DNA of 64,000 bases from Egicoccus sp. AB-alg2 (GTDB taxonomy: Bacteria > Actinomycetota > Nitriliruptoria > Nitriliruptorales > Nitriliruptoraceae). The notes under the pieces were generated by a model. It did not search any database, had not been told where the DNA came from, and was given only the letters and a program-made list of their open reading frames with translations. The DNA lies in the NCBI RefSeq assembly GCF_041821065.1, contig NZ_JBGUAX010000006.1, forward strand, positions 186,001 through 250,000. The letters are read 5' to 3'. Position numbers and translations under genes: made by a program. Positions 1 to 64,000 of the stretch are shown here, piece after piece. Within the stretch, counting starts at the first letter, position 1; every line of letters starts with the position of its first letter.

Positions 1-222
1 CTCGGGACCTTCTACCGCGCGCCGCGACCCGGCGCCGACCCGTTCGTCGAGGTCGGCGACCACGTCGACGAGGACACGGCGGTCGGCATCGTGGAGACCA
101 TGAAGCTCATGAACTCGGTCCCGGCAGGCGTGGTCGGGACGGTGGTCGAGATCCTCAAGGGCAACGCGGAGTTCACCGAGAAGGACGAGATCCTGATGGT
201 CGTCGAACCGGACGTACCGTGA
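1..222 (+). CDS. accB: Biotin carboxyl carrier protein, 3' end only
   Basis: Frame 1 is open from the window edge to a TGA at 220-222, giving the last 73 residues of a biotinyl domain. The biotinylation motif ETMKLMN is intact; its first Lys carries biotin, which shuttles carboxylate between the biotin carboxylase and the carboxyltransferase. The stop overlaps the GTG of the next gene (GTGA), so the two are translationally coupled. The N-terminus lies outside the window, so full length and linker type are unknown. The symbol reflects the family; given the downstream carboxyltransferase, the carrier may serve a 2-oxoacid carboxylase rather than acetyl-CoA carboxylase. Confidence 0.9.
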   Translation, partial: LGTFYRAPRPGADPFVEVGDHVDEDTAVGIVETMKLMNSVPAGVVGTVVEILKGNAEFTEKDEILMVVEPDVP

Positions 223-1604
223 TCCTGCGTCGAGTGCTGATCGCCAACCGCGGCGAGATCGCCGCCCGGATCATCGGCACCTGTCAGTGGCTCGGCATCG
301 AGGCGATCCTCGCCGCCTCGGACGCGGACCTCGACTCGCTACCGGCGCGCCTCGCCGACGGCGTCGTCCGGCTCGGCCCCGCCCCCGCCGGGCAGAGCTA
401 CCTCGACGTCGAGGCAGTCGTCGCCGCAGCGCGAACCGTCGGCGCGGACGCGATCCATCCCGGGTACGGGTTCCTCTCCGAGAACGAACGCCTGGCCCGC
501 GCCTGTGACGCCGCCGGCATCGTCTTCGTCGGCCCCACGGCCGGCCAGCTCGCGGCCGTCGGCGACAAGCTCACCGCCCGCCGTCACGCGCTCGAGGCCG
601 GTCTGCCCGTCGTCCCCGGCGGCGAGGTGGACGACGTTGCGAGCGCCGAGTCGCTGGTCGACCGGCTCGGCCTCCCGGTGCTGGTCAAGGCCGTCGGCGG
701 CGGCGGTGGGCGCGGGATGCAACGGGTGACGGATCGCTCGCAGTTGCGCACGACACTCGACCGCTCGATGGCCGAGGCGGAGGCGGCCTTCGGCGACCCG
801 CGCGTCTACCTCGAACGCTTCGTCGTCTCCGGGCGGCACGTCGAGGTGCAGGTGCTGGGTGACGGTGCCGACGTCGTCCACCTCGGCACCCGCGACTGCT
901 CGGTCCAGCGCCGCTACCAGAAGCTCATCGAGGAGGCGCCGGCGCCCTGCCTCGACGACGCGCTGCGCGATCGCATGCACGACGCCGCCGTCGCGTTCGC
1001 GCGCCACCTGGGGTACCGCGGCGCCGGGACGGTGGAGTTCCTCGTCGACCGTGAGCGTGGCTCGTTCTACTTCCTCGAGATGAATGCCCGGCTGCAGGTG
1101 GAGCATCCGGTCACGGAGGCGATCACCGGCGTGGACCTCGTCGCCGAGCAGATCGCGGTCGCCGAGGGCCAGCCGCTGCGACTGCGGCAGTCCGACGTGA
1201 CCTTCCGCGGTCATGCCTTCGAGTGCCGGATCAACGCCGAGGACTGGGAGCGTGACTTCGCCCCGACGCCCGGCACCGTGACCGAGGCGATCTTCCCGGC
1301 CGGACCGGGAATCCGCATCGACACGCACGTGCAGGCCGGCGCCGTGGTGCCGCCCTTCTACGACTCGCTGATCGCCAAGCTGATCGTCCACGCCGGGGAT
1401 CGGCCGTCGGCGCTCGAGCGGCTGCGCAGTGCCCTGCGCCGATGCGCCATCGACGGGGTGTCGACGACCGTGCCGATGCACCTGGCCGTCGCCGACGATC
1501 CGGAGTTCGCCCGTGGTGGCGTGGACACCCGGTGGTTCCCGCAGTTCCTCGAACACGGCTCCCCCGCCCCCGCCGCTGCGCCCGCCGGGAGGCTCGGCCC
1601 ATGA
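219..1604 (+). CDS. accC: Biotin carboxylase
   Basis: 461-residue ATP-grasp enzyme that carboxylates biotin on the carrier protein using ATP and bicarbonate. Visible family features are the N-terminal LIANRGEIA (residues 7-15), HPGYGFLSEN (80-89), the glycine-rich ATP loop VGGGGGRGM (159-167) and EMNARLQVEHPVTE near residue 290. Length is normal for a stand-alone subunit. It starts at GTG 219 inside the carrier stop and its own stop overlaps the next ATG (ATGA at 1601-1604), so carrier, carboxylase and transferase form one coupled unit. Confidence 0.93.
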   Translation: MILRRVLIANRGEIAARIIGTCQWLGIEAILAASDADLDSLPARLADGVVRLGPAPAGQSYLDVEAVVAAARTVGADAIHPGYGFLSENERLARACDAAGIVFVGPTAGQLAAVGDKLTARRHALEAGLPVVPGGEVDDVASAESLVDRLGLPVLVKAVGGGGGRGMQRVTDRSQLRTTLDRSMAEAEAAFGDPRVYLERFVVSGRHVEVQVLGDGADVVHLGTRDCSVQRRYQKLIEEAPAPCLDDALRDRMHDAAVAFARHLGYRGAGTVEFLVDRERGSFYFLEMNARLQVEHPVTEAITGVDLVAEQIAVAEGQPLRLRQSDVTFRGHAFECRINAEDWERDFAPTPGTVTEAIFPAGPGIRIDTHVQAGAVVPPFYDSLIAKLIVHAGDRPSALERLRSALRRCAIDGVSTTVPMHLAVADDPEFARGGVDTRWFPQFLEHGSPAPAAAPAGRLGP

Positions 1605-3088
1605 CCCGGATCCAACTCGTCGACGTGTCGCTACGTGACGGCAACCAGAGCCTGTGGGGTGCGGTCGGCCTGAAGACGCCCCACGTCCTGCAGATCGCCC
1701 CGGTGATGGACCGGGTGGGGTTTCGCGCGCTGGACTTCACCTCGAGCACCCACATGGGCGTCTCCGTCCGCACGCACCGCGAGGACCCCTGGGAACGGAT
1801 CCGGCGAACGCATGCGGCCATGCCGAACACGCCGCTGCAGTTCATCGGGACCGGTTTCCGGTTCATCTCGTGGGAACGACAGCATCCCGACGTCATGCAG
1901 TTGATCTACGACCGGCTCGTGGTCAACGGTCTCTCGCGGTTCGTGGTGCTCGATCCGATGCACGACATGGATGCGGTGCGCGCGACGGCCGCAGCCATCC
2001 GCAAGGCGGGCGGCTCCGAGATCATCGCCGCGTTGACCTACACCGTCAGCGAGGTGCACGACGACGCGTTCTACGCCCGCCTGGCCGCGGAGATGACCGC
2101 CTGCCCGGACATCGATCGGGTCTACATCAAGGACCCCGCCGGCCTACTCACGCCCGATCGCGCCCGGACCCTGATTCCCGGGATCACGGCCGCGCTCGAC
2201 GGCACGCCGCTGGAACTCCACTCGCACTGCACGCTCGGCCTGTCGCCGCTGACCTACCCCGCGGCACCCGCCTTGGGCGTGGAGGTCCTGCAGGTGGCGT
2301 GCGGCGCGCTGTCCAACGGCACGTCCCTGCCCGACGCCGAACGGACGGTCGCCAACGTCCGCGAGCACGGGCACGAGGTCGAGGTCGACGACCGGCTGCT
2401 CGCGGTCGTCGCCGAGTACTTCCGTCGGTTGGCCCGGGCGGAGTCCCTCCCGTTCGGGACACCGCAGGAGTACGACGCCTCGTTCCTTCGCCATCAGGTC
2501 GCCGGTGGCGTGATGACCACGATGCGCCGACAGCTCGCCGAGCTCGGGCTCGAGCACCGGTTCGGCGACGTGATGGAGGAGGTCGGCGTGGTCCGCGCGG
2601 AACTGGGGTATCCGATCATGGTGACGCCGTTCCCCCAGATGGTGTGCTCCCAGGCGCTGTACAACGTCATCGACGGCGAGCGCTACCGCAACGTCTCCGA
2701 TCAGGTGATCCGGTACGTGCTCGGCAGCTTCGGCCGCCCGACGGTTCCCGTCGACCCGGACGTCCGTGACCGGATCCTCGGTCGCCGCCGGGCCCAGGAG
2801 CTCGCCGAGGAGCCATCACCGCCGACGCCGGAGGAGCTTCGCGCCCGCTTCGGTCGCCACCTGCCGGACGAGGAGCTGTTGCTCCGAGCCACGATGCCGG
2901 CCGAGCAGGTCCACGCGATGCTGGCCGCGGGACCGTCACCGGCGTCGTACAACCCTGAGCGGCAGCCGATCGACCGGCTGCTGCGGGAGCTCGCGGACCG
3001 GCCGCCGATCGCCGAACTGAGCGTGGGATCCGACGAGTTCGCGTTGACCGTACGCAGTCGAGGGCAGGGAGCTCCTCATGGCGGCTGA
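1601..3088 (+). CDS. OadA/PycB-type biotin carboxyltransferase
   Basis: 495 residues from ATG 1601, which overlaps the biotin carboxylase stop; the longer open frame upstream is a shadow. An HMGL-like TIM barrel begins with LRDGNQSLWG (residues 11-20). The carboxylated-Lys motif appears as YIKDPAGLL near residue 180 and the metal-binding His pair as HSHCT near 206. A PYC_OADA-like conserved domain follows, with VTPFPQMVCSQALYN near 345. Related proteins move CO2 from biotin to pyruvate or back from oxaloacetate. The motif variants (usually LRDxxQS and HTHDT) make the acceptor uncertain: pyruvate, another 2-oxoacid, or a transcarboxylase 5S-like role. I see no sodium-pump subunit nearby. Confidence 0.8.
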   Translation: MTRIQLVDVSLRDGNQSLWGAVGLKTPHVLQIAPVMDRVGFRALDFTSSTHMGVSVRTHREDPWERIRRTHAAMPNTPLQFIGTGFRFISWERQHPDVMQLIYDRLVVNGLSRFVVLDPMHDMDAVRATAAAIRKAGGSEIIAALTYTVSEVHDDAFYARLAAEMTACPDIDRVYIKDPAGLLTPDRARTLIPGITAALDGTPLELHSHCTLGLSPLTYPAAPALGVEVLQVACGALSNGTSLPDAERTVANVREHGHEVEVDDRLLAVVAEYFRRLARAESLPFGTPQEYDASFLRHQVAGGVMTTMRRQLAELGLEHRFGDVMEEVGVVRAELGYPIMVTPFPQMVCSQALYNVIDGERYRNVSDQVIRYVLGSFGRPTVPVDPDVRDRILGRRRAQELAEEPSPPTPEELRARFGRHLPDEELLLRATMPAEQVHAMLAAGPSPASYNPERQPIDRLLRELADRPPIAELSVGSDEFALTVRSRGQGAPHGG

Positions 3089-3956
3089 TCGCGAGCGAGC
3101 CGGCGGCGCGGCGGTCGCGTCGGCCGACGAACGGCTGCGCACCATCCGTGGCTTCGTGTTCGACATGGACGGCACGCTGGTGCTCGGCGACCGGCGCAAC
3201 AAGGGGCTCGTGCCGCTGCCGGGTGCCCGAGAACTCCTGGCCTGGCTGGACGACCGTGCCGTGCCCTACGCGGTCGTGACGAACGGCACGACACGCACCC
3301 CGGCCGCGTACGCCGAGGTGCTCCGCGGACTCGGGTTGGGGGTCGCGGACGGCCGCCTGCTGACCCCCGCGAGCGGTGCCGTCGCGGTGCTGACCGAGCG
3401 GGGCGCGCGACGCGTCGTCGTACTCGGACACGAGGCCATCGCCGGGCCGATCCGGGACGCCGGCATGGAGGTCGTCGAGCCGGTCGGGCAACCGCAGGCC
3501 GACGCGGTCATGGTCGGCTGGTTCCCGGACTTCACGCTGCCGCCGCTGGAGGCCGCCTGCCACGCGATCTGGGGCGGCGCCAGGCTGTACAGCGCGTCCC
3601 AGTCGCTCTTCTTCGCCACCGCGGAAGGTCGCACGCTCGGCACGTCCCGAGCGATCTGCGGGGCGATCGAGGCGATCACCGGCGTGACCCCGGAGATCGT
3701 CGGCAAGCCGTCACCGCACCTGCTGCGCAGCGCGGCCGAGCGACTGGCCCTACCCCTCGAGGAGATCGCGGTCGTTGGAGACGACCCGGCCCTGGAGACG
3801 CCCATGGCGCATGCCGGCGGTTGCCTGGCCATCGCGGTGGAGACCGGCGTCGGCGGGCCCGACGACCTCGCCGCACTGCCCGCCGAGGAACGACCCCACT
3901 TCGTGTTCCGTGGCGTGGACGAACTGCTCGACCGGTTGCGGGACCTGTGGGACTGA
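3078..3956 (+). CDS. HAD-superfamily (NagD-like, HAD-IIA) phosphatase
   Basis: 292 residues. HAD motif I is DMDGTL at 29-34, with Asp29 as the nucleophile and Asp31 as the acid/base. Motif II is VVTNGTTRTP near 66-75. Motif III is the Lys of GKPSP near 211, and motif IV is VGDDPALETPMA near 236. The cap between motifs II and III is of the C2 (NagD) type. Relatives dephosphorylate small phosphate esters such as p-nitrophenyl phosphate, phosphoglycolate or UMP; the substrate cannot be read here. Its ATG overlaps the end of the carboxyltransferase gene, so it is the last gene of that operon and might clear a side product of the pathway. Confidence 0.82.
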   Translation: MAADRERAGGAAVASADERLRTIRGFVFDMDGTLVLGDRRNKGLVPLPGARELLAWLDDRAVPYAVVTNGTTRTPAAYAEVLRGLGLGVADGRLLTPASGAVAVLTERGARRVVVLGHEAIAGPIRDAGMEVVEPVGQPQADAVMVGWFPDFTLPPLEAACHAIWGGARLYSASQSLFFATAEGRTLGTSRAICGAIEAITGVTPEIVGKPSPHLLRSAAERLALPLEEIAVVGDDPALETPMAHAGGCLAIAVETGVGGPDDLAALPAEERPHFVFRGVDELLDRLRDLWD

Positions 3957-4010
3957 CCGCTCCTCCCGGCGTCACGTGCGCACCGCCGTCGTCGACGGGT
4001 TGGCCTGCCG

Positions 4011-4988
4011 TCAGTGGTGGGCGTCCCACCACCGCAGCACACGCAGGGCACGCAGGGTGACCCATCGCGAGGGCCGTCCCTCGCCGTCGTCGACGTCGAA
4101 CCAGGTCCGCCCGGTCGGGTTCCAGTCCAGCGGCCAGGTCCCGTCCTCGAGCCGGCGCGCGCGGACGTGGTCGATCGCCTCGCCCAGCCGCGAGTCGGGT
4201 GCCGCACCGGTCAGCGCCGCCGCAGCGCGGAAGTGGTCGAGGCCGCGCAGCACGTCGTAGTGCCACCGGTTGGGGTGCACGAAGGCCAGGTAGCGCGGGT
4301 CGGCGGGCTCGCCGCTGCTCAACCGCCGGAACAGCGAACGCGCGAGCAGGTACTCCTCCCCCGAGCGGCGCGCCTCACGGATGGCGTCGGTGCCGCCGGT
4401 GACCTGCTCGTACTGCAGCAGCCCCTCTACGACGTTGATGGTCGTGTCGAACGACGAGCGGACCGAGCCGTACTCGGCGTCGCAGTTCCAGCCGCCGTCG
4501 TCGAGCCGTTCGTCGAGGAGACGCGAGACGATCGGGGTGACGTCGACGCCGAAGTAGGCGCCGTTGGCGACGGTCAGGCCGTTGATGCACGGCTCGACCT
4601 CGCCTTCCCAGTACGGCTGGCCGTCGTGCTCCCAGCGGGCGTTCTCGCCGATGAGCCGCACCATGCGCGGGACGCGGTCCGAGGCGGGGTCGAGCCCGAA
4701 CTCCCGCAGCTGCGCCAGCACGTGCGACGTCGTGGTCCAGGGCTGGCCCGGCTCGGTGCCGCCCCAGACGTAGTCGGCCGGGAAGTGGGCCCCGCCGTCC
4801 CACTGCCCGTCGTCGTCCTGGTGGGCGAGCAGGCGGGCCCCCCAGCCGTGCGTCTCCACCCTGGCCCGCTCGGCCTGCCACTCCTCGGCCGGCGCGTCGA
4901 GCAGGTCCCGCATGACCTGCCACCGGATCGCCGGATCCGACTCGTCCGGGTCCATCAGCCAGTCGATCACCGCCTGCTCGTCGGTCAT
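4011..4988 (-). CDS. Squalene-cyclase-like alpha-toroid protein
   Basis: 325 residues from ATG 4988, preceded by a GGGAGGGGG ribosome site; the open frame continues upstream to 5066 without support. The protein is a string of Trp/Asp/Gly-rich helical repeats (DDDGQWDGG, DDGGWNCDAEYG, LEDGTWPLDWN) like the QW repeats of terpene cyclases and prenyltransferases. It is only about half the length of squalene-hopene cyclase and shows no DxDD catalytic motif. Related short proteins are annotated as prenyltransferase/squalene oxidase repeat proteins of unknown activity. It is transcribed toward the HAD gene and appears monocistronic. Confidence 0.6.
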   Translation of the reverse strand: MTDEQAVIDWLMDPDESDPAIRWQVMRDLLDAPAEEWQAERARVETHGWGARLLAHQDDDGQWDGGAHFPADYVWGGTEPGQPWTTTSHVLAQLREFGLDPASDRVPRMVRLIGENARWEHDGQPYWEGEVEPCINGLTVANGAYFGVDVTPIVSRLLDERLDDGGWNCDAEYGSVRSSFDTTINVVEGLLQYEQVTGGTDAIREARRSGEEYLLARSLFRRLSSGEPADPRYLAFVHPNRWHYDVLRGLDHFRAAAALTGAAPDSRLGEAIDHVRARRLEDGTWPLDWNPTGRTWFDVDDGEGRPSRWVTLRALRVLRWWDAHH

Positions 4989-5114
4989 CGCCCCCCTCCC
5001 GGCTCGTTCAGCGACGCTGCAGCATGTCCGGCGACGTCGCCGGTGTCGAGCCGCCTCGTGCGTCACGCGTCACGTCCTCGGGCGGTCGCGCTCGGGGGCC
5101 CGCGGCGCGCCGTG

Positions 5115-5579
5115 TCAGCTGACGGCCTGCGCGACGAGCGCGGCCAGCCGCTCCCAGGCCTGCTCGGTCACGTCGTCGGCCAACGCGTACGACGACGGCC
5201 ACAGACCGCTGGGGTCGTCGAGGTTCGCCTCGCCGCTGAACCCGAACGTCGAATAGGGCTCCTTGTCCATCCGCCCGCTGCGGAAGAAGCAGACGACCTT
5301 CTTCTTGCGGGCGTACGCGGGCTGGCCGTAGTACAGCTTCGGAGACAGCTCCGGTGCGACGGTCGTCACGACGTGGTGCACGCGCTCGGCCAGGGCGCGG
5401 TCCTCGTCGGGCATCTCGGCGATCTTGGCCAGCACGTCCGCCTCGTCGGCGGCGGCCTTGTCTCCGCGGTCCGCCTGGGCCCGCAGCTCCTCGGCCCGCT
5501 GCTTCATGGCGGCCCGCTCCTGCTCGGAGAACCCCTCGGCCGCGGCCGCGCCCTCGTCCGGCGTCGATGTCGTGCCCAT
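5115..5579 (-). CDS. DUF1801-like (YdhG/iron-chaperone fold) protein
   Basis: 154 residues from ATG 5579, with GAGGGGAA seven bases upstream. The N-terminal 60 residues are charged and probably helical or disordered (ERAAMKQRAEELRAQADRGDKA). The C-terminal part, with LSPKLYYGQPAYARKKKVVCFFRSGRMDKEPYSTFGFSG, matches the pattern of the DUF1801/YdhG fold: a Tyr-Gly-x-Pro turn, then KVVCFF strands. Members are small soluble proteins of poorly known role, some linked to iron. It diverges from the glyoxalase-like gene across a region with a perfect inverted repeat. Confidence 0.6.
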   Translation of the reverse strand: MGTTSTPDEGAAAAEGFSEQERAAMKQRAEELRAQADRGDKAAADEADVLAKIAEMPDEDRALAERVHHVVTTVAPELSPKLYYGQPAYARKKKVVCFFRSGRMDKEPYSTFGFSGEANLDDPSGLWPSSYALADDVTEQAWERLAALVAQAVS

Positions 5580-5675
5580 CCGTTGTTCCCCTCGTCCGCT
5601 GCTGGCGTCCATGCGTTGGATCGGCACCGTAGACGCCCGCCCTGACCGGACCTTCTCGATTCCTGACCGAAGGGG

Positions 5676-5694
5676 GCGGACATCCTCTGTCCGC
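5676..5694. promoter_or_regulatory. Inverted repeat in a divergent promoter region
   Basis: GCGGACA-TCCTC-TGTCCGC is a perfect 7-bp inverted repeat with a 5-bp spacer. It lies between the divergent DUF1801-like (start 5579) and VOC (start 5764) genes. CTGACCG also occurs twice just upstream (5642 and 5663 regions). A repressor or activator site is the simplest reading; no cognate regulator is adjacent. Confidence 0.35.
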
Positions 5695-5763
5695 GTCGCG
5701 TCCTACGGTCGGGAGCGGTCGCCGGGCGCCACGGGGGTGCCGGAGAGGCCGGGAGGAGCCGTC

Positions 5764-6135
5764 GTGGACATGAAGCTCGAACTCGTGCCGGTGCCGGTCA
5801 GCGACGTCGACCGCGCCAAGGCCTTCTACACGGATCAGGTCGGCTTCGTGTGCGACCACGACCACCAGGTCCACCCGCAGCTGCGGTTCGTGCAGCTCAC
5901 GCCTCCCGGGTCGGCCTGCTCGATCGTCATCGGGGACGGCATCACGGAGATGGCGCCCGGATCCCAGCAGGGGCTGCAGATGGTGGTCCAAGACGTCCGC
6001 GCCGTCCGGGACGAGCTCACCGGCCGGGGGGTCGACGCGACCGAACCCGACGAACAGCCGTGGGGCACCTTCGTCGCGTTCGCCGACCCGGACGGCAACA
6101 CCTGGTCGCTGCAGCAGCTGCCCGCCGCACCCTGA
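5764..6135 (+). CDS. VOC-family (glyoxalase/bleomycin-resistance-like) protein
   Basis: 123 residues from GTG 5764, with GGGAGGAG about five bases before it; ATG 5770 is an alternative. Two beta-alpha-beta-beta-beta modules are recognisable: LVPVPVSDVDRAKAFYTDQVGF at the N-terminus and the C-terminal signature FADPDGNTWSLQQ. Proteins of this shape are one-domain VOC enzymes, using a divalent metal for dioxygenase, isomerase or resistance functions, or acting as binding proteins. His and Glu metal ligands cannot be assigned confidently. It is a single gene. Confidence 0.78.
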   Translation: MDMKLELVPVPVSDVDRAKAFYTDQVGFVCDHDHQVHPQLRFVQLTPPGSACSIVIGDGITEMAPGSQQGLQMVVQDVRAVRDELTGRGVDATEPDEQPWGTFVAFADPDGNTWSLQQLPAAP

Positions 6136-6212
6136 GCCCGCTCGGGGGCCTGGCACCGGCGGTCGTGGCCCCGGATCCGGCGGCGCGCCGCCGTGACGAC
6201 CCCCGCCACGGG

Positions 6213-7442
6213 TCAGGCGTTGGCAAGGGCCGCGTGCAGTGCCTGACGCAGGGCGACGTCACGCGGGTCGCCCCGCAGGTCCATGCCCATGCGATCCGTC
6301 ACGTAGCCGTATCCGAGGCGCAGCGCGGGGTCCGCGAATCCCATCGAGCCGCCCGCTCCCGGAGCGCCGAACGCGGTGTCGGCGCCGAAGGCGAACGTCT
6401 CGCTGGGCTTCATGAATCCCAGCGAGAACTTGGCCGGTCCGCGGAAGCACGCGTCGTACCAGCCCTGTCGCGCCGGCGTGGCCGGTGCAGCGAGCGCGTC
6501 GATGGTCTCCTGCCGCAGGTCGAGCGGTCCGCCAGGCGCGGCGAACGCGCCGTAGGCGGTGGCGATGGCCCGGGCGCTGGCGACCGCCCCGCCCGAGGGC
6601 ACCTCGATCTCCCGCACGATCACGCGGTCGCGGTCGACGTAGAAGCCGGTCCCGGGATTGGCCACCAACGAGCGGTGCAGCACCGAGTGGGGCCGCAGCG
6701 CGTCGACCGTGAGCGAGATTGGCATCGAGGTCAGCCGAGCCCACCGTCCCGGGGGCACCAGGACGGCGAGCCGCTCGTTCGGCACCGACGCCGGCGTGCC
6801 GATGAAGACCTCCTCGCCGACTCCGAGGGGGACGGCGATGTCCTCGTGGAGGATGCGGCCGATGGTGCGGTGCGCGGGATCGATGCGCCGCACCAGCTCG
6901 TTCTCGTAGAACCCGAGCGTGATGGCGTGATACGCCTGCCGCTCCCCCGGCGGCCAGATGGGACGCTGGCGCTCCATGACGCCGGCCAGGCGGTCGAGGT
7001 CGGCGACCAGCTCGCGGTCGACCGGCTCGTCGAAGCCGAACAGCCCCGCCTGGTGGGCGAGCAACTGCCGGACGGTGACGTCCTGCTTGCCGGCTGCCGC
7101 GAACTCGGGCCAGTACGCGGCCACCCGCTGGTCGTAGGCGAGCAGGCCACGCGAGTGCAGCAGCGCCAGGACCATGGCCGACAGCCCCTTGGTCGTGGAG
7201 TGGACCAGGGTCATCGTGTCGGCGGTCCAGCGGTCGCCGCTCGTCGCGTCGCGGACCCCGCCCCACAGGTCCACGGCCACCTCGCCGTCCACCACGGCAC
7301 ACACGGCGCCGCCCAGCTCGCCGCGCTCGGTGAAGTTGCCGACGAACGCGTCGCGCACCGGCTCGAAGCCGGGCGCGACGGTGCCTTCGACCTCGGGGTG
7401 GTCGACCCGGGTCTGGTGCCGGACCTTCGCACGGACGACCAT
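6213..7442 (-). CDS. Serine hydrolase of the beta-lactamase/EstB family
   Basis: 409 residues from ATG 7442 (GGAGGG upstream). The class-C-like nucleophile motif SxxK appears as STTKG near residue 87, and a YHA motif near residue 180 stands where the Tyr of YxN sits. There is no signal peptide, so it is probably cytoplasmic: an esterase or peptidase rather than a true beta-lactamase. The C-terminal GADTAFGAPGAGGSMGFADP matches the family's third conserved loop. It is monocistronic, and the substrate is unknown. Confidence 0.78.
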   Translation of the reverse strand: MVVRAKVRHQTRVDHPEVEGTVAPGFEPVRDAFVGNFTERGELGGAVCAVVDGEVAVDLWGGVRDATSGDRWTADTMTLVHSTTKGLSAMVLALLHSRGLLAYDQRVAAYWPEFAAAGKQDVTVRQLLAHQAGLFGFDEPVDRELVADLDRLAGVMERQRPIWPPGERQAYHAITLGFYENELVRRIDPAHRTIGRILHEDIAVPLGVGEEVFIGTPASVPNERLAVLVPPGRWARLTSMPISLTVDALRPHSVLHRSLVANPGTGFYVDRDRVIVREIEVPSGGAVASARAIATAYGAFAAPGGPLDLRQETIDALAAPATPARQGWYDACFRGPAKFSLGFMKPSETFAFGADTAFGAPGAGGSMGFADPALRLGYGYVTDRMGMDLRGDPRDVALRQALHAALANA

Positions 7443-7600
7443 CGCACCTGCCCTCCGGTTCGACGGCGCATGCGGCAGAGCGACGTGCTCACCACGACTG
7501 TCCTCTCTCCTCACCGCGTCCTGGCAGAGGCGATCGACCCGGACGTCTTCGACCTGTGCACCCGCCTGCGATCAGACGAGCGTCTCGTCGCAAGCGGCCG

Positions 7601-7640
7601 TTGACAGCACCGGCAAGACGTGTAACTTTTCGGTTACACA
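7601..7640 (+). promoter_or_regulatory. Promoter with overlapping ArsR-type operator
   Basis: TTGACA (7601-7606) and TAACTT (7623-7628) are 16 bp apart, a convincing -35/-10 pair. The palindrome GTGTAAC-TTTTCG-GTTACAC at 7620-7639 covers the -10. It sits about 20 bp before the SRPBCC gene, which is coupled to an ArsR repressor gene. Repression by that ArsR protein is therefore the natural inference. Confidence 0.6.
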
Positions 7641-7657
7641 TAGACGGAGGACCGATC

Positions 7658-8155
7658 ATGACATCGACGGGCAACGGGCGTATGGCGCGGCACGGCGAGG
7701 TGGTCGGGGACGGAGACCGGCGGACGGTGCGCTTCGAGCGGCATCTCGACGCCTCGCCGGAAGAGGTTTGGGATGCGCTGACCAACCCCGTGCGGCTCGC
7801 CCGCTGGCTGGCGCCCACGACCATCGACGAGGGACCGGCCGGCCACGTGCACCACGACTTCGGCGACGGCCAGGCCTGCGAGGGGCCGATCCTGACCTGG
7901 GACCCACCTCGGGCGCTCGAGTACGGGTGGCACTACACGGGCGAGTCCGACAGCGTCGTGCGCTTCGAGCTCGCGCCGGCTGCGGGCGGCACCGTGCTGA
8001 CGCTGGTGCACCGGCAGCTCGACAGCGACCAGGCGACCGGCTACGGCGCCGGCTGGCATGCTCACTTGGATCGTCTCGCAGCCGAGCTCGCGGGGGACGC
8101 GGACGCGTTCGACTGGGGCGAGCGCTTCGCCGAGGTGCTGCCGGACTACCGGTGA
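7658..8155 (+). CDS. SRPBCC (AHSA1/START-like) domain protein
   Basis: 165 residues from ATG 7658 with GGAGGACC upstream. The helix-grip fold is recognisable from RFERHLDASPEEVWDALTNPVRLARWLAP at the start and the later strands TVLTLVHRQL. Such proteins bind hydrophobic ligands, and many are co-encoded with an ArsR regulator, as here: its stop overlaps the GTG of the regulator (GTGA). It may remove or sense the inducing small molecule, but its substrate is unknown. Confidence 0.82.
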   Translation: MTSTGNGRMARHGEVVGDGDRRTVRFERHLDASPEEVWDALTNPVRLARWLAPTTIDEGPAGHVHHDFGDGQACEGPILTWDPPRALEYGWHYTGESDSVVRFELAPAAGGTVLTLVHRQLDSDQATGYGAGWHAHLDRLAAELAGDADAFDWGERFAEVLPDYR

Positions 8156-8472
8156 CCGATCGCGTGTCGGTGCTGCAGGCGCTGGCCGACCCGACCCGGC
8201 AGCGCATCGTCGAGCTGTTGGCCGTGCGTGACCGCAGTGCCGGCGAGCTGGCCGAGCGGTTCGAGGTGTCCCGTCCGGCCGTGAGCCGTCACCTGCGGGT
8301 GCTGCGCGAGGCGGGGCTGGTCACGAGCCGGACGTCGGCCCGCCATCGCATCTACCGGCTGGAGCCGGCGACGCTCGAGGAGGTTTCGGACTGGCTGGAA
8401 CGGACGCGGCGCGCCTGGGACGCCAGGCTGGACGCTCTCGAGGAAGAACTGCGCCGCAGGCCAGAGAGATGA
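8152..8472 (+). CDS. ArsR-family winged-helix repressor
   Basis: 106 residues from GTG 8152, coupled to the SRPBCC gene. The winged helix is complete: VLQALADPTRQRIVELLAV, then the recognition region AELAERFEVSRPAVSRHLRVLREAGLV and a basic wing (SRTSARHRIYRL). The C-terminus has a Trp/Leu-rich helix (DWLERTRRAWDARLDALEEEL) suited to dimerisation. No Cys metal site is present, so it is not a metal sensor of the SmtB type. It probably represses its own operon through the palindrome at 7620-7639. Confidence 0.88.
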   Translation: MTDRVSVLQALADPTRQRIVELLAVRDRSAGELAERFEVSRPAVSRHLRVLREAGLVTSRTSARHRIYRLEPATLEEVSDWLERTRRAWDARLDALEEELRRRPER

Positions 8473-8551
8473 CGCAGGACCCAATGCGGAGATGACAGGC
8501 TGACCGCCTCCGACCGGGAGCGACCTCCCGCGGCCCCACGACAGGATCATC

Positions 8552-8701
8552 ATGGCGATCGACACGCCCGGCCTCCTCTCCCGGCGCCGCCCGCCGACGA
8601 CGACCGCAACGAGCGCCGTGGCGTTCACTCTGGGCGACGGACGCCCGGGCACCGTCGGGCCGAGCGTGGCCGGGACGCGCGTGATGGGGCGACGCCGATG
8701 A
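8552..8701 (+). CDS. Possible small ORF before the rRNA methyltransferase
   Basis: ATG 8552 is preceded by AGGA and opens a 49-codon frame whose TGA overlaps the ATG of the methyltransferase (ATGA at 8698). The peptide is Arg/Thr/Gly-rich, with no recognised domain. It may be a coupled leader peptide or merely chance in high-GC DNA. The 225-bp stretch 8473-8697 holds nothing else that I recognise. Confidence 0.18.
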   Translation: MAIDTPGLLSRRRPPTTTATSAVAFTLGDGRPGTVGPSVAGTRVMGRRR

Positions 8702-9609
8702 CCACGGCCTACCTCGCCGCCGAGGAGTTCGAGAGCGAGCTCGACGAGGAGCTGCGGCTCGCCGGCGTCGTCGTCGGTCAGCGGCACGGGCGGCTGCGGA
8801 TCAGCGAGAGCCCACCGGTGCATGCGGCGTGGGCAGCGAACACCTGGTGGGACGCGGAGCGGATCCAGGTGCGCTCGATCGGGCATGCCGCCCGTGAGCT
8901 GATGGACCGACAGCGCAACTGGGCCCTGTACGCGCCGACGCTCAGGGGCCGGGCCGAGCTGATCGCCGACAAACTCCCCCACGTGTCGGCCCGGGCGCTC
9001 GAGCTCGGGGAGGTCGCGCCCGACGCGCCGCTGGGGTCGTGGACGTTGCTGGAACGTGACGTCGTCCTGGCGGCAGCCGACTGTGCGGTCCCGTTCCCGA
9101 ACGGCGTGCCGCGGTTCGTGGAGGACCGCCACGGGCCGCCGAGCCGCGCCTACCTGAAGCTGTGGGAGACGTTCGCCCGGCTGCGGCGTCAGCCAGGCCC
9201 CGGCGAGCGGTGTCTGGATCTCGGTGCTGCGCCCGGCGGCTGGACGTGGCTGCTGGCCCGCACGGGTGCCGAGGTGCTCGCGGTGGACAAGGCGCCGCTG
9301 GCTCCGGAGGTCGCCGCGTTACCGAACGTCAAGTGGTCGGCGGGTTCGGCCTTCGCGCTGGATCCGTCGGACGTCGGGCCGGTCGACTGGTGGTGCAGCG
9401 ACATCATCGCCTACCCGGACCGGCTGTATGACCTGGTGACGCGCTGGCTCGGGTCGGGCCAGGTCGGCAACCTGGTGTGCACGGTGAAGTTCCAGGGCGC
9501 CACCGACCACGTGGCCGCCGAACGGTTCGCCGCGCTGCCCGGCGCCCAGCTGTTCCACCTCGACCAGAACAAGCACGAGCTCACCTGCGTGATACTCGAC
9601 GCCGCATGA
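8698..9609 (+). CDS. RlmM-like FtsJ/RrmJ-fold RNA methyltransferase
   Basis: 303 residues. The C-terminal half is an FtsJ Rossmann fold. It has the SAM loop LDLGAAPGGWTWLL near residue 177, a motif IV region CSDIIAYPD near 235, TVKFQG near 262 (Lys) and NKHELTCV at the end (Glu). These fit the K-D-K-E tetrad of 2'-O-methyltransferases; the first Lys is probably in SRAYLKLWE near 152. The N-terminal 140 residues resemble the THUMP-like part of RlmM, which methylates a cytidine (C2498 in E. coli) in 23S rRNA. Target assignment is by family only. Confidence 0.75.
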   Translation: MTTAYLAAEEFESELDEELRLAGVVVGQRHGRLRISESPPVHAAWAANTWWDAERIQVRSIGHAARELMDRQRNWALYAPTLRGRAELIADKLPHVSARALELGEVAPDAPLGSWTLLERDVVLAAADCAVPFPNGVPRFVEDRHGPPSRAYLKLWETFARLRRQPGPGERCLDLGAAPGGWTWLLARTGAEVLAVDKAPLAPEVAALPNVKWSAGSAFALDPSDVGPVDWWCSDIIAYPDRLYDLVTRWLGSGQVGNLVCTVKFQGATDHVAAERFAALPGAQLFHLDQNKHELTCVILDAA

Positions 9610-9674
9610 GCGTCGCGAGCGCGCAGTCACCGCCGATGATGAGCGACCGCGGAGACGGGCGCAGCTGACGCCAC

Positions 9675-10151
9675 TCAGTCGTCGGAGCCGGCGAAACGAC
9701 GTTCCAGGTCGGCGAGCTTGGCGACCCGCCGGCGGAAGTGGGGCTCGTCGCTGTGCTCGGCGCCGAGGAAGGCCGTCAGCAGTTCGAAGGCCAGACGATC
9801 ACCGACGATCTGCGCGCCGAGGCACAGCACGTTGACGTCGTCGTGCTCCACGGCCTGGTGCGCCGAGTAGCTGTCGTGACAGAGGGCCGCCCGGATACCG
9901 GGGTACTTGTTGGCGGCGATCGACGCCCCGACCCCCGTGCCGCAGACCATGATGCCGCGGTCGGCCTCGCCGGCACGGACCTGTTGGCAGACCTGGTCGG
10001 CGATGTCGGGGAAGTCGACGGGTTCGTCGCTGTGGGTGCCGACGTCGGTGACGTCGTGGCCCCACTCACGCAGCCTGGCGACGATGGGACCCTTCAGCGG
10101 GAAGCCGGCGTGGTCACCGCCGACGACGATACGACGACGCGTCTGCTGCAT
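9675..10151 (-). CDS. rpiB: RpiB/LacAB-family sugar-phosphate isomerase
   Basis: 158 residues. Family marks are GGDHAGFPLK at the N-terminus and the active-site Cys loop MVCGTGVGASIAANK with the phosphate-binding residues that follow. RALCHDSYSAHQAVEHDDVNVLCLG comes next, then the usual helical tail. RpiB interconverts ribose 5-phosphate and ribulose 5-phosphate; paralogues isomerise allose, galactose or tetrulose phosphates. It is the last gene of an operon (gap 10 bp) behind a TRAP transporter and a ribosylglycohydrolase-family enzyme, and a ribokinase is divergently encoded. This favours a catabolic role on ribose 5-phosphate or a similar pentose phosphate. Confidence 0.85.
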   Translation of the reverse strand: MQQTRRRIVVGGDHAGFPLKGPIVARLREWGHDVTDVGTHSDEPVDFPDIADQVCQQVRAGEADRGIMVCGTGVGASIAANKYPGIRAALCHDSYSAHQAVEHDDVNVLCLGAQIVGDRLAFELLTAFLGAEHSDEPHFRRRVAKLADLERRFAGSDD

Positions 10152-10161
10152 GTGGTGCCTC

Positions 10162-11445
10162 CTAGAAGCCGAGAAGTCGCGGGAGCCAGATGAGCGTGTT
10201 CGGGAAGATTGCGAGGAGCATGGTCCCGGCCACGAGCAGCCCGATCAGCGGCACGATCGCGCGGGAGGTGTCCTCGATGGTGGTCTGCGCGATGCTGGAG
10301 GTCACGAACAGCACCACGCCCACCGGCGGTGTGCAGACACCCAGCGTGAGGGCCACGACGATGACGACGCCGGCGGCCATCGGATCGACGCCGGCCGCCA
10401 CCGCGACCGGCAGGAACACCGGCGTGAGCACGATCAGTGCCGAGATGGTGTCGATGAACGTGCCCGCGATCAGCAGCAGCACGACCAGCAGAATCATGAT
10501 CAGGGCGGGGTGGCTGACCTGCGAGAGCACGGCGGTCGCGACCCGGCGCGGGATGCCCTCGAAGGCGAGGACCCAGCTGAACGCCGAGGCGGTCGTCATC
10601 ACGAGCATGACGACACCGGTGGTCTTGGCGGTGTTGACCATGGCGGCCGGGAGGTCCGCCAGACGCAGTTCGCGGTAGCCGAAGATTCCGACGAGCAGGG
10701 TGTAGAACGCGCCGACGGCGCCGGCCTCCGTGGGGGTCATGACCCCGCCGATGATGCCGCCCATGATCAGGACGGGCGTGGCCAGTGCGGGGGCCGCCGA
10801 CCAGGCGGCGCGCCCGATCGTGGGGAGGTCTGCGCGCGGGTCGACCGGCACGTCGTGCCGGATCGCCGCGCGGCGCACGCCGATGACCAGTGCGAGACCG
10901 AGCAGCGCGGCAGGCACGTAGCCGGCGACGAACAGGCCGCCGATGGAGACACCGGAGATCGTTCCCAGGACGATCATCGGGATGCTGGGCGGGATGATCG
11001 CGCCCAGGCTGGACGACGAGGACTCCACGGCGGCGGCCAGTCCCCGCGGATAGTTGGCGCGCACCATGGCGGGGATCGTGATCGCCCCCGTCCCAGCGGC
11101 GTTGGCGACCGCCGAGCCGGAGAAGCTGGCGAAGATCATGCTCGCCACGAGTTGCACGACACCCATGCCGCCCGTCAGGTGGCCGACGAGGGTCCGTGCG
11201 AAGTGGACCAGCCGCTCGGAGATCCCGCCGCGACTCATCAGCTCACCGACGAGGACGAAGAAGGGGATCGCCGTCAGCGCGAACGAGTCGGCGCCCGAGT
11301 ACATGCGCTGCACGATCGTCACCGAATCGACGCCGGGCATGAACAGCAGCACGTAGGCCCACGTCGCCAGGCCCACCGCGAAGGCGATGCGTGTGCGGCC
11401 GACGAGCAGCAGGACCATCAGGACGATGAGGACGACCCCGCTCAT
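10162..11445 (-). CDS. dctM: TRAP transporter large permease (DctM)
   Basis: 427 residues, almost entirely hydrophobic, with about 12 membrane segments and the family signature LGAIIPPSIPMIVLG near the middle. It is the channel subunit that couples sodium entry to uptake of a solute delivered by the periplasmic binding protein. The length is normal. It lies 34 bp after the small permease gene and 10 bp before rpiB in the order dctP-dctQ-dctM-rpiB. Confidence 0.92.
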   Translation of the reverse strand: MSGVVLIVLMVLLLVGRTRIAFAVGLATWAYVLLFMPGVDSVTIVQRMYSGADSFALTAIPFFVLVGELMSRGGISERLVHFARTLVGHLTGGMGVVQLVASMIFASFSGSAVANAAGTGAITIPAMVRANYPRGLAAAVESSSSSLGAIIPPSIPMIVLGTISGVSIGGLFVAGYVPAALLGLALVIGVRRAAIRHDVPVDPRADLPTIGRAAWSAAPALATPVLIMGGIIGGVMTPTEAGAVGAFYTLLVGIFGYRELRLADLPAAMVNTAKTTGVVMLVMTTASAFSWVLAFEGIPRRVATAVLSQVSHPALIMILLVVLLLIAGTFIDTISALIVLTPVFLPVAVAAGVDPMAAGVVIVVALTLGVCTPPVGVVLFVTSSIAQTTIEDTSRAIVPLIGLLVAGTMLLAIFPNTLIWLPRLLGF

Positions 11446-11479
11446 GGGCGTGACCTCCTGGACCGGTTGACGGCGACCG

Positions 11480-11998
11480 TCACGTGACCTGCTCCGAGGG
11501 CTCGTGGCCGGGGCCGCGTGGTTGCTCGTCGCTGCCGTCCAGCGTCTGGGTGACGAGCGTGACGAGCATGATCACGGCGGCGACCGGCACCGACGCGAAC
11601 CCCCAGGCCAGCGACACCCGCATCGCCGGGGTGCGCGTGCCGAAGTCGAGGGTGGAGGTCACCAGCTGCCAGCCGGCCAGCCCGATCGCGACCAGGAAGG
11701 CGGCGGTCAGCGCGTTGGTGACCCAGACGAGGAGCTTGCGTCCACGCGGGGGAAGCCGATCCACCACGAACGTGATGGCCAGGTGGCCGCGTTCCTGCAG
11801 GGCCACGCAGGCGCCGAGGAACACGACCCAGACGAACAGGATGCGGCTGAGCTCCTCGACCCACGGCAGCCCGACCCGCAGGACGTACCTCGCGAACACG
11901 TTGCTGGTGACGATGACCACCAGTAACGCGGTGAAGACGCCCGTGATGAGGCGGACCACCGCCGCCAGCGCATCGTTGACGATGTGGAGGACGTGCAC
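11480..11998 (-). CDS. dctQ: TRAP transporter small permease (DctQ)
   Basis: 172 residues from GTG 11998, which has GAGGGA six bases upstream; the longer open frame to 12112 is Arg/Thr-rich and not credible. Four membrane helices are visible, with the family motif VFARYVLRVGLPWVEELSRILFVW after the first and ALQERGHLAITFVVDRLP between the second and third. It forms the membrane complex with DctM. Confidence 0.9.
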   Translation of the reverse strand: MHVLHIVNDALAAVVRLITGVFTALLVVIVTSNVFARYVLRVGLPWVEELSRILFVWVVFLGACVALQERGHLAITFVVDRLPPRGRKLLVWVTNALTAAFLVAIGLAGWQLVTSTLDFGTRTPAMRVSLAWGFASVPVAAVIMLVTLVTQTLDGSDEQPRGPGHEPSEQVT

Positions 11999-12032
11999 GT
12001 CGCTTCCCTCCCGACGGCGGTGGCCCGGCCGG

Positions 12033-13085
12033 TCAGCGCGTGACGAGGTCGTAGAGGTCCTCGTCGAAGGCCTCGCCGATGTAGCGGTCGTGGATCGGCC
12101 TGGTCGCCTCACGGAACGCGTCCAGGTCCGGCCAGTTGACCTCGACGCCCGCTTCCTCCATCTGCGCGATGAGCTCGTCGGTGACCTGCTCGGAGTGGCT
12201 GCGCTGTTCGACCATCGCGTCGGCAGCGGCCCGCTCCACGGCGTCGCGCAGGTCGGCGTCCAGACCTGCGAGCAGGTCCTCGTTGACGAGCAGCACCGTG
12301 AACGAGAGCAGGTGGTGCGTCATGGACATGTAGTCCTGGACCTCCTGCAGGTTCGCGGGCGCGATGTTCACGACGGCATTCTCCTGGCCGTCGATGGTCC
12401 CCTGCTGCAGCGCCGAGTAGACGTCGCCGTACGGCATCGCCACACCGGCGCCGCCGAGCGTGTCGGTGATGGCCAGGTTGACCGGGTTCTCGGGGCTGCG
12501 GATGCGCAGGCCCTGCAGGTCGCCGGGCTCCTCGATCGGGCGCTCGTTGTTGGTGTAGACGCGGGCACCGTTGTGCCCCCAGCCGAGGACGTGCAGCGAC
12601 GAGGCGGACAGCTCCTGCTCCAGGTGCTCGCCCAGTTCGCCCTCCAGCAGCTCGAAGGCGTGGTCGTGGTCCTCGAAGACGTACGGCAGGCTCAGCAGCG
12701 TGGTGGTCTCGGTGAACTGCGCCAGCGGGTCGTGGCCGATGAAGGTCAGCTCGATCGTGCCTCGCTGCACGCTCTGGATGACCTCGGTCTCCTGCCCGAG
12801 CTGGCCGTCGGGGAAGATCTCCACCTCGATGGCCCCGTCGGAGTACTCGGCGAGGAGTTCGGCGAACCGCTCGGCGCCGACGTCGAAGTGGCTCCCGTCG
12901 GCGCAGCAGTGCGCCAGCCGCCAGCTCTGCGTCTCACCTGCCGGCTGCCCGTCGCCGGTGTCGACGTCGGTCGCCGCGTCCGTTTCCGGCTCTGAGCCGC
13001 CGCCACAGGCGGCCAGGCCCAGGCTCAAGGCCAGGACGAGTGCTGCCGGCGTACGCCACCGGCGTCGATTCCCATGCACGATCAC
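12033..13085 (-). CDS. dctP: TRAP transporter substrate-binding lipoprotein (DctP)
   Basis: 350 residues from GTG 13085 (AGGAACGAAC upstream; a second GTG two codons later is possible). The lipobox LAAC ends a hydrophobic signal, so the protein is anchored outside the membrane. Recognised family parts are a first lobe with FAELLAEYSDGAIEVEIFPDGQLG and, in the hinge region, the conserved Arg of GLRIRSPENPVN, which salt-bridges a carboxylate in most TRAP binding proteins. The ligand is therefore likely an organic acid or acidic sugar. A CCAD segment with paired Cys lies near the start of the mature domain, an unusual detail. Confidence 0.9.
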   Translation of the reverse strand: MIVHGNRRRWRTPAALVLALSLGLAACGGGSEPETDAATDVDTGDGQPAGETQSWRLAHCCADGSHFDVGAERFAELLAEYSDGAIEVEIFPDGQLGQETEVIQSVQRGTIELTFIGHDPLAQFTETTTLLSLPYVFEDHDHAFELLEGELGEHLEQELSASSLHVLGWGHNGARVYTNNERPIEEPGDLQGLRIRSPENPVNLAITDTLGGAGVAMPYGDVYSALQQGTIDGQENAVVNIAPANLQEVQDYMSMTHHLLSFTVLLVNEDLLAGLDADLRDAVERAAADAMVEQRSHSEQVTDELIAQMEEAGVEVNWPDLDAFREATRPIHDRYIGEAFDEDLYDLVTR

Positions 13086-13127
13086 GTTCGTTCCTCTCCC
13101 TTGTCTGGAGTAATCGCGGTGGGTCAC

Positions 13128-14267
13128 CTACCCACCGTGGGTGCGAAGCTGCTGGAGCGCGTCGACGCGCCCGGCCAGCGCATCGATGTGTTCCTCCAGG
13201 ACCGCCGTCATCTGCTCGGCGAGCTCGACCATCGGCGTGGTCTGCAGCGTGTAGTCGTTGGCGTCGAGGGCGGCCTGGACGGTCTCGGTCCAGTCGCTCG
13301 GAACATCGCCGATGCCGCCGTACGCGCCGACGATCTGGCCGAGGCAGCCGGCGATGCAGTCCGTGTCGCGTCCGAGGTTGGTCGCGCCGACGATGGCTTC
13401 CCGGACGTCACCCTGGCTGACCCACAGCAGCGCGAGCGCCTCGGCCGCGGTCTCGACCGCGTCGGCGTACGGGTACGTGGGGGCGAAGTGCTGCCGGATC
13501 GGCTCGCGGATGTCGCGCATGTCGGGGTACTTCCGCGCGATCTCGAGGGTCTCCTCGACGATCTCGCGGGTGGTGACGGAGACGTTGTCGAGTGCGGCGC
13601 CGATGATCGAGTCGACACTCGCGGTCGGCGAGAACGCCTCTGCCGTGGCGGCGGCCACGAGCTTGCAGGCTTCGACGCCACCGCTGGCGGCGGGCTGCAG
13701 CAGGAGCGCGACGTCCCCGGCGTCCAACGCCGCCTGATAGGGGTCACCGGCATTGATGATCCCGACAGGACCAATCATGTGCGCGGCGTCGACCAGACCC
13801 GGCCACGGCGTCAGCGCGCCCAGCAGCCGGGGCGGGATGCGGGTCTGCTCGTCCCCCGCCCGCAGGCGGTCCAGGTGGATCTTGATGTGCGGGTTGACGA
13901 GCCTGCCGATGTCGTCTCGCACGATGTCGCGGGCGAAGATCTCCGCGACGTCCTCGACGGTGACGCGCCCCGGCTTCTCGAGCATGGCCAGCGTCAGCAG
14001 GTAGCGGACCTCGGCGCCGTCCTCGGTCATGCCCGGCGGCATGTCCATGTGCTGGTAGCGCAGCCGCGGGCTGTTGTTCCAGTAGCGCACGTCACGCTCC
14101 TGCTGGACCCAGGGCAGGAAGCCGTCGACCCAGCCGAACGCCTCCTCGATGGCTTGCCACCCGCCGCCGGGGACGCTCACCCACTCGACCGCCGCACCCA
14201 TCGCCGAGCCGATGTTGGCCGCGGCGATCGATCCGTACACCTTCTCGAACAGGGCAGACTTCGTCAC
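13128..14267 (-). CDS. ADP-ribosylglycohydrolase (DraG-family) enzyme
   Basis: 379 residues from GTG 14267 with AAGGAG six bases before it. The all-helical DraG fold is suggested by YGSIAAANIGSAMGAAVEW near the start. MTEDGAE (residues 80-86) stands where the first metal-binding T-D/E-D motif belongs, and LGRDTDCIAGCLG (near 296-308) has the second. The dinuclear metal site looks intact. Family members cleave N- or O-ribosyl bonds of ADP-ribosylated molecules or related ribosides. Its place between dctP and gntR, with ribokinase and RpiB encoded in the locus, points to cleavage of an imported ribosylated small molecule rather than removal of ADP-ribose from proteins. Confidence 0.82.
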   Translation of the reverse strand: MTKSALFEKVYGSIAAANIGSAMGAAVEWVSVPGGGWQAIEEAFGWVDGFLPWVQQERDVRYWNNSPRLRYQHMDMPPGMTEDGAEVRYLLTLAMLEKPGRVTVEDVAEIFARDIVRDDIGRLVNPHIKIHLDRLRAGDEQTRIPPRLLGALTPWPGLVDAAHMIGPVGIINAGDPYQAALDAGDVALLLQPAASGGVEACKLVAAATAEAFSPTASVDSIIGAALDNVSVTTREIVEETLEIARKYPDMRDIREPIRQHFAPTYPYADAVETAAEALALLWVSQGDVREAIVGATNLGRDTDCIAGCLGQIVGAYGGIGDVPSDWTETVQAALDANDYTLQTTPMVELAEQMTAVLEEHIDALAGRVDALQQLRTHGG

Positions 14268-14292
14268 TCGATGCTCCTTGTTGGCACGGCCC

Positions 14293-14943
14293 TCAGGCAT
14301 CAACGTCGAGGTCCTCGTCGACCGCGAGCGTCGGGAACCAGTTGCGGGCCATGACGTGGCGCCGGGCCGCAGCCGACGCACGCTGGGGGTCGCGGGCCTT
14401 GATCGCGTCGACCGCCGCTTCGTGCTCCCGGTGCATCTGCTCCAGCGGCTCGCGTTCGAACTGCAGCAGGTTCAACATCCGGACCGAGAGGTCGTACAGG
14501 CGCCTCAGGGTGGTCATCAGGTACTGGTTGTGGCTGGCGCGGGCGATCGCGTCGTGCAGCAGCTCGTCGAACAACACGGGGTCGTCCGAGCCGGGCTCGC
14601 GCCCCTGACAGATCGCCTCGAGGCGGGCGATGTCCTCCTCGGTGGCGCGCTGAGCCGCCAGGCCCGCCGCGAACCCGTCCAGCTGCACGCGCAGCTCGAA
14701 CAGCGCCTGGATGTCACCGGCGCCGAAGGACGAGACCACCATGCCGCGGCGCCCGTGGGCGACGACGAGCTCCTCGGCGACCAGCCGCTGGAGGGCCTCA
14801 CGCAGCGGTGTGCGTCCGACCCCGTAGCGCTCGACGAGTTCCGAGTCGCTGAGCGGCTCGCCCGGCGCCAGGTCCAGGGTCAGGATCGCCCGCTTGAGCA
14901 CGGCATAGGCGTGCTCCGACTGCCGCATCCCCTTCTCCGCCAT
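14293..14943 (-). CDS. GntR-family (FadR/FCD subfamily) regulator
   Basis: 216 residues. The winged helix spans residues 8-75 (AYAVLKRAILTLDLAPGEPLSDSELVERYGVGRTPLREALQRL). The C-terminal helical FCD effector domain has its metal-ligand pattern in FDELLHDAIARASHN and the later HREHEAAVDAI. It is the first gene of the dctPQM-rpiB operon and diverges from ribokinase, so it probably controls both directions from the AT-rich 62-bp spacer. The inducer is likely a carboxylate or sugar acid, which is the usual ligand type of FCD domains. Confidence 0.9.
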   Translation of the reverse strand: MAEKGMRQSEHAYAVLKRAILTLDLAPGEPLSDSELVERYGVGRTPLREALQRLVAEELVVAHGRRGMVVSSFGAGDIQALFELRVQLDGFAAGLAAQRATEEDIARLEAICQGREPGSDDPVLFDELLHDAIARASHNQYLMTTLRRLYDLSVRMLNLLQFEREPLEQMHREHEAAVDAIKARDPQRASAAARRHVMARNWFPTLAVDEDLDVDA

Positions 14944-14952
14944 GCCCGCTCC

Positions 14953-14985
14953 CTGTAATATGTGTGCAATATATTTGTAGCATGC
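14953..14985. promoter_or_regulatory. AT-rich divergent promoter/operator between gntR and ribokinase
   Basis: The spacer 14944-15005 is strikingly AT-rich for this genome. It holds TGCAATATATTTGTAGCA (14965-14982), an imperfect dyad with TGC/GCA ends, and the -10-like TAATAT (14957) and TATATT (14970). A GntR operator over two back-to-back promoters is likely by position; the exact site is uncertain. Confidence 0.45.
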
Positions 14986-15005
14986 TGGCTGTCAAGGAGA
15001 GAGAC

Positions 15006-15896
15006 ATGGCGAGGGGCAGGGTCGCGGTCGTCGGCAGCGTGAACATGGATGTCGTGGTGCCCGTGCCGCACCTGCCCGCGCCCGGGGAGACCGTGCTGGG
15101 AGGCCATCACCGGCAGCTTCCCGGCGGCAAAGGGGCGAACCAGGCCGTCGGGCTCGCTCGCCTCGACCGCGAGGTGGCGCTGATCGGGTGCGTCGGTCGC
15201 GACGACTTCGGGCAACGGCTGCGTCGGCACCTGAGCGGGGAGGGCATTGACGCCGCAGGGCTGCGCGAGACCGATGCGCCGACGGGCATCGCGGTCATCA
15301 CCGTCGCCGACGACGGCGAGAACCAGATCGCCGTTTCGCCTGGTGCCAACAGCCTGGTCGGCCCCGAGGACGTCGAAGCCGGCGGCGTGGCGGACGCCGA
15401 CGTCGTGCTGTGCCAACTCGAGGTGCCGGTCGGCGCGGTGGAGGCCGCCGCGACCCTGGCCGGCGGCGTGTTCGTCCTGAATCCTGCTCCTGCCCGAGCG
15501 CTGCCGCCCGGCCTGCTTCAGCGCGTGGACGTGCTCGTGCCCAATCGCACCGAGCTCGGCCAACTCGGTGACGCGAACGCCGACCTCGACGACCTCGACG
15601 ACATCGCCGACGTCGCCCGGAGCCTCGGGCTGCCGGCGGTCGCGGTGACGCTCGGAGGGCAGGGCGTACTCTGTGTCACCCCGACCGCGGTGACGCACCT
15701 CACGCCACCCTCCATCGAGGTGGTCGACACGACGGGCGCAGGCGACGCCTTCTGCGCTGGGCTCGTCGATGCCCTCATAGACGGCGCGGATCTTGTGTCC
15801 GCCGCCCATTTCGGCATGGTCGTGGCCGGCAAGGCGATCACCCGCCAAGGCGCACAGACCGCGCTGCCGCGGCGGGACGAACTTGCCTGCGGATAG
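15006..15896 (+). CDS. rbsK: Ribokinase (PfkB family)
   Basis: 296 residues from ATG 15006 with AAGGAGAGA upstream. The ribokinase signature GGKGANQAVGLARL is near residue 38, and the C-terminal anion-hole/catalytic motif DTTGAGDAFCAG near 242 has the catalytic Asp. Asn of GSVNMD near the N-terminus fits sugar binding. It phosphorylates ribose, or a related sugar or nucleoside, at the 5 position with ATP. It is divergent from gntR. Its product would feed RpiB, encoded at the far end of the locus. Confidence 0.88.
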   Translation: MARGRVAVVGSVNMDVVVPVPHLPAPGETVLGGHHRQLPGGKGANQAVGLARLDREVALIGCVGRDDFGQRLRRHLSGEGIDAAGLRETDAPTGIAVITVADDGENQIAVSPGANSLVGPEDVEAGGVADADVVLCQLEVPVGAVEAAATLAGGVFVLNPAPARALPPGLLQRVDVLVPNRTELGQLGDANADLDDLDDIADVARSLGLPAVAVTLGGQGVLCVTPTAVTHLTPPSIEVVDTTGAGDAFCAGLVDALIDGADLVSAAHFGMVVAGKAITRQGAQTALPRRDELACG

Positions 15897-15908
15897 CAGG
15901 AACGGTCG

Positions 15909-17110
15909 TCAGGCCGCGGGGACCTTGAAGGACTCGTACAGGTCGGCTGGGATCGGGTTGGCCAGCCGCCAGGTAGCGCGATCGGCCGCTCGCCCTCGTG
16001 GCGGACGTAGTCGGCCGGCCCGAGCAGCACGTAGGGGCGCGTGGCACCCCAGGCGTCCTGCTTCGACGCGCGGACCGCCAGCAAGATGCGTACGCCGTTG
16101 GTGCGCTGCTCGATGTAGCGGCGGGCCGCGGCGGAGTCCAGGCGGGTCATGTTCTGCGACTCCCAGTGGAACAGCTCGCGGCTGAGTGCGTAGTCGCGGT
16201 ACAGCGTCCTGGGCGAGTACTCGGCCTCGGTCTTCTGCAGCGTGATGAACAGCACCTCGGTGTTGGCCGGCGCGTGCCACCAGGGGCCGGTCTGGTGGCT
16301 GTAGCGCTCCCCCCGGCGCCAGCCGTCCGAACCCGGCCAGGATCTCGTCGCGGGTGTAGCTGGCGTGCAGGCGTAGCGGCACGTCGGCGTCGGGCAGCGC
16401 GATCGAGGGGCGGCTGATGCGCTCGCGGAGCAGCGGCAGGGTGGCGAGCAGTTCTTCGCGTAGTGCCGGTGCCTCCCAGACGCCGCGCCAGGCCGGGCCG
16501 AGGTCGTCGGGTGCGCCGCGCAGCGACCACAGGGTGACGAGGAACATCCACGCCCGACGACGGTCCACCTCGCCGTCCAGCACGGGTGGTCGGTCGGCAG
16601 AAAGCCCGGCGTGCAGTTGGTCGATCCGTTCGGCGACGTCGAGATGGAGCAGCCGTCAGACGCCCTTACGCAGCACGTCCACGCCGCGTCCGACGGGCCG
16701 GTCGTCGAGGTTGGCGGCACGACGCAGCAGCGCCCAGCCGCCGGCCTTGACGACGTCCTCTAGCTCGACGCCGGTCTCCTTGAGGAAGATGTCCAGCGGC
16801 GGGGCGCGACGGGCGGGCTCGCGGGCGGCTAGGCCCTGCAGTTCGCGGACCAGCGCCGTCTTGTTGGCCAGCACGGCCTGCTTGAGGTTGTTGACGACCC
16901 ACGCGCGGGCCTGGTGGTCGAGTTCGAGGTGGCAGCCCGACGGCAGGTAGGGGAAGACCTCCTCAGCGGCCTGGGCGAGCTGACGTCGAGGTAAACCGAT
17001 CAGCGCCCGCAGCCGCAGGTCGTAGCCGTACTCCCGGCGGTGCTGGCCGACGAAATCGAGCACCGTGCACACCGGCTTGTCGGGATGGCGGCGCAGACCC
17101 GGAGCACCTG
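15909..17110 (-). pseudogene. Decayed C-terminal half of a DEAD/DEAH helicase (DUF3427 type)
   Basis: Homologous-looking protein runs through three frames. CTVLDFVGQHRREYGYDLR to VDVLRKGV occupies 17072-16656. A second frame carries REELLATLPLLRERISRP down to about 16330. A third frame carries the DUF3427 core (EVLFITLQKTEAEYSPRTLY, LFHWESQNM). The second frame resumes at about 15980 and ends NPIPADLYESFKVPAA at 15909. At least three frameshifts (near 16656, 16330 and 15980) are needed, and nothing of the helicase motor remains upstream of about 17110. Intact relatives are superfamily 2 helicases often found in defence islands. This copy is almost certainly non-functional, unless assembly errors produced the shifts. 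Confidence 0.75.
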
Positions 17111-17311
17111 GACGCGTCGAGCGGTCAGATCCGCGCGGTTTCGCGCGTCATGGGGCGAACACCCGCGGTACCGCCGACTGCGGTCGCGTTGTCGCGGACC
17201 AGGGCTAGGCCACGCTGGAAAGCAACGGCGCACCGAGCCAGCGGCGAACCGCAGCCACGCAAGCCCCAGCGGGACTATTCTGATTGTTCGACGCGGATCA
17301 GGGGCACCCGC

Positions 17312-19012
17312 TTGCGACTGGAACGATTCACGGTAAACAACTACCGCAGCATCACAGAAGCAGAGAAACTCGACCTTTCCGAGTACACAGTCCTCATTGG
17401 ACCAAACAACGAGGGAAAGTCCAACATTCTGAGAGCGCTCGTCATGGGGATGTCGATCCTAGAGCGGGCGGGCGTGCGTGGTTGGACATTGGGCAACCAG
17501 TCACGGCTGCTTCTGAATCATACCTACTCCTGGGAAGACGACTACCCAAAGTCACTCCAGAAACGCAAAGCTCAAGGGCGGACGACACTCCGTTATGACT
17601 TTCGCCTTGATGATGACGAAATTCTATCGTTTTGGGACGAGGTAGGCAGCCGAATAAATGGCGAGCTCCCAATCGAAATCCAATTGGGCAAGGAACAATC
17701 ATACTTCCGCATTCCCAAAAAGGGACCCGGCGGAGAGGCATTAACAGCTAAGCGGAATGCGATCGCTGGGTTCATTGGTCGTCGGTTATCCGTCGCATAT
17801 GTCCAAGCTCAGCGAAGTGCCGCTGACAGCCAAAGAGAAGTAGACCGATTGGTGCGTCGTGCCCTCGATGACTTACAAAGCCGCGCCGACTACAGAGAAG
17901 CCCTAGAACTGATCGAGTCCCTCCAGGAACCAATCCTAAGCAAGTTGGCGGCTTCCCTCGAGGAGACGCTCTCCCTGTTTCTTCCCGACGTTAAACGGGT
18001 TTCTATCCGTTTGGATGAAGAAGATCGCCGCCGGCCCATCCGCAGCAAGATCATCATCGACGATGGCGATGAGACGCCATTGGCGGCCAAGGGCGATGGC
18101 ATTCAGAGCCTTAGCACTGTCGCCTTGGTGAAAGATGTCGCCGAGCGACTTCGCCTTAGCAATGACATTGTGCTTGCCATCGAGGAGCCGGAAGCACATC
18201 TGCACCCAGGTGCGATTCACCAACTTCGCGCAGTCGTTGAAGACATCGCAACTACGCAACAGGTCATAGTATCGACGCACAGCCCTCTCTTTGTGAACCG
18301 CAATACATTGGGCAGTAACGTCTTAGTTAGAGACAACCGGGCACGTACCGCCGAGTCGGTACAAGAAATTCGAGAGATTCTGGGAGTACGGACGTCGGAT
18401 AACCTACACTCGGCCGCCGTGGCAGTAATCGTCGAGGGTGCTTCCGATCAGCGGATACTTCAAGCGATTATTCCTACACTCTCTCAGAGTTGCGCTCGTG
18501 CCCTTGGGTCTGGAGAGATGGGCATCCAGGCCCTACACGGCGGCACAAACCTCTCCTATCGGCTCGGCGAACTTGAGTCTGGGCTCTGCATTCCACACGC
18601 ATTTCTCGACGACGATCAATCGGGGAGGACTGCGGTCACGAGAGCGCTGGATCTCGGTTTGATCCGCGACAGGGACTACAACCTCGCATCGCGTCAGGGC
18701 TACCGTGATTCAGAGATTGAGGATCTTCTGTCAGTCGATGTATACGCCGATCACGTCAGGCGCGAGTTTGGCGTGAACCTCAGAGATAGGTCGTTTACTA
18801 GCGCTCGAAGCAAGTGGTCAGAACGCGTAGAACGGTCTTTCTCGCGAGCGGGCAAGCTCTTCGACGATGCCGCGATGCAGCGGATCAAGACCCTCGTCGC
18901 CACGTCAGTCGAGCAGAATCCGGAAGGGGCACTCCTTGAACCATCGCTTGGCGTTCTACAAGGACTCGTCGATGCGTTAGAGGTGAAGCTCGGTGGCGTG
19001 ACTAGCACGTGA
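17312..19012 (+). CDS. OLD-family ATP-dependent nuclease (AAA ATPase plus TOPRIM)
   Basis: 566 residues if TTG 17312 is used (AGGGG seven bases upstream, TATTCT at 17276 as a possible -10); the longer frame to 17150 is unsupported. Domain order is an ABC-like ATPase and then a TOPRIM nuclease. Walker A is GPNNEGKS (30-37) and Walker B is VLAIEEPEAHLHPG near 287. The TOPRIM Glu is in VIVEGASDQ near 372 and the Asp cluster FLDDDQSGR near 431. OLD nucleases act in phage defence, alone (class 1) or with a UvrD-like helicase (class 2, Gabija); no such partner is present. Base composition drops to roughly half GC here, far below its neighbours, a strong sign of recent transfer. Its stop overlaps the next GTG. 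Confidence 0.85.
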   Translation: MRLERFTVNNYRSITEAEKLDLSEYTVLIGPNNEGKSNILRALVMGMSILERAGVRGWTLGNQSRLLLNHTYSWEDDYPKSLQKRKAQGRTTLRYDFRLDDDEILSFWDEVGSRINGELPIEIQLGKEQSYFRIPKKGPGGEALTAKRNAIAGFIGRRLSVAYVQAQRSAADSQREVDRLVRRALDDLQSRADYREALELIESLQEPILSKLAASLEETLSLFLPDVKRVSIRLDEEDRRRPIRSKIIIDDGDETPLAAKGDGIQSLSTVALVKDVAERLRLSNDIVLAIEEPEAHLHPGAIHQLRAVVEDIATTQQVIVSTHSPLFVNRNTLGSNVLVRDNRARTAESVQEIREILGVRTSDNLHSAAVAVIVEGASDQRILQAIIPTLSQSCARALGSGEMGIQALHGGTNLSYRLGELESGLCIPHAFLDDDQSGRTAVTRALDLGLIRDRDYNLASRQGYRDSEIEDLLSVDVYADHVRREFGVNLRDRSFTSARSKWSERVERSFSRAGKLFDDAAMQRIKTLVATSVEQNPEGALLEPSLGVLQGLVDALEVKLGGVTST

Positions 19013-19653
19013 CCTCATCATTACCCACACCGCGCAGATCAGTAATCGATAGCGTTCGTCGGCAGACCGTCGTCTCGGTGCGCCGTCGTTCGGGCGATCA
19101 GCAGTTGCCTGCGCGAGCCGATAACGTTCTTGGGTGCGGTGGCGGGTTGGGAGCGAGTGTGGGCTATCGCCAAACGGACTCCGACGGACACGGCGCCCCC
19201 AGCTTGGCTTCGAACTCGCTGCCAGCCTCATCCGACGCTGTCCGGCGCCGCTTCCAACGGCAGCGAAGGGCGAGCACGAAGCCGGAGATGCTGATCCGGA
19301 GGAAGCTGCACCGCAGGGGATGGCGATATCGCGTCGACACTGCGCCACTCGCGACCTATCGGCGACGGCGCGCTGACATCGTGTTCACACGGCTTCGCGT
19401 CGCCGTCTTCGTCGATGGCTGCTTCTGGCACTCCTGCCCCGACCACGCGACGCGTCCCAAGGCGAACGCCGAGTGGTGGCGTGCGAAGCTGCAGGCGAAC
19501 GTTGAGAGGGATCGCGACACCGACGCACGCCTCCGGGAAGCGGGCTGGGAGGTCGTGCGAATCTGGGAGCACGAGCCCGCGGAAGATGCCGTCGAGCGCA
19601 TCGAGCGCATCCTGATCGCGCGTCGGGATCAGTCGTCTTCGGGGGCCACGTAA
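19009..19653 (+). CDS. vsr: Vsr very-short-patch-repair endonuclease
   Basis: 214 residues from GTG 19009 (GTGA overlap with the OLD gene). The Vsr domain fills residues 75-205: FQRQRRASTKPEMLIRRKLH, the metal Asp of RADIVF, the intercalating/zinc loop VFVDGCFWHSCPDH, and NAEWWRAKL. It nicks T:G mismatches left by deamination of 5-methylcytosine, matching the cytosine methyltransferase encoded nearby. The first 65 residues are low-complexity and unlike the family, so TTG 19204 may be the real start. The 3' end overlaps the convergent nuclease gene by 25 bp. Confidence 0.85.
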   Translation: MTSSLPTPRRSVIDSVRRQTVVSVRRRSGDQQLPARADNVLGCGGGLGASVGYRQTDSDGHGAPSLASNSLPASSDAVRRRFQRQRRASTKPEMLIRRKLHRRGWRYRVDTAPLATYRRRRADIVFTRLRVAVFVDGCFWHSCPDHATRPKANAEWWRAKLQANVERDRDTDARLREAGWEVVRIWEHEPAEDAVERIERILIARRDQSSSGAT

Positions 19654-20408
19654 TCGATGGACTTCCCAGCCGCTTCGTAACGCTGGACGGCCCATCGGTC
19701 GACGACTTTTCCCAGAGTCAACGTGGTCTCAACACGTGGGCGTCCGCGATGCGGCGGAGCGTCATGGACATCAAGGAATCGAACGGCGCCCCGTTGAGCC
19801 TCGTCCTCGGGGTCGCCGGGGACGTAGAGCGCGATAGCCGCCGCATCGCATCGGGCCAGCTGGCTCGGCAGCGTGGGATCGAGGCGCCCAGTACGCGCAC
19901 GCAGGTGCGCGACCGCGCGGGCGAAGGACGAGGCGCCGCTCTTCTTGTCTTGCGTGCTCGCCAGCGGCAGGAAAAAGAGACCGACGAGGAATGCCTGCGG
20001 CTGGTAGCCGTGGATTGCGCTGACCTCGGCCTGGAGCTCGTAGGTTCGCCCCGTGAGGTTCTTGTCGAAGTTTCCGCTCGTGGCATCGCGAAAGTTCATG
20101 CCCTTGAGGCTGACTCCGAGCTGCAAGCCGGTGGCGAGTGTCGACGCGATCACGTCGACGCGCTTCTGGTCGCCTCCGGCGACGAAGGTCAGCGACTCCC
20201 GACCGCTGCCGTCGGGGTTCGGTCGAACCTCGAACTTGCTCCAGACGGGGTGTCGTGCCACCGACTTGGCGACCATCACCGCACAGGCGTCGGCAAACCG
20301 GTTGCTCCAGTTGTTCTTGTCCGCGCGTGTGCCGTCGAAAGGCCGCTCTCCGGCGGCGTCCAAGGCCGCCACCATGTCCGGCGACGGTTCGAGCTCCGCC
20401 CACTTCAC
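19629..20408 (-). CDS. Candidate type II restriction endonuclease, partner of the C5 methyltransferase
   Basis: 259 residues from GTG 20408 (AGGGG before it); GTG 20456, inside the methyltransferase end, is an alternative. I do not recognise a named enzyme. A possible PD-(D/E)XK core is KRVDVIASTL followed by LQLGVSLKGMNF: Asp, then Ser-Leu-Lys in place of Glu-x-Lys. The segment NFDKNLTGRTYELQAEV follows. An N-terminal DKNNWSNRFADACAVMVA helix is conserved-looking. Position directly after a C5-methyltransferase and opposite vsr is the classical layout of a restriction-modification system. The missing Glu means catalysis is unproven; another residue may replace it. Confidence 0.5.
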   Translation of the reverse strand: MKWAELEPSPDMVAALDAAGERPFDGTRADKNNWSNRFADACAVMVAKSVARHPVWSKFEVRPNPDGSGRESLTFVAGGDQKRVDVIASTLATGLQLGVSLKGMNFRDATSGNFDKNLTGRTYELQAEVSAIHGYQPQAFLVGLFFLPLASTQDKKSGASSFARAVAHLRARTGRLDPTLPSQLARCDAAAIALYVPGDPEDEAQRGAVRFLDVHDAPPHRGRPRVETTLTLGKVVDRWAVQRYEAAGKSIDYVAPEDD

Positions 20409-20436
20409 AATGCGCCCCTGTCCATGGGCGCGAAGC

Positions 20437-21606
20437 CTAGGCGGACCGCGTGTCACCCGTCAGGGGCAGCGACGGATCGAGCGCGTCGACGTGCCTCTTC
20501 GCATCGAGGACGAAATCCTCGACGAACCGCAGCCGGCTCCGCGCTGCGCGGTTCAGGAAGCCCATGGTGGCCCGGCGACTGAGTGGCGGGGCGGCCTCCA
20601 GATCGACGAGATCCGCCAGGTGCGTGTAGGGCCGGCGGACCGGCCAGGTCGACACGTTCATCTGGAAGGTCTCGCCGTCCGCGCCCCACGCGGCCGCCGG
20701 CCAGCGGACCTCGCTGCGTGGATTCGATGCCTCGGCAAGCCACTCCCCGGGCGTCTCGAGCCGGCTGGCCAGCCAGTCCGCCACGACAGTCGTAACCGCA
20801 TTGCCGACGAGCTTCCACCGCGGACCGTTCTTCGTGCCTGAGGCGACCGCCTGCGTCCAGCCCCGTGGAAAGCCCTGCAACTGCTCAGCTTCCTCGATGC
20901 TTGGAACTACAAGCCGGCGTCCCTCCGGATTGGCTGGCGCCCAAATCGCCGGCGGTGAAGCGATGCCGACGCCCGAACCACCCTTGAGCGGCGGCACGGC
21001 GTCGGGAGCCCATCCCAGCCCGCCGAGTCCCTCCGTCCAGTAGAAGCCGACGGCATCATCCCGGTAGTAGTCGTCCCCCGGCTCGCCAGCGTCGTCGGCG
21101 AACAGAACGCTCCTGGGATCCTCGGTGCGAGAAGCCACGAACAGGACTCGGTGGCGGCGCTGCGGAACCCCGCCGAAGCGGGAGTCGACGAGCCGGTAGG
21201 CCCACCGGAACCCGAGCCGCTCCAACTCGCCCGTGAGGAACCGCATGGCCTCACCCTTGTCGAGCCAGAGCATGTTGCGGACGTTCTCGAGCACCAGCCA
21301 GGTCGCGTCAGACTGGTCGAGCAGACGGAAGACCTCGCGCACGACGCCGGAGTGCTCGCCGTGAATACCTGCGGTGCGCCCGGCCTGTGAGAGGTCGGTG
21401 CACGGGAAGCCGGCGTTAACGACATCGACCGACGGGAGCGACTTGATGTCGCGAACGTCACCGACAAGGGGCACCCCTGGGAAGCGGTCGGCCAACACCT
21501 TCTGCGACGGCTCCCACGAGTCCGCCAGGAGTGTCGTCTCGTGGCCACGCTCATGGAAGGGCAGCTCAATGCCGCCGATCCCTGCAAACAGCCCTGCTAC
21601 ACGCAT
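20437..21606 (-). CDS. DNA (cytosine-5-)-methyltransferase
   Basis: 389 residues. The C5-methyltransferase motifs are in normal order. Motif I is FAGIGG (7-12) for SAM, motif IV is GFPCTDLS with catalytic Cys69, and motif VI is ENV (107-109). Motif VIII is QRRHR (149-153), and motif X is GNAV near 272. The target-recognition region between VIII and IX is short. An additional C-terminal tail of about 100 residues follows motif X, which is unusual. It protects the host sites cut by the adjacent nuclease; the Vsr gene would repair deaminated methyl-C. The recognition sequence cannot be read from the protein. Confidence 0.9.
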   Translation of the reverse strand: MRVAGLFAGIGGIELPFHERGHETTLLADSWEPSQKVLADRFPGVPLVGDVRDIKSLPSVDVVNAGFPCTDLSQAGRTAGIHGEHSGVVREVFRLLDQSDATWLVLENVRNMLWLDKGEAMRFLTGELERLGFRWAYRLVDSRFGGVPQRRHRVLFVASRTEDPRSVLFADDAGEPGDDYYRDDAVGFYWTEGLGGLGWAPDAVPPLKGGSGVGIASPPAIWAPANPEGRRLVVPSIEEAEQLQGFPRGWTQAVASGTKNGPRWKLVGNAVTTVVADWLASRLETPGEWLAEASNPRSEVRWPAAAWGADGETFQMNVSTWPVRRPYTHLADLVDLEAAPPLSRRATMGFLNRAARSRLRFVEDFVLDAKRHVDALDPSLPLTGDTRSA

Positions 21607-21758
21607 GCTCGTACCCCGTGATCGTCGGATGCAGCGGGGGGCGTGGGCTCGCGGCCGACCATGTTGGGCGGGACCTCCGCACTGGCTGGGCCAGTGGAGC
21701 GACAGGGTGCGACATCGCCGCTCTCGACCTCACCGTTCCTGTGGAAGAGGACGCCGGA

Positions 21759-21778
21759 GGCGCTTCCGCGGAAGCGCC
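21759..21778. terminator. Palindrome, candidate terminator after nrdJ
   Basis: GGCGCTTCCG-CGGAAGCGCC is a perfect 20-bp palindrome about 21 bases after the nrdJ stop (minus strand). It can form a stem of eight or nine pairs. No clear T-run follows, as is common in high-GC genomes. The rest of the 193-bp gap 21607-21799 shows nothing else. Confidence 0.4.
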
Positions 21779-21799
21779 CCCGGCCAGACATCGTTCGAC

Positions 21800-24604
<2,805 letters not shown>

Positions 24605-24781
24605 CGGGCGTGCTCCTTCTCTTGCGGTTCGGACCCCAGCATCCCCCGGGGCTGTGACGTGTCGTCGAGGTCCGGCCTTGCGTGTCTGGACGGTGGAACT
24701 ACACGCGTGTGACCGAGGGCTCACTGAAGCGTCCGAGGCGACCGTACGCAAGCAACTCGACCTCGCGCCCGACATCGGAAT

Positions 24782-24836
24782 ACACAACCGATAGTGGCCC
24801 TAGTGGGAACGCCACCACAAGATGTGGTGTTCCCAC
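24782..24836 (-). promoter_or_regulatory. Two NrdR-type boxes over a possible nrdJ promoter
   Basis: Box 1 is ACACAACCGATAGTGG (24782-24797). Box 2 is the perfect palindrome CACCACA-AGA-TGTGGTG (24813-24829), itself nested in GTGGGAAC/GTTCCCAC (24803-24810 and 24829-24836). The boxes are about 32 bp apart, three helical turns, as known for NrdR. On the minus strand TTGTGG-N18-CACTAT could be the promoter within them. The start codon is about 180 bp downstream. The remaining gap 24605-25104 holds a long leader and one DnaA-like TTGTCCACA (24885), with no gene that I recognise. Confidence 0.6.
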
Positions 24837-25104
24837 AGGGAGTGCGTCGGTCGGTCCCAAGGTTTCGCACAGCCAGCGCCGCGGTTGTCCACAGGCCCGT
24901 CCACCGCTTGCCGTCGTTGCACAGCGCGCAGGACGCGCGCGCCGTCCGCCGGGTCGGACGAGGCGGTGTCGGCCCGCGCCGTCGCTGCGCAGGCTGTGAT
25001 GACGCGGCCCCCGCGGACCGTCCGGACCCGTACCGCGGTGCGACGCGCCGACCGTTCGCCGTCCCGTCCGCCGCCCGCTGCTCCGCTCGACGCGAGGGCT
25101 CGCC

Positions 25105-25635
25105 ATGACGACCACCCCGGACGCCGCGGACTCGTCCTCCCCCTCGCCGGACAAGGCCGATCCGCTCACGCCCGAGCAGCACCTCCACCTCGCCGTCGCC
25201 CTGTTCAACCGGGCCTGGGAGCTGCTGGAGACCCCCGGCCGCGGCCCCGACGCGGACGACGAGATGCTGCACACCGCCCACGCCTCGCGGCTGCACTGGG
25301 CGGCCGCCGGCGGTGACGCGATGCGCCTGGCGACCGGCGAGTGGCAGTGCTCGCGGGTCTATGCCGAACTCGGCCGCGCCGAGCCCGCGACGTGGCACGC
25401 CCGCCGCACGCTGGCGATCTGCCTCGCCAACGGCCTCGGCGGCTTCCTCGAGGGTGCGGCGCACGAGGCGGTCGCCCGGGCAGGCCTGCTCGCCGGTGAC
25501 CTCGACACCGTGCGCGTGCACCTCGGCCAGGCCCGGGCCATCGCCGCCGAGGTCGAGGACGACGAGGACCGCGCGATCCTGGAGTCCGACCTCGACGAGC
25601 TCGACGTCGAGGTGGCACGCCGCGACACGGACTGA
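25105..25635 (+). CDS. Hypothetical helical (TPR-like) protein
   Basis: 176 residues, not recognised as a named family. After an acidic Ser/Pro/Asp-rich start (residues 1-22) it is all helix with Ala/Leu-rich repeats. HLHLAVALFNRAWELLE, GEWQCSRVYAELGRAEPATWHARRTLAICLANGL and HEAVARAGLLAGDLDTVRVHLGQARAIAAEVED read like tetratricopeptide pairs. A scaffold or binding role is likely; there is no catalytic motif or signal peptide. It is a single gene divergent from nrdJ. Confidence 0.6.
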   Translation: MTTTPDAADSSSPSPDKADPLTPEQHLHLAVALFNRAWELLETPGRGPDADDEMLHTAHASRLHWAAAGGDAMRLATGEWQCSRVYAELGRAEPATWHARRTLAICLANGLGGFLEGAAHEAVARAGLLAGDLDTVRVHLGQARAIAAEVEDDEDRAILESDLDELDVEVARRDTD

Positions 25636-25718
25636 CGCCGGGGCCGCACCGCAGCACGGACGGGCGCGGGGCCGCACCCGCCCGGCCCCGCAACGTCGCA
25701 ATTTCGCGGTTCGCAGCC

Positions 25719-27080
25719 TCAGTCGTCCAGGCGCCGCCACGTGACCAGCAGGCCGTCGCCGAGGCGGGCCGCGGCCGCGCAGTAGTCGTGCTCCTCCTCG
25801 GTGCCGTCGACCAACTCCTGGGCGGTCACCCGGTCGAGGTGGACCGTGCGCCCGGTCTCCAGCACGTCGAGGAAGGTGGTGAACAGCACGCGGCTGGCCG
25901 TGCGCGGATACAGCTCCAGCACGGTGTGCCCGACGATCTGGTCGGCCGGCGCGGTCTCGCCCTCGCACGCCGTGCGGTTGAGGAAGGCGATCGTGAAGTC
26001 GACGACCGTGCCGCGCTGGTCGCGGACCGGGAACAGCACGAACAGCGGGACCACCACCGCGTCCAGGGCCGCGCGGAACCAGCGCGTGTGCAGCACGTCG
26101 ACGGCGACCTGGGGCAGCTCGGCGTCGTCACCGCGCAGCAGCCGCAGGAACGGTCCCACGGTCTGGTCGGCGACCTCGACCAGGCGGGCGGCGTCGCCCT
26201 CGTCGAAGCGGCGCGGCTCGAGCCACGACATGCCGAGCACCCCGACGGTGCGGTCTCCGACCTTCAACGGGACGCTGGCCTGCGCCTCGAAGACGCGCGG
26301 CATGCTCCGGCTGAGCGGGAACCGCTCCGCGCGGGTGTTGAAGTCCTCCAGCAGCACCGGCGTGTGCGTGCGGGCGGCGGCGACCAGCGGCACGTCGACC
26401 GACGGCGGGATGCGGTGCCAGGCCGACATCATCTGCTGGTCGTAGCCGGTGCCGGCGATCAGCCGCACGGCACCGTCGGGCTCGATGGCCGCCAGCAGCA
26501 CCGCGTTCGGTGCCAGTTGCGCGGCCGCCTCGTAGGCGACGATGTGCACCAGCTCGTCGAGGTCCAGCGCCGCCTCCAGCGCCACCCCGGCCAAGCGGCG
26601 GTCCGCGTCGCGGGCGTCCAGCGGCTCGCCCTGCGGCGCCGCGTCTTCGAGGAGATCGAGGTCGAACTCGCCGCCCGTCGCCACCGGATGGCGGGCCGTG
26701 ATGGTCGCGGCGACGACCGCCGCCGCCACCCGGATCAGCTTCTGGTTGGAACGTTGCGAGTGGTCGACCAGCCGCTCGAACGCCTGGTCCGGCGTGCAGC
26801 CGTTGCGGGCCATCAGCACGCCCTTGGCCTGCTCGATCACGGCCCGGTGCCGCAGGGCGGTGCGAAGCCCGTCGTTGTCGGCACGCAGGCGGGCGACGGT
26901 GCGCTCCAGCGCCTGCAGGCCGACGGCCGGGACACCCTCGGCGTCGACGTCCTCGGCCACGCACCCCGGGTCCGTGGGCAGCCCGTCACCGACCTCGACG
27001 TCGGGCGCCGGCGGCGACGCCTGGACCCCATTGGGCGCCGTGTCGACGGTCGCCTCCGAGGGCGTGGCGCTCTGCCTCAT
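25719..27080 (-). CDS. ANTAR-GAF-PAS signalling protein
   Basis: 453 residues from ATG 27080 (GGAGGGG upstream). An Ala/Pro-rich start is followed by a short coiled coil (LERTVARLRADNDGLRTAL). An ANTAR RNA-binding domain follows (HRAVIEQAKGVLMARNGCTPDQAFERLVDHSQ, about 75-130). Next come a GAF sensor (about 155-310) and a PAS-like C-terminal domain (about 325-450). ANTAR proteins bind paired hairpins in leaders to prevent termination; the GAF and PAS domains would sense a small molecule or redox state. ANTAR normally lies at the C-terminus, so this order is unusual. It is monocistronic. Confidence 0.75.
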   Translation of the reverse strand: MRQSATPSEATVDTAPNGVQASPPAPDVEVGDGLPTDPGCVAEDVDAEGVPAVGLQALERTVARLRADNDGLRTALRHRAVIEQAKGVLMARNGCTPDQAFERLVDHSQRSNQKLIRVAAAVVAATITARHPVATGGEFDLDLLEDAAPQGEPLDARDADRRLAGVALEAALDLDELVHIVAYEAAAQLAPNAVLLAAIEPDGAVRLIAGTGYDQQMMSAWHRIPPSVDVPLVAAARTHTPVLLEDFNTRAERFPLSRSMPRVFEAQASVPLKVGDRTVGVLGMSWLEPRRFDEGDAARLVEVADQTVGPFLRLLRGDDAELPQVAVDVLHTRWFRAALDAVVVPLFVLFPVRDQRGTVVDFTIAFLNRTACEGETAPADQIVGHTVLELYPRTASRVLFTTFLDVLETGRTVHLDRVTAQELVDGTEEEHDYCAAAARLGDGLLVTWRRLDD

Positions 27081-27261
27081 CGCGCTGCGAACCCCTCCAG
27101 GTCCTGCGACGCGTCCGCACACGCCGCCGGTCGGGCGCGGAGCATAGGCCCGCACCCCGAGCGCTGGTCAATCGTCCAGCGGCGGGTGGGCGGTCAGTGA
27201 GCGTGTCTCGCCGGTCCGCGCGCCTAGTCTTCGCCTCCCGCCTCACCCTGCAGGGACCGCC

Positions 27262-28485
27262 GTGACCGACGACGCCCACTCCCAGGCGCGGCCGCCGTCG
27301 GACGCGGCCTCGCCGCCCGAGCGCGACCGGGTCCCGTCCTGGCTGCTGACCGTCTCCGCCTGGGGCTGGCGGCTGCTGATCCTGTTGGTCGGCGCGGCCG
27401 CGATCCTCTACGTGCTGACCACGCTGGCCCTGGTCACGCTGCCGGTCATCATCGCGCTCATCCTGGCGACGCTGTGCGTCCAACCGGCGCGCGCGTTGGA
27501 ACGGCGCGGGCTGCCCCGGGCCGGTGCCGCCCTCGTCGTGGTCGGCGGCGCACTGCTCGCCATCGTCGCCCTGATCGCCGCGCTGACGCCGCCGTTCGTC
27601 ACGCAGGTGCAGGAGCTGCGCCCGACCGTGCTGGAAGCGGTCGACACGCTGTTCGAACTGCTCGAGACCAGTCCGCTGGGCTGGGACCGCGACGAGGTGG
27701 TCGGGTTCATCCAGCAGGGCACCGAGGCGCTGCAGGAGCGTGGCGGCGAGGTCGCCGGACAGGTACTGACCGGTGCGGCGGCGATCGTGCAGGGCGTCGC
27801 CGCGCTGGTGCTGGCCCTCGTCCTGCTGTTCTTCTTCGTCAAGGACGGCGAGCAGATCGTCGCGTGGGTCATCGCCCGCAGTCCGGCCGACCACCGCGAC
27901 ACCGTCCGCGCGGTCGGTCGCCGGGCGTGGGCGGCGCTGTCCGGGTTCGTGCGCGGCACGGCCGCGGTCGCACTCATCGACGCGGTCGGCATCGGTGTCG
28001 GTCTCGCGATCGTGGGCGTGCCCCTGGTGCTGCCGATCGCGGTGTTGGTGTTCCTCGGCGGGTTCATCCCCGTGATCGGCGCGTTCCTGACCGGTCTCCT
28101 GGCCGTGCTGGTGGCGCTGGCCGCCGGCGGGGTGCAGCAGGCCCTGATCGTGCTGGCCATCGTCGTGGCCGTGCAGCAGATCGAATCCAATGTCCTGCAA
28201 CCGGTCATCATGCGCCGGGCCGTGTCCCTGCACCCGGTCGTGATCCTGGGGGCCCTGACCGCCGGCGCGGCGCTGATCGGCGTCATCGGGGCCTTCCTCG
28301 CCGTGCCGATCGCGGCCGTGCTGTCCGCCGTCGGCAACGAACTGCGCCTGCGCGCCGAGGCCGCCGCGGAGGTGGACCCGGCCTCGGACGCGGCACCGGA
28401 CGCGGCGGCGGGTGCGGACACCGAACCGCCGGGTGACGCGCCGCTGGGCCCGACCGACGCCCCCGTCCCCACCGACGAGCTGTAG
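27262..28485 (+). CDS. AI-2E/PerM-family membrane transporter
   Basis: 407 residues from GTG 27262. About eight membrane segments are visible, with the family's long extracytoplasmic stretch (VTQVQELRPTVLEAVDTLFELLE) after the third and the conserved FFVKDGEQI and FIPVIGAFLTGLLAVLVAL segments. The C-terminal 50 residues are acidic and Pro/Ala-rich, probably cytoplasmic and disordered. Members export autoinducer-2 or act as antiporters and permeases; the substrate is unknown. It is a single gene. Confidence 0.85.
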   Translation: MTDDAHSQARPPSDAASPPERDRVPSWLLTVSAWGWRLLILLVGAAAILYVLTTLALVTLPVIIALILATLCVQPARALERRGLPRAGAALVVVGGALLAIVALIAALTPPFVTQVQELRPTVLEAVDTLFELLETSPLGWDRDEVVGFIQQGTEALQERGGEVAGQVLTGAAAIVQGVAALVLALVLLFFFVKDGEQIVAWVIARSPADHRDTVRAVGRRAWAALSGFVRGTAAVALIDAVGIGVGLAIVGVPLVLPIAVLVFLGGFIPVIGAFLTGLLAVLVALAAGGVQQALIVLAIVVAVQQIESNVLQPVIMRRAVSLHPVVILGALTAGAALIGVIGAFLAVPIAAVLSAVGNELRLRAEAAAEVDPASDAAPDAAAGADTEPPGDAPLGPTDAPVPTDEL

Positions 28486-28562
28486 GGGCATGACGTGCCG
28501 TCAGATGGAACGAAGATGACGGCCGAGTCGACGAGGCGGCGGCGCACCCCGGCCGCCTGGAC

Positions 28563-28866
28563 GGACTAGACCCGGTCGCACGGCCGGGGACGAACGTCCC
28601 ACTTCACCGCGCAGTTCCCGTCGGGCGCACTTCGCCCGAGGACGCGACGGTACTTCAGACAGGGGCTTGACTCCCCGACCGTTCTACCGGGGGATCGGCC
28701 ACTGTCCGCTCCCCCGTTTCGCTGCCCGGCCGTGTCCGAGGTCGGGCAGCGCGGCGTGCGGAGAGCCCGCGCGCAACCGCGTCCGAGAACAGCGAGAGGG
28801 TTGTCGGCCGCGGGGCATCGGCCTGTTCGGCGATGCCGTCCTCTGCTCCCGATCAAGGGGAACCAC
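28563..28866 (+). promoter_or_regulatory. Long structured leader of the SLH-domain gene
   Basis: This 300-bp non-coding stretch before the secreted SLH protein contains TTGACT (28667-28672) and two strong hairpins. One is GCTGCCCG (28721-28728) with CGGGCAGC (28743-28750). The other is GGCATCG (28814-28820) with CGATGCC (28831-28837), ending about 18 bases before the ribosome site AAGGGG. It is a candidate cis-acting RNA, since riboswitches often precede actinobacterial cell-wall hydrolase genes. I could not match it to a known class. Confidence 0.35.
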
Positions 28867-30036
28867 TTGCGACGCACGCCCATTCGCCAGCGGCTCGTCA
28901 TCGTCGGACTGATGGTCGGCCTGCTGGCCACCATCGCCGGACCCGCCTTCGCGACCCCGCAGGTCCGCGATTTCGGACCACAGATCGACGCGTACGCCCG
29001 CTACGAGGGCCAGACCCGCTGCCTGTCCACCGAGCAGCCCGGTGTCCGTGACTTCCGCGCACTCCTCCAGCGCACCTACGGCGCCAACGGTGGCGGCATC
29101 CTCCGCAACTGCTCGCAAGGCGGCAAGAGCGAGCACAAGGAGGGCCGCGCCTACGACTGGATGCTGAACGCCAACAACGCCAGCGACCGGCGCAAGGCCG
29201 ACGAGGTGCTCGGCTGGCTGCTCGCCACCGACGAGCACGGCAACCGCCACGCCATGGCCCGCCGGCTCGGCATCATGTACATCATCTGGAACCGCCAGGT
29301 CTGGAACGCCTACCGGCCCAACGAGGGCTGGCGTCCCTACACCGGCGCGAGCCCGCACACCGACCACATCCACTTCAGCTTCACCTGGGACGGTGCGCAG
29401 CGCAAGACGTCGTTCTGGACCGCTCCCGACGTCGGCCAGGCCCGCGTCGCGGCCGCTCCGGGGCCGTTCGCGGACATCCCGTCGAACTACCAGTTCGTCC
29501 GTCAGATCTCCTGGGCCGCGGACGTGAACCTCACCAAGGGCGTCGGCAACGGGACCCACTTCGCTCCGGTCCGCAACGTCACCCGCGGCCAGATGGCGAC
29601 GTTCCTGTGGCGCATGATGGGCGAGCCGGCGGTCAGCACGCCGCACGGCTTCACCGACATCCCCTCCGGTGCGCACTACGAGCCCGCGCTGCGCTGGGCC
29701 GTCGCGGCCGACGTGATCCCGGTGTCCAGCTCGCGTGAGTTCAACGGCGAGTCGGCGGTGTCGCGCCGCCACATGGCCCTGTGGATGCATCGCCTCGCGG
29801 GTAGCCCCAAGCCGACCCAGCAGCACAGCTTCTCCGACGTGCCGCGGGGCGACGCCTACGACCGCGCCATCTCCTTCCTGTCGGAGTACAACATCACCCA
29901 GGGCGTGACCTCGACCGAGTACCGCCCGAAGTCGTCGGTGACCCGCCAGCAGATGACCGTGTTCCTCTACCGGTTCACCGGTCGCGCCAACGCCTGGCGC
30001 GAGGCCGACGCCGTGCCGGCCATCAAGCGCTGGTAG
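28867..30036 (+). CDS. Secreted peptidase-M15-like protein with three SLH repeats
   Basis: 389 residues from TTG 28867 (AAGGGG seven bases upstream). A signal peptide (RQRLVIVGLMVGLLATIAGPAFA) is followed by a domain of about 170 residues. Its SEHKEGRAYDW and HTDHIHFSF motifs form the zinc His/Asp set of D-Ala-D-Ala carboxypeptidase (VanY/M15)-like folds. Three S-layer homology repeats follow (FADIPSNYQF, FTDIPSGAHYEP and FSDVPRGDAYD, each ending with an RGQMATFLWR-like helix). It probably acts on, or is anchored to, the cell wall. The long upstream leader suggests post-transcriptional control. Confidence 0.75.
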   Translation: MRRTPIRQRLVIVGLMVGLLATIAGPAFATPQVRDFGPQIDAYARYEGQTRCLSTEQPGVRDFRALLQRTYGANGGGILRNCSQGGKSEHKEGRAYDWMLNANNASDRRKADEVLGWLLATDEHGNRHAMARRLGIMYIIWNRQVWNAYRPNEGWRPYTGASPHTDHIHFSFTWDGAQRKTSFWTAPDVGQARVAAAPGPFADIPSNYQFVRQISWAADVNLTKGVGNGTHFAPVRNVTRGQMATFLWRMMGEPAVSTPHGFTDIPSGAHYEPALRWAVAADVIPVSSSREFNGESAVSRRHMALWMHRLAGSPKPTQQHSFSDVPRGDAYDRAISFLSEYNITQGVTSTEYRPKSSVTRQQMTVFLYRFTGRANAWREADAVPAIKRW

Positions 30037-30088
30037 ACCACCGCACCCCACCGTCACCGCGCCCGGCGCGGGTGGGCCACCTCGGCAC

Positions 30089-31462
30089 CTACGAGGTCGG
30101 CACGCCCCAGCCGGGCGCGTGGCGCGTCCAGGGGCGCAGCCGTTCGAGCTCGGCGGCCACCGCCAGCACCAGGTCCTCGCGGCCGGGCGCGGCCACGACC
30201 TGCACCGACAGCGGCCGGCCCCGGTGCTCCCACATCGGGACCGCCGCGACCGGCACGTCGGCGAGGTTGAAGGCCGGCGTGAGCGGGTAGGCCGCCACGG
30301 TCGCGGCGAGGTTGGCCGTCCAGCCCGCCCGGTGCCAGGCCCGTGCCGGCAACGGGTCGCGTGCGAGGGTCGGCAGCAGCAGCACGTCGTGCTGCTCGAA
30401 CAGGCCCGCCAGCCGGTCGCGGAAACGTTGCGCCTGCTCGGGCGCGGCCGGGTAGCGCGAGCCGAGCGCCCGCCCGACGGCCACGTGCGCCCGGGTGCGG
30501 GGCTGCAACCTCGACTCGTCCAGCCCGAGCAGCTCGACGTCACGGGCGACCCCCTGCGTCCAGCGGGCCACGACGGCCGGGACGGTGGCGGGCTCGTAGG
30601 GCGGATCCGCGCGCATGACGGCGTGGCCCGCGGCGCGCAGCAGCCGGCCCGCCTCCAGGGTGGGCTCGATCCAGTGGCGGGTGATGACCGTGCCCGGCGC
30701 AGGAGGCGCCCAGGACACCGCGACCTGCAGTGGTCGGGCGGCCTCGGTGACCTCGCGGTGGCGGTCGGTGCCGGCCATGACGTCGAGGAACAGCGCCGCG
30801 TCCGCGACCGTGGTGGCGAGCGGGCCGTAGCGGCTCATCCCGAACCAGTGGTGCTCACCGCCCTGGTGCTCCGGCAGCACGTCGGCACCGGGCTTGAGGC
30901 CGACCAGGCCGCAGGCGGCGGCCGGGATCCGCACCGAGCCGAGCCCGTCGGTCGCCACCGCCAGCGGCACGACCCCGGCGGCGACCGCCGCGGCCGACCC
31001 GCCGGAGGACCCACCCGCGGTGCGCGAGGGGTCCCACGGGCTCACGCTGACGCCGGCCGGGTCCTCGGAGGTGCCCCACGCCGACAGCTCCGGGCAGCGG
31101 GTCTTGCCGATCGGGATGGCGCCGGCCGCCCGCAGCCGTGCCACCACCTCGGCGTCCTGGCCGGCCGGTTCGCTGGAGGTCGCCTTGCTGCCGTGGCGGG
31201 TCGGCTCGCCGGCGAGGTCGGTGTTGTCCTTGACGGCGATCGGCACGCCGGCCAGCGGCAGGTCGGCCTTGTCGGCCCGGCCGTCGAGCGCTTCGGCCTC
31301 CTCGAGCGCGGCGCGCTGGCGCACGGACGCGAACGCGCCCAGCCGGTGCTCGACCTCGGCGAGGTGGTCGAGATGGGCGCGCACCAGTTCGACGGCGCTG
31401 ACCTTGCCGTCGCGGACGGCCGCCGCCAGATCGCGTGCGCTGGTCCCGATCCACTGCTGCAC
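30089..31462 (-). CDS. Amidase-signature family amidase
   Basis: 457 residues. The Ser-cisSer-Lys triad is visible. The Lys is in GVPIAVKDN near residue 78. The cis-Ser is in TAGGSSGGSAAAVAAG near 150, and the nucleophile Ser is in VATDGLGSVRIPAAACG near 174. The usual GTDGGGSIRIPA is altered, with Leu replacing a Gly of the oxyanion loop. Family members hydrolyse amides; GatA is a paralogue, but gatB and gatC are not here, so a general amidase is more likely. It is a single gene, convergent with the SLH gene. Confidence 0.85.
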   Translation of the reverse strand: MQQWIGTSARDLAAAVRDGKVSAVELVRAHLDHLAEVEHRLGAFASVRQRAALEEAEALDGRADKADLPLAGVPIAVKDNTDLAGEPTRHGSKATSSEPAGQDAEVVARLRAAGAIPIGKTRCPELSAWGTSEDPAGVSVSPWDPSRTAGGSSGGSAAAVAAGVVPLAVATDGLGSVRIPAAACGLVGLKPGADVLPEHQGGEHHWFGMSRYGPLATTVADAALFLDVMAGTDRHREVTEAARPLQVAVSWAPPAPGTVITRHWIEPTLEAGRLLRAAGHAVMRADPPYEPATVPAVVARWTQGVARDVELLGLDESRLQPRTRAHVAVGRALGSRYPAAPEQAQRFRDRLAGLFEQHDVLLLPTLARDPLPARAWHRAGWTANLAATVAAYPLTPAFNLADVPVAAVPMWEHRGRPLSVQVVAAPGREDLVLAVAAELERLRPWTRHAPGWGVPTS

Positions 31463-31748
31463 CGTCGCCTCGTCCCGGTCCGGAGCCGGCCATCGCCGCC
31501 GACTGCCTCGCCAGCCACCCTAAGTGCCGGTACGCGCGGCGCCGGAGCGGGCCCGGCTGCCCGAGCAGTGGCCGCCGCCGGGCGCGGGTGCCTGTCGGAC
31601 CGTCGGGCCGGGCGGGCCGGTGCGGGCCGGGCGGATATCCACGGCGAGCCCTGCGCCTGCGCCCGTGGCGCGGCGCGACGTGGTACCTGTACTGCCGCGG
31701 CCGCCTGCGGAGGCGGTGTCTCGCGGCCCCGACCCGAAGGGCGTCCCT

Positions 31749-32633
31749 GTGCCAGCCGACCGCCCGGAAGTCCATCTTCGCGTGCTCGTGCCCGACGACG
31801 CGGCATGGGTCGCCGACGTCGACCGTGCGACCGCCTCGCCGCTCGCGCGTGGCTACAACTGGGACGTGGAGAAGCTGGCCGCCGAACTCGACGAGGGCGT
31901 GTGGGCGTCCGACGAACGGTGGGGCTGGGCGATCGTGGTGGGCGGGACCCCGGGCGGGTTCACACTGGTCACCGGCCTGGACGGCGAGGACGCGCGGATG
32001 TCGATCCGCGTCTCGCCGCAGTTGCGGGGACGCGGCGTCGGCCGCGAGGTGCTGCGCCAACTGGCCGACCACCACTTCCAGGCCAACCCCGGCCTGCTCC
32101 GCCTGACCGGCCGCGCCCACGAGCACAACGTGCCGATGCAGCGCGCCTTCAACGCCGCCGGCTTCCGGATGGAGGCCCGCTACCGCGAGTCCTACCGTGC
32201 CACGGAGGACGGCCCGGCCGCCAACGAGTGGGGTTACGCGCTCACCCGCGGCGACTGGGACGCCGGGCGGCACCGCTTGGCGGGTCATGGCTACGACCTG
32301 CACGGGCTGTGGTTCGAGGTCGACCATGCCATCGAGGGACCGCCCGGGCACGGGCTGCAGTTCAAGTTCCTGCAGGAGGGCCGGCGCGCCATCGCCCGCT
32401 ACGACGCCCACCGCATCTCCGAGGGCGAGCTGGCCGGCATCGTCGTAGACGACGTCATCCGCTACCGGTTCGTGCACACCGAGGAGCGCCGCACCGGGGC
32501 GGTCGAGGTGATCGGTCGCGGGCGCGCCCGGCTGCAGCGTCGCGGCGACGGCCGCCTCGAGGTGGTCGACGAGTGGTCCGACGACACCGGCGCGCACGGC
32601 CGCCGCGTGCTGGTCGAGCGCCGCGACACCTGA
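31749..32633 (+). CDS. GNAT acetyltransferase with a C-terminal extension
   Basis: 294 residues from GTG 31749 (GAAGGGCG upstream); the open frame begins at 31524 but that part is Arg/Pro-rich. The N-terminal half is a GNAT fold, with acetyl-CoA loop SPQLRGRGVGREVL near residue 97 and MQRAFNAAGFRMEARYRES after it. The C-terminal 120 residues (GHGYDLHGLWFEVDHAIEG to RRVLVERRDT) form a beta-rich domain I cannot name, possibly a simple barrel. The substrate is unknown. Confidence 0.7.
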   Translation: MPADRPEVHLRVLVPDDAAWVADVDRATASPLARGYNWDVEKLAAELDEGVWASDERWGWAIVVGGTPGGFTLVTGLDGEDARMSIRVSPQLRGRGVGREVLRQLADHHFQANPGLLRLTGRAHEHNVPMQRAFNAAGFRMEARYRESYRATEDGPAANEWGYALTRGDWDAGRHRLAGHGYDLHGLWFEVDHAIEGPPGHGLQFKFLQEGRRAIARYDAHRISEGELAGIVVDDVIRYRFVHTEERRTGAVEVIGRGRARLQRRGDGRLEVVDEWSDDTGAHGRRVLVERRDT

Positions 32634-32636
32634 GCC

Positions 32637-33512
32637 TCAGCGGCGCCGGGCGAAACGGCTCACCTCCACCGCGATCGTGACCGGGGCCGTCTCGTCCAGG
32701 GCCGCCGCGCGTGCGCGGAGTTCCTCGCTCTCGACGTGATGTCCCGCCGGGCCCATGCCCGCCAGGGCGGCCGCGTCGGCGCGGTCGACGCGGACGGTGT
32801 CGCGGACCTCACGGGTGTCGAGGTGGTCGAGGTGCGGGTCGAGCTCGGCGTGCAACCGGTCGGCCTTGCCGGACTCGATCCGCAGCAGACCCAGCGGGCC
32901 GCGCAACTCGTGGAGGTGGTTCGGTGCCGGTGTGACGACCACCAACCGACCGCCGGGGACCAGCACGCGGGCGGTCTCCTCCGCGTTGCGGGGCGCGAAG
33001 ACGGTCAGCACCGCGGCAGCGACCGCGTCCAGCAGCGGCCACGGCTGCCAGACGTCGGCGACGACGGCGGTGGTGTGGTCCGGGTCGGCGCGACCGGCCC
33101 GCTTCGCCGCCGCGACCGAGACGTCCATGGCGATGGCCTGCTGCCGCGCCAGCGCGTGTCGGACGGCGACGAGGTGGTGTGCGGTCCCGGCGCCGACCTC
33201 GACGAGCGCCCCGGCGGGCAGGTCGGTGCAGGCGGTGACCAGGGCCCCGGTGACGACGTCGAGGTGCCCGGCACCCAGCACGCGCTGGCGGGCGTCGAGC
33301 ATCGCCGCGGTGTCGCCGGCCGACGCCTTGCGGCCGGCGAGCAGGTTGACGTAGCCCTGGCGGGCGACGTCGAACGCGTGGCCGGCCGCGCACCGCCACG
33401 TGCGGCCGTCACGGCGCAGCGGGGCGCCGCAGTGGGGGCATGCCAGCAGCGGCGCCGGCTCGCCTGCGTCGCTCCTGGCGGCGCGTCCCGCCGACGTGCC
33501 GGGATCACCCAT
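32637..33512 (-). CDS. RlmA-type 23S rRNA (guanine-N1)-methyltransferase
   Basis: 291 residues from ATG 33512, overlapping the stop of the SnoaL-like gene by 8 bp. The N-terminal zinc knuckle CPHCGAPLRRDGRTWRCAAGHAFDVARQGYVNLL (CxxC...C..H) and the SAM-binding Rossmann fold (LVEVGAGTAHHLVAV) are the RlmA pattern. Such enzymes methylate G745 or G748 of 23S rRNA, and in antibiotic producers they give macrolide resistance (TlrB/Cmy). Housekeeping modification is the default reading; a resistance role is possible. Confidence 0.82.
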   Translation of the reverse strand: MGDPGTSAGRAARSDAGEPAPLLACPHCGAPLRRDGRTWRCAAGHAFDVARQGYVNLLAGRKASAGDTAAMLDARQRVLGAGHLDVVTGALVTACTDLPAGALVEVGAGTAHHLVAVRHALARQQAIAMDVSVAAAKRAGRADPDHTTAVVADVWQPWPLLDAVAAAVLTVFAPRNAEETARVLVPGGRLVVVTPAPNHLHELRGPLGLLRIESGKADRLHAELDPHLDHLDTREVRDTVRVDRADAAALAGMGPAGHHVESEELRARAAALDETAPVTIAVEVSRFARRR

Positions 33513-33882
33513 CGGCGTCGCTGTGCCACCACTCGCGCAGGGCCGTGCAACGTCCGTGGTCGTCGATGCGGACCGCCAGCATCCCGTCGATGACCTGGCG
33601 GCCGCCGTCGACCTGCAACTCGGCACGGAAGTGCACGAACTGCTCGTCCGGTCCTGCCCCCAGCCAGGTGCAGGTGATCCGTCGTTCCTGCTGGCTGCTG
33701 GTGACGCGACGCCAGTAGTCCTCGACCGCAGCCCGCCCGGTCATCGGCGGCGTGAACGGCGTGACCTGGTAGGTGGCGTCGTCGGTGAACAGGGCGCCGG
33801 CGCCGGCGACGTCGGCGTCCTCCCAGGCGGTGCGGTAGGCCTCGACCCACTCGGCGACGACGGTCGTCGGCGTGTCGGACAT
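33505..33882 (-). CDS. SnoaL-like/NTF2-fold small protein
   Basis: 125 residues. The cone-shaped NTF2 fold is suggested by VEAYRTAWEDADVAGAGALFTDDATYQVTPFTPPMTGRAAVEDYWRRV, followed by strands ending TALREWWHSDADG. Members are isomerases, cyclases or simple ligand-binding proteins, usually acting on a small hydrophobic molecule. The stop overlaps the RlmA start, so the two are coupled. Confidence 0.72.
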   Translation of the reverse strand: MSDTPTTVVAEWVEAYRTAWEDADVAGAGALFTDDATYQVTPFTPPMTGRAAVEDYWRRVTSSQQERRITCTWLGAGPDEQFVHFRAELQVDGGRQVIDGMLAVRIDDHGRCTALREWWHSDADG

Positions 33883-33960
33883 CGGTGGCTCCTCAGGAGG
33901 CGTCGGCGGCCGTCGGCGCGGGGGCCGGCGAGCGCGGCGCCCCGGTGCCGTGAGCGTCCG

Positions 33961-34836
33961 TCAGGCCGGCGTCGTCGGCAACTTCTCCACGCCGATGTGC
34001 AGGGCCGACGACACGGCGTAGACGACGCCCTCCTCGTCGACCAGGGCACCGCGGGCGCGGACCTTGCGGCCGTCCACGTCGTCGAGGCGAGCGACCGTAC
34101 GCAGCGGCTCCATCACTGGCGCGTCCCGGAACGCACGTAGGTGGTAGTGGGCCAGCAGCGCGCCCTCCCAGCCGTTGGCCTCCACCTCGTGCCAGGCGGA
34201 CCACACGGTCGGACAGTCCAACACGGCGGACACCAGCAGCGGGTCGATGACGCCGCGCTCGTTGCCGAGCTCGTCGTCGCACACCCACGGGATGCTGATG
34301 CGTCCCTCACCGGCCCATGCCGGCAGGAGCTTCTGTGCGTGCGGGTGGCGCGGGTCGGCGCCGCACACGAAGCAGTGTGGGAACGGCGAGTCCGCCCGGC
34401 CCGGCGGGATCGGCACGGTCGCCAGCTCGACCAGGTCGTAGACCCGTGCGGCCGGGTCCTGGCCGGCCAGCTCGACCGTGGCGGCGACCAGCACCTGCTC
34501 GCCGTCGCGTGTCTCCACCTCGTAGCGGGCCGTGGTCGTCGTCGGGCGGACGGCCACCTGTAGCGTGCGGCCGAGCGGGGTCGGCGCGAACAGCCGCGCG
34601 TCCACGCTGGTCAGCGGGGCGTCGAAGCGGTCGACCGCCCGCGCGGCGTCGATGGCCACGCCGGCGGCGAACCCGCCCTGCAGGATCCCGTCCGGGCCGT
34701 CCAGGCCGTCGGGTACCTCGAGGTCGCGCACGAGCCAGCCGTCGACGACGGCGGTCTGCGCGCCGAGGCGGAGCCCGAGAGCGGCGGGGCCGACCGGGAC
34801 GGGCGCGTCGACGGGGGTCAGGCGTGATCCGTTCAT
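33961..34836 (-). CDS. Double-hotdog thioesterase-like protein
   Basis: 291 residues with two halves of similar length and strand pattern: GILQGGFAAGVAIDAARAVDR in the first and LDCPTVWSAWHEVEANGWEGALLAHYHLRAF in the second. A Cys-rich turn HCFVCGADPRHPHAQ lies between. This fits the two-hotdog arrangement of acyl-CoA thioesterase-like proteins. No catalytic Asp/Glu can be assigned with certainty. The gene is upstream of the SnoaL-like gene on the same strand, with a 78-bp gap. Confidence 0.5.
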   Translation of the reverse strand: MNGSRLTPVDAPVPVGPAALGLRLGAQTAVVDGWLVRDLEVPDGLDGPDGILQGGFAAGVAIDAARAVDRFDAPLTSVDARLFAPTPLGRTLQVAVRPTTTTARYEVETRDGEQVLVAATVELAGQDPAARVYDLVELATVPIPPGRADSPFPHCFVCGADPRHPHAQKLLPAWAGEGRISIPWVCDDELGNERGVIDPLLVSAVLDCPTVWSAWHEVEANGWEGALLAHYHLRAFRDAPVMEPLRTVARLDDVDGRKVRARGALVDEEGVVYAVSSALHIGVEKLPTTPA

Positions 34837-35000
34837 GGCCGCGACCCTAGCGCCGCGCCGGTGCCGATCCGCTGCCGCTCCGGTGCCGGACGACTCGCGC
34901 CGATCGCATCGGGTGTGCGCCCCGCGCCGCGCGGATGCTCGGACCCGGCGGCGCGAGGCCCTAGCGTCCTGGTGTCCCCCACCGACCGGTGCAGCCTCAC

Positions 35001-35477
35001 GTGCGTTGTCCCGAGTGCGGCCTCGACGACGACAAGGTCGTCGACTCCCGCCCCACCCCCGACGGCGCGGCGATCCGCCGCCGCCGCGAGTGTCGCGCCT
35101 GCGGCGTGCGCTTCACCACCTTCGAGCGCGTGGAGCTGCCGGAGCTGCTGGTGCGCAAGCGGTCCGGCGTCGTGACCCCGTTCTCGCGACAGAAGGTGCT
35201 CGACGGCATGGCGCGAGCCGCCAAGGGCCGTGTCCCGCAGGAGGACCTCGAGGTCGCGGCCGCCCGGGTCGAGCAGCAGCTGCGGGCCGCCGGCGGTCGC
35301 GAGGTCACCTCGGAGCAGGTGGGCCTGAAGGTGCTCGGGCAGCTCCACGAGCTCGACGACGTCGCCTACGTCCGCTTCGCGTCGGTCTACAAGGACTTCC
35401 AGGGCCCCGAGGACTTCGAGGAAGCGCTCCTCACCCTCCGCAAGGAGGCCCCGCCCAAGGCCCCCGACCCCGCCTGA
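35001..35477 (+). CDS. nrdR: NrdR, repressor of ribonucleotide reductase genes
   Basis: 158 residues from GTG 35001, giving the canonical MRCPEC start; GTG 34989 would add four residues. The zinc ribbon (C3, C6, C31, C34) with the RRRR stretch at 26-29 is the DNA-binding part. The ATP-cone (residues 49-139, LLVRKRSGVVTPFSRQKV to YVRFASVYKDF) senses ATP and dATP. It represses ribonucleotide reductase genes when dATP is high. The boxes upstream of nrdJ at 24782-24836 are its likely target. In many actinobacteria it lies beside nrdJ or lexA; here it is close to lexA. Confidence 0.95.
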   Translation: MRCPECGLDDDKVVDSRPTPDGAAIRRRRECRACGVRFTTFERVELPELLVRKRSGVVTPFSRQKVLDGMARAAKGRVPQEDLEVAAARVEQQLRAAGGREVTSEQVGLKVLGQLHELDDVAYVRFASVYKDFQGPEDFEEALLTLRKEAPPKAPDPA

Positions 35478-35481
35478 CGCA

Positions 35482-36258
35482 TCAGGGCAGTCCCACCGGG
35501 ACGTCCTCGTGGGGCAAGAGGGCGGCGTCCACGACCCGTCGGTCGCCCAGCGGTTCGGGAAGCGGCAGCGTGAGCGTGGTGTCGGGTGCCTGGAGGCAGT
35601 CGCCGAGCGTGCGCGGCGGGTGACGGGTCGCGACGAGCAGGCGCACCTCGTCGTCGGTCACGACCTGCTCCAGGACCTCGATCCGCCCGTCCGGCGGCTC
35701 GCCGTCCCCGCAGTTGTTGTCGCGCACGAGTAGCCGCAACTCCTCCGACGTCGCGTCCGGCTCCGCGGCCGGATCGATGGCGACGCTCGCCAGCCACAGG
35801 TCCGGCCGCAGCTGCACCCGCGGGTTGCAGGTCGTGTGGGAGACGACCTTCCAGTCGAGGGCTGCGGCCGGCTCCGCGCCGTCGATCGGTTCCACGACGA
35901 GCTGGGCGTGGGAGCGGGGCCAGGACTCGACCCGCTCCCGGGTGGTCAGGGCCCGCACGGCGGCGACGCGTGCCGGGCCGACCTCGAGCACGGACCAGCC
36001 GGTGGGATGCACGGCGTCCAGGACGACGTCATGGGCGGGATGGTCACGGACGCTGGCCAGGTCGGGTCCGGCTTCGAACTGCTCGGCCGTTCCTTCGACG
36101 CCGAGGCAGTCGTAGACCAGGGCGCCGTCGGTGCGGACCGCGTCGACGACACCGCCGTCGGCCAGGTCGGCCGGCACGCCCGGCCCGCCGCCGGCGCAGC
36201 CGACCGCCAGGCCCGCCATGACCGCTCCCAGCATCGGCAGCGCCACCCGCACGACCAC
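35482..36258 (-). CDS. Hypothetical lipoprotein
   Basis: 258 residues from GTG 36258. A hydrophobic segment ends in the lipobox LAVGC, so it is probably a membrane-anchored extracellular protein. The rest is Asp/Val/Pro-rich with two Cys pairs (TTCNPRV, DNNCGDGE) and no domain I recognise. It is convergent with nrdR (gap 4 bp) and lies 64 bp beyond the LysM gene. Confidence 0.65.
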   Translation of the reverse strand: MVVRVALPMLGAVMAGLAVGCAGGGPGVPADLADGGVVDAVRTDGALVYDCLGVEGTAEQFEAGPDLASVRDHPAHDVVLDAVHPTGWSVLEVGPARVAAVRALTTRERVESWPRSHAQLVVEPIDGAEPAAALDWKVVSHTTCNPRVQLRPDLWLASVAIDPAAEPDATSEELRLLVRDNNCGDGEPPDGRIEVLEQVVTDDEVRLLVATRHPPRTLGDCLQAPDTTLTLPLPEPLGDRRVVDAALLPHEDVPVGLP

Positions 36259-36322
36259 CCCTTCGTCGACGCCCGGCGCGGCAGGCTAGAGAGCGCGGTG
36301 GACGAGATGCGAGCCCGCGGGG

Positions 36323-36655
36323 TCAGCGGGCCGGGAGCAGGACGACGGTCCAGGCGTCGACCTCGGAGGAACCGAAGCCGTTGAGCTGGCGCAGCTCGTC
36401 GAGCTGCCGGCGGGCGTCGACCCCCTCGGGCGCCGTCGCGACGGCGACGTCCCACAGCGTCTCGCCCGGCTGGACCACCACGTGACCGGCGACCTTGTCG
36501 GCCAGCTCCGCCTCGGCGCCGACGCGCCCGATGGCGACCGTGAGCAGGAAGGCGACCAGCACGAGGCCGAGCACCGCGACGGCGCGGCGGCGCCACAGGA
36601 CCGCGGCCGAGGGGCGGCGGGTGGCAGTGGTGGCCGGCAGGGCGATGGTGCTCAT
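36323..36655 (-). CDS. LysM protein divergent from lexA; candidate SOS cell-division inhibitor
   Basis: 110 residues from ATG 36655. A basic N-terminus is followed by one membrane helix ([19 protein letters not shown]) and one LysM domain ([25 protein letters not shown]). This size and order (short tail, membrane helix, external LysM) match the SOS-induced division suppressors YneA of Bacillus, DivS of Corynebacterium and the LysM protein Rv2719c beside lexA in Mycobacterium. Four LexA boxes lie in the shared promoter region. The role as suppressor is inferred from layout. Confidence 0.75.
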
Positions 36656-36781
36656 CGTGGGCTCCTCGGGTCGTAGGGCCGGGTCGGGGCCGGGGTCGTG
36701 CGTCGGGCGGTCGTCGGCGGCCGGTGCGTGCCGTTGGTGGGGAACGCTACGGGCGGGGTGTGACACCGACCCCGACGCGAT

Positions 36782-36795
36782 CGAACGCCTGTTCG
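36782..36795. promoter_or_regulatory. LexA (SOS) box 1
   Basis: CGAAC-GCCT-GTTCG is a perfect actinobacterial SOS palindrome. It is the box nearest the LysM gene, about 127 bp upstream of its start codon. Confidence 0.85.
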
Positions 36796-36808
36796 TCTGC
36801 GAGTGAAG

Positions 36809-36822
36809 CGAACGCACGTTCG
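36809..36822. promoter_or_regulatory. LexA (SOS) box 2
   Basis: CGAAC-GCAC-GTTCG is a perfect palindrome. Its centre is 27 bp from box 1. Confidence 0.85.
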
Positions 36823-36839
36823 GAGGTCAAGGGGAAACC

Positions 36840-36853
36840 CGAACGGATGTTCG
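36840..36853. promoter_or_regulatory. LexA (SOS) box 3
   Basis: CGAAC-GGAT-GTTCG is a perfect palindrome. Its centre is 31 bp from box 2, about three helical turns. Confidence 0.85.
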
Positions 36854-36889
36854 CATCCGACGCGTCCTCGTGTTACGGTCCCGTCCGTC

Positions 36890-36903
36890 CGAACGCCCGT
36901 TCG
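36890..36903. promoter_or_regulatory. LexA (SOS) box 4
   Basis: CGAAC-GCCC-GTTCG is a perfect palindrome. It is the box nearest lexA, about 67 bp before its GTG, so it is the most likely autoregulation site. Confidence 0.85.
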
Positions 36904-36969
36904 TACGCAAGGGGTCCGCCCCCCTGCCACGTCGCGGCGCACGGGCGCCGACGCCGCAAGGAGCCCAGG

Positions 36970-37623
36970 GTGAGCGAGCAGCCGAACGACGTGAGCGACC
37001 TGACCTCGCGCCAGCGGGCGATCCTCGAGGTCATCCATGCCCACGTCGACGCACACGGCTATCCGCCCTCGGTGCGGGAGATCGGGGACGCCGTCGGGCT
37101 GAAATCCACGTCGTCGGTCCACGCCCAGCTGGAGACGCTGGAGACCAAGGGCTACCTGCGCCGCGACCCGACCAAGCCGCGGGCGCTGGAGCTCGGGCGT
37201 GATCCGATGACGTCGCTGGAGATGCGTCCGGCGTCGTCGCGCAACGTCCCGCTCGTCGGTGACATCGCCGCCGGTGGCCCGATCCTGGCCGAGGAGCAGG
37301 TCGACGCGGTCTACGCCCTGCCGAAGGAGCTGGTCGGCGAGGGCCAGTTGTTCATGCTGCGGGTGCGCGGCGAGTCGATGATCGAGGCGGGCGTCCTCGA
37401 TGGCGACTTCGTGGTCGTGCGCGAGCAGCCGTCGGTCGAGCAGGGCGAGATGTGTGCCGCGCTGATCGACGGCGAGGCGACGGTGAAGTTCTTCCGCCGC
37501 ACCCGCGCGGGCGAGGTGTTCCTCGACCCGGCCAACGAGGCCTTCGATCCCATCCCCGTGGTGCCCGGTCAGGACGCCCGCATCATGGGCAAGGTCGTCA
37601 CCGTGATGCGGTCCGTTCGCTGA
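36970..37623 (+). CDS. lexA: LexA, SOS repressor
   Basis: 217 residues from GTG 36970 with AAGGAG six bases upstream. The N-terminal winged helix ([34 protein letters not shown]) is followed by the self-cleavage site Ala101-Gly102 (DIAAGG). The catalytic Ser136 (RGESM) and Lys173 (ATVKFF) complete the S24 latent peptidase. It represses DNA-damage genes and is inactivated by RecA-stimulated self-cleavage. It is autoregulated through four boxes shared with the LysM gene. Confidence 0.96.
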
Positions 37624-37641
37624 GACGAGTTTCCGACCCGC

Positions 37642-39231
37642 TCACACCGCGTCGGACGGGTCGTCGCCGGCGGCCAGTTGGGTCAGCGCGAGCAGCAGGC
37701 CCTCGTGGGGCGCCAGGGGCTCGGTGAAGGCGTCGGCGCAGATCTCCACCAGCCAACCCACGCCGTGGCGGGTGACGCCGGTTCCGAGGATCGCGACGTA
37801 GCCGTTGGCGGCGAGGAACTCGCGTTCGCTCGGGTCACCGTCCTCGAGCGTGGCGAAGAACACCCCGCCGCGCAGCACGGCCGCCGAGGCCGGGTAGGCG
37901 TCCAGTGGGTAGCGGTCACCGGGGGTGACCGGCACCGCACCGGGTCCGACGTCCCCGCGGCGCAGGTACTCGCCGGCACGGATGACCAGGTCGACGCCGT
38001 CGCTGTTGGACAGCCACCACGACGCCGCACCGAGCGCGTTGGCGGCACTGGAGGCCAGGGCGGCCAACCGGGACTCGACCCCGCCCTCGGCCGCCTGCAC
38101 GGCCGTCAGCACCTCGCGGGCCAGCTCCCGGCCGGCGGCGCGCGCAGCGCTGGCGAGCTGGTGGCGGCCACCACCGGCCGCGACGCCGGTCGTGCGCCCG
38201 GCCCGGGCGGCCCGGACCTCGCGCTTCTCGCGGTACTGCATCGCGTCGGCCAGGCGCAGCAGCGCCCGTCCGGCCGCGGCCGGGGTCGGCGCGCCGCCGG
38301 GCCGGCCGTGCACCAGTGCGTAGCCGCAGGACAGCCCGCCGCCCAGCGGCAGCGCCCGCGTGGCGGCCATCAGCCGGTCGGTGATCTCGCGGATCTCGTC
38401 CTCCTCCACCCCCTCGAGCACGAGGCAGAACTCGTCACCACCCATCCGCGCCGCCAGGCCGCCGGGATGGCGTGCGACCTCGCGGGTGAGCACCTCGGCG
38501 ACGTCGCGCAGCAATCGGTCGCCCTCGGCGTGGCCGCGATGGTCGTTGACGTCCTTGAGGCCGTTGACGTCGCCGAGGACCACCCCGACCGGCCGAGCCA
38601 GCTGCTCGCCGGCGAACACCTCCTCGAGGCGCTCGTCGACGGCACGCCGGTTGGCGAGGCCGGTCAACCGATCGCGGTAGGCCAGTTCGTGCAGCACGGC
38701 GCGGTCCTGCAGGTGCCGTAGCGCGGCCCCGACCAGTCCGACCAGCGTCTGGCAGATGACGAGATCGAGCTCGCCGAAGGGCGACCGGCCGTGCGCGCGC
38801 GTGACGTAGAGCTCGCCCCACACCTCGGCGCCGACGAACACCGGCGAGGACAGCGCCGCGTACTTGCCCAGCGCCACCAGCAGGTCCCGGTCGACCTGCG
38901 GCAGATCCGCGTCGTCGACGGTGCCGTGCCAGGCGCGCCCCTGCAGCAGCACGGTGACGAGCTGCCGGTAGCCGTCCAGCCGGTAGGTCTCGTCCTGCGG
39001 GCGCGGCTCCTCCCAGTCGGCCAGCTTGCCGTGGTTGCGCAGCACCCGCGTGAGCCCCTCGGCGCGGTCGAAGCGCGAGAGCGCCACGCTGTCCGCGTCG
39101 AGGCAACGCAGCGCCACCTCGACGGTGAGGTCGTAGACCTCGTCCTCGTGCTCGCTCCGACCGAGGCGTCGGCCGGCCAGCGCCAGCAACCGGAGGCGCG
39201 CGGCGACGGCGGCGGTGTCGCCCGCGACCAT
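37642..39231 (-). CDS. Diguanylate cyclase, GAF-GGDEF-GAF
   Basis: 529 residues. A GAF domain (about 15-175) is followed by a GGDEF domain with intact catalytic MGGDEF (near residue 270) and the substrate segment DVNGLKDVNDHRGHAEGD. A second GAF-like region is at the C-terminus (about 375-515). The product would be cyclic di-GMP. The inhibitory I-site before GGDEF reads RHPG instead of RxxD, so product inhibition is probably absent. No membrane segment is present. It is close after lexA but convergent with it, so not in the same operon. Confidence 0.85.
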   Translation of the reverse strand: MVAGDTAAVAARLRLLALAGRRLGRSEHEDEVYDLTVEVALRCLDADSVALSRFDRAEGLTRVLRNHGKLADWEEPRPQDETYRLDGYRQLVTVLLQGRAWHGTVDDADLPQVDRDLLVALGKYAALSSPVFVGAEVWGELYVTRAHGRSPFGELDLVICQTLVGLVGAALRHLQDRAVLHELAYRDRLTGLANRRAVDERLEEVFAGEQLARPVGVVLGDVNGLKDVNDHRGHAEGDRLLRDVAEVLTREVARHPGGLAARMGGDEFCLVLEGVEEDEIREITDRLMAATRALPLGGGLSCGYALVHGRPGGAPTPAAAGRALLRLADAMQYREKREVRAARAGRTTGVAAGGGRHQLASAARAAGRELAREVLTAVQAAEGGVESRLAALASSAANALGAASWWLSNSDGVDLVIRAGEYLRRGDVGPGAVPVTPGDRYPLDAYPASAAVLRGGVFFATLEDGDPSEREFLAANGYVAILGTGVTRHGVGWLVEICADAFTEPLAPHEGLLLALTQLAAGDDPSDAV

Positions 39232-39242
39232 GAACTCGTCGG

Positions 39243-40820
39243 TCAGGTCCCCGTCTCCCGCTCCCAGTCCTCCGGCGGCTCGGCGAACACGTCGATGTCG
39301 AGGTACGGCCGCAGCGTGCGTGCGACCTCCTCGTCGACATCGGCAACCAGTTCGGTGCCCTTGACGCCGTGGGCCTCCTTGACGACCTGCCCGCTGCGGT
39401 GCGCCAGCGCCACGAGGTCCTGCCGCGCGTACGGGATGTGCGCGGAGATCCGCAGTCGCTGGCCGGGGATGCGCAGCCGGATCCGCTCGACGAGCTCGTC
39501 GATCCCGGCGCCGGTGTGGGCGGAGACCAACACCGGGTCCGCGTTGAGCTCGACCTGGACCCGCCGCGCCAGTGCCTCCACCGTCGCCGGGTCGGCGCGG
39601 TCGATCTTGTTGAGCACCAGCTGCTCGGGCACGCGGTCGGCGCCGATCTCCTCCAGCACCTCGTGGACCGCGACGACGTGGGCCTCGGCCTCCGGGTGCG
39701 ACGCGTCGACGACGTGCAGCAGCAGGTCGGCACTGGCCGACTCCTCCAGCGTCGACTTGAAGGCCTCCACCAGCCCGTGCGGCAGCTTGCGCACGAATCC
39801 GACGGTGTCGGTCAGCACGATGTCGCGCCCGTCCTCCAGCGGCAGCCGGCGCACGGTCGGATCGAGCGTGGCGAACAGCCGGTTCTCCACCAGCACGCTG
39901 GCGCCGGTCACCCGGTTCAGCAGCGACGACTTGCCGGCGTTGGTGTAGCCGACCAGCGCCGCCACCTGGACCCGGTTGCGTTCGCGTTCGGTGGCCTTGG
40001 TCTCGCGGATGCGGGCGTAGTCCTTCAGGTCGCGGCGCAGCTTGGCGATGCGACGCATGATCCGCCGCCGGTCGACCTCCAGCTGCGTCTCACCGGGACC
40101 GCGGCCACCGATACCGGCACCGCCGGCGGTGCGCCCACCGGCCTGCCGGGACAGCGCCGTACCCCACCCACGCAGGCGCGGCAGCAGGTAGTTGAGCTGT
40201 GCCAGCTCGACCTGGGCCTTGCCCTCGCGCGAAGTGGCGTGCTGGGCGAAGATGTCGAGGATCACGATGGTGCGGTCGAGCACCTTCTGCTTGATCCGCT
40301 CCTCCAGCGTGCGCTGCTGCGCTGGGGAGAGCTCGTCGTCGAACACGACCGCGTCGGCGCCGTGCGCGGCGACCAGCTCGCGCAGCTCGGCGACCTTGCC
40401 GCCGCCGATGTAGGTGGCGGCCTGCGGCGTGTCGAGCCGCTGCACGACACGCTCGACGACCTCGGCGCCGGCGGTGTCCAGCAGGGCCTCGAGTTCGTCG
40501 AGGGAGGCGTCGACGTCCGCGGAGGTGCGTCCGGGCAGCTGCACGCCGACGATCACGGCCGCCTCGACGCGCCGGATGATGTCGACGCCCTCGCGAGGGG
40601 CGCCCTCCTCGATGACGTCGCGGCGGCGGCGGCGTTCCTCGGCGCGCGAGAGCTGCTCGGCGGTCAGCGTGGTGCCGTCGCCGAGCAGCAGGTCGTCGGG
40701 GCGCGGTTCGTCGGCGAGCGAGAACCCGTCCACGCGGTCCTCGAGGGATGCGTCGGTGTCCGAGGGCCGGTCGGGACGCGGGTCGTCGCCGGGGCGGGGG
40801 GTGGTGTCGTCGGAACTCAG
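39243..40820 (-). CDS. hflX: HflX GTPase, ribosome-rescue factor
   Basis: 525 residues if CTG 40820 is used (GGAG seven bases before it, CTGA overlap with dapF); GTG 40733 is the alternative. The first 50 residues are acidic and poorly conserved. The HflX N-domain comes next (AATYIGGGKVAEL). The linker GGRGPGETQLEVDRR is followed by the G domain: G1 GYTNAGKSS, G3 DTVGF and G4 NKID. HflX splits stalled ribosomes after heat stress or antibiotic exposure. Confidence 0.92.
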   Translation of the reverse strand: MSSDDTTPRPGDDPRPDRPSDTDASLEDRVDGFSLADEPRPDDLLLGDGTTLTAEQLSRAEERRRRRDVIEEGAPREGVDIIRRVEAAVIVGVQLPGRTSADVDASLDELEALLDTAGAEVVERVVQRLDTPQAATYIGGGKVAELRELVAAHGADAVVFDDELSPAQQRTLEERIKQKVLDRTIVILDIFAQHATSREGKAQVELAQLNYLLPRLRGWGTALSRQAGGRTAGGAGIGGRGPGETQLEVDRRRIMRRIAKLRRDLKDYARIRETKATERERNRVQVAALVGYTNAGKSSLLNRVTGASVLVENRLFATLDPTVRRLPLEDGRDIVLTDTVGFVRKLPHGLVEAFKSTLEESASADLLLHVVDASHPEAEAHVVAVHEVLEEIGADRVPEQLVLNKIDRADPATVEALARRVQVELNADPVLVSAHTGAGIDELVERIRLRIPGQRLRISAHIPYARQDLVALAHRSGQVVKEAHGVKGTELVADVDEEVARTLRPYLDIDVFAEPPEDWERETGT

Positions 40821-41761
40821 GGTGCGGTCTCCAGCAGGCCCGCCTGCGCGTCGCGCAGCCAGGCGTCGTCGATCGTGCCGTGCCCGACCTCCACGGCCGG
40901 GCCGGTCATCATCACGGATTCTCCAGGGTGCCACCTGACCCTGAGGGTGCCGCCCGGTAGTTCGACCGCGACCTCGCGGTCGACCTGCCCGAGCCGCTGC
41001 AGGGCCACCACGGTCGCGCAGGCGCCGGTGCCGCAGGCGGCGGTCTCCCCCACGCCACGTTCCCACACCCGCAGGCGGACGTGGTCGCGGGCGACGACCT
41101 GGGCGAACTCCACGTTGGTCTTGGCCGGGAAGGCGGCGTGGGTCTCCACCTGCGGACCGAGCGTGGTGACCGGCGCCGCGGCGACGTCGTCCACCAGCGT
41201 GACAGCGTGCGGGTTGCCCATGGACACCACGGAGACGTCGAGGTGGTGGCCGTCGACGTCGACCTGGTGCACGAGCCGGTCGCCGGCCGGCGCGGCGCCG
41301 GCGGTTCCGGCGGCTGCGGTTCCGGCGGTTGCCGCGAGGTCGAACGGGACCTCCGTGGGCGTCAGCACGGGTGGGCCCATGTCGACCTCCACCTCGGCGA
41401 CCGTGCCGTCGGGGTGGCGGGCGACGATGCGCACCGGCTTCGGGCCCGAGCGGGTGGCGACGACCACCGTGCCGTCCTCGCGCGGACGGGCCAGGCCGCG
41501 GTCGACCGCGTGCTTGGCGGTGACGCGGACGCCGTTGCCGCACATCTCCACGATCGAGCCGTCGGCGTTGCGGTAGTCCATGAACACGTCGCCGTCGGCC
41601 GGGTCGGCGACCGCGCCGATCCGGATCACCCCGTCCGCGCCGATGCCGCGACGGCGGTCGCACAGGGCCCGCACGAGGTGTGCAGGCACGTCGAGGCGGT
41701 CCTCGGGGTCGGCGAGGACGACGAAGTCGTTGGCGGTGCCGTGGGCCTTGGTGAAGTCCAT
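40817..41761 (-). CDS. dapF: Diaminopimelate epimerase
   Basis: 314 residues from ATG 41761. It converts LL- to meso-diaminopimelate for lysine and peptidoglycan. Both catalytic Cys are present, in MCGNGVR near residue 75 and ETAACGTGACA near 250. The N-terminal FTKAHGTANDFVV is typical. A Gly/Ala-rich insert (TAGTAAAGTAGAAPAG) lies near residue 150. It is coupled to hflX by a stop-start overlap and divergent from the penicillin acylase gene. Confidence 0.95.
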   Translation of the reverse strand: MDFTKAHGTANDFVVLADPEDRLDVPAHLVRALCDRRRGIGADGVIRIGAVADPADGDVFMDYRNADGSIVEMCGNGVRVTAKHAVDRGLARPREDGTVVVATRSGPKPVRIVARHPDGTVAEVEVDMGPPVLTPTEVPFDLAATAGTAAAGTAGAAPAGDRLVHQVDVDGHHLDVSVVSMGNPHAVTLVDDVAAAPVTTLGPQVETHAAFPAKTNVEFAQVVARDHVRLRVWERGVGETAACGTGACATVVALQRLGQVDREVAVELPGGTLRVRWHPGESVMMTGPAVEVGHGTIDDAWLRDAQAGLLETAP

Positions 41762-41902
41762 CGCGCCAAGGGTACGCGCACGTTCTGGCCGGCACGAGGG
41801 TTCGTCCACGGCCGCGCTGCTTGACTCCCGCGCGCCGCCGGCCGGTGGCGCCGCGCCGGCGGCGTCCGTGTGGCGTCGTACCGGCGGCGCTGGAGGTCGG
41901 TG

Positions 41903-44530
41903 GTGCGTTGGGTGAAGCGGATCGCGCTGGGGGTGGCGGCCCTGGTCGTGCTGGTGCTGATCGTCGGGGCGGCCGGTGGCACGGTGATGGTCACCCGGTC
42001 GCTGCCCGACCAGGACGGTGACCTCGCGGTCGCGGGGCTCGACGCACCGGTCGAGGTGCACCGCGACGCCTACGGCGTGCCGACGATCGTGGCCGCGACC
42101 AGCGCGGACCTGTTCCGCGCACAGGGCTACGTGCACGCCCAGGACCGCTTCTGGGAGATGGACTTCCGCCGGCACGTCACCGCCGGTCGCGTGTCGGAGC
42201 TGTTCGGCTCGTCGCAGTTGGACACCGACCGGTTCGTGCGCACGCTCGGCTGGCGGCGGGTCGCGGAGCAGGAACTGGACCTGCTCGAGCCCGAGACGCT
42301 GGCGATCCTCGAGGCGTATGCCGAGGGTGTCAACGCCTGGATCGACGACAAGCGCGGCAGCGCGTTGTCGCTCGAGCACGGGCTGCTGCCGGTGGCCGGC
42401 GCGCGCGGCTACGCCCCCGAGCCGTGGACGCCGGCCGACTCGGTCGCCTGGCTGAAGGCGATGGCGTGGGACCTGCGCTCGAACCTCGAGGACGAGCTGC
42501 TGCGCGGCCGGCTGCAGACGGTCGACCTCGGCCCGGGACGGGACTGGACCGAACTGTTCCCGCCCTACCCCTACCACCGCAACGAGACCATCCTCGCCGA
42601 GGAGGACCTGGCCGCTGCCGACGACTGGCTCGCGACCACGGCCGGGGCGGACGCGGAGGACGGCGATGCCGCCGGGACGAGCGACGAGGGCGAGGACGCG
42701 GCCGCCGACGACGGTGACGCGGGCGAAGACGATGCCGCAGCCGCCGACGGGGCGTCGCTCGACGCCGCCCTGGATCGGGCCCAGCAGGCCCTGCTGGCGG
42801 CACCGCAGCTGCTCGGCGACGGCACCGGTGACGGGATCGGGTCCAACTCCTGGGTCGTCGGCCCGGAGCGGTCCGCCACCGGGGGCGCGCTGCTGGCCAA
42901 CGACCCCCACCTCGGACCCTCGCAACCCTCGCTCTGGTACCAGGTCGGGCTGCGCTGCGCCGAGGTGACCGACGACTGCCCGTGGCACGCGGCCGGGTTC
43001 TCGTTCTCCGGTGTGCCCGGCGTGGTGATCGGCCAGAACGACCGCATCGCATGGGGGTTCACCAACCTCGGCCCGGACGTCGCCGACCTGTACGTCGAAC
43101 AGCTCGACGGCGAGCGCTACCGCACCGAGGACGGCTGGGCGGACCTGCAGATCCGGACGGAGACCATCGGCGTGGCGGGCGGCGAGGACGTCGAGGTGAC
43201 GATCCGGGTCACCCGGCACGGGCCGCTGTTCTCCGACGTGTCCGGCGGCGGCGAGGAGATCGCGGCCGGCCCGCAGGGCGCCGGCGCCCCGGACGCGGAC
43301 GCCGATGCGACGTATGCCGTGGCGTTGCGTTGGACCGCCCTGGAGCCGGTCGACACGATGGACGCCGTCCCGGCCTTCATGCGCGCCCGCGACTGGGACG
43401 AGTTCCGGGCCGCCGCGGCGAAGTTCCAGGTCCCGAGCCAGAACCTGGTCTACGTCGACGTCGACGGCCACATCGGCTACCAGGCGCCGGGACGGATCCC
43501 CGTGCGCACCACCGGTGACGGCACCGTGCCCGTACCGGGCTGGACCGGCGAGCACGACTGGGAGCGCTACCTCGACTTCGAGGAGCTGCCGTTCACCTTC
43601 GACCCGCCGTCGGGCGCGATCATCACCGCCAACCAGGCCGTGCTCCCCGAGGACGCCGAGCCGTTCCTCACCGTCGATCCCGACCCGGGTTACCGCGGTC
43701 GCCGCATCAACGAGCTGCTGGCGGATCGGACCGGGTTGACGCTGGACGACCTGCTGGCCGTGCAACTGGACAACCACAACGCCAACGCCGAGTTCCTGGT
43801 CCCATACCTCCTCGACGTCGAGGTGGACGCGGACACCCGACCGACGCAGGACGTGCTGCGCGACTGGGACCTGCAGGACGACGCCGACAGCGCCGGCGGC
43901 GCGATCTTCAACGCGACGTGGCGACACCTGCTCGCGCACACCTTCCACGACGAGCTGCCGGAGTGGGCCCACCCGGCGGGCGGCTCACGCTGGTGGGAGG
44001 TCGTGCGCGGCCTGGTCGAGGAGCCCGACTCACCGTGGTGGGACGACGTCACCACCGACACGGTGGAGACCCGCGACGACGTGCTGGCGGCGGCGCTGGC
44101 CGACGCCCACGCCGAGGTGGTGGAGCGCTTCGGCGCCGATCCCGACGGGTGGCGGTGGGGCGCGATGCACACGCTGCTGCTGCGCCACCAGACCTTCGGC
44201 GACTCCGGCATCGCCCCGGTCGAGCGGCTGTTCAACCGCGGGCCGCTGGAGACCGCCGGTGGCGTGTCGATCGTGAACGCCACCGGCTGGAACGCCGCCG
44301 AGGGTTACGAGGTGAACTGGGTCCCGTCGATGCGCTACTTCGTCGACGCGGGCGATCTGGACGCCGGCCGGTGGATCCACCTGACGGGCCAGTCCGGGCG
44401 GCCGTTCTCGCCGCACTACCTCGACCAGGCCGAGGCGTGGCGCGACGGCGGCACGATCCCGTTGCCGTTCTCCGCTGCGGCCGTCGAGGCCGCGGCCGAG
44501 CGCACCCTGACCCTCACCCCCACCGACTGA
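41903..44530 (+). CDS. Penicillin-acylase-family Ntn hydrolase, secreted
   Basis: 875 residues from GTG 41903 (GGAGG six bases upstream; other GTGs at 41900 and 41912). An N-terminal membrane/signal helix (LGVAALVVLVLIVGAAGG) comes first. The alpha chain is next (EVHRDAYGVPTIVA, YVHAQDRFWEMDF), then a spacer rich in Asp/Glu/Ala (about 255-290). The nucleophile Ser of GSNSWVVG starts the beta chain near residue 310. Autocleavage before that Ser would give the mature enzyme. It hydrolyses amide bonds of N-acyl compounds such as penicillin G or N-acyl-homoserine lactones; the substrate is unproven. The acidic spacer is unusually long. Confidence 0.88.
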   Translation: MRWVKRIALGVAALVVLVLIVGAAGGTVMVTRSLPDQDGDLAVAGLDAPVEVHRDAYGVPTIVAATSADLFRAQGYVHAQDRFWEMDFRRHVTAGRVSELFGSSQLDTDRFVRTLGWRRVAEQELDLLEPETLAILEAYAEGVNAWIDDKRGSALSLEHGLLPVAGARGYAPEPWTPADSVAWLKAMAWDLRSNLEDELLRGRLQTVDLGPGRDWTELFPPYPYHRNETILAEEDLAAADDWLATTAGADAEDGDAAGTSDEGEDAAADDGDAGEDDAAAADGASLDAALDRAQQALLAAPQLLGDGTGDGIGSNSWVVGPERSATGGALLANDPHLGPSQPSLWYQVGLRCAEVTDDCPWHAAGFSFSGVPGVVIGQNDRIAWGFTNLGPDVADLYVEQLDGERYRTEDGWADLQIRTETIGVAGGEDVEVTIRVTRHGPLFSDVSGGGEEIAAGPQGAGAPDADADATYAVALRWTALEPVDTMDAVPAFMRARDWDEFRAAAAKFQVPSQNLVYVDVDGHIGYQAPGRIPVRTTGDGTVPVPGWTGEHDWERYLDFEELPFTFDPPSGAIITANQAVLPEDAEPFLTVDPDPGYRGRRINELLADRTGLTLDDLLAVQLDNHNANAEFLVPYLLDVEVDADTRPTQDVLRDWDLQDDADSAGGAIFNATWRHLLAHTFHDELPEWAHPAGGSRWWEVVRGLVEEPDSPWWDDVTTDTVETRDDVLAAALADAHAEVVERFGADPDGWRWGAMHTLLLRHQTFGDSGIAPVERLFNRGPLETAGGVSIVNATGWNAAEGYEVNWVPSMRYFVDAGDLDAGRWIHLTGQSGRPFSPHYLDQAEAWRDGGTIPLPFSAAAVEAAAERTLTLTPTD

Positions 44531-44602
44531 CGCGCACCTCGTTGCGTCCTTCCACGCCCGCCTGCTGAATCGATACAGCGCAGGAAGCAACCGCACCCGA
44601 GG

Positions 44603-45478
44603 TCAGGCGTCGGGCACGATGGCGGCGCGCAGGTCGAGGACCGCGTCGGTCAAGGCCGGGTCGCCCTGGACGCGGCTGGCCGCACGGACCTCGTGCGCGT
44701 CGGCCATGCGCACGGCCCGGCGCCACAGCAGCGAGGCGGGGATCACCACGACGGCAGCGACGTCCGCGCCGCCCGGGTCGCCCGCCTCGCCCGCGTCGTC
44801 GATCGAAGCGTGTGCCAGCCGCCAGCCGTCCGCGGCCGCCGTGGCGGACCAGCCCCGCATCAGCGGGCCGGTCACGTGCAGGAGCACCCGGGTGCCCGCC
44901 GGGCGCGGCGGCAGCGCAGGTGGCAGCGCGTGCACGAACGTGTCGAGCACCGGCGCCAGCCAGGACGGACCGTCGAGGCCCGGGCGGGCGACCGCGGCGC
45001 GGATCTGCTGCTGGTGGACCCAGCGCTCGGTGAACTCGCGGGCGACGTCGAGCCAGTTCGGGTGCGGACCGGCACCGGCCCAGGCGACCGTGCCGTCCGG
45101 CGCGTCGGGCGGCAGGCTGCGCAGGTGCTCCTCGGCGGACGGGCTCACGGCGGTTAGCAGCTCACGTGCGAGCCGCGGCGACACGACGGCGGCCAGTGTC
45201 GCGACGAACTGCTCGTTGAGCGCATCGAGGCCGGCGACGAGCTGCTCGAAACCGGTGGCGTCGATCCAACCACCGGTGTGACCGTCGCGTGCGGCAGACA
45301 GCCGGCGCAGGTCGTCGTGCAGCAGATGCAGCACCAGCGCGTGCACGTCCCAGCCCGGGCACACGGTCGGGCGACGCCACGCCGCCGCGTCCAGGTCGGC
45401 CAGGAGCGCCAGCAGTGCGCCGCGCTCCGGGCCGAGCCGGTCACCGACGACGACGGGAGGTAGCAGCATGCTCGTCAT
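44603..45478 (-). CDS. Mycothiol-dependent maleylpyruvate isomerase-like (DinB-fold) protein
   Basis: 291 residues. The DinB-like four-helix bundle with its metal His is visible in TVCPGWDVHALVLHLLHDDLRRLS near residue 40 and EFTERWVHQQQIRAAV near 168. A C-terminal SCP2-like region follows. Such proteins use mycothiol as cofactor, and many are of unknown reaction. It starts 8 bp after a former miaA stop (45487), so it was once next to miaA on the same strand; the island now separates them. ATG 45469 is an alternative start. Confidence 0.78.
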   Translation of the reverse strand: MTSMLLPPVVVGDRLGPERGALLALLADLDAAAWRRPTVCPGWDVHALVLHLLHDDLRRLSAARDGHTGGWIDATGFEQLVAGLDALNEQFVATLAAVVSPRLARELLTAVSPSAEEHLRSLPPDAPDGTVAWAGAGPHPNWLDVAREFTERWVHQQQIRAAVARPGLDGPSWLAPVLDTFVHALPPALPPRPAGTRVLLHVTGPLMRGWSATAAADGWRLAHASIDDAGEAGDPGGADVAAVVVIPASLLWRRAVRMADAHEVRAASRVQGDPALTDAVLDLRAAIVPDA

Positions 45479-45498
45479 GCGAGCGACGCTACTCCCCT

Positions 45499-45629
45499 AC
45501 CGGCGGGTCGGGCGTCCAGGCGGCGAGCACCTCGGCCGGCGGGGTCGGGACACACCTGGGGTCGGCACGGAACCAGCTCCGCTGGCGCTTGGCGTAGCTC
45601 CACGTCCGCTTCGCGATCGCGGCCGCGAG
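45499..45629 (-). repeat. Direct repeat, left copy (remnant of the original miaA 3' end)
   Basis: 131 bp identical to 60710-60840 except one base (C45534 versus T60745). It encodes the last 43 or so codons of miaA and runs on to VGE and TAG at 45487. This is probably the ancestral miaA end, stranded when the island was inserted. Confidence 0.93.
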
Positions 45630-45662
45630 GCGCTCTCAACCTCATGTGTGCACGGCGCCGTA

Positions 45663-46283
45663 CTAGGTGAGCGACTCGAGTGTGGGGACAGGGACGAGCA
45701 CAACGCAGCTCAGCACGAGTTCGGCAACCTCGTGCACCTGCCGGAGACCCAGATTCTTGGACCTGAGCAGAAGTTGGATCGCGAGGCCGTCGACGAGACC
45801 GATCATGGCGTTGGCAAGCATCACGGGGTCACCGGGGCGCATCGTTCCATCGGCCTGACCCTCGGCGATGATGTCGAGCACCTTGCTGCGCCAAGCTCCG
45901 TAGACCACGTCGTTCAGCTCACGCAAGTCCGGATCGTGCAACGCCTCGACCCAGAGCTCCGCCCAGACACGCCAGGCACGGATCGTCACGTCGGAGTCCG
46001 GGAGATAGGAAGCGATGAGTCGCCGCAGACGTGTGACGGGGTCGTCGTCGGACTCGAGGATGGGACGCCTGCGCTCCAACGAGTCTCGGAAGTTGTGCTC
46101 GAAGGCTGCCTGGACGAGCTCGCGCTTGGTCGGGAAGTAGTAGTGCACGGTGCCACTGCTGCAGCCGACGCGGCGAGCGACGTCGGTGACCCGCAGCGTG
46201 CGGAATCCGACGTTCGCCGCCACCTCGCAGGTGGCGCGCAAGATCTGCTCGCGCCGCTCCGCTTCTACGCTCGGCCGTGCCAT
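45663..46283 (-). CDS. TetR-family regulator, last gene of the island operon
   Basis: 206 residues. The N-terminal helix-turn-helix is complete (REQILRATCEVAANVGFRTLRVTDVARRVGCSSGTVHYYFPTKRELVQAAF). The C-terminal domain resembles BetI-like regulators (RAWRVWAELWVEALHDPDLREL). It lies 37 bp after the EamA gene. The palindrome at 60600-60619 before the first gene of the operon is its likely operator; an effector derived from the pathway substrate would release it. Confidence 0.85.
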   Translation of the reverse strand: MARPSVEAERREQILRATCEVAANVGFRTLRVTDVARRVGCSSGTVHYYFPTKRELVQAAFEHNFRDSLERRRPILESDDDPVTRLRRLIASYLPDSDVTIRAWRVWAELWVEALHDPDLRELNDVVYGAWRSKVLDIIAEGQADGTMRPGDPVMLANAMIGLVDGLAIQLLLRSKNLGLRQVHEVAELVLSCVVLVPVPTLESLT

Positions 46284-46320
46284 CGAGCCCGCCTCTCCCG
46301 CGATCGTCGCTGCCGGCCCG

Positions 46321-47274
46321 TCATGACTCTAGCGGTGGGTGTTGCGCCGACGGATCGGCCATCGGCCCGTCATGGCGGTCGGCCGGTGGCCCCACCCCGT
46401 CCGTCGTCGCCGTGGGCCGAGCCACGGCGAGGTGGATCCCCGCGAACACCAGCGCACCCCCGATCAGGATCCTGGCGGTCAAGGCCTCACCGAAGAGACC
46501 GATCGAGATCACGGCGGCCCACACGGGCTCGCTGGCCATCACGATGGCTGCCCTGGCCGCCGGTACCCGTGCCTGCGCCCACGTCTGGGCGAGCATCGAG
46601 ACGGCGCCCGCACCGAGGGCGAGGAACAGCACCTGCCCCCATGCAGCAGAGGTGGGCGGCATTGCCATGCCGTCGGCCAGAGAGAGCATGCTCGTCACGA
46701 CCGCCAGGGAGATCAGCTGGAGCGTCGCGAGAGCGGATGCGTTGCGCGGCGTCGCCCAGATGCCGAGGACGGCGATGTGAATCGCGTAGATCGCGGCGCT
46801 GAGGACACACAGGGCTTCCCCGAGTCCCAGCGAGAACCCCCGCAGTGACAGCACGGCCAGACCCAGTGTCGCGACGGCCGCCGCGGCCTTGGTCGAGGCA
46901 GTCAGGGGCCGGCGTTGCCACCTCGCCACGAGCACCGGGGTGAAGACCACGTACAGGCCCGTCAGGAAGCCGGAGACGGAGGCCGGCGCGAGCGTGATGC
47001 CGATGTGTTGGGGTACCTGCGCGGTCGCGTAGATCGCTCCGAGTACGAGCCCACGCACCACCGTGCGGCGGTCGAGCCCGCGCAACACGCCGGGGCGGAC
47101 CGCGACGACGGCGGCCGCGGCGATGAGGAAGCGCCAAGCGAGGTAGTCGTCGACGGTCATCGAGAGCATCAGTTGCTTGGACACGGGAAACGACGCGCCC
47201 CACAGGACGGTGACCAGCAGGAGCGCCACCGTGGGCGCGGCAGCGCGGTTGGCGGTGGTCGTACGGCCGCTCAC
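46321..47274 (-). CDS. EamA/DMT-family membrane transporter
   Basis: 317 residues with ten membrane segments in two EamA repeats. The conserved start of each is visible (LLLVTVLWGASFPVSKQLM and LCVLSAAIYAIHIAVLGIW). Members export amino acids or metabolites. The start overlaps the stop of the hydroxyacid dehydrogenase gene (ATGA). Here it may export a surplus or toxic intermediate of the pathway. Confidence 0.87.
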   Translation of the reverse strand: MSGRTTTANRAAAPTVALLLVTVLWGASFPVSKQLMLSMTVDDYLAWRFLIAAAAVVAVRPGVLRGLDRRTVVRGLVLGAIYATAQVPQHIGITLAPASVSGFLTGLYVVFTPVLVARWQRRPLTASTKAAAAVATLGLAVLSLRGFSLGLGEALCVLSAAIYAIHIAVLGIWATPRNASALATLQLISLAVVTSMLSLADGMAMPPTSAAWGQVLFLALGAGAVSMLAQTWAQARVPAARAAIVMASEPVWAAVISIGLFGEALTARILIGGALVFAGIHLAVARPTATTDGVGPPADRHDGPMADPSAQHPPLES

Positions 47275-48242
47275 GTCGGCGTTTTCCCCGGATGCGAGAC
47301 CTCGTCGACCCAGCGCAGAACCTGTTGCGCCTGGGCGCGGACGGCGGCGGCCGCCGACTCGCGCGACAGGTAGGCGACGTGCGGCGTCACGATCGTCCGA
47401 GGATGCTTCAGCAGCGGGTCGTCGGCCGCTGGCGGTTCATGCCGTAGGACGTCGAGTGCTGCGGCGTCGACCAGCCCCCGATCGAGCGCCTCGAGAAGTG
47501 CCGTCTCGTCCACGACTCCGCCGCGCGCCACGTTGATCAGCACCGTCCCCGGCTTCATCACCGCGAACTGCTCGGAGCCAATCAGGCCGGCGGTCTCCTC
47601 GGTCAACGGGAGATGCAGGCTCACGATGTCGGCCCGGCCGAGCAGTGCCGCGAGCGCCGTGGCGCGTTCCACGCCGCTCGGCCAGGCTCGTGCGTCCAGG
47701 GCCGGGTCGAAACCAACGACGTCTCCGACGAGGTGGCGGGCGCGGTCGGCGACGGCGCGTCCGATGCGTCCGAGGCCCACCACGCCCCAGGTCAGCAGCG
47801 ATGGCCGCCGCAGCACCTCGGTCGAGGGTTCCCAGCGGCCGACCATGGTCGCCCGGTCGAAGAAGACGACCCCCCGGACGGCGGCCAGTGCGAGTGCCAC
47901 GGTGTGGGTGGCGACCTCTTCGGTGGCGACGTCGGGGAGGTGGCCGACGTGCACACCGCGCGCCGCCGCGGCGCGAGTGTCGACCATGTCGGTGCCGACC
48001 GACCTCGTGGCGACGCCACGCAGACGCGGCAGGCACGCCAGCAGTTCCGGTCCGACGCGGCTGTATCCGACCAGCAGGAAGTCGGCGTCGGTGTTCGCGG
48101 CGATGCGCCGGGTGTCGGCAGTCGACAGGACGCGCACTTGCAGGCCGGCGGAGCGAAGCAGGCTGACCCCGGGCGCGACGTCCTCCTCCGGGGAGACGTC
48201 GGTGTAGACCGCCACCGTGCGCTTGGGAGTGGCCGCGACCAT
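47271..48242 (-). CDS. D-isomer-specific 2-hydroxyacid dehydrogenase (CtBP-like)
   Basis: 323 residues from ATG 48242, overlapping the aldehyde dehydrogenase stop. The NAD loop GVVGLGRIGRAVADRAR is near residue 148. The catalytic Arg is in NVARGGVVDE and the catalytic His in VTPHVAYLS. It interconverts 2-oxoacids and D-2-hydroxyacids with NAD(P)H. In this operon it would act on the same 2-oxoacid pool as the amino acid dehydrogenase, perhaps letting the cells also use the hydroxyacid. Confidence 0.85.
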   Translation of the reverse strand: MVAATPKRTVAVYTDVSPEEDVAPGVSLLRSAGLQVRVLSTADTRRIAANTDADFLLVGYSRVGPELLACLPRLRGVATRSVGTDMVDTRAAAARGVHVGHLPDVATEEVATHTVALALAAVRGVVFFDRATMVGRWEPSTEVLRRPSLLTWGVVGLGRIGRAVADRARHLVGDVVGFDPALDARAWPSGVERATALAALLGRADIVSLHLPLTEETAGLIGSEQFAVMKPGTVLINVARGGVVDETALLEALDRGLVDAAALDVLRHEPPAADDPLLKHPRTIVTPHVAYLSRESAAAAVRAQAQQVLRWVDEVSHPGKTPT

Positions 48243-49657
48243 CAAGTCTGGATCGCCTGGAGCTCGGTGTACTCCTCGAGGCCGGCCAGGCCGAGTTCCC
48301 GTCCGGTGCCGGATGCCCCGAAGCCGCCGAAGGGGGCCGCAAGGTTGAATTCGGCACCGTTGACGTCGACCTGTCCCGTGCGCAATCGGCGGGCGACCGC
48401 CAGCCCTTGGGCCTCCGTGGCGGCCCACACGGCACCGCCGAGTCCGTAGGGGCTGGCGTTGGCTGATGCGATGGCATCTTCCTGCCCGTGATGCGGCAGC
48501 AAGGTCAGAACCGGCCCGAAGACCTCCTCACGGGCGATTTCGGTGGTTGCATCCACGTCGGCGACGACGACCGGTTCGGTGAAGTACCCGACGGCGGGCA
48601 GAGCGCGGTCAGCGCGGATGATGCGCGCACCGACGGCCGATGCTCGGTCGACGAGGTCGTGAACTCGGCGACGTTGCTCGGCCGAGATGAGCGGCCCGAG
48701 GTCGGTGCGAACGTCCCGCGGGTCTCCGACGACGAGAGCGGCCATGTCCCGGCCGGCGAGGCTGACCGCCTCCTCGTAGCGGCTGGCGGGGACGAGCAGT
48801 CGAGTCCAAGCGCTGCAGGTCTGACCGCTGTTGAGGGTTGCCGAGTCGACGGTGGCCCGGACGGCGGTCTCGAGCGGCGCTCCGTCCAGCACGATGCTGG
48901 CCGATTTCCCGCCCAGCTCCAGTCCGACGCGCTTGCAGCGGAGCGCCGCGAGGCTCGCGACCTGACGTCCGACCGCGGTGGACCCCGTGAAACTGATCAG
49001 CGCCACGAGGGGGTGCCGAACCAGCGCGTCACCCGTCTCGGCACCGGAGCCAGGTACGAGATTCACGACACCTGGTGGTAGCGCCGCGTCGACCGCGGCG
49101 TCGACGAGCAGGTAGGCCGTCAGGGGTGCCAGCTCGGCTGGCTTGATCACCACCGGGCACCCGGCAAGCAGGGCCGGCGCCAGCTTCACGACGAGTTGGT
49201 AGAGGGGGTAGTTCCAGGGCGTGATACACGCGGCGACGCCGGCGGGCTGGCGGACCACGCGCGAGTTGCCGATGGTGTACTCGAACCAACCGGGATCCAC
49301 CTGTTCGGCATACCAGCGCAGCACGTCGAGGGCCACGTCGACGTGGGCGTCGCGTGCCGTACGCAGTGGGGCGCCGACCTCGGCGACGATCGTGTCCACC
49401 AACTGCTCTCGACGCCGCACCAGCTCGGTGTGCAGCCGGGCGATCGCGCTGGCCCGCTCCTCGGCGGGTGTCTGTCCCCACGAGGCGGCGGCCGATGCTG
49501 CCGCGCGCACGGCTGCATCCACCAGCGCTGGGTCACAGTCGGCAGCGGTCCCGATCGGCTGTTCGGTGGCAGGATCCACGACCGCACGTGAGCGGTCGAC
49601 GTCGACCCAGGCTCCTCCGACGAAGGCGACGGGTCGCTCCCAAAGCGCCCGGGTCAC
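48242..49657 (-). CDS. NAD(P)-dependent aldehyde dehydrogenase
   Basis: 471 residues from GTG 49657, overlapping the upstream stop (GTGA). The catalytic Cys is in NSGQTCSAW and the general-base Glu in LELGGKS. The cofactor loop SFTGSTAVGRQV and PWNYPLYQLVVKLAPAL are typical. It oxidises an aldehyde to an acid, and would take the product of the adjacent ThDP decarboxylase-like enzyme. Confidence 0.92.
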   Translation of the reverse strand: MTRALWERPVAFVGGAWVDVDRSRAVVDPATEQPIGTAADCDPALVDAAVRAAASAAASWGQTPAEERASAIARLHTELVRRREQLVDTIVAEVGAPLRTARDAHVDVALDVLRWYAEQVDPGWFEYTIGNSRVVRQPAGVAACITPWNYPLYQLVVKLAPALLAGCPVVIKPAELAPLTAYLLVDAAVDAALPPGVVNLVPGSGAETGDALVRHPLVALISFTGSTAVGRQVASLAALRCKRVGLELGGKSASIVLDGAPLETAVRATVDSATLNSGQTCSAWTRLLVPASRYEEAVSLAGRDMAALVVGDPRDVRTDLGPLISAEQRRRVHDLVDRASAVGARIIRADRALPAVGYFTEPVVVADVDATTEIAREEVFGPVLTLLPHHGQEDAIASANASPYGLGGAVWAATEAQGLAVARRLRTGQVDVNGAEFNLAAPFGGFGASGTGRELGLAGLEEYTELQAIQT

Positions 49658-50838
49658 GCCGGTGATCCTGCGTGGTCCGTCAGCAGTCGGACGTTGCGGT
49701 CGGCCACGTCCAACGCGGCCTGCCGCAGGGGGATGCCTTGCGCGTCCGCGGTGCTCACGACGGTCTTGAGCAGACGCTGCATCCTCGCGGCGATCTTGGC
49801 GAACGACGCCTCGGCGGTCGGCGCGATGTCGCCGTAGACGACCCACCACCACCAGGCGTTCGTCGCCCAGTTGGTGAGGAAATCGGGCAGGACCTCGATC
49901 CCGCGCGCCCGGAGGAGTTCTTCCGCCGCTGGCAACGTGGGCATGTTGGCGCCTTCCGCGACGACGGCGGCCCGGACAGCCTCGACATCGGCGACGTCGA
50001 GCACGTACGACATCGCGGCTGGAACGACGACGTCGACGTCGAGGGTGTGCCACGACCGGCCGTCCGCCTGCGCCACCTCGCCGACACGCGCACGGTCGAT
50101 GCAGCCCGAGCCGTCGCGGGCACGCAGCAAGGCCTCGACGTCCAGACCGTCCGCGTCGAGGAGCAGACCCTCGCGGTCGGCGACCCCGATCACACGAAGC
50201 CCGGCACGCTGCAGGTAACGGGCGGCGGCACCGCCGATGGATCCGAACCCCTGCACCACCGCGGTGAGTCCTCGCACGTCTCGGCCGCGGAGCTCGGCGT
50301 GGGCGATCACGGCCTGGGCCACGCCGTAGCCGCCAACGAGGTCGGCAAGCCCGATGCCCTCGACTTCGACGTCGAAGGCACGGCGAAGGCGGTCCCGGGC
50401 CGCGTCCGCGTCATCGAGCGTGGCGAACACCGCCTCGACGGTGGACGGCAGCCCCACCCGTCGAGCGACTCGGTCGAGCGTCTCCTGGCGGACCCCGAAG
50501 TCCTCACCGGTGGTCCACTGATGCTCGACGACGGGGCGGATCGCCGTGAGAAAGCGGTACAGGACGTCCTCGAGCAGCGGTGACCCGGGGTCGAGGTCCA
50601 GCCCGCCCTTGGCGCCCCCGAGCGGCAGGTACCGATCGGCGGGGTCGTACACGAGGGCTTCCTTGCGGCTCATGCCACGCGCCAGCCCAGCGATCTCCTC
50701 GCGCGTGCAGCCTTGGCGCACGCGCAGGCCGCCGCTTGCCAGCCCGCGGACGAGGCGGTCGACGACGACGTAGCCGGGGGTGCCGGTGACGGGGTCGTGC
50801 CAGGTGATCTCGTAGAGCGGTGGCGTGTCCACGGTCAC
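49654..50838 (-). CDS. Glu/Leu/Phe/Val-type amino acid dehydrogenase
   Basis: 394 residues from GTG 50838 (GTGA overlap). The catalytic Lys is in PLGGAKGGLDLDP near residue 76. TTGEDFGVRQETLD near 109 holds the second-shell Asp. The NAD-binding Rossmann segment is VVQGFGSIGGAAARYLQRAG near 190. It oxidatively deaminates an amino acid to a 2-oxoacid and ammonia, or the reverse. The motifs are divergent from classical Leu and Glu dehydrogenases, so the amino acid cannot be named. A WATNAWWWWVVYGD stretch is striking. Confidence 0.88.
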   Translation of the reverse strand: MTVDTPPLYEITWHDPVTGTPGYVVVDRLVRGLASGGLRVRQGCTREEIAGLARGMSRKEALVYDPADRYLPLGGAKGGLDLDPGSPLLEDVLYRFLTAIRPVVEHQWTTGEDFGVRQETLDRVARRVGLPSTVEAVFATLDDADAARDRLRRAFDVEVEGIGLADLVGGYGVAQAVIAHAELRGRDVRGLTAVVQGFGSIGGAAARYLQRAGLRVIGVADREGLLLDADGLDVEALLRARDGSGCIDRARVGEVAQADGRSWHTLDVDVVVPAAMSYVLDVADVEAVRAAVVAEGANMPTLPAAEELLRARGIEVLPDFLTNWATNAWWWWVVYGDIAPTAEASFAKIAARMQRLLKTVVSTADAQGIPLRQAALDVADRNVRLLTDHAGSPA

Positions 50839-52445
50839 CTCCCGGTGGCCGGAGCACCGGCCAGCGCTTCATCAACGTGCAGCAGGGTGGGTCGGTCGGT
50901 GCAGAACGCCGCCTCGAGGAGTTGCGGGAGGTCCGCGAGGTCGGTGATGCGATGGGCGTGACAGCCGAAACCGCGGGCGACGGCCGGGAAGTCGACGGTC
51001 GGGAGCTCGGTGCCCAGCGGCCGTTCGTCGCGCTCGAGCATCTCGCGCCGGATCTCGCCGTAGCCGCGGTTGTCGACGACCACCACGGCCAACGGCAGAC
51101 CGACTTGGGCAGCGGCCGCGAGCTCCGCGACCGTGAACATCAGTCCACCATCACCGAGCAGGGCCAGCACGTCGGCCTGCGGTCGCGCCAGCTTGGCCCC
51201 GATCGCCGCCGGTAGGCCGTACCCGAGCGTCCCCAACCCGGTCGGGTAGAGGAAGGAGGCGGGGCGGTGCCGCGGCAGGTTCGTGAGCGCGCCGTAGTAG
51301 CACACCATCGCGCTGTCGCCGGCGACGACGCTGTCGGCAGGCAGGAATCGGGCCAGGATCTCGATCAGACCGACCCAGGCGGCTCCCTCGACGCGTGCGT
51401 CCTCGTGCAGCCGGTTGCGCCACCGGGCGGCTCGGGTCTCCGCCGTCGACGGATCGGGTGCGGGCGCAAGCGCGGCGGTGAGCGCCTCGAGGGTGGCCGC
51501 GGCGTCACCGACCAGACCCACGTGCGGTCGGGCATTGCGCAGCACCTGCCCAGGGTCGACGTCGATGCGTACGAGACGGCCGTCGAGCGGCAGAGGGCCG
51601 TTCCACAGGTCCGATGGCGCGAGTTCTGTCCCCACGGCGACGACGGCATCGGCGTCCTCGACGAGCGCCGCGATGGTCGGATGGTGCAGCCCCGCGCCAA
51701 CGGACAGCGGATGGGCTTCGTCGAACGTGCCCTTGCCGTTGGTGGTCGCGACGACGACGGCGCCGAGGCGTTCGGCCAGAGCGCGGACGTGCGTCGCGGC
51801 GTGCCGGGCGCCGCCGCCCACGATCACGACGGGTCGCTGGCTGGGCGCCAGGAAGCGCGCGGCATCGCCGATCCGCGCCGGTGGGGCAGCAGACCGCGCG
51901 ATCTCGACCGGTTCGACGTCGGTGACGGTGCCCGAGGTCTCGAGGAGGTCCAGCGGCACCTCGAGATGTACCGGGCGCGGCCTGCCGGCCGTCATCGACG
52001 CGAAGGCTTCGGCCACCGCACCAGGGATCTCGGCCACGGCGGTCACCCGGTGGCTGTAGGCGGTCACGGCGTCCATGGCGCGGGTCTGGTCCTTGACCTC
52101 GTGCAGGTAGCCGTTGCCCCGACCCGGGTGGCCGAGTGGCAACCCTGGTGAGACGTGCAGCACGGGGACCGAGTCCGAGAAGGACTGCGCCGCGGCGGCG
52201 GCGGCGTTGAGCGCGGCCGGACCCGTGGTGGTGATCGCGACGCCGGGCCGTCCGGCCACACGGGCGTAGCCGTCGGCGGCGTAGCCGGCCCCCTGCTCGT
52301 GGCGCGGGGAGACATGGCGGATGCCGTACGCCGACAGGTGCGCGTAGATGGCGAGGTTGTGGGTGCCGGGGATACCGAACGCCGTGTCCACGCCATGCGC
52401 GGCTAGGGCGCGGACGACGGCTTCCCCGCCGGTCATCGTGGTCAC
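50835..52445 (-). CDS. Thiamine-diphosphate-dependent 2-oxoacid decarboxylase-like enzyme
   Basis: 536 residues from GTG 52445 (overlap with the SDR stop); ATG 52436 is an alternative. Three domains are in the standard order. The ThDP Glu is in SPRHEQGAGYAADGYAR near residue 51. A Rossmann-like middle domain has VVIVGGGARHAATHV. The C-terminal ThDP site is GDGGLMFTVAELAAAAQVGLPLAVVVVDN. The length and pattern match benzoylformate decarboxylase or acetolactate-synthase-like enzymes. In this operon decarboxylation of a 2-oxoacid to an aldehyde is most sensible. Confidence 0.85.
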   Translation of the reverse strand: MTTMTGGEAVVRALAAHGVDTAFGIPGTHNLAIYAHLSAYGIRHVSPRHEQGAGYAADGYARVAGRPGVAITTTGPAALNAAAAAAQSFSDSVPVLHVSPGLPLGHPGRGNGYLHEVKDQTRAMDAVTAYSHRVTAVAEIPGAVAEAFASMTAGRPRPVHLEVPLDLLETSGTVTDVEPVEIARSAAPPARIGDAARFLAPSQRPVVIVGGGARHAATHVRALAERLGAVVVATTNGKGTFDEAHPLSVGAGLHHPTIAALVEDADAVVAVGTELAPSDLWNGPLPLDGRLVRIDVDPGQVLRNARPHVGLVGDAAATLEALTAALAPAPDPSTAETRAARWRNRLHEDARVEGAAWVGLIEILARFLPADSVVAGDSAMVCYYGALTNLPRHRPASFLYPTGLGTLGYGLPAAIGAKLARPQADVLALLGDGGLMFTVAELAAAAQVGLPLAVVVVDNRGYGEIRREMLERDERPLGTELPTVDFPAVARGFGCHAHRITDLADLPQLLEAAFCTDRPTLLHVDEALAGAPATGR

Positions 52446-53284
52446 GGCTTGCCTCCCTGCGTTCCTGCCGACATGAGGACGGCCGCCGTGTCGGCCGGCT
52501 GGCCGTAGACCTGCTTGCCGAGCCACTGGCCGCCGTCCACGGTGAGCACCTCGCCGGTGATGTAGGCGGCGCGCTCGTCGAGCAGGAACGCGGCGCTGTC
52601 GGCGATCTCCTCGGCAGTTGCGAAGCGCCCCGCTGGCACGCTGGCGAGCACCTGGGCACGCGCTTCCGGTGTCGCCCACAACGCGCTGCCTGCACCGGCC
52701 GTTTCGGTCGGACCTGGCGCGATGCAGTTGACGCGGACGCCCCTCGCGCCCCACTCGACCGCCAGAGTCCGCGTCATCGCGAGCACGCCGGCCTTCGCGG
52801 CGGCGCTGTGCACGGTGCCAGGATGACCGTGCCACGCGTAGCTGGCGATCACGTTGAGGATCACGCCGCGGCCTTGGCCGAGCAGGTACGGCGCCGCGGC
52901 GTGGACGACGTTGAACGTGCCGTTGAGCACGATGTCGACCACGGCCCGCCACCCGCCCGGCGACAGGTCCTCCGCGGCGCAGACGAAGTTGCCGGCGGCG
53001 TTGTTGACGACGGCGTCGAGCTGTCCCGCCCAGTCGACGATGCCGGTCACCGCCGCAGCGACGGCGTCGGGATCGCGAACGTCGGCCGTGAAGGCGCGAG
53101 CGCGGCCACCACGTTCACGAGCGAGCTGGACCGTCTCGTCGAGCGGCTCCTGCCGGCGTCCGAGCACTGCCACTCGAGCTCCGTCCGCCGCGCAGCGCAG
53201 CGCAATGGCTCGACCGATGCCGCTGCCGCCACCGGTGACCAGCACGACACGGTCGGCGGCAAGCGGTTTAGAGGATTCGTGCAC
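52442..53284 (-). CDS. Short-chain dehydrogenase/reductase
   Basis: 280 residues from GTG 53284 (GGGGAG upstream). The cofactor loop TGGGSGIGRAIALRCA is at the N-terminus, and NNAAGNFV lies near residue 95. The catalytic region has Ser in VIASYAWHGHP and, where Tyr-x-x-x-Lys belongs, TVHSAAAKAG: His replaces the usual Tyr. This pattern is seen in 2,4-dienoyl-CoA reductase-like members. Acting on an enoyl-CoA would suit the neighbouring acyl-CoA dehydrogenase. The start lies 17 bp inside the synthetase gene. Confidence 0.85.
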   Translation of the reverse strand: MHESSKPLAADRVVLVTGGGSGIGRAIALRCAADGARVAVLGRRQEPLDETVQLARERGGRARAFTADVRDPDAVAAAVTGIVDWAGQLDAVVNNAAGNFVCAAEDLSPGGWRAVVDIVLNGTFNVVHAAAPYLLGQGRGVILNVIASYAWHGHPGTVHSAAAKAGVLAMTRTLAVEWGARGVRVNCIAPGPTETAGAGSALWATPEARAQVLASVPAGRFATAEEIADSAAFLLDERAAYITGEVLTVDGGQWLGKQVYGQPADTAAVLMSAGTQGGKP

Positions 53285-55403
53285 GTGTTTGCTCCCCAGG
53301 ATTGTTCGCGCCTGCAGGCGCGGAAGGCGATGCACCCTGCGTCGTGGTGACGAGCGCATCGACGGCCAGCGCGCCGGTGTGATCGACACGGAGTGGGTTG
53401 AGCTCGACCGCGGCCCACTCGGGGGTCGCCGCGAGCAGGTCACCAAGGCCGACAGCCGTGCGCACGATGGCGTCGATGTCGACCGCGGGACGCCCCCGCC
53501 ATCCAGCGAGCAGCGGTGCACACCGCAGCCGCTGGAGCATCCCGCGAGCCGTGGAGACGTCCAGCGGCGCGAGTTCGACGGCGCCGTCTCGGTGAAGCTC
53601 CGCCTCGGTTCCGCCCGCGCCGATGAGCACCACCGGACCGAACGTCGGGTCGCGGCGGGCGCCGACGATGAGTTCGACAACGTGCGGGCGCCCATCGAGC
53701 TGCTCGAGCACCCATGTAGGTCGTCGGAGCCGACGAACACCCTCGGTGTAGGCGGCTCGGACGTCGTCGGCGGTCGCCAGGCCGAGCAGCACCCCGCCGA
53801 AGTCGCTCTTGTGCTCGAGCCAGTCCGCCTTGAGCACGTACGGACCTGGCACGGTCCGCAGTGCCGCCTCGAGTTCGTCCGGCGTGCGTACCAGCGCGCC
53901 GGGCGGGTAGGCGATGCCGCGAGCGAGAAGCGCCTCCCTCGCCGCCCAGTAGCCGGCGGCAACCGGCTGCGGAGTCTCGGGTGGTACCGCGAGGTCCCGG
54001 CCAGCCCGGCCGGCCAGTTCCACCGTCGCGCCGAGGGCGGTCAGCGTGGCGTCGATGGTGCGGTAGGTCGGCACCCCGGTGGCACGCAAGACATCGACCG
54101 TGCTCGAGGAAGCACACATGCTGTGCACCAGCACCGGCTTGCCGGTGCGGTGGGCCGTCGCGGCGATGCGGCGTGCGGCGGTGGCCTCGCGCCCCGCCAA
54201 GTGTGGGGTGTGGGCTGCGTAGCTCCCGAAGTAGCCGGTGAGAACGACGGCGTCGACGTCGGGATCGCCACTGACGGTCTCGACCACGGCGGCGTAGTTG
54301 TCCAGGTCCTGCTCGCCTGCGCCCGCCAGATCCACCGGGTTGGAGACGGCTGCCCCACCGGGCAATTGCGCGGCCAGTCGCGTACGAGCGTCATCGCCCA
54401 GCGGCGAAACGGTCAGGCCTCGTGCGGTGGCGACATCGGCGGCGACGGCGCCCTGGCCGCCACTGTCGCCAACGACGACGACTCGACCACCCCGCGGCAG
54501 CGCGGGCAGATCGACCAGCGCCTGAGCCACGTCGATCAGCTGCGCCGGCGTCTGCACCCGCACGGTTCCGGCGGCGCGGCAGGCGGCGTCGACGACGTCC
54601 AGCGACGAGGTCAACGCTCCCGTGTGAGACCGTGCCGCGGTCCGGCTCGCCTCGCTTCCGCCGACCGTCAGCAGGACGGCCGGTTTGCCGGCGTGCCGCA
54701 GTCGCCGCAGCGTGCGGATCATGGCCCTGCCGTCACGGAAGCTCTCGATGTAGATCGCGACGACCCGCGTGGACTCGTGGTCCACGAGGTCGGCCACGGC
54801 CTCCTCCACGCTGATGTCGGCCTGGTTGCCGATGGAGACGAACCGGGAGACGCCGAGGCCGGCCTCGGCCGCCAGGTCGGCCAGTTCGGATCCGAGCTGG
54901 CCGCTCTGGCTCACGATGCCCAGCGAGCCGGGCTCGAAGGTGCCCCAGGCCAACTGCAGTTCCGACTCGGCGTCGTAGAGTCCGAGACAGTTGGGCCCGA
55001 GCAGCCGTGCTCCCGCGGCGCGGATTCGGGTAGCCAACTCCCGTTCGGCCCCCGGTCGGCCCGTGACTTGGTCGAGCCCGGCCGTGATGCCGATGAACCC
55101 ACGGCTGCCTCGCGCCAGAGCTTCCTCGACGACCGTCTCGACGTGCTCGGCCGGCGTGCAGAGCACCACGAGCTCGGGTGCCTCAGGCAGCTCGGCGATC
55201 GAGCCAAGCGTCGGAACTCCGCCGACCTCGGTACGCCGCCGATTCACCAGGTACACCCGCCGGCGATGCCGGCCCGCCAGCGCCCCGGCCGCGAGCCAGT
55301 AGCCCCACTTCGACGTGTCGCTGGAGGCACCGACGACGGCGACCGAGGCCGGCTCGCGAAACGCGGTCAGACTGCCCAGGGAAGCGGGAACGGTTGCCGT
55401 CAC
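53268..55403 (-). CDS. ADP-forming acyl-CoA synthetase (acetate-CoA ligase family)
   Basis: 711 residues from GTG 55403 (GTGA overlap). Fused alpha and beta subunits are present. A CoA-binding Rossmann domain (VAVVGASSDTSKWG) is followed by two succinyl-CoA-synthetase-like flavodoxin domains and a C-terminal ATP-grasp (GPYVLKADWLEHKSDFGGVLLGL). The phosphohistidine is probably in AARSHTGALTSSLDVVD. It makes acyl-CoA from an acid with ATP giving ADP, or works in reverse to conserve energy. It would activate the acid made by the aldehyde dehydrogenase. Confidence 0.88.
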   Translation of the reverse strand: MTATVPASLGSLTAFREPASVAVVGASSDTSKWGYWLAAGALAGRHRRRVYLVNRRRTEVGGVPTLGSIAELPEAPELVVLCTPAEHVETVVEEALARGSRGFIGITAGLDQVTGRPGAERELATRIRAAGARLLGPNCLGLYDAESELQLAWGTFEPGSLGIVSQSGQLGSELADLAAEAGLGVSRFVSIGNQADISVEEAVADLVDHESTRVVAIYIESFRDGRAMIRTLRRLRHAGKPAVLLTVGGSEASRTAARSHTGALTSSLDVVDAACRAAGTVRVQTPAQLIDVAQALVDLPALPRGGRVVVVGDSGGQGAVAADVATARGLTVSPLGDDARTRLAAQLPGGAAVSNPVDLAGAGEQDLDNYAAVVETVSGDPDVDAVVLTGYFGSYAAHTPHLAGREATAARRIAATAHRTGKPVLVHSMCASSSTVDVLRATGVPTYRTIDATLTALGATVELAGRAGRDLAVPPETPQPVAAGYWAAREALLARGIAYPPGALVRTPDELEAALRTVPGPYVLKADWLEHKSDFGGVLLGLATADDVRAAYTEGVRRLRRPTWVLEQLDGRPHVVELIVGARRDPTFGPVVLIGAGGTEAELHRDGAVELAPLDVSTARGMLQRLRCAPLLAGWRGRPAVDIDAIVRTAVGLGDLLAATPEWAAVELNPLRVDHTGALAVDALVTTTQGASPSAPAGANNPGEQTRARIL

Positions 55404-56566
55404 GCCCGTGCCAAGGAGCGTGAGATGATGAGCCGCTGGATGTCGGAGGTGCCCTCCTCGATCTCCTCGAGCTTCGCGTCGCGCAGCCACTTCTCGACGA
55501 GGAACTCGCGGGAGTAGCCCCATCCGCCCAGCGTCTGCATCGCGGCCCAGGCGCACCAGAAGGCATTCTCGGAGCCCATCAGCTTCGCGATGGCCGATTC
55601 CTCGCTCACCGGTAGGCCCTGGTCGTAGAGCTTCGCCGCCCGCACGGCCAGGAGGTGCGACGCATCGGTGCGGGCCGCCATGTCGGCCAGCCGGAACGCC
55701 ACCGCCTGGTGTTCGATGATGGGCCGGCCGAACTGGTGCCGTTCCCTCGCGTAGTCGGTGGCGGTGTCCAGCGCAGCACGTGCGAGGCCAGTCGATGCCG
55801 CGCCGATGAGGATCCGCGATGCGTCGAAGGTCCGCATCAGACCGTAGAAGCCCTGGCCTTCCTCGCCCAGACGGTTGTCGACGGGGACACGGACGCCCTC
55901 GAGGAACACCTCCGCGCTCACGATGGCCCGCTGACCCATCTTGCGCATCGGCTGGCCCACCGTCAGCCCGGTGGTGCCGCGGTCGACGACGAAGGCGGTC
56001 ACCCCGCGAGAGCGCAACGTCGAATCGACGGTCGCGAACACGACCGTGCGCTCGGCGTAAGGCGCATTCGAAATCCAGGCCTTCTGGCCGTTGAGAATGT
56101 AGTGATCACCGTCGCGAACGGCGCGTGTCTGCAGCGCGGCCGCGTCGGAGCCGACGCCCGGCTCAGTGACGGCGAGGGCGGTCATAGGCGGGTCGTACGT
56201 GCACAGCGGCTCCAGCCAGGTCTTGCGTTGCGCGTCGGTCCCGAGCTCCTCGACCGGAGCGGCGAAGAAGCCGTTCGACGTCAGCAGGTTGCCGATGCCG
56301 ATGTCGCCATAGCACAGTTCCTCCTGCACGAGGACCTGCGTGTAGAGGTCGGTGACGCCACCACCACCGACGGCTTCGGGAAGCATGAAGCTCGTCAGGC
56401 CCGCCCGGCTGGCCGACCGCCACAGGTCCATCGGGGACTCGACGTCGTCCTCGTCGACGGCGCGGGCGCGGGGGCGGATCTCCTGATGCGCGAAGTCGCG
56501 CGCGAGATCGACGATCATGCGCTGCTCGTCGGTGAGGTCCATCGCGTCGCGGATGTGTCGGGACAT
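55400..56566 (-). CDS. Acyl-CoA dehydrogenase
   Basis: 388 residues. FAD-binding and substrate segments are in order: LAVTEPGVGSDAAAL near 130, DGDHYILNGQKAWISNA near 150, and the C-terminal domain with FGRPIIEHQAVAFRLADMA. The catalytic base is probably the Glu of EEGTSDIQRLIISR. It introduces an alpha-beta double bond into an acyl-CoA. The residue position matches short/medium-chain or branched-chain acyl-CoA dehydrogenases. It follows the transporter ATPase gene by 47 bp. Confidence 0.92.
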   Translation of the reverse strand: MSRHIRDAMDLTDEQRMIVDLARDFAHQEIRPRARAVDEDDVESPMDLWRSASRAGLTSFMLPEAVGGGGVTDLYTQVLVQEELCYGDIGIGNLLTSNGFFAAPVEELGTDAQRKTWLEPLCTYDPPMTALAVTEPGVGSDAAALQTRAVRDGDHYILNGQKAWISNAPYAERTVVFATVDSTLRSRGVTAFVVDRGTTGLTVGQPMRKMGQRAIVSAEVFLEGVRVPVDNRLGEEGQGFYGLMRTFDASRILIGAASTGLARAALDTATDYARERHQFGRPIIEHQAVAFRLADMAARTDASHLLAVRAAKLYDQGLPVSEESAIAKLMGSENAFWCAWAAMQTLGGWGYSREFLVEKWLRDAKLEEIEEGTSDIQRLIISRSLARA

Positions 56567-56613
56567 TGGTCTCTCTCGTTCCGGGCCGGCGGGGCCGACC
56601 GGCGGTCGCTCGA

Positions 56614-57756
56614 TCAGTGAGGCGCGGTGAGGTGCTTGCTCGGCACTGGACCTGGAGCTTGCTGCCCCCGGTCCGGCTGGCCGCCGACGGGGATCACGAT
56701 GGCGTCGGCGCCATCCCAGCTGGCCAGCACGGCGGAGCCCGGACGTGGCGGCGGGCTGCTGGCCGGCGTCCGTAGGACCAAGACACGGCCATCGTCGAGG
56801 ACGAGCTCGCTGCGGAACTCCGAGCCGAGGTAGATCGTCTCACGGACCACCGCTGGCAGTGCGTCCTCGGGGCTGTCCGGGGGCAGCAGACGCAACTTCT
56901 CGGGGCGGATGACCACTGCCACCCGAGGACCGGTGATCCCGTCGGGGGTACTCAGGCTCCGACCGGTCACCGTGTCATGGCAGATACCGGCGCGGACGTC
57001 ACACAGGAAGACGTTCGATTCACCGAGGAACTCCGCGGTGTAGAGCTCGACTGGGTGTTCGTACAGCTCGACGGGTTCACCGACCTGTACCACGCGTCCG
57101 TCGCGCAGAAGCGCGATCCGGTCCGACATGGCCAGCGCTTCTTGCTGGTCGTGCGTGACGAAGACGAAGGTGATGCCCAGCTCGCGGTGCAGGCGCTTGA
57201 TCTCCAGCTGGAGCTGCTCCCGAAGCCGTTTGTCGAGCGCACCGAGGGGTTCGTCCATCAGCAACACCCTGGGGTGGAACACGATCGCGCGAGCGAACGC
57301 GACCCGTTGCTGTTGCCCGCCGGACAGCTCCGAGGGCCGCCGTTCCGCGAGGTGCGCGAGCTCGACGGTGTCGAGCGCCTCGAAGACCCTGCGGCGTACC
57401 TGCGCCTTCTCCACTCGGCGACGGCGCAACGGGAACGCGACGTTGTCGAAGACGCTCATGTGCGGGAAAAGGGCGTAGTGTTGGAACACCATCCCCAGAT
57501 CGCGCTTGGACGGGGGGACCCTGGTGAGGTCGCGACCGTCGACCTCGACGGCGCCGGCCGTCGGAGGGACAAAACCGGCGAGGATGTTGAGGAGGGTCGA
57601 CTTGCCCGACCCGCTCGCACCGAGCAGCGTGATGAACTCGCCGGAGCGAATGTCCAGGTCGACGCGGTCCAGAGCGACGACGTCCCGGTAGTGCTTCGAG
57701 ACACCCTTGATGCGGATGGGCGCACCGGTCGCCTGTGGCGTGGCCGCGGTGGTCAT
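56614..57756 (-). CDS. Spermidine/putrescine-type ABC transporter ATPase (PotA-like)
   Basis: 380 residues from ATG 57756. Walker A is GASGSGKST, the signature is LSGGQQQRVAFARA and Walker B is LLMDEPLGALD; the switch His is in VTHDQQEA. A C-terminal OB-fold TOBE-like domain (VVIRPEKLRLLP) is typical of CUT1/PotA ATPases. It powers uptake through the two adjacent permeases. The ATG overlaps the upstream permease stop. Confidence 0.92.
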   Translation of the reverse strand: MTTAATPQATGAPIRIKGVSKHYRDVVALDRVDLDIRSGEFITLLGASGSGKSTLLNILAGFVPPTAGAVEVDGRDLTRVPPSKRDLGMVFQHYALFPHMSVFDNVAFPLRRRRVEKAQVRRRVFEALDTVELAHLAERRPSELSGGQQQRVAFARAIVFHPRVLLMDEPLGALDKRLREQLQLEIKRLHRELGITFVFVTHDQQEALAMSDRIALLRDGRVVQVGEPVELYEHPVELYTAEFLGESNVFLCDVRAGICHDTVTGRSLSTPDGITGPRVAVVIRPEKLRLLPPDSPEDALPAVVRETIYLGSEFRSELVLDDGRVLVLRTPASSPPPRPGSAVLASWDGADAIVIPVGGQPDRGQQAPGPVPSKHLTAPH

Positions 57757-58571
57757 GCTTCCTCCTGCACGCTGGGGCGGGCACGTCGACGGCGGACGAG
57801 TCGGGCGACGCCCGCGACGGTGAACATCGTCAAAGTCATGAGCAGCAGCAGACTCGAGATCGCCGCGACCGTCGGGTCGACGGAGACACGGACCCCGGAC
57901 CACATGCGGACGGGCAGTGTGGTCATCTGCGGACCCGACAAGAAGATGCTGGTCACGACCTCGTCCCACGAGATGACGAACGCGAACAGGGCACCGGCCA
58001 GCATGCTGGGCGCAATCAGCGGCAGCGTGATGCGGAAGAAGGTCGTCACCGGCCCGGCCCCGAGGTTCATTGCCGCCAGCTCGAGCCGTCGATCGAAGCC
58101 GAAGAGGGCCGCAGCGACGTTGATGGCGACGTAGGGCACGGCGAGCGCCGTATGGACCGCGACGAAGCCGACGGTGGTCTCCGTGAGCCCGAGCTGCAGG
58201 GACACGGCGTAGACCGCAAGGCCGATGATGACGTAGGGGACGATGATCGGGGCGAGGACGAGCGCGGTCAGCAGTGAGCGAAAGGGCAACCGGCCGCGCA
58301 CGAGCCCCAGTGCGGCAAGGGTCCCAAGCACCACGGAACTGACGGTGACCAGCAAGGCGACACGCAGGCTGACCCACGCGCTCTCGATCCAGGTCGGGCT
58401 CGTGAAGAAGTTTTCGTACCAGCGCAGCGACCACTGCTGTGGCGGGAACTGCAGCATGCTGCTGTCGGAGAACGACATCGGGATGATGACCATGACCGGG
58501 AGCAGCAGGAACGTCGCCGTGAGCAGAGCCGAACCAATGAGCGCACCGCGCGTGAGCCGCCGGGCGGTCAT
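57753..58571 (-). CDS. ABC transporter permease (PotC-like)
   Basis: 272 residues from ATG 58571 (ATGA overlap). Six membrane helices are visible. The ATPase-contact EAA loop is LELAAMNLGAGPVTTFFRITLPLIAPSML, a clear PotC/PotB pattern. It forms the translocation path with the neighbouring permease. Confidence 0.9.
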   Translation of the reverse strand: MTARRLTRGALIGSALLTATFLLLPVMVIIPMSFSDSSMLQFPPQQWSLRWYENFFTSPTWIESAWVSLRVALLVTVSSVVLGTLAALGLVRGRLPFRSLLTALVLAPIIVPYVIIGLAVYAVSLQLGLTETTVGFVAVHTALAVPYVAINVAAALFGFDRRLELAAMNLGAGPVTTFFRITLPLIAPSMLAGALFAFVISWDEVVTSIFLSGPQMTTLPVRMWSGVRVSVDPTVAAISSLLLLMTLTMFTVAGVARLVRRRRARPSVQEEA

Positions 58572-59494
58572 CGGTCGACCCCGAGGTGTCGGCGCAGATC
58601 CACGAACCGGTTGACAGTGGCCAAGAGCAGCATCGTGGTGACCAGCAGGATGGCCGCGAGCGCCGCAGCGAAGCCCCAGCGCAGCACGGCGCTGACCTGC
58701 TGGACGATCAACTCCCCCAGCATGATGTTGCCGGGTCCGCCGAGCAGTGCCGGCGTGATGTAGAAGCCGAGGGACTGGATGAACACGAGCAGCAGCCCGG
58801 CAGCTACCCCCGGGATGGTCAGCGGCACGAAGATCCGCCAAAAGGCGTAGGCGGGGCGCGCACCGAGACCCTCCGCGGCTTGGACCAGTCGAAGGTCGAT
58901 GGCGCGCATACTGGCGTACAGGGGCAACACGAGGAACGGCAGCAACACCTGCACCATGCCGATGGTCACGCCGACGAAGTTGCGCATGAGTGCGAGGGGT
59001 TCGTCGATGACCCCCAGCGCGAGCAGGGTCTGGTTGATCACGCCGGTGTTGCCCAGCAGCAGCACGAGCGCGAAGCTGCGGACGAGCAGACTCGTCCAGA
59101 ACGGCACGAGCACGACGACGAGCAAGACCGAACGCCAGAACGGTGACGCGAGCGTCATCAGGTAGGCGTACGGATAACCGATCAGCAACGTCACGCCGGT
59201 GACCAGCAACGCCGTCACGAAGGTGTTGACGAGGACGTTCAGGTAGACCGGACTGCCGAAGAAGGCGCGGTAGTTGTCGAGCCCGAGCGTCGGGTCCGTG
59301 AAACTACGGCTGAAGATGATGGCCAGCGGGACGACGAACACCACCAGCAGGTAGGCGATCAGCGGCAGCGTGAGCCCACCCCAACCGTCCAGCGCGAGCC
59401 GTTCGCGCCAGCTGGCCCTGGTCCCCGGACGGGCGTGCCCCACCGGCTGCGGCGCCTCGGGTGGCGCCGCAGCCGAGCCGGTGAGGGCTGTCAC
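58568..59494 (-). CDS. ABC transporter permease (PotB-like)
   Basis: 308 residues from GTG 59494 (GTGA overlap); GTG 59506 is an alternative. A disordered Ala/Pro-rich start precedes six membrane helices, with the EAA loop VQAAEGLGARPAYAFWRIFVPLTIPG. It pairs with the PotC-like permease. Confidence 0.9.
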   Translation of the reverse strand: MTALTGSAAAPPEAPQPVGHARPGTRASWRERLALDGWGGLTLPLIAYLLVVFVVPLAIIFSRSFTDPTLGLDNYRAFFGSPVYLNVLVNTFVTALLVTGVTLLIGYPYAYLMTLASPFWRSVLLVVVLVPFWTSLLVRSFALVLLLGNTGVINQTLLALGVIDEPLALMRNFVGVTIGMVQVLLPFLVLPLYASMRAIDLRLVQAAEGLGARPAYAFWRIFVPLTIPGVAAGLLLVFIQSLGFYITPALLGGPGNIMLGELIVQQVSAVLRWGFAAALAAILLVTTMLLLATVNRFVDLRRHLGVDR

Positions 59495-60570
59495 CCGGCC
59501 ATCCACTCGTTCATGCGCTCGGACACCGGGTCGTAGTGCTCCGCCCAGTACGAGTAGTCCATCACGGCCGCCCGCTTCGCGGCGTTCGCTGCGCTGGTGG
59601 GCAGTTCGTCGCCGACGTGCGGCTCGACGAATTCCATGGCCGCGTCATTGACCGGCGCGTACGCACTCGCATTCGCGTAGTCGGCCTGCGCCTCCGGGGA
59701 GTTCAGGAACCAGTTCATCCACTCTTGGGCGAGGTCGGTGTGCGGATACCCGTTGGGAATGATCACGTGGTCGTAGGACAGGAGGTGTTCGTTCCACTCG
59801 TTGGCGACGGGCTGCCCTGCCTGCGCGGCTTCGAAGATGCGACCGTTCCATGCCTGGATCAGGGGCACCTCGCCGCTCGACACGAGCTGGACCTGCTCCT
59901 GGCCGGTGTCGTAGAAGACGATGTCGTCCTTGATCGTGTCCAACTTGGCGAAGGCGCGATCGATGTCGAGCGGATAGAGATCGTCCGGCGCCACGCCGTC
60001 GGCCAACAATGCCGCCTCGAACATCGCTCCGGTCGCGTAGCGCCAGAATCCCCGCTTGCCGGGGAACGCCTCTGTGTCGAAGAACTCCGCCCAGGACGTG
60101 GGGTGCTGACCGGTTGGGTACTTGTCGGTGTTGTAGGCGATCGTGAACGCGTACTCGAGGATCGGCACCGCGCAGTCGTTGACGAACTGCGGATCGATGG
60201 CCGAGACGTCGATGACGTCGAAGTCCAACGGCGTGGCCCAGCCGTTCTCGCAGGCCGTGACGGCGAAGTTCGGTTCCACCTCGACGGCACCCCAAGTCAC
60301 GCGATCCGACTCGACCTGGGCCCGGATCTTGGCGTAGTCGCTGGGCGAGTCCTGCCGGATCTCGACGCCGCGCTCCTCCGCCCACGGCATGACCAGAGCA
60401 TCAACGGTGACCTGTTGGTCCTCGCCACCCCACATGACGACCGTCAGCTCCGACGCCTCACTGCTGGATGCAGCCTCCTCCGATGAATCGGGGCTGGCTC
60501 CACAGGCCGTCGCCAGCATGGACAGGGCGACCACCGCAGTGGTCATGCGGGCACCACACGTCGAACGCAT
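59491..60570 (-). CDS. Extracellular solute-binding lipoprotein (PotD-like)
   Basis: 359 residues from ATG 60570 (GGGAG five bases upstream). The lipobox TAC ends a hydrophobic signal, and a Ser/Glu-rich linker follows. The mature protein has the two-lobed type II fold (ELTVVMWGGEDQQV, FWRYATGAMFEAALLADG). Polyamine binders usually have acidic pockets; here the exact ligand is not readable. It is the first gene of the island operon and lies just behind the palindromic operator. Confidence 0.85.
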   Translation of the reverse strand: MRSTCGARMTTAVVALSMLATACGASPDSSEEAASSSEASELTVVMWGGEDQQVTVDALVMPWAEERGVEIRQDSPSDYAKIRAQVESDRVTWGAVEVEPNFAVTACENGWATPLDFDVIDVSAIDPQFVNDCAVPILEYAFTIAYNTDKYPTGQHPTSWAEFFDTEAFPGKRGFWRYATGAMFEAALLADGVAPDDLYPLDIDRAFAKLDTIKDDIVFYDTGQEQVQLVSSGEVPLIQAWNGRIFEAAQAGQPVANEWNEHLLSYDHVIIPNGYPHTDLAQEWMNWFLNSPEAQADYANASAYAPVNDAAMEFVEPHVGDELPTSAANAAKRAAVMDYSYWAEHYDPVSERMNEWMAG

Positions 60571-60599
60571 CGAGTCTCCCAACTCTCCCGGGCGCTAGA

Positions 60600-60619
60600 T
60601 TGACTGGCGCGTCAGTCAA
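60600..60619. promoter_or_regulatory. 20-bp palindrome, candidate TetR operator of the island operon
   Basis: TTGACTG-GCGCGT-CAGTCAA has perfect 7-bp arms and a near-palindromic centre (CGCG). It lies 30 to 50 bp before the PotD-like start codon, where a -10/-35 region belongs; TTGACT could itself be a -35. Symmetry and size fit a TetR dimer pair. Confidence 0.6.
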
Positions 60620-60661
60620 CTTTGCTGCACTGGCGACTGCCTGTCAAGGAAATTCATCTCG

Positions 60662-61633
60662 TCAGCCGTGGGAAGGGCGACGTCGCTGGCGGGACATCGG
60701 GACCGGTGTCGGCGGGTCGGGCGTCCAGGCGGCGAGCACCTCGGTCGGCGGGGTCGGGACACACCTGGGGTCGGCACGGAACCAGCTCCGCTGGCGCTTG
60801 GCGTAGCTCCACGTCCGCTTCGCGATCGCGGCCGCGAGGCCCTCGCGCGGGGCCGTTCCGTCCAGGACGTCGGCTGCCTCGGCGTACCCGATGGCCTTGG
60901 CGGCGGTGCTCGACAGCCCGCGCGGCGCGGCACGCAGCGCGGCGACCTCGTCGAGCAGGCCGTCGGCGACCATCTGGTCGGCACGCCGGTGGATGCGGGC
61001 ACGCAGTTCGGCGGCGGGCGGCTCGAGGTAGGCCACCCGTAGGTCCGGATAGATCGACGTGTAGTGCTGCCAGGCGTCGTGGAAAGCGGAGAAGCGCTCG
61101 CCGGTCAGCTCGATGACCTCCAGCGCCCGGACCGTGCGCCTGACGTTGGCCGGTTCGATCCGGGCCGCGGCGGTCGGATCGAGGGTCGCGAGGTGGGCGT
61201 GGGCGGCCGCCGGCTGCTCCCACCAGCGGGCCTCCAGCGCCGCGCGGACGTCGGGGTCCGTGGGCGGGAAGCGCAGGTCGTCGACGACGGCGCGGAAGTA
61301 CAGTCCCGACCCGCCCACCAGCAGCGGCGTCGCCCCGCGGCCGGCAACGTCGGCCACGGCGGCGCGGACACGTGTCTGGAACCATGCAACCGTGACCTCC
61401 TCCCACGGGTCGCACAGGTCGAGCCCGTGGTGGGGGATCTCGGCCTGCTCGGCCGCGGTCGGCTTGGCGGTGCCAATGTCCAGGCCGCGGTAGACCGTGA
61501 ACGCGTCGACGGCCACCAGTTCGGTGGGCCTGCCGGCGCGGCTGCGGGTGCGGGCCACGTCCAGGGCCAGCGACGACTTGCCGCTGGCGGTCGGTCCGAC
61601 GACGGCCAGGACCGGGCTGGTGACGGGCGTCAT
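60662..61633 (-). CDS. miaA: tRNA dimethylallyltransferase
   Basis: 323 residues from ATG 61633. It adds dimethylallyl to A37 of tRNAs reading U-initial codons, the step before MiaB. The P-loop is GPTASGKSSLA, and the family DxxxxYRGLDIGTAKPT follows. AAKAIGYAEAADVL and KRTWSYAKRQRSWF form the C-terminal core. The last 15 residues (TPVPMSRQRRRPSHG) are specified by DNA past the direct repeat, i.e. by the island. In the stranded copy at 45487-45629 the end reads WTPDPPVGE. The enzyme core is complete, so it should be functional. Confidence 0.94.
   Translation of the reverse strand: MTPVTSPVLAVVGPTASGKSSLALDVARTRSRAGRPTELVAVDAFTVYRGLDIGTAKPTAAEQAEIPHHGLDLCDPWEEVTVAWFQTRVRAAVADVAGRGATPLLVGGSGLYFRAVVDDLRFPPTDPDVRAALEARWWEQPAAAHAHLATLDPTAAARIEPANVRRTVRALEVIELTGERFSAFHDAWQHYTSIYPDLRVAYLEPPAAELRARIHRRADQMVADGLLDEVAALRAAPRGLSSTAAKAIGYAEAADVLDGTAPREGLAAAIAKRTWSYAKRQRSWFRADPRCVPTPPTEVLAAWTPDPPTPVPMSRQRRRPSHG
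60710..60840 (-). repeat. Direct repeat, right copy (within the intact miaA)
   Basis: 131 bp matching 45499-45629 with a single mismatch (T60745 versus C45534). It is the right border of the island and forms the last conserved codons of the working miaA gene. Confidence 0.93.
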
Positions 61634-62364
61634 GCCGTCGCGGCCTCGCTCGCCACGAGCCGGCCGGCACCGTCGACGACGTGGTGCTCGACGGCCGGGA
61701 ACGGCGCCCGGCCGGCCGCGGCGGTGAGCAGCACGGTCAGCGGCGCCCACCCGGCCGCGCCGTGGACCGTGGCGGCCGCCGGCCCCAGTTCGCTGAAGGC
61801 GTCGAGGTCGTTGCCCGCCACCGCGGTGACGGCGGCCTGGTCCCACGCGATCGCCGCCGCGAGGTCGTCGGCGCCGCGGCGGCGGGCCAGGTCGCCGCTC
61901 GCGACGAGCGCGATGCGGCGCTGCGTGGCACGGGCGGCCCCGATGATGCCGGCAGCGGTCGCCTCCAGGGCCTGACGTCCCGCGCCGCGCGGCACCGTGA
62001 CGGGCTGGACGCAGGCGTCCGGCTGCACGGTGCTGACCAGCAGCGCCAGCGCCGCGAGGTCGCCGGCGAGCCAGTCGTCGCGGACGCGCGGGATCTGGCC
62101 TCGCGAGGTGAGCGCGCCCAGCAGTTCCTCGTCGTGGCGCAGCTCGGCGCGGACGTCCGGCAGGCCGCGCTGCGACAGCGACGCGCCCGAGGCGTCATGG
62201 ACGAGGGCCTCGTGGCCGGCCGCGAGCAGGACGAAGGAGTCGACCCGCGGCAGCGCCGTCAGCGTGAAGTCCACGGCGGCCCGCAGCGCCCGCACCGTGT
62301 CCTCGCTCGCGCCTTCGAAGAGCGCGACCGCCGTCGGCAGGACGGCCCGGCCGACCAGGGTCAC
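61630..62364 (-). CDS. Class III extradiol-dioxygenase-like (LigB-fold) protein
   Basis: 244 residues from GTG 62364 (GTGA overlap with miaB); its own stop overlaps miaA (ATGA). A LigB-like fold is suggested by SFVLLAAGHEALVHDASGASLS and the later RIALVASGDLARRRGADDLAAAIAWDQAAV, with SGDLA where the fold's conserved His/Asp region lies. Metal ligands are incomplete, so catalysis is doubtful. Genes of this kind commonly sit between miaB and miaA in actinobacteria; a link to tRNA modification is possible but unproven. Confidence 0.65.
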   Translation of the reverse strand: MTLVGRAVLPTAVALFEGASEDTVRALRAAVDFTLTALPRVDSFVLLAAGHEALVHDASGASLSQRGLPDVRAELRHDEELLGALTSRGQIPRVRDDWLAGDLAALALLVSTVQPDACVQPVTVPRGAGRQALEATAAGIIGAARATQRRIALVASGDLARRRGADDLAAAIAWDQAAVTAVAGNDLDAFSELGPAAATVHGAAGWAPLTVLLTAAAGRAPFPAVEHHVVDGAGRLVASEAATA

Positions 62365-63872
62365 CGCACGACCGGCACGGACGTCAGCACGGGCAGTCGT
62401 AGTCCTGCCGCGCCCGGGGTCGGGGGCGTCTGCGCCGGCAGGCCGTGCCCTTCGCCGCGGGCCAGGGCCGCCCCGGCGGCCAGGCCGGCGGCCGTGCGAC
62501 GCAGCACCCCGGCCTCGCCACCGATGGCGTAGTTGGTGGCGGCCTCCACGACCTCGACGGTGACCAGGTCGCCGGGCGCGAACGCGGGCGTGCCGTCGGC
62601 GGCGCCCTGGGGGGCCGGGAAGTGCACCAGGTGGTTGCCGCGTGTGCGGCCCGACCACCGCGACGGGTCGGTCTTCGACGGCGCCTCGACCAGCAGTTCC
62701 TGGCTGGTGCCGAGCAGCCGCTGGTGGGCGGTCAGCGACTGGGCGCGGGTCAGGGCCTCCAGCCGGCCATAGCGCTCGCGAACCACCTCGGCCGGCACGA
62801 ACTCGTCGACCAGGTCGGCCGCCGGCGTACCGGGCCGTGGCGAGTACTGGAACGTGAACGCCTGGTCGAACCCGACCGCGTCCACGACCTCGAGCGTGGC
62901 CTCGAAGTCCTCGTCGGTCTCGCCCGGGAACCCGACGATGATGTCGGTCGTGAGCGCGGCATCGGGCATGAGCGCACGCGTCTTGTCCACCAGGGCGAGG
63001 TAGCGCCGGGCACGGTAGGAGCGCCGCATGCGCCGCAGCACCCGGTCGGAGCCCGACTGCAGCGGCAGGTGCAGGTGGTGGCAGACGTTGGGCGTCTCCG
63101 CCATCGCGTGCAACACCTCGTCGGTGAAGTCGCGCGGGTGCGGCGAGGTGAATCGGACCCGTTCGAGGCCGTCGACCCGGCCGAGTTCGCGCAGCAGGTC
63201 GGCGAACTGCGATGCGCCGGCGAGGTCACGCCCGTAGGAGTTGACGTTCTGGCCGAGCAGGGTCACCTCGACGACGTCGTCGGCGACCAGCGCCTCCACC
63301 TCCTCGACGATCTCACCGATGCGACGCGAGCGTTCCGGACCGCGCAGGCTCGGCACGATGCAGAAGGTGCAGCTGTTGTTGCAGCCGACGGCGATCGACA
63401 CCCAGGCGTGGTGGCGCACCGAGCGCTTGGCGGGCAGGGCCGAGGGGAAGGTCTCCAACTGCTCGACGAGTTCGACCACGGGGATCGCGGCCGAGTCGGC
63501 CTGGGCGAGCAGCTTGGGCAGCTCGGGAAGGTTGTGGGTGCCGTAGACGACGTCCACCCATGGCGCCTTCTCCGCCACGGTGGCGCCGTCCTTCTGTGCC
63601 AGGCAGCCGCCGACCACGATGGTGAGGTCGCGGCCCTCGCGGCGGCGCTCGTCCTTCAGGCCCTTCAGGTGACCGAGGGTGCCGTAGAGGCGGTTGTCGG
63701 CGTTCTCGCGTACGGCACAGGTGTTCAGCAGCACGAGGTCGGCCGACGCCTCGTCGGCGGCGCGCCGGTAGCCGAGGGTCTCCAGCAGGCCGGCGGCACG
63801 ACCGGAGTCGTGCTCGTTCATCTGGCAGCCGAAGGTGCGGACGGCGTAGGTCTTTGGCACAGCGGAACTCAC
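62361..63872 (-). CDS. miaB: tRNA-2-methylthio-N6-dimethylallyladenosine synthase
   Basis: 503 residues from GTG 63872. It adds a methylthio group to i6A37 of tRNA after MiaA. The N-terminal auxiliary iron-sulphur domain has Cys16 (TFGCQMN), Cys in LNTCAVREN and Cys in VGGCLAQ. The radical-SAM motif CNNSCTFCIVP follows near residue 164. The TRAM domain is at the C-terminus (GRTRGNHLVHFPAP). The last 50 residues are Ala/Gly-rich and beyond the usual end. Confidence 0.95.
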   Translation of the reverse strand: MSSAVPKTYAVRTFGCQMNEHDSGRAAGLLETLGYRRAADEASADLVLLNTCAVRENADNRLYGTLGHLKGLKDERRREGRDLTIVVGGCLAQKDGATVAEKAPWVDVVYGTHNLPELPKLLAQADSAAIPVVELVEQLETFPSALPAKRSVRHHAWVSIAVGCNNSCTFCIVPSLRGPERSRRIGEIVEEVEALVADDVVEVTLLGQNVNSYGRDLAGASQFADLLRELGRVDGLERVRFTSPHPRDFTDEVLHAMAETPNVCHHLHLPLQSGSDRVLRRMRRSYRARRYLALVDKTRALMPDAALTTDIIVGFPGETDEDFEATLEVVDAVGFDQAFTFQYSPRPGTPAADLVDEFVPAEVVRERYGRLEALTRAQSLTAHQRLLGTSQELLVEAPSKTDPSRWSGRTRGNHLVHFPAPQGAADGTPAFAPGDLVTVEVVEAATNYAIGGEAGVLRRTAAGLAAGAALARGEGHGLPAQTPPTPGAAGLRLPVLTSVPVVR

Positions 63873-64000
63873 AGGCCGACACGGGGAAGCTCGGATGGTA
63901 CGCCAGGACCGTACGTCGGCCCGGCGACGCCTGTGGCCGGATCGTGCCGGCGGTCCTGCCGACCTCGTGGCGCGGCTCCGTACCTGGCCGACGCGCGCCG
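63873..64000. other. Window edge upstream of miaB
   Basis: No recognisable gene. On the minus strand one frame is open and ends TGA overlapping the miaB GTG (GTGA), so it could be the 3' end of an upstream gene. The peptide is Arg/Gly-rich and matches nothing that I know. Confidence 0.2.

Follow-up and report, generated by a model that had tools for sequence, protein, structure and literature searches.

An OLD-family nuclease gene beside a probable type II restriction-modification-Vsr cassette in a variable slot of the Egicoccus sp. AB-alg2 genome

Background

When a gene for an OLD-family nuclease is followed on the same strand by a gene for a Vsr mismatch endonuclease, and the two appear to overlap by a GTGA, are they partners or only neighbors? 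The question is raised by positions 15909-21606 of the stretch of DNA analyzed here (64 kb with a GC content of 71%, hereafter the window), which is part of contig 6 of the Egicoccus sp. AB-alg2 genome (4.84 Mb in 29 contigs). A sequence-only reading had placed in this interval an OLD gene, a Vsr gene, a C5-methyltransferase gene, an open reading frame (ORF) between the last two and a dead helicase gene, all of which are indeed present, and had proposed either that OLD and Vsr act together or that the island was recently assembled. Our analysis leads us to believe, with good confidence, that the insert found here combines a type II restriction-modification-Vsr cassette with a separate, unrelated OLD gene.

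Results and discussion

An insert next to the ribonucleotide reductase gene

The genes in question are flanked by a pfkB sugar-kinase gene (14964-15896) and by a class II ribonucleotide reductase gene (21800-24787). DNA of two congeners, G011 and G009, is homologous to the window through the remnant of a restriction gene up to position 17099, and again from 21799-21800, in the reductase gene. Between these two sharp synteny breaks (17099/17100 and 21798/21799), no DNA homology to either congener was found. The insert delimited in this way (17100..21798, no strand assigned) is 4.7 kb long, and the four genes at 17312-21606 all lie inside it. Its ends were searched for terminal repeats and duplications, and only short repeats at chance level were seen. 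Promoter and terminator scans gave no more matches than in shuffled sequences, and no tRNA gene was found in the 64-kb window.

In both G009 and G011, this reductase gene has an intact helicase gene downstream; in G009 the interval between the two contains ORFs that look transposase-like by eye. In another genome, G010, a single contig carries both the reductase gene and the sugar-kinase gene, with about 36 kb between them. Since these genomes differ in what they carry between the reductase gene and the helicase or sugar-kinase genes, the slot downstream of the ribonucleotide reductase gene is variable. The corresponding interval of G011 holds a 394-aa ORF with a LAGLIDADG match (L085, 4878-6062).

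The remnant of a type IV restriction gene

The older occupant of the slot is a minus-strand remnant (15909..17099) of a SauUSI-like type IV restriction gene of PLD-helicase-DUF3427 type, recognized by its identity to the G011 gene and by tblastn. The gene is intact at the same locus in G009 and G011, and the G011 copy encodes 1118 aa with PLD, ResIII, Helicase_C and DUF3427 domains, in the likeness of SauUSI. It matches the PADLOC type IV model mREase_IV at 4.7e-261 and PDB entry 7clg at 1.8e-76. This entry was deposited as a 'putative helicase', and we take it to be the SauUSI structure. The window copy, in contrast, corresponds to residues 723-1118 of the congener protein, that is, to its last 396 residues or last third; the 5' two-thirds are missing, including the nuclease and motor domains, and the single intact chain of PLD, helicase motor and DUF3427 that characterizes SauUSI is not found in it. 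Its DNA is 86.5% identical to the intact G011 gene, up to the 5' truncation at 17099, and tblastn with the intact protein reveals one in-frame stop and frame changes. The dead helicase of the sequence-only reading is borne out by this truncated and damaged gene.

The front of the gene was lost in the variable slot that holds the insert, and one may ask whether this loss was selected. A 5mC-dependent nuclease would be incompatible with an incoming 5mC methyltransferase, so that one epigenetic defense would have been swapped for another. SauUSI is an ATP-using enzyme that cuts m5C and hm5C DNA (PMC3874153), the insert that truncates its relative carries such a methyltransferase gene, and the Egicoccus sp. 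AB-alg2 genome gave no other DUF3427 match. However, one case cannot part selection from chance, and mutual exclusion of SauUSI-like and Vsr genes, taken as the sign of such a conflict, was not found in 296 genomes of the phylum, where the comparison of DUF3427 with Vsr (11/28 versus 58/268, Fisher p 0.06) leans in the opposite direction. We therefore regard a selected loss as unlikely. On contig 1 of G104 (276883-284165, with the Vsr side in L091), about 6.5 kb separate a DUF3427 gene, in a 1337-aa frame, from a Vsr gene paired with a C5-methyltransferase gene, and the two kinds of gene can therefore coexist closely.

Vsr belongs with the methyltransferase

The C5-cytosine DNA methyltransferase, called M below (20437..21606, minus strand, 389 aa), matches PF00145 at 4.9e-39 and the PADLOC model MTase_II at 5.6e-124, and its nearest solved relatives are M.HhaI and M.HaeIII. 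It overlaps by 20 bp the start of R, the gene of a 275-aa candidate type II restriction endonuclease that is also on the minus strand (19629..20456). The Vsr gene, on the plus strand (19204..19653, with a probable start at TTG 19204 or GTG 19159, not at GTG 19009), is convergent with R, whose last 25 bp it overlaps, and lies 0.8 kb from M. Vsr scores above the curated cut-offs of TIGR00632 (115.3 bits for 97.85) and PF03852 (51.3 for 27), was aligned to the E. coli Vsr structure 1cw0, and is found, like other members of its family, in association with a C5-methyltransferase.

Using M as a query, and without selecting on Vsr, we found nine further places with relatives of M in the 296 phylum genomes (E <= 1e-60). 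Eight of the nine have a Vsr place of the same genome within 4 kb, the exception being on contig 27 of G179. The two genes are directly adjacent in G318, G260, G082 and contig 1 of G179; in G146, G203 and G303 they are separated by a gap of 0.87-0.96 kb, enough for one gene of the size of R; and the second copy of M in the window's own genome has Vsr at 3.5 kb. Starting from Vsr instead, a C5-methyltransferase was found no farther than 4 kb away at 42 of 75 actinobacterial loci. Identities of M and of Vsr are correlated over 43 loci (r 0.24, reached in 0 of 2000 permutations, shared ancestry not being corrected for). The sequence-only reading had set the present arrangement against the usual pairing of Vsr with a methyltransferase, and this contrast disappears, Vsr being part here of a probable restriction-modification set. 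At another locus (L105, 3737-8041), a PtuA-type ATPase gene (PADLOC PDC-M01A, 2.5e-162) is found 0.9 kb from Vsr and a C5-methyltransferase.

R as the candidate restriction endonuclease

M is a clear methyltransferase; R is a candidate by its gene neighbors and by an invariant motif. Searches of Pfam, PADLOC and NCBIfam with R gave no match, so that it has no curated family; its profile gave only chance matches against the PDB, and an AlphaFold2 model based on 3 sequences (mean pLDDT 35) is too poor to use. Seven R sequences nevertheless share D101, S116 and K118, and this D101...S116-x-K118 arrangement is compatible with PD-(D/E)XK nucleases. On four plasmids, homologues of R share a 14-bp overlap with an N-6 DNA methylase gene, and the same pairing occurs on two viral contigs; no R homologue was seen alone in viral contigs. 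The four N-6 methylases scanned beside R homologues are all M.Eco57I-like. In G303, a C5-methyltransferase gene, an R homologue and Vsr follow each other in one same-strand run, which means that M, R and Vsr of the window all have homologues in a single run. Altogether, and counting the window, there are eight loci at which a homologue of R overlaps or adjoins a DNA methyltransferase gene, and these methyltransferases are of two chemistries. These neighbors and the D...SxK motif lend support to the nuclease candidate of the sequence-only reading, as a predicted restriction endonuclease.

Alternatively, M and Vsr could be an orphan methylation-repair pair of the kind of E. coli Dcm-Vsr, the orphan prototype, and R not a cognate restriction enzyme. 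It could be argued in this sense that R is without curated family or solved relative, and that no R homologue adjoins several of the related M-Vsr pairs. Against this stand the methyltransferases of two chemistries that adjoin R homologues, the invariance of the D...SxK motif, and the R-sized gaps between M and Vsr at three related loci. An orphan pair thus appears to us quite improbable, and we infer that R is the nuclease that works with M. The arrangement resembles type II restriction-modification systems with Vsr (TIGR00632) in that a C5-methyltransferase lies near Vsr and a restriction-endonuclease candidate overlaps the methyltransferase gene, and is unlike them in the opposite strand of Vsr, convergent with R, and in the absence of R from curated families.

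At two loci (L047, 5379-6200, and L057, 5221-6060), related M-Vsr pairs have another unassigned ORF, 273-279 aa long, at their side. It may be an alternative restriction endonuclease, and R genes thus seem to be exchanged from one M-Vsr cassette to another. Tentatively, and as a possibility that we would rank somewhat below its opposite, R may stand for a family of type II restriction endonucleases not described so far, whose members pair with M.Eco57I-like N6-adenine methyltransferases as well as with C5-cytosine ones and exchange partners between the two chemistries.

In the type II cassette that we favor, M would methylate cytosine to 5mC within a short site of the host DNA, and R would cut the same site where it is unmethylated, in incoming DNA. 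Vsr would nick beside the T:G mismatches that result from deamination of the methylated cytosine, and would in this way limit the mutational cost of M.

A separate OLD gene

The fourth gene of the insert encodes a 566-aa OLD-family ATPase-Toprim nuclease (17312..19012, plus strand), identified by the PADLOC model Old (1.8e-34), by its motifs and by its nearest solved relative, the Thermus scotoductus OLD (PDB 6p74, 1.5e-10). Pfam gives AAA_15 and AAA_21 matches and no separate Toprim domain match, so that the Toprim part is assigned by motifs and by the alignment of relatives: among relatives of 32-40% identity, the Walker A and Walker B motifs, an H-loop-like histidine and the Toprim-type acidic E/D residues are invariant. 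A start at 17150 is not borne out. The three relatives examined start two residues ahead of the residue aligned with leucine 3, and we accordingly place the start at TTG 17312, giving 566 residues.

With a GC content of 0.551, where Vsr, R and M have 0.66-0.69, OLD is a gene of foreign composition, and this difference suggests that its origin is separate from theirs. It would have been acquired on its own, upstream of Vsr. Together with the sharp synteny breaks relative to two congeners and the interrupted older restriction gene, this composition supports the assembly of the island, which was the other proposal of the sequence-only reading. Among the matches listed, the closest relative of OLD is 72% identical over 500 residues, with DNA similarity across the OLD gene only. 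It is found on a contig labeled as an Ignavibacteriales metagenome-assembled genome (L146, 2914-4567), of about 65% GC and possibly mis-binned, and its reading frame breaks near residue 502. A search of the 296 phylum genomes, weak in that few candidates were scored per genome, gave no OLD match besides that of the window itself.

The gene has the features of class 1 OLD, such as P2 Old and the 6p74 protein: the motifs predict an N-terminal ABC ATPase and a C-terminal Toprim nuclease in one chain, encoded by a single gene with no UvrD-like helicase or reverse transcriptase partner found beside it. Class 1 OLD genes have been described as not proximal to other defense genes (PMC10568477), and the OLD of the window, known here from its sequence, departs from this description, having Vsr and the restriction-gene remnant as neighbors. 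Gabija (GajA-GajB) was also considered, GajA being an OLD-family relative, and ruled out, as no UvrD-like GajB gene follows OLD and the next gene is Vsr. OLD is probably a standalone, class-1-like predicted ATP-dependent nuclease that would act against phages by itself.

Are OLD and Vsr a unit?

We scanned about 85,000 species, each represented by one genome, and obtained at least 465 OLD relatives. We analyzed the neighborhoods of the best 80 of these, plus four viral and two plasmid loci, and located OLD as an ORF in 84; flanks are shorter where contigs are short, and the survey concerns the OLD clade of the window, which served as probe. Neither Vsr, M nor R was found near OLD in any of the 84. 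The only recurrent neighbors are type I restriction-modification-like genes, at 8 loci at most (L147, L158, L194, L195, L198, L205, L215 and L217). From the other side, no convincing OLD was found near 75 other actinobacterial Vsr genes; of two weak OLD-profile matches near Vsr genes, one was a PtuA-type ATPase and the other a generic AAA protein. The recurrent OLD-Vsr adjacency that had been proposed as a check is therefore absent in these samples. Our literature search found no paper containing both 'Vsr' and 'overcoming lysogenization defect'.

The overlap itself is doubtful. A GTGA shared with OLD requires that Vsr start at GTG 19009, as in the longest-ORF call, and the N-terminal residues so added do not have the codon-position GC of the core: GC contents at codon positions 1/2/3 are 0.69/0.61/0.62 for 19009-19200 and 0.67/0.55/0.81 for the Vsr core. 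Moreover, in 45 of 73 homologous Vsr ORFs no extension beyond 30 residues ahead of the core is possible, and the 73 have a median upstream extension of 17, the longest ORF being chosen each time. GTG 19159 or TTG 19204 fits these codon-position values and homologue lengths better; Vsr then probably starts near 19159-19204, about 150-190 nt after OLD, and the GTGA probably reflects a wrongly called start codon. A second Vsr gene of the Egicoccus sp. AB-alg2 genome, in the region 2666-8377 of contig 16 (L043), directly follows a lexA-like gene, also with a GTGA overlap at its stop, which shows that overlaps of this kind can form next to genes that are not related. This Vsr converges with a C5-methyltransferase from the same subfamily (51%) and with two ORFs, of 576 and 465 aa, that have no assignment.

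That OLD and Vsr, adjacent and on the same strand, form one translationally coupled two-gene unit with a joint action on DNA is ruled out for practical purposes by the neighborhoods examined on both sides, by the probable error in the start codon and by the partnership of Vsr with M, here and elsewhere, and the co-function proposed by the sequence-only reading is left unsupported. Read-through from OLD into Vsr is possible, since Vsr is on the strand opposite to M and R and directly downstream of OLD.

Conclusions

The locus is ordinary in kind: a probable restriction-modification-Vsr cassette and a class-1-like OLD gene, in a variable slot by a SauUSI-like remnant. Its analysis corrects a tempting claim, since OLD and Vsr, if they were translationally coupled as they seem to be at first sight, would point to a new joint system. 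R, a candidate family of restriction endonucleases absent from the curated profile libraries searched, is worth keeping. The slot itself provides a clear case of defense-gene accretion, with a cassette and OLD now occupying the position of the lost front part of a type IV restriction gene.

Follow-up and report, generated by a model that had tools for sequence, protein, structure and literature searches.

A predicted restriction endonuclease family related to XhoI/PaeR7I in which the second catalytic acid has probably been relocated

The acid or the Lys of a PD-(D/E)XK active site can be recruited from elsewhere, as stated in a review (PMC4081073), and in the CCGG-family enzymes PDX21-53KX12-13E replaces PD...(D/E)XK (PMC4652773, PMC6344858). 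The members of this family considered for comparison are Cfr10I, Bse634I, NgoMIV, SgrAI, AgeI, BsaWI and PspGI. XhoI and PaeR7I (PF04555), which are annotated as type II enzymes, are the closest characterised relatives of the proteins described here. Their canonical ExK is present in all 11 XhoI/PaeR7I sequences that we aligned, whereas the protein studied here has SLK. This protein is encoded in a stretch of 64,000 nucleotides from Egicoccus sp. AB-alg2 (contig NZ_JBGUAX010000006.1), which is referred to as the window.

The gene at 19629-20408, whose product we call the window protein, is read on the minus strand from a GTG start (20408-20406) to a TGA stop (19631-19629) and encodes 259 amino acids; the residue numbers used below (D85, S100-x-K102, E124 and E128) are counted from the GTG at 20408. 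The features of the locus are as follows:

17284-19012, plus strand: OLD/GajA-like ATPase gene, adjoining the Vsr gene (PF13175, E 1.5e-29; PADLOC Old, E 3.3e-33)
19240-19653, plus strand: Vsr mismatch endonuclease (TIGR00632, 111 bits against a cut-off of 97.85; PF03852, E 9.8e-14)
19629-20408, minus strand: predicted type II restriction endonuclease gene (open reading frame, start, conserved residues, fold models)
20025-20027, minus strand: codon of E128, predicted to be the acid that has been relocated (counted from GTG 20408; acidic in 43 of 43 SxK rows and 0 of 13 ExK rows)
20088-20156, minus strand: codons D85 to R107, covering the part of the predicted active site that contains D...SxK (numbered from the GTG at 20408; alignment)
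20437-21606, minus strand: C5-cytosine DNA methyltransferase, 389 amino acids, the predicted cognate modification enzyme (PF00145, E 4.9e-39)

The original prediction placed the gene beside a C5-methyltransferase, and its coordinates proved exact: the methyltransferase gene lies upstream, with a gap of 28 bp. The methyltransferase also matches TIGR00675 (129 bits) and PADLOC MTase_II PDLC03324 (412 bits), and contains GFPCTDLSQ and ENV, which we take to be methyltransferase motifs. The Vsr gene, the real start of which is probably a little further upstream, is arranged tail-to-tail with the endonuclease gene, with an overlap of 25 bp. The ATPase gene belongs to the same defence-type gene block as Vsr and the restriction-modification (R-M) pair. 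The genome has a single copy of the family.

The best explanation of our results, to which we assign a probability of roughly 0.8, is that the product of 19629-20408 is a restriction endonuclease that forms a type II R-M system together with the C5-methyltransferase and Vsr, and that the enzyme has a PD-(D/E)XK fold with E128 as relocated acid. According to this explanation, the window protein would cut unmodified DNA at a site protected by the neighbouring methyltransferase, the cutting and the shared site both being suggested by the linkage of the genes. D85, where the second core strand begins, and E128, in the helix following the third, would hold Mg2+, and K102 would position or activate the attacking water, roles that are proposed from conservation and from parallels with known enzymes; S100 would fill the place of the canonical Glu of XhoI/PaeR7I, the acid having shifted to the helix. 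C5 methylation has a protective role in R-M systems, and Vsr repairs the products of deamination; judging from the identities of the two accompanying genes, C5 methylation would protect the site here, and Vsr would repair the T:G mismatches that arise after deamination of methylated cytosine.

Strong evidence for a restriction endonuclease comes from the linkage with methyltransferases. We found 47 relatives of the window protein, giving 48 places when the window is included (several loci representing the same place count as one; hit H3, whose figures repeat those of H2, and hit H12, with 28% cover, were left out, and L057 and L058 are partial). A DNA methyltransferase lies beside 45 of the 48, and these belong to three classes: C5 (4 places), gamma/Eco57I-like N6 (39, including G001, which has both C5 and N6 genes) and TSPPY-type N6_N4_Mtase (2); two of the 45 places, both in genome G005, share one methyltransferase. 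In a control, the same queries run over 128,906 bases (the window and nine other loci) detected no methyltransferase except the window's own. Pairing with several methyltransferase classes would be the pattern of a restriction endonuclease family. The three remaining places are L003, where no methyltransferase was recognised within 12.7 kb and the four neighbouring genes tested had no Pfam match; G035, which lies 483 bases from a contig end; and G569, a truncated copy. Vsr adjoins the pair in all three C5-linked places in which both flanks are present (the window, G319 and G644); the fourth, L001, ends inside the gene. In G001, which is of the same genus as the window (L068 5967-10025), a family member lies between a C5-methyltransferase (54% identity to that of the window) and an N6 methyltransferase.

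The window-protein family is absent from the annotation libraries searched (Pfam, NCBIfam, PADLOC and PDB sequences). The window protein has no Pfam or PADLOC match at E 1, its sole NCBIfam match (E 0.082) falls far under the cut-off of that model, and its one match among PDB sequences, at E 0.08, is to a chain named b-iTHR-110. Two distant members, L060 and L062, match PADLOC REase_II PDLC03558 (E 1.9e-12 and 5.6e-10, respectively) and four others do so weakly; the window protein itself does not match this model at E 1. Scanning a genome collection turned up a 59% identical protein, encoded behind a C5-methyltransferase in an Acidimicrobiales MAG (L001). A plasmid search retrieved L003, on a plasmid of Pseudomonas sp. 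FeN3W (43%), plus five records with 31-33% identity; four of the latter (L004-L007) were inspected, and in each of them the upstream gene, which encodes an N-6 DNA methylase, overlaps that of the relative. The same overlapping methylase is present on all four viral contigs found with a seven-row alignment (A1), which also detected the family in six genomes, counting that of the window, out of 396 from the phylum. With a 16-row profile (A2), 6 of 66 genomes from the class were positive, again including the window's own; in a second class of the phylum, 29 of the 394 genomes sampled carried a member of the wide family. Phage records yielded no match for the window protein or for L004, viral contigs none when searched with the window protein alone or with L018 alone, and scans of viral contigs with alignments A3 and A6 added no further contigs; a tblastx survey was too noisy for use. 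Among the relatives is a second subfamily of about 340 amino acids, two copies of which are on viral contigs. These contigs (L027 and L028) carry a complete methyltransferase-endonuclease pair of this subfamily, and the flanking open reading frames are presumably portal- and terminase-like. In the full tree, the window protein clusters with L001, L003, G319 and G644 (support 99/93), and this clade adjoins a compact N6-linked clade (98/98), with several long branches that leave the deeper joins unsure. A literature search, in which subscription journals were little covered, retrieved no paper on the window-protein family or on an active-site exchange in XhoI/PaeR7I.

The relationship with XhoI/PaeR7I became apparent through the more distant members. 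L066 matches PF04555 with E 4.2e-4 over residues 36-129, which comprise the core, and the second copy at L019 does so with E 0.032; the window protein has no match to this model at E 1, and the best score of any family member is 20.7 bits, the Pfam cut-off being 25. When compared by hhalign with a three-row XhoI alignment, the wide family scored 54.5 (maximum of 150 column shuffles, 19.9) and the 340-aa subfamily 61.5 (maximum of 150, 22.9). The scores were marginal for A1 (24.6; shuffled 21.0) and for the compact clade against 11 XhoI rows (24.2; 100 shuffles, 19.5). The C5-linked clade alone did not match these 11 rows significantly (15.8, while its shuffles reach 23.5), and A8 gave no link in a profile comparison with XhoI. 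Since A1 matches the 340-aa subfamily (score 59.2, probability 94.4), the kinship of the window protein with XhoI is transitive, through its relatives. As judged by these profile comparisons, the wide family is homologous to XhoI/PaeR7I. The two share the core K..D...[E/S]xK...NN..NR.[E/D]E..G, and in most members of both the gene lies behind an N6 methyltransferase; the window protein differs from XhoI/PaeR7I in scoring below the PF04555 model and in having a C5 enzyme with Vsr as its partner. The 11 aligned XhoI/PaeR7I sequences consist of three PF04555 members from genomes and eight from plasmids, including paeR7IR of pRSB105, and were taken from three genomes over the cut-off and 110 plasmid records with XhoI-type places. 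PF04555 members are rare in genomes (4 of 325, the weak L066 place included).

The strings KRVDV and GVSLKGMNF, in which the original prediction had recognised a PD-(D/E)XK-like core with Ser in place of Glu, are both present in the window protein and contain D85, S100 and K102. A 16-row alignment, in which the other sequences share 19-64% identity with the window protein, shows no variation at K82, D85, G94, S100 or K102, and the motif is therefore not a chance occurrence. In our widest alignment, which has 59 rows (48 family members and 11 XhoI/PaeR7I), D85 is found in all rows and K102 in 57, so that the Asp of the PD-(D/E)XK site and, on the next core strand, its Lys are both in place. Position 100 is Ser in 43 of the rows, Glu in 13 (the 11 XhoI/PaeR7I sequences plus L067 and L020), Gly in two and Asp in one. 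Position 128 changes reciprocally: it is Asp or Glu in 43 of the 43 Ser100 rows, whereas all 13 Glu100 rows have S, T, N, L or F. Hence, XhoI/PaeR7I combine ExK with one of these five residues, whereas the window-protein family combines SxK with an acid. Three members deviate from the exchange, namely L064, which has DxK with E128, and L060 and L062, which have G-x-R with E128. The two G-x-R forms lie beside an N6 methyltransferase. On the best tree constructed without columns 100 and 128, both traits need two changes. A single origin of ExK was not rejected (AU p 0.265, with five ExK rows in that tree), and the 43/13 count therefore does not represent 56 independent events; an independent-pairs sign test was without power.

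The reciprocal exchange suggests that E128, rather than the Asp of NFRD, is the relocated acid, and E128 would then be a candidate spatial substitute for the Glu of ExK. The original prediction had proposed both the Asp of NFRD and the Glu of TYELQAE as possible relocated acids; the second proposal fits the exchange, E128 being the last Glu of that string, and the first was dropped. The NFRD Asp (D108) was rejected as a family-wide moved acid, since 36 of 51 rows have no residue in its column.

A structural model of the window protein, predicted from eight alignment rows, has a pLDDT of 62.4 and a pTM of 0.64, and its elements include H28-52, E86-90, E94-103, H115-135 and E140-148. L008, a viral relative that is 28% identical to the window protein, was modelled from the same rows with a pLDDT of 82.4 and a pTM of 0.82 and has the same core. 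In both models the order is helix-strand-strand-strand-helix-strand, which is that of the alpha-beta-beta-beta-alpha-beta core of PD-(D/E)XK enzymes. Foldseek found no match in the PDB at E 0.001 for either model, so the fold assignment rests on this topology and on a second aligner, VIA-align. The best VIA-align match of the window model is PaqCI (Z 7.5, rmsd 4.3, 138 residues aligned), with NucC, the BspD6I small subunit, BbvCI, PspGI, AgeI, Bse634I and BsaWI among its further top rows, all of which fall below Z 8, the level from which the tool's scores are trusted. The L008 model scores above that level with NucC (Z 9.6, rmsd 3.7, 175 aligned), NgoMIV (9.3, 3.9, 172), BbvCI (9.2, 4.4, 166), PspGI (8.5, 3.9, 167), AgeI (8.5, 4.2, 180), Bse634I (8.1, 3.8, 163) and BsaWI (8.1, 4.1, 165). 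Its rows 1-11 are nucleases (Z 9.6-8.1), and rows 1-20 are all presumably PD-(D/E)XK nucleases, including 13 CCGG-family chains; an acetyl-CoA carboxylase, with Z 7.1, is the highest-ranking unrelated protein. The predicted models thus support a PD-(D/E)XK fold for the window-protein family, as the original prediction had anticipated from the motif. Its broader proposal of a PD-(D/E)XK-type restriction endonuclease with a relocated acid is likewise supported by the linkage, the predicted fold, the homology with XhoI and the exchange between positions 100 and 128.

Several other explanations were weighed. An enzyme that is indeed an endonuclease, but in which E124 is the second catalytic acid and E128 serves a structural or DNA-contact role, would account for the presence of D or E at position 124 in 57 of the 59 rows, in ExK and SxK forms alike, and for its location, one helical turn before 128 and nearer the start of the helix in the L008 model. 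As a replacement for the lost Glu, however, an acid at 124 should not persist in 13 of 13 ExK rows, and only position 128 changes with position 100, which makes this assignment rather unlikely. We regard as improbable that the protein is a restriction-type nuclease inactivated by the loss of the Glu, or that it partners the methyltransferase without cutting. The canonical Glu is indeed absent, and two distant relatives have G-x-R, but decay would not have preserved D85, S100, K102 and the acid at 128 in 43 rows, which come from phages, plasmids and chromosomes, and enzymes with an arrangement of the same kind do cut DNA (PMC4652773, PMC6344858).

Slightly less probable still is an endonuclease that nicks DNA or depends on its modification (type IV) and is not the type II partner of this methyltransferase. 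Some PD-(D/E)XK enzymes are of these kinds, and L003 has no recognised methyltransferase nearby; the tight pairing with three classes of methyltransferase and the type II annotation of XhoI/PaeR7I argue against it. It is very improbable that the window protein belongs to a known non-nuclease family and carries the motif by chance: the top Foldseek rows for its model are dehydrogenases, with poor scores, but the first two of these alignments have an rmsd near 20 and a TM of 0.2, and both the L008 model and the profile comparison point to restriction enzymes.

The type II restriction endonuclease with E128 as relocated acid that we favour resembles the CCGG family in the sequence pattern PD...K...D/E, which suggests the same kind of permuted site, and CCGG enzymes are prominent in the top structural matches found with the L008 model. 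By analogy, we infer that the window enzyme works like these permuted-site enzymes. The two differ in spacing, which is K-x25-E in the window protein and K-x12-13-E in the CCGG family, and the window protein has no sequence match among the CCGG-family PDB sequences. Moreover, the R-(D/E)R recognition motif is absent after K102 (FRDA in the window protein; FQDY, FRDF, FRDA or TPDG in the other rows of the C5 clade), and the window protein is therefore not a CCGG-family member by this motif. The structural matches and the C5 enzyme led us to consider CCGG as recognition site, but this motif is missing, and a fold close to that of CCGG enzymes does not in itself speak for such a site. The relocated acid itself is already known from Cfr10I/NgoMIV, and a redesign of Cfr10I was reportedly published by Skirgaila in 1998; accordingly, of the novelty that the original prediction suggested, the family is new and the chemistry is not. 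We lean towards the view that the XhoI superfamily independently made a CCGG-type Ser/Glu exchange, which would have given rise to a large sister family with SxK and a helix acid, located beside C5, gamma-N6 and TSPPY methyltransferases and facing the branch that has the canonical ExK; the exchange would parallel the acid relocation of Cfr10I and was possibly made twice.

These results name a family of probable restriction enzymes that is missing from the annotation libraries searched. Relatives that have the acid at either of two places within one fold would permit a clean test of active-site evolution, and new type II enzymes may supply new recognition sites for laboratory use.

The surroundings of the gene were compared with the genus-mate G002 (L084). 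G002 has a gene that we take to be of the nrdJ type and a counterpart of window 15908-17099, and between them lies a DEAD/PLD/DUF3427 helicase gene, of which the greater part is present. The corresponding interval of the window (17100-21800) contains the ATPase-Vsr-R-M block and a remnant of this helicase gene. This interval looks like a defence-gene hotspot. In G005 (L072 6960-16104), beside the same presumed nrdJ-type gene, two different relatives of the window protein flank one Eco57I-like methyltransferase and are perhaps a two-subunit enzyme; a HEPN gene adjoins this R-M system.
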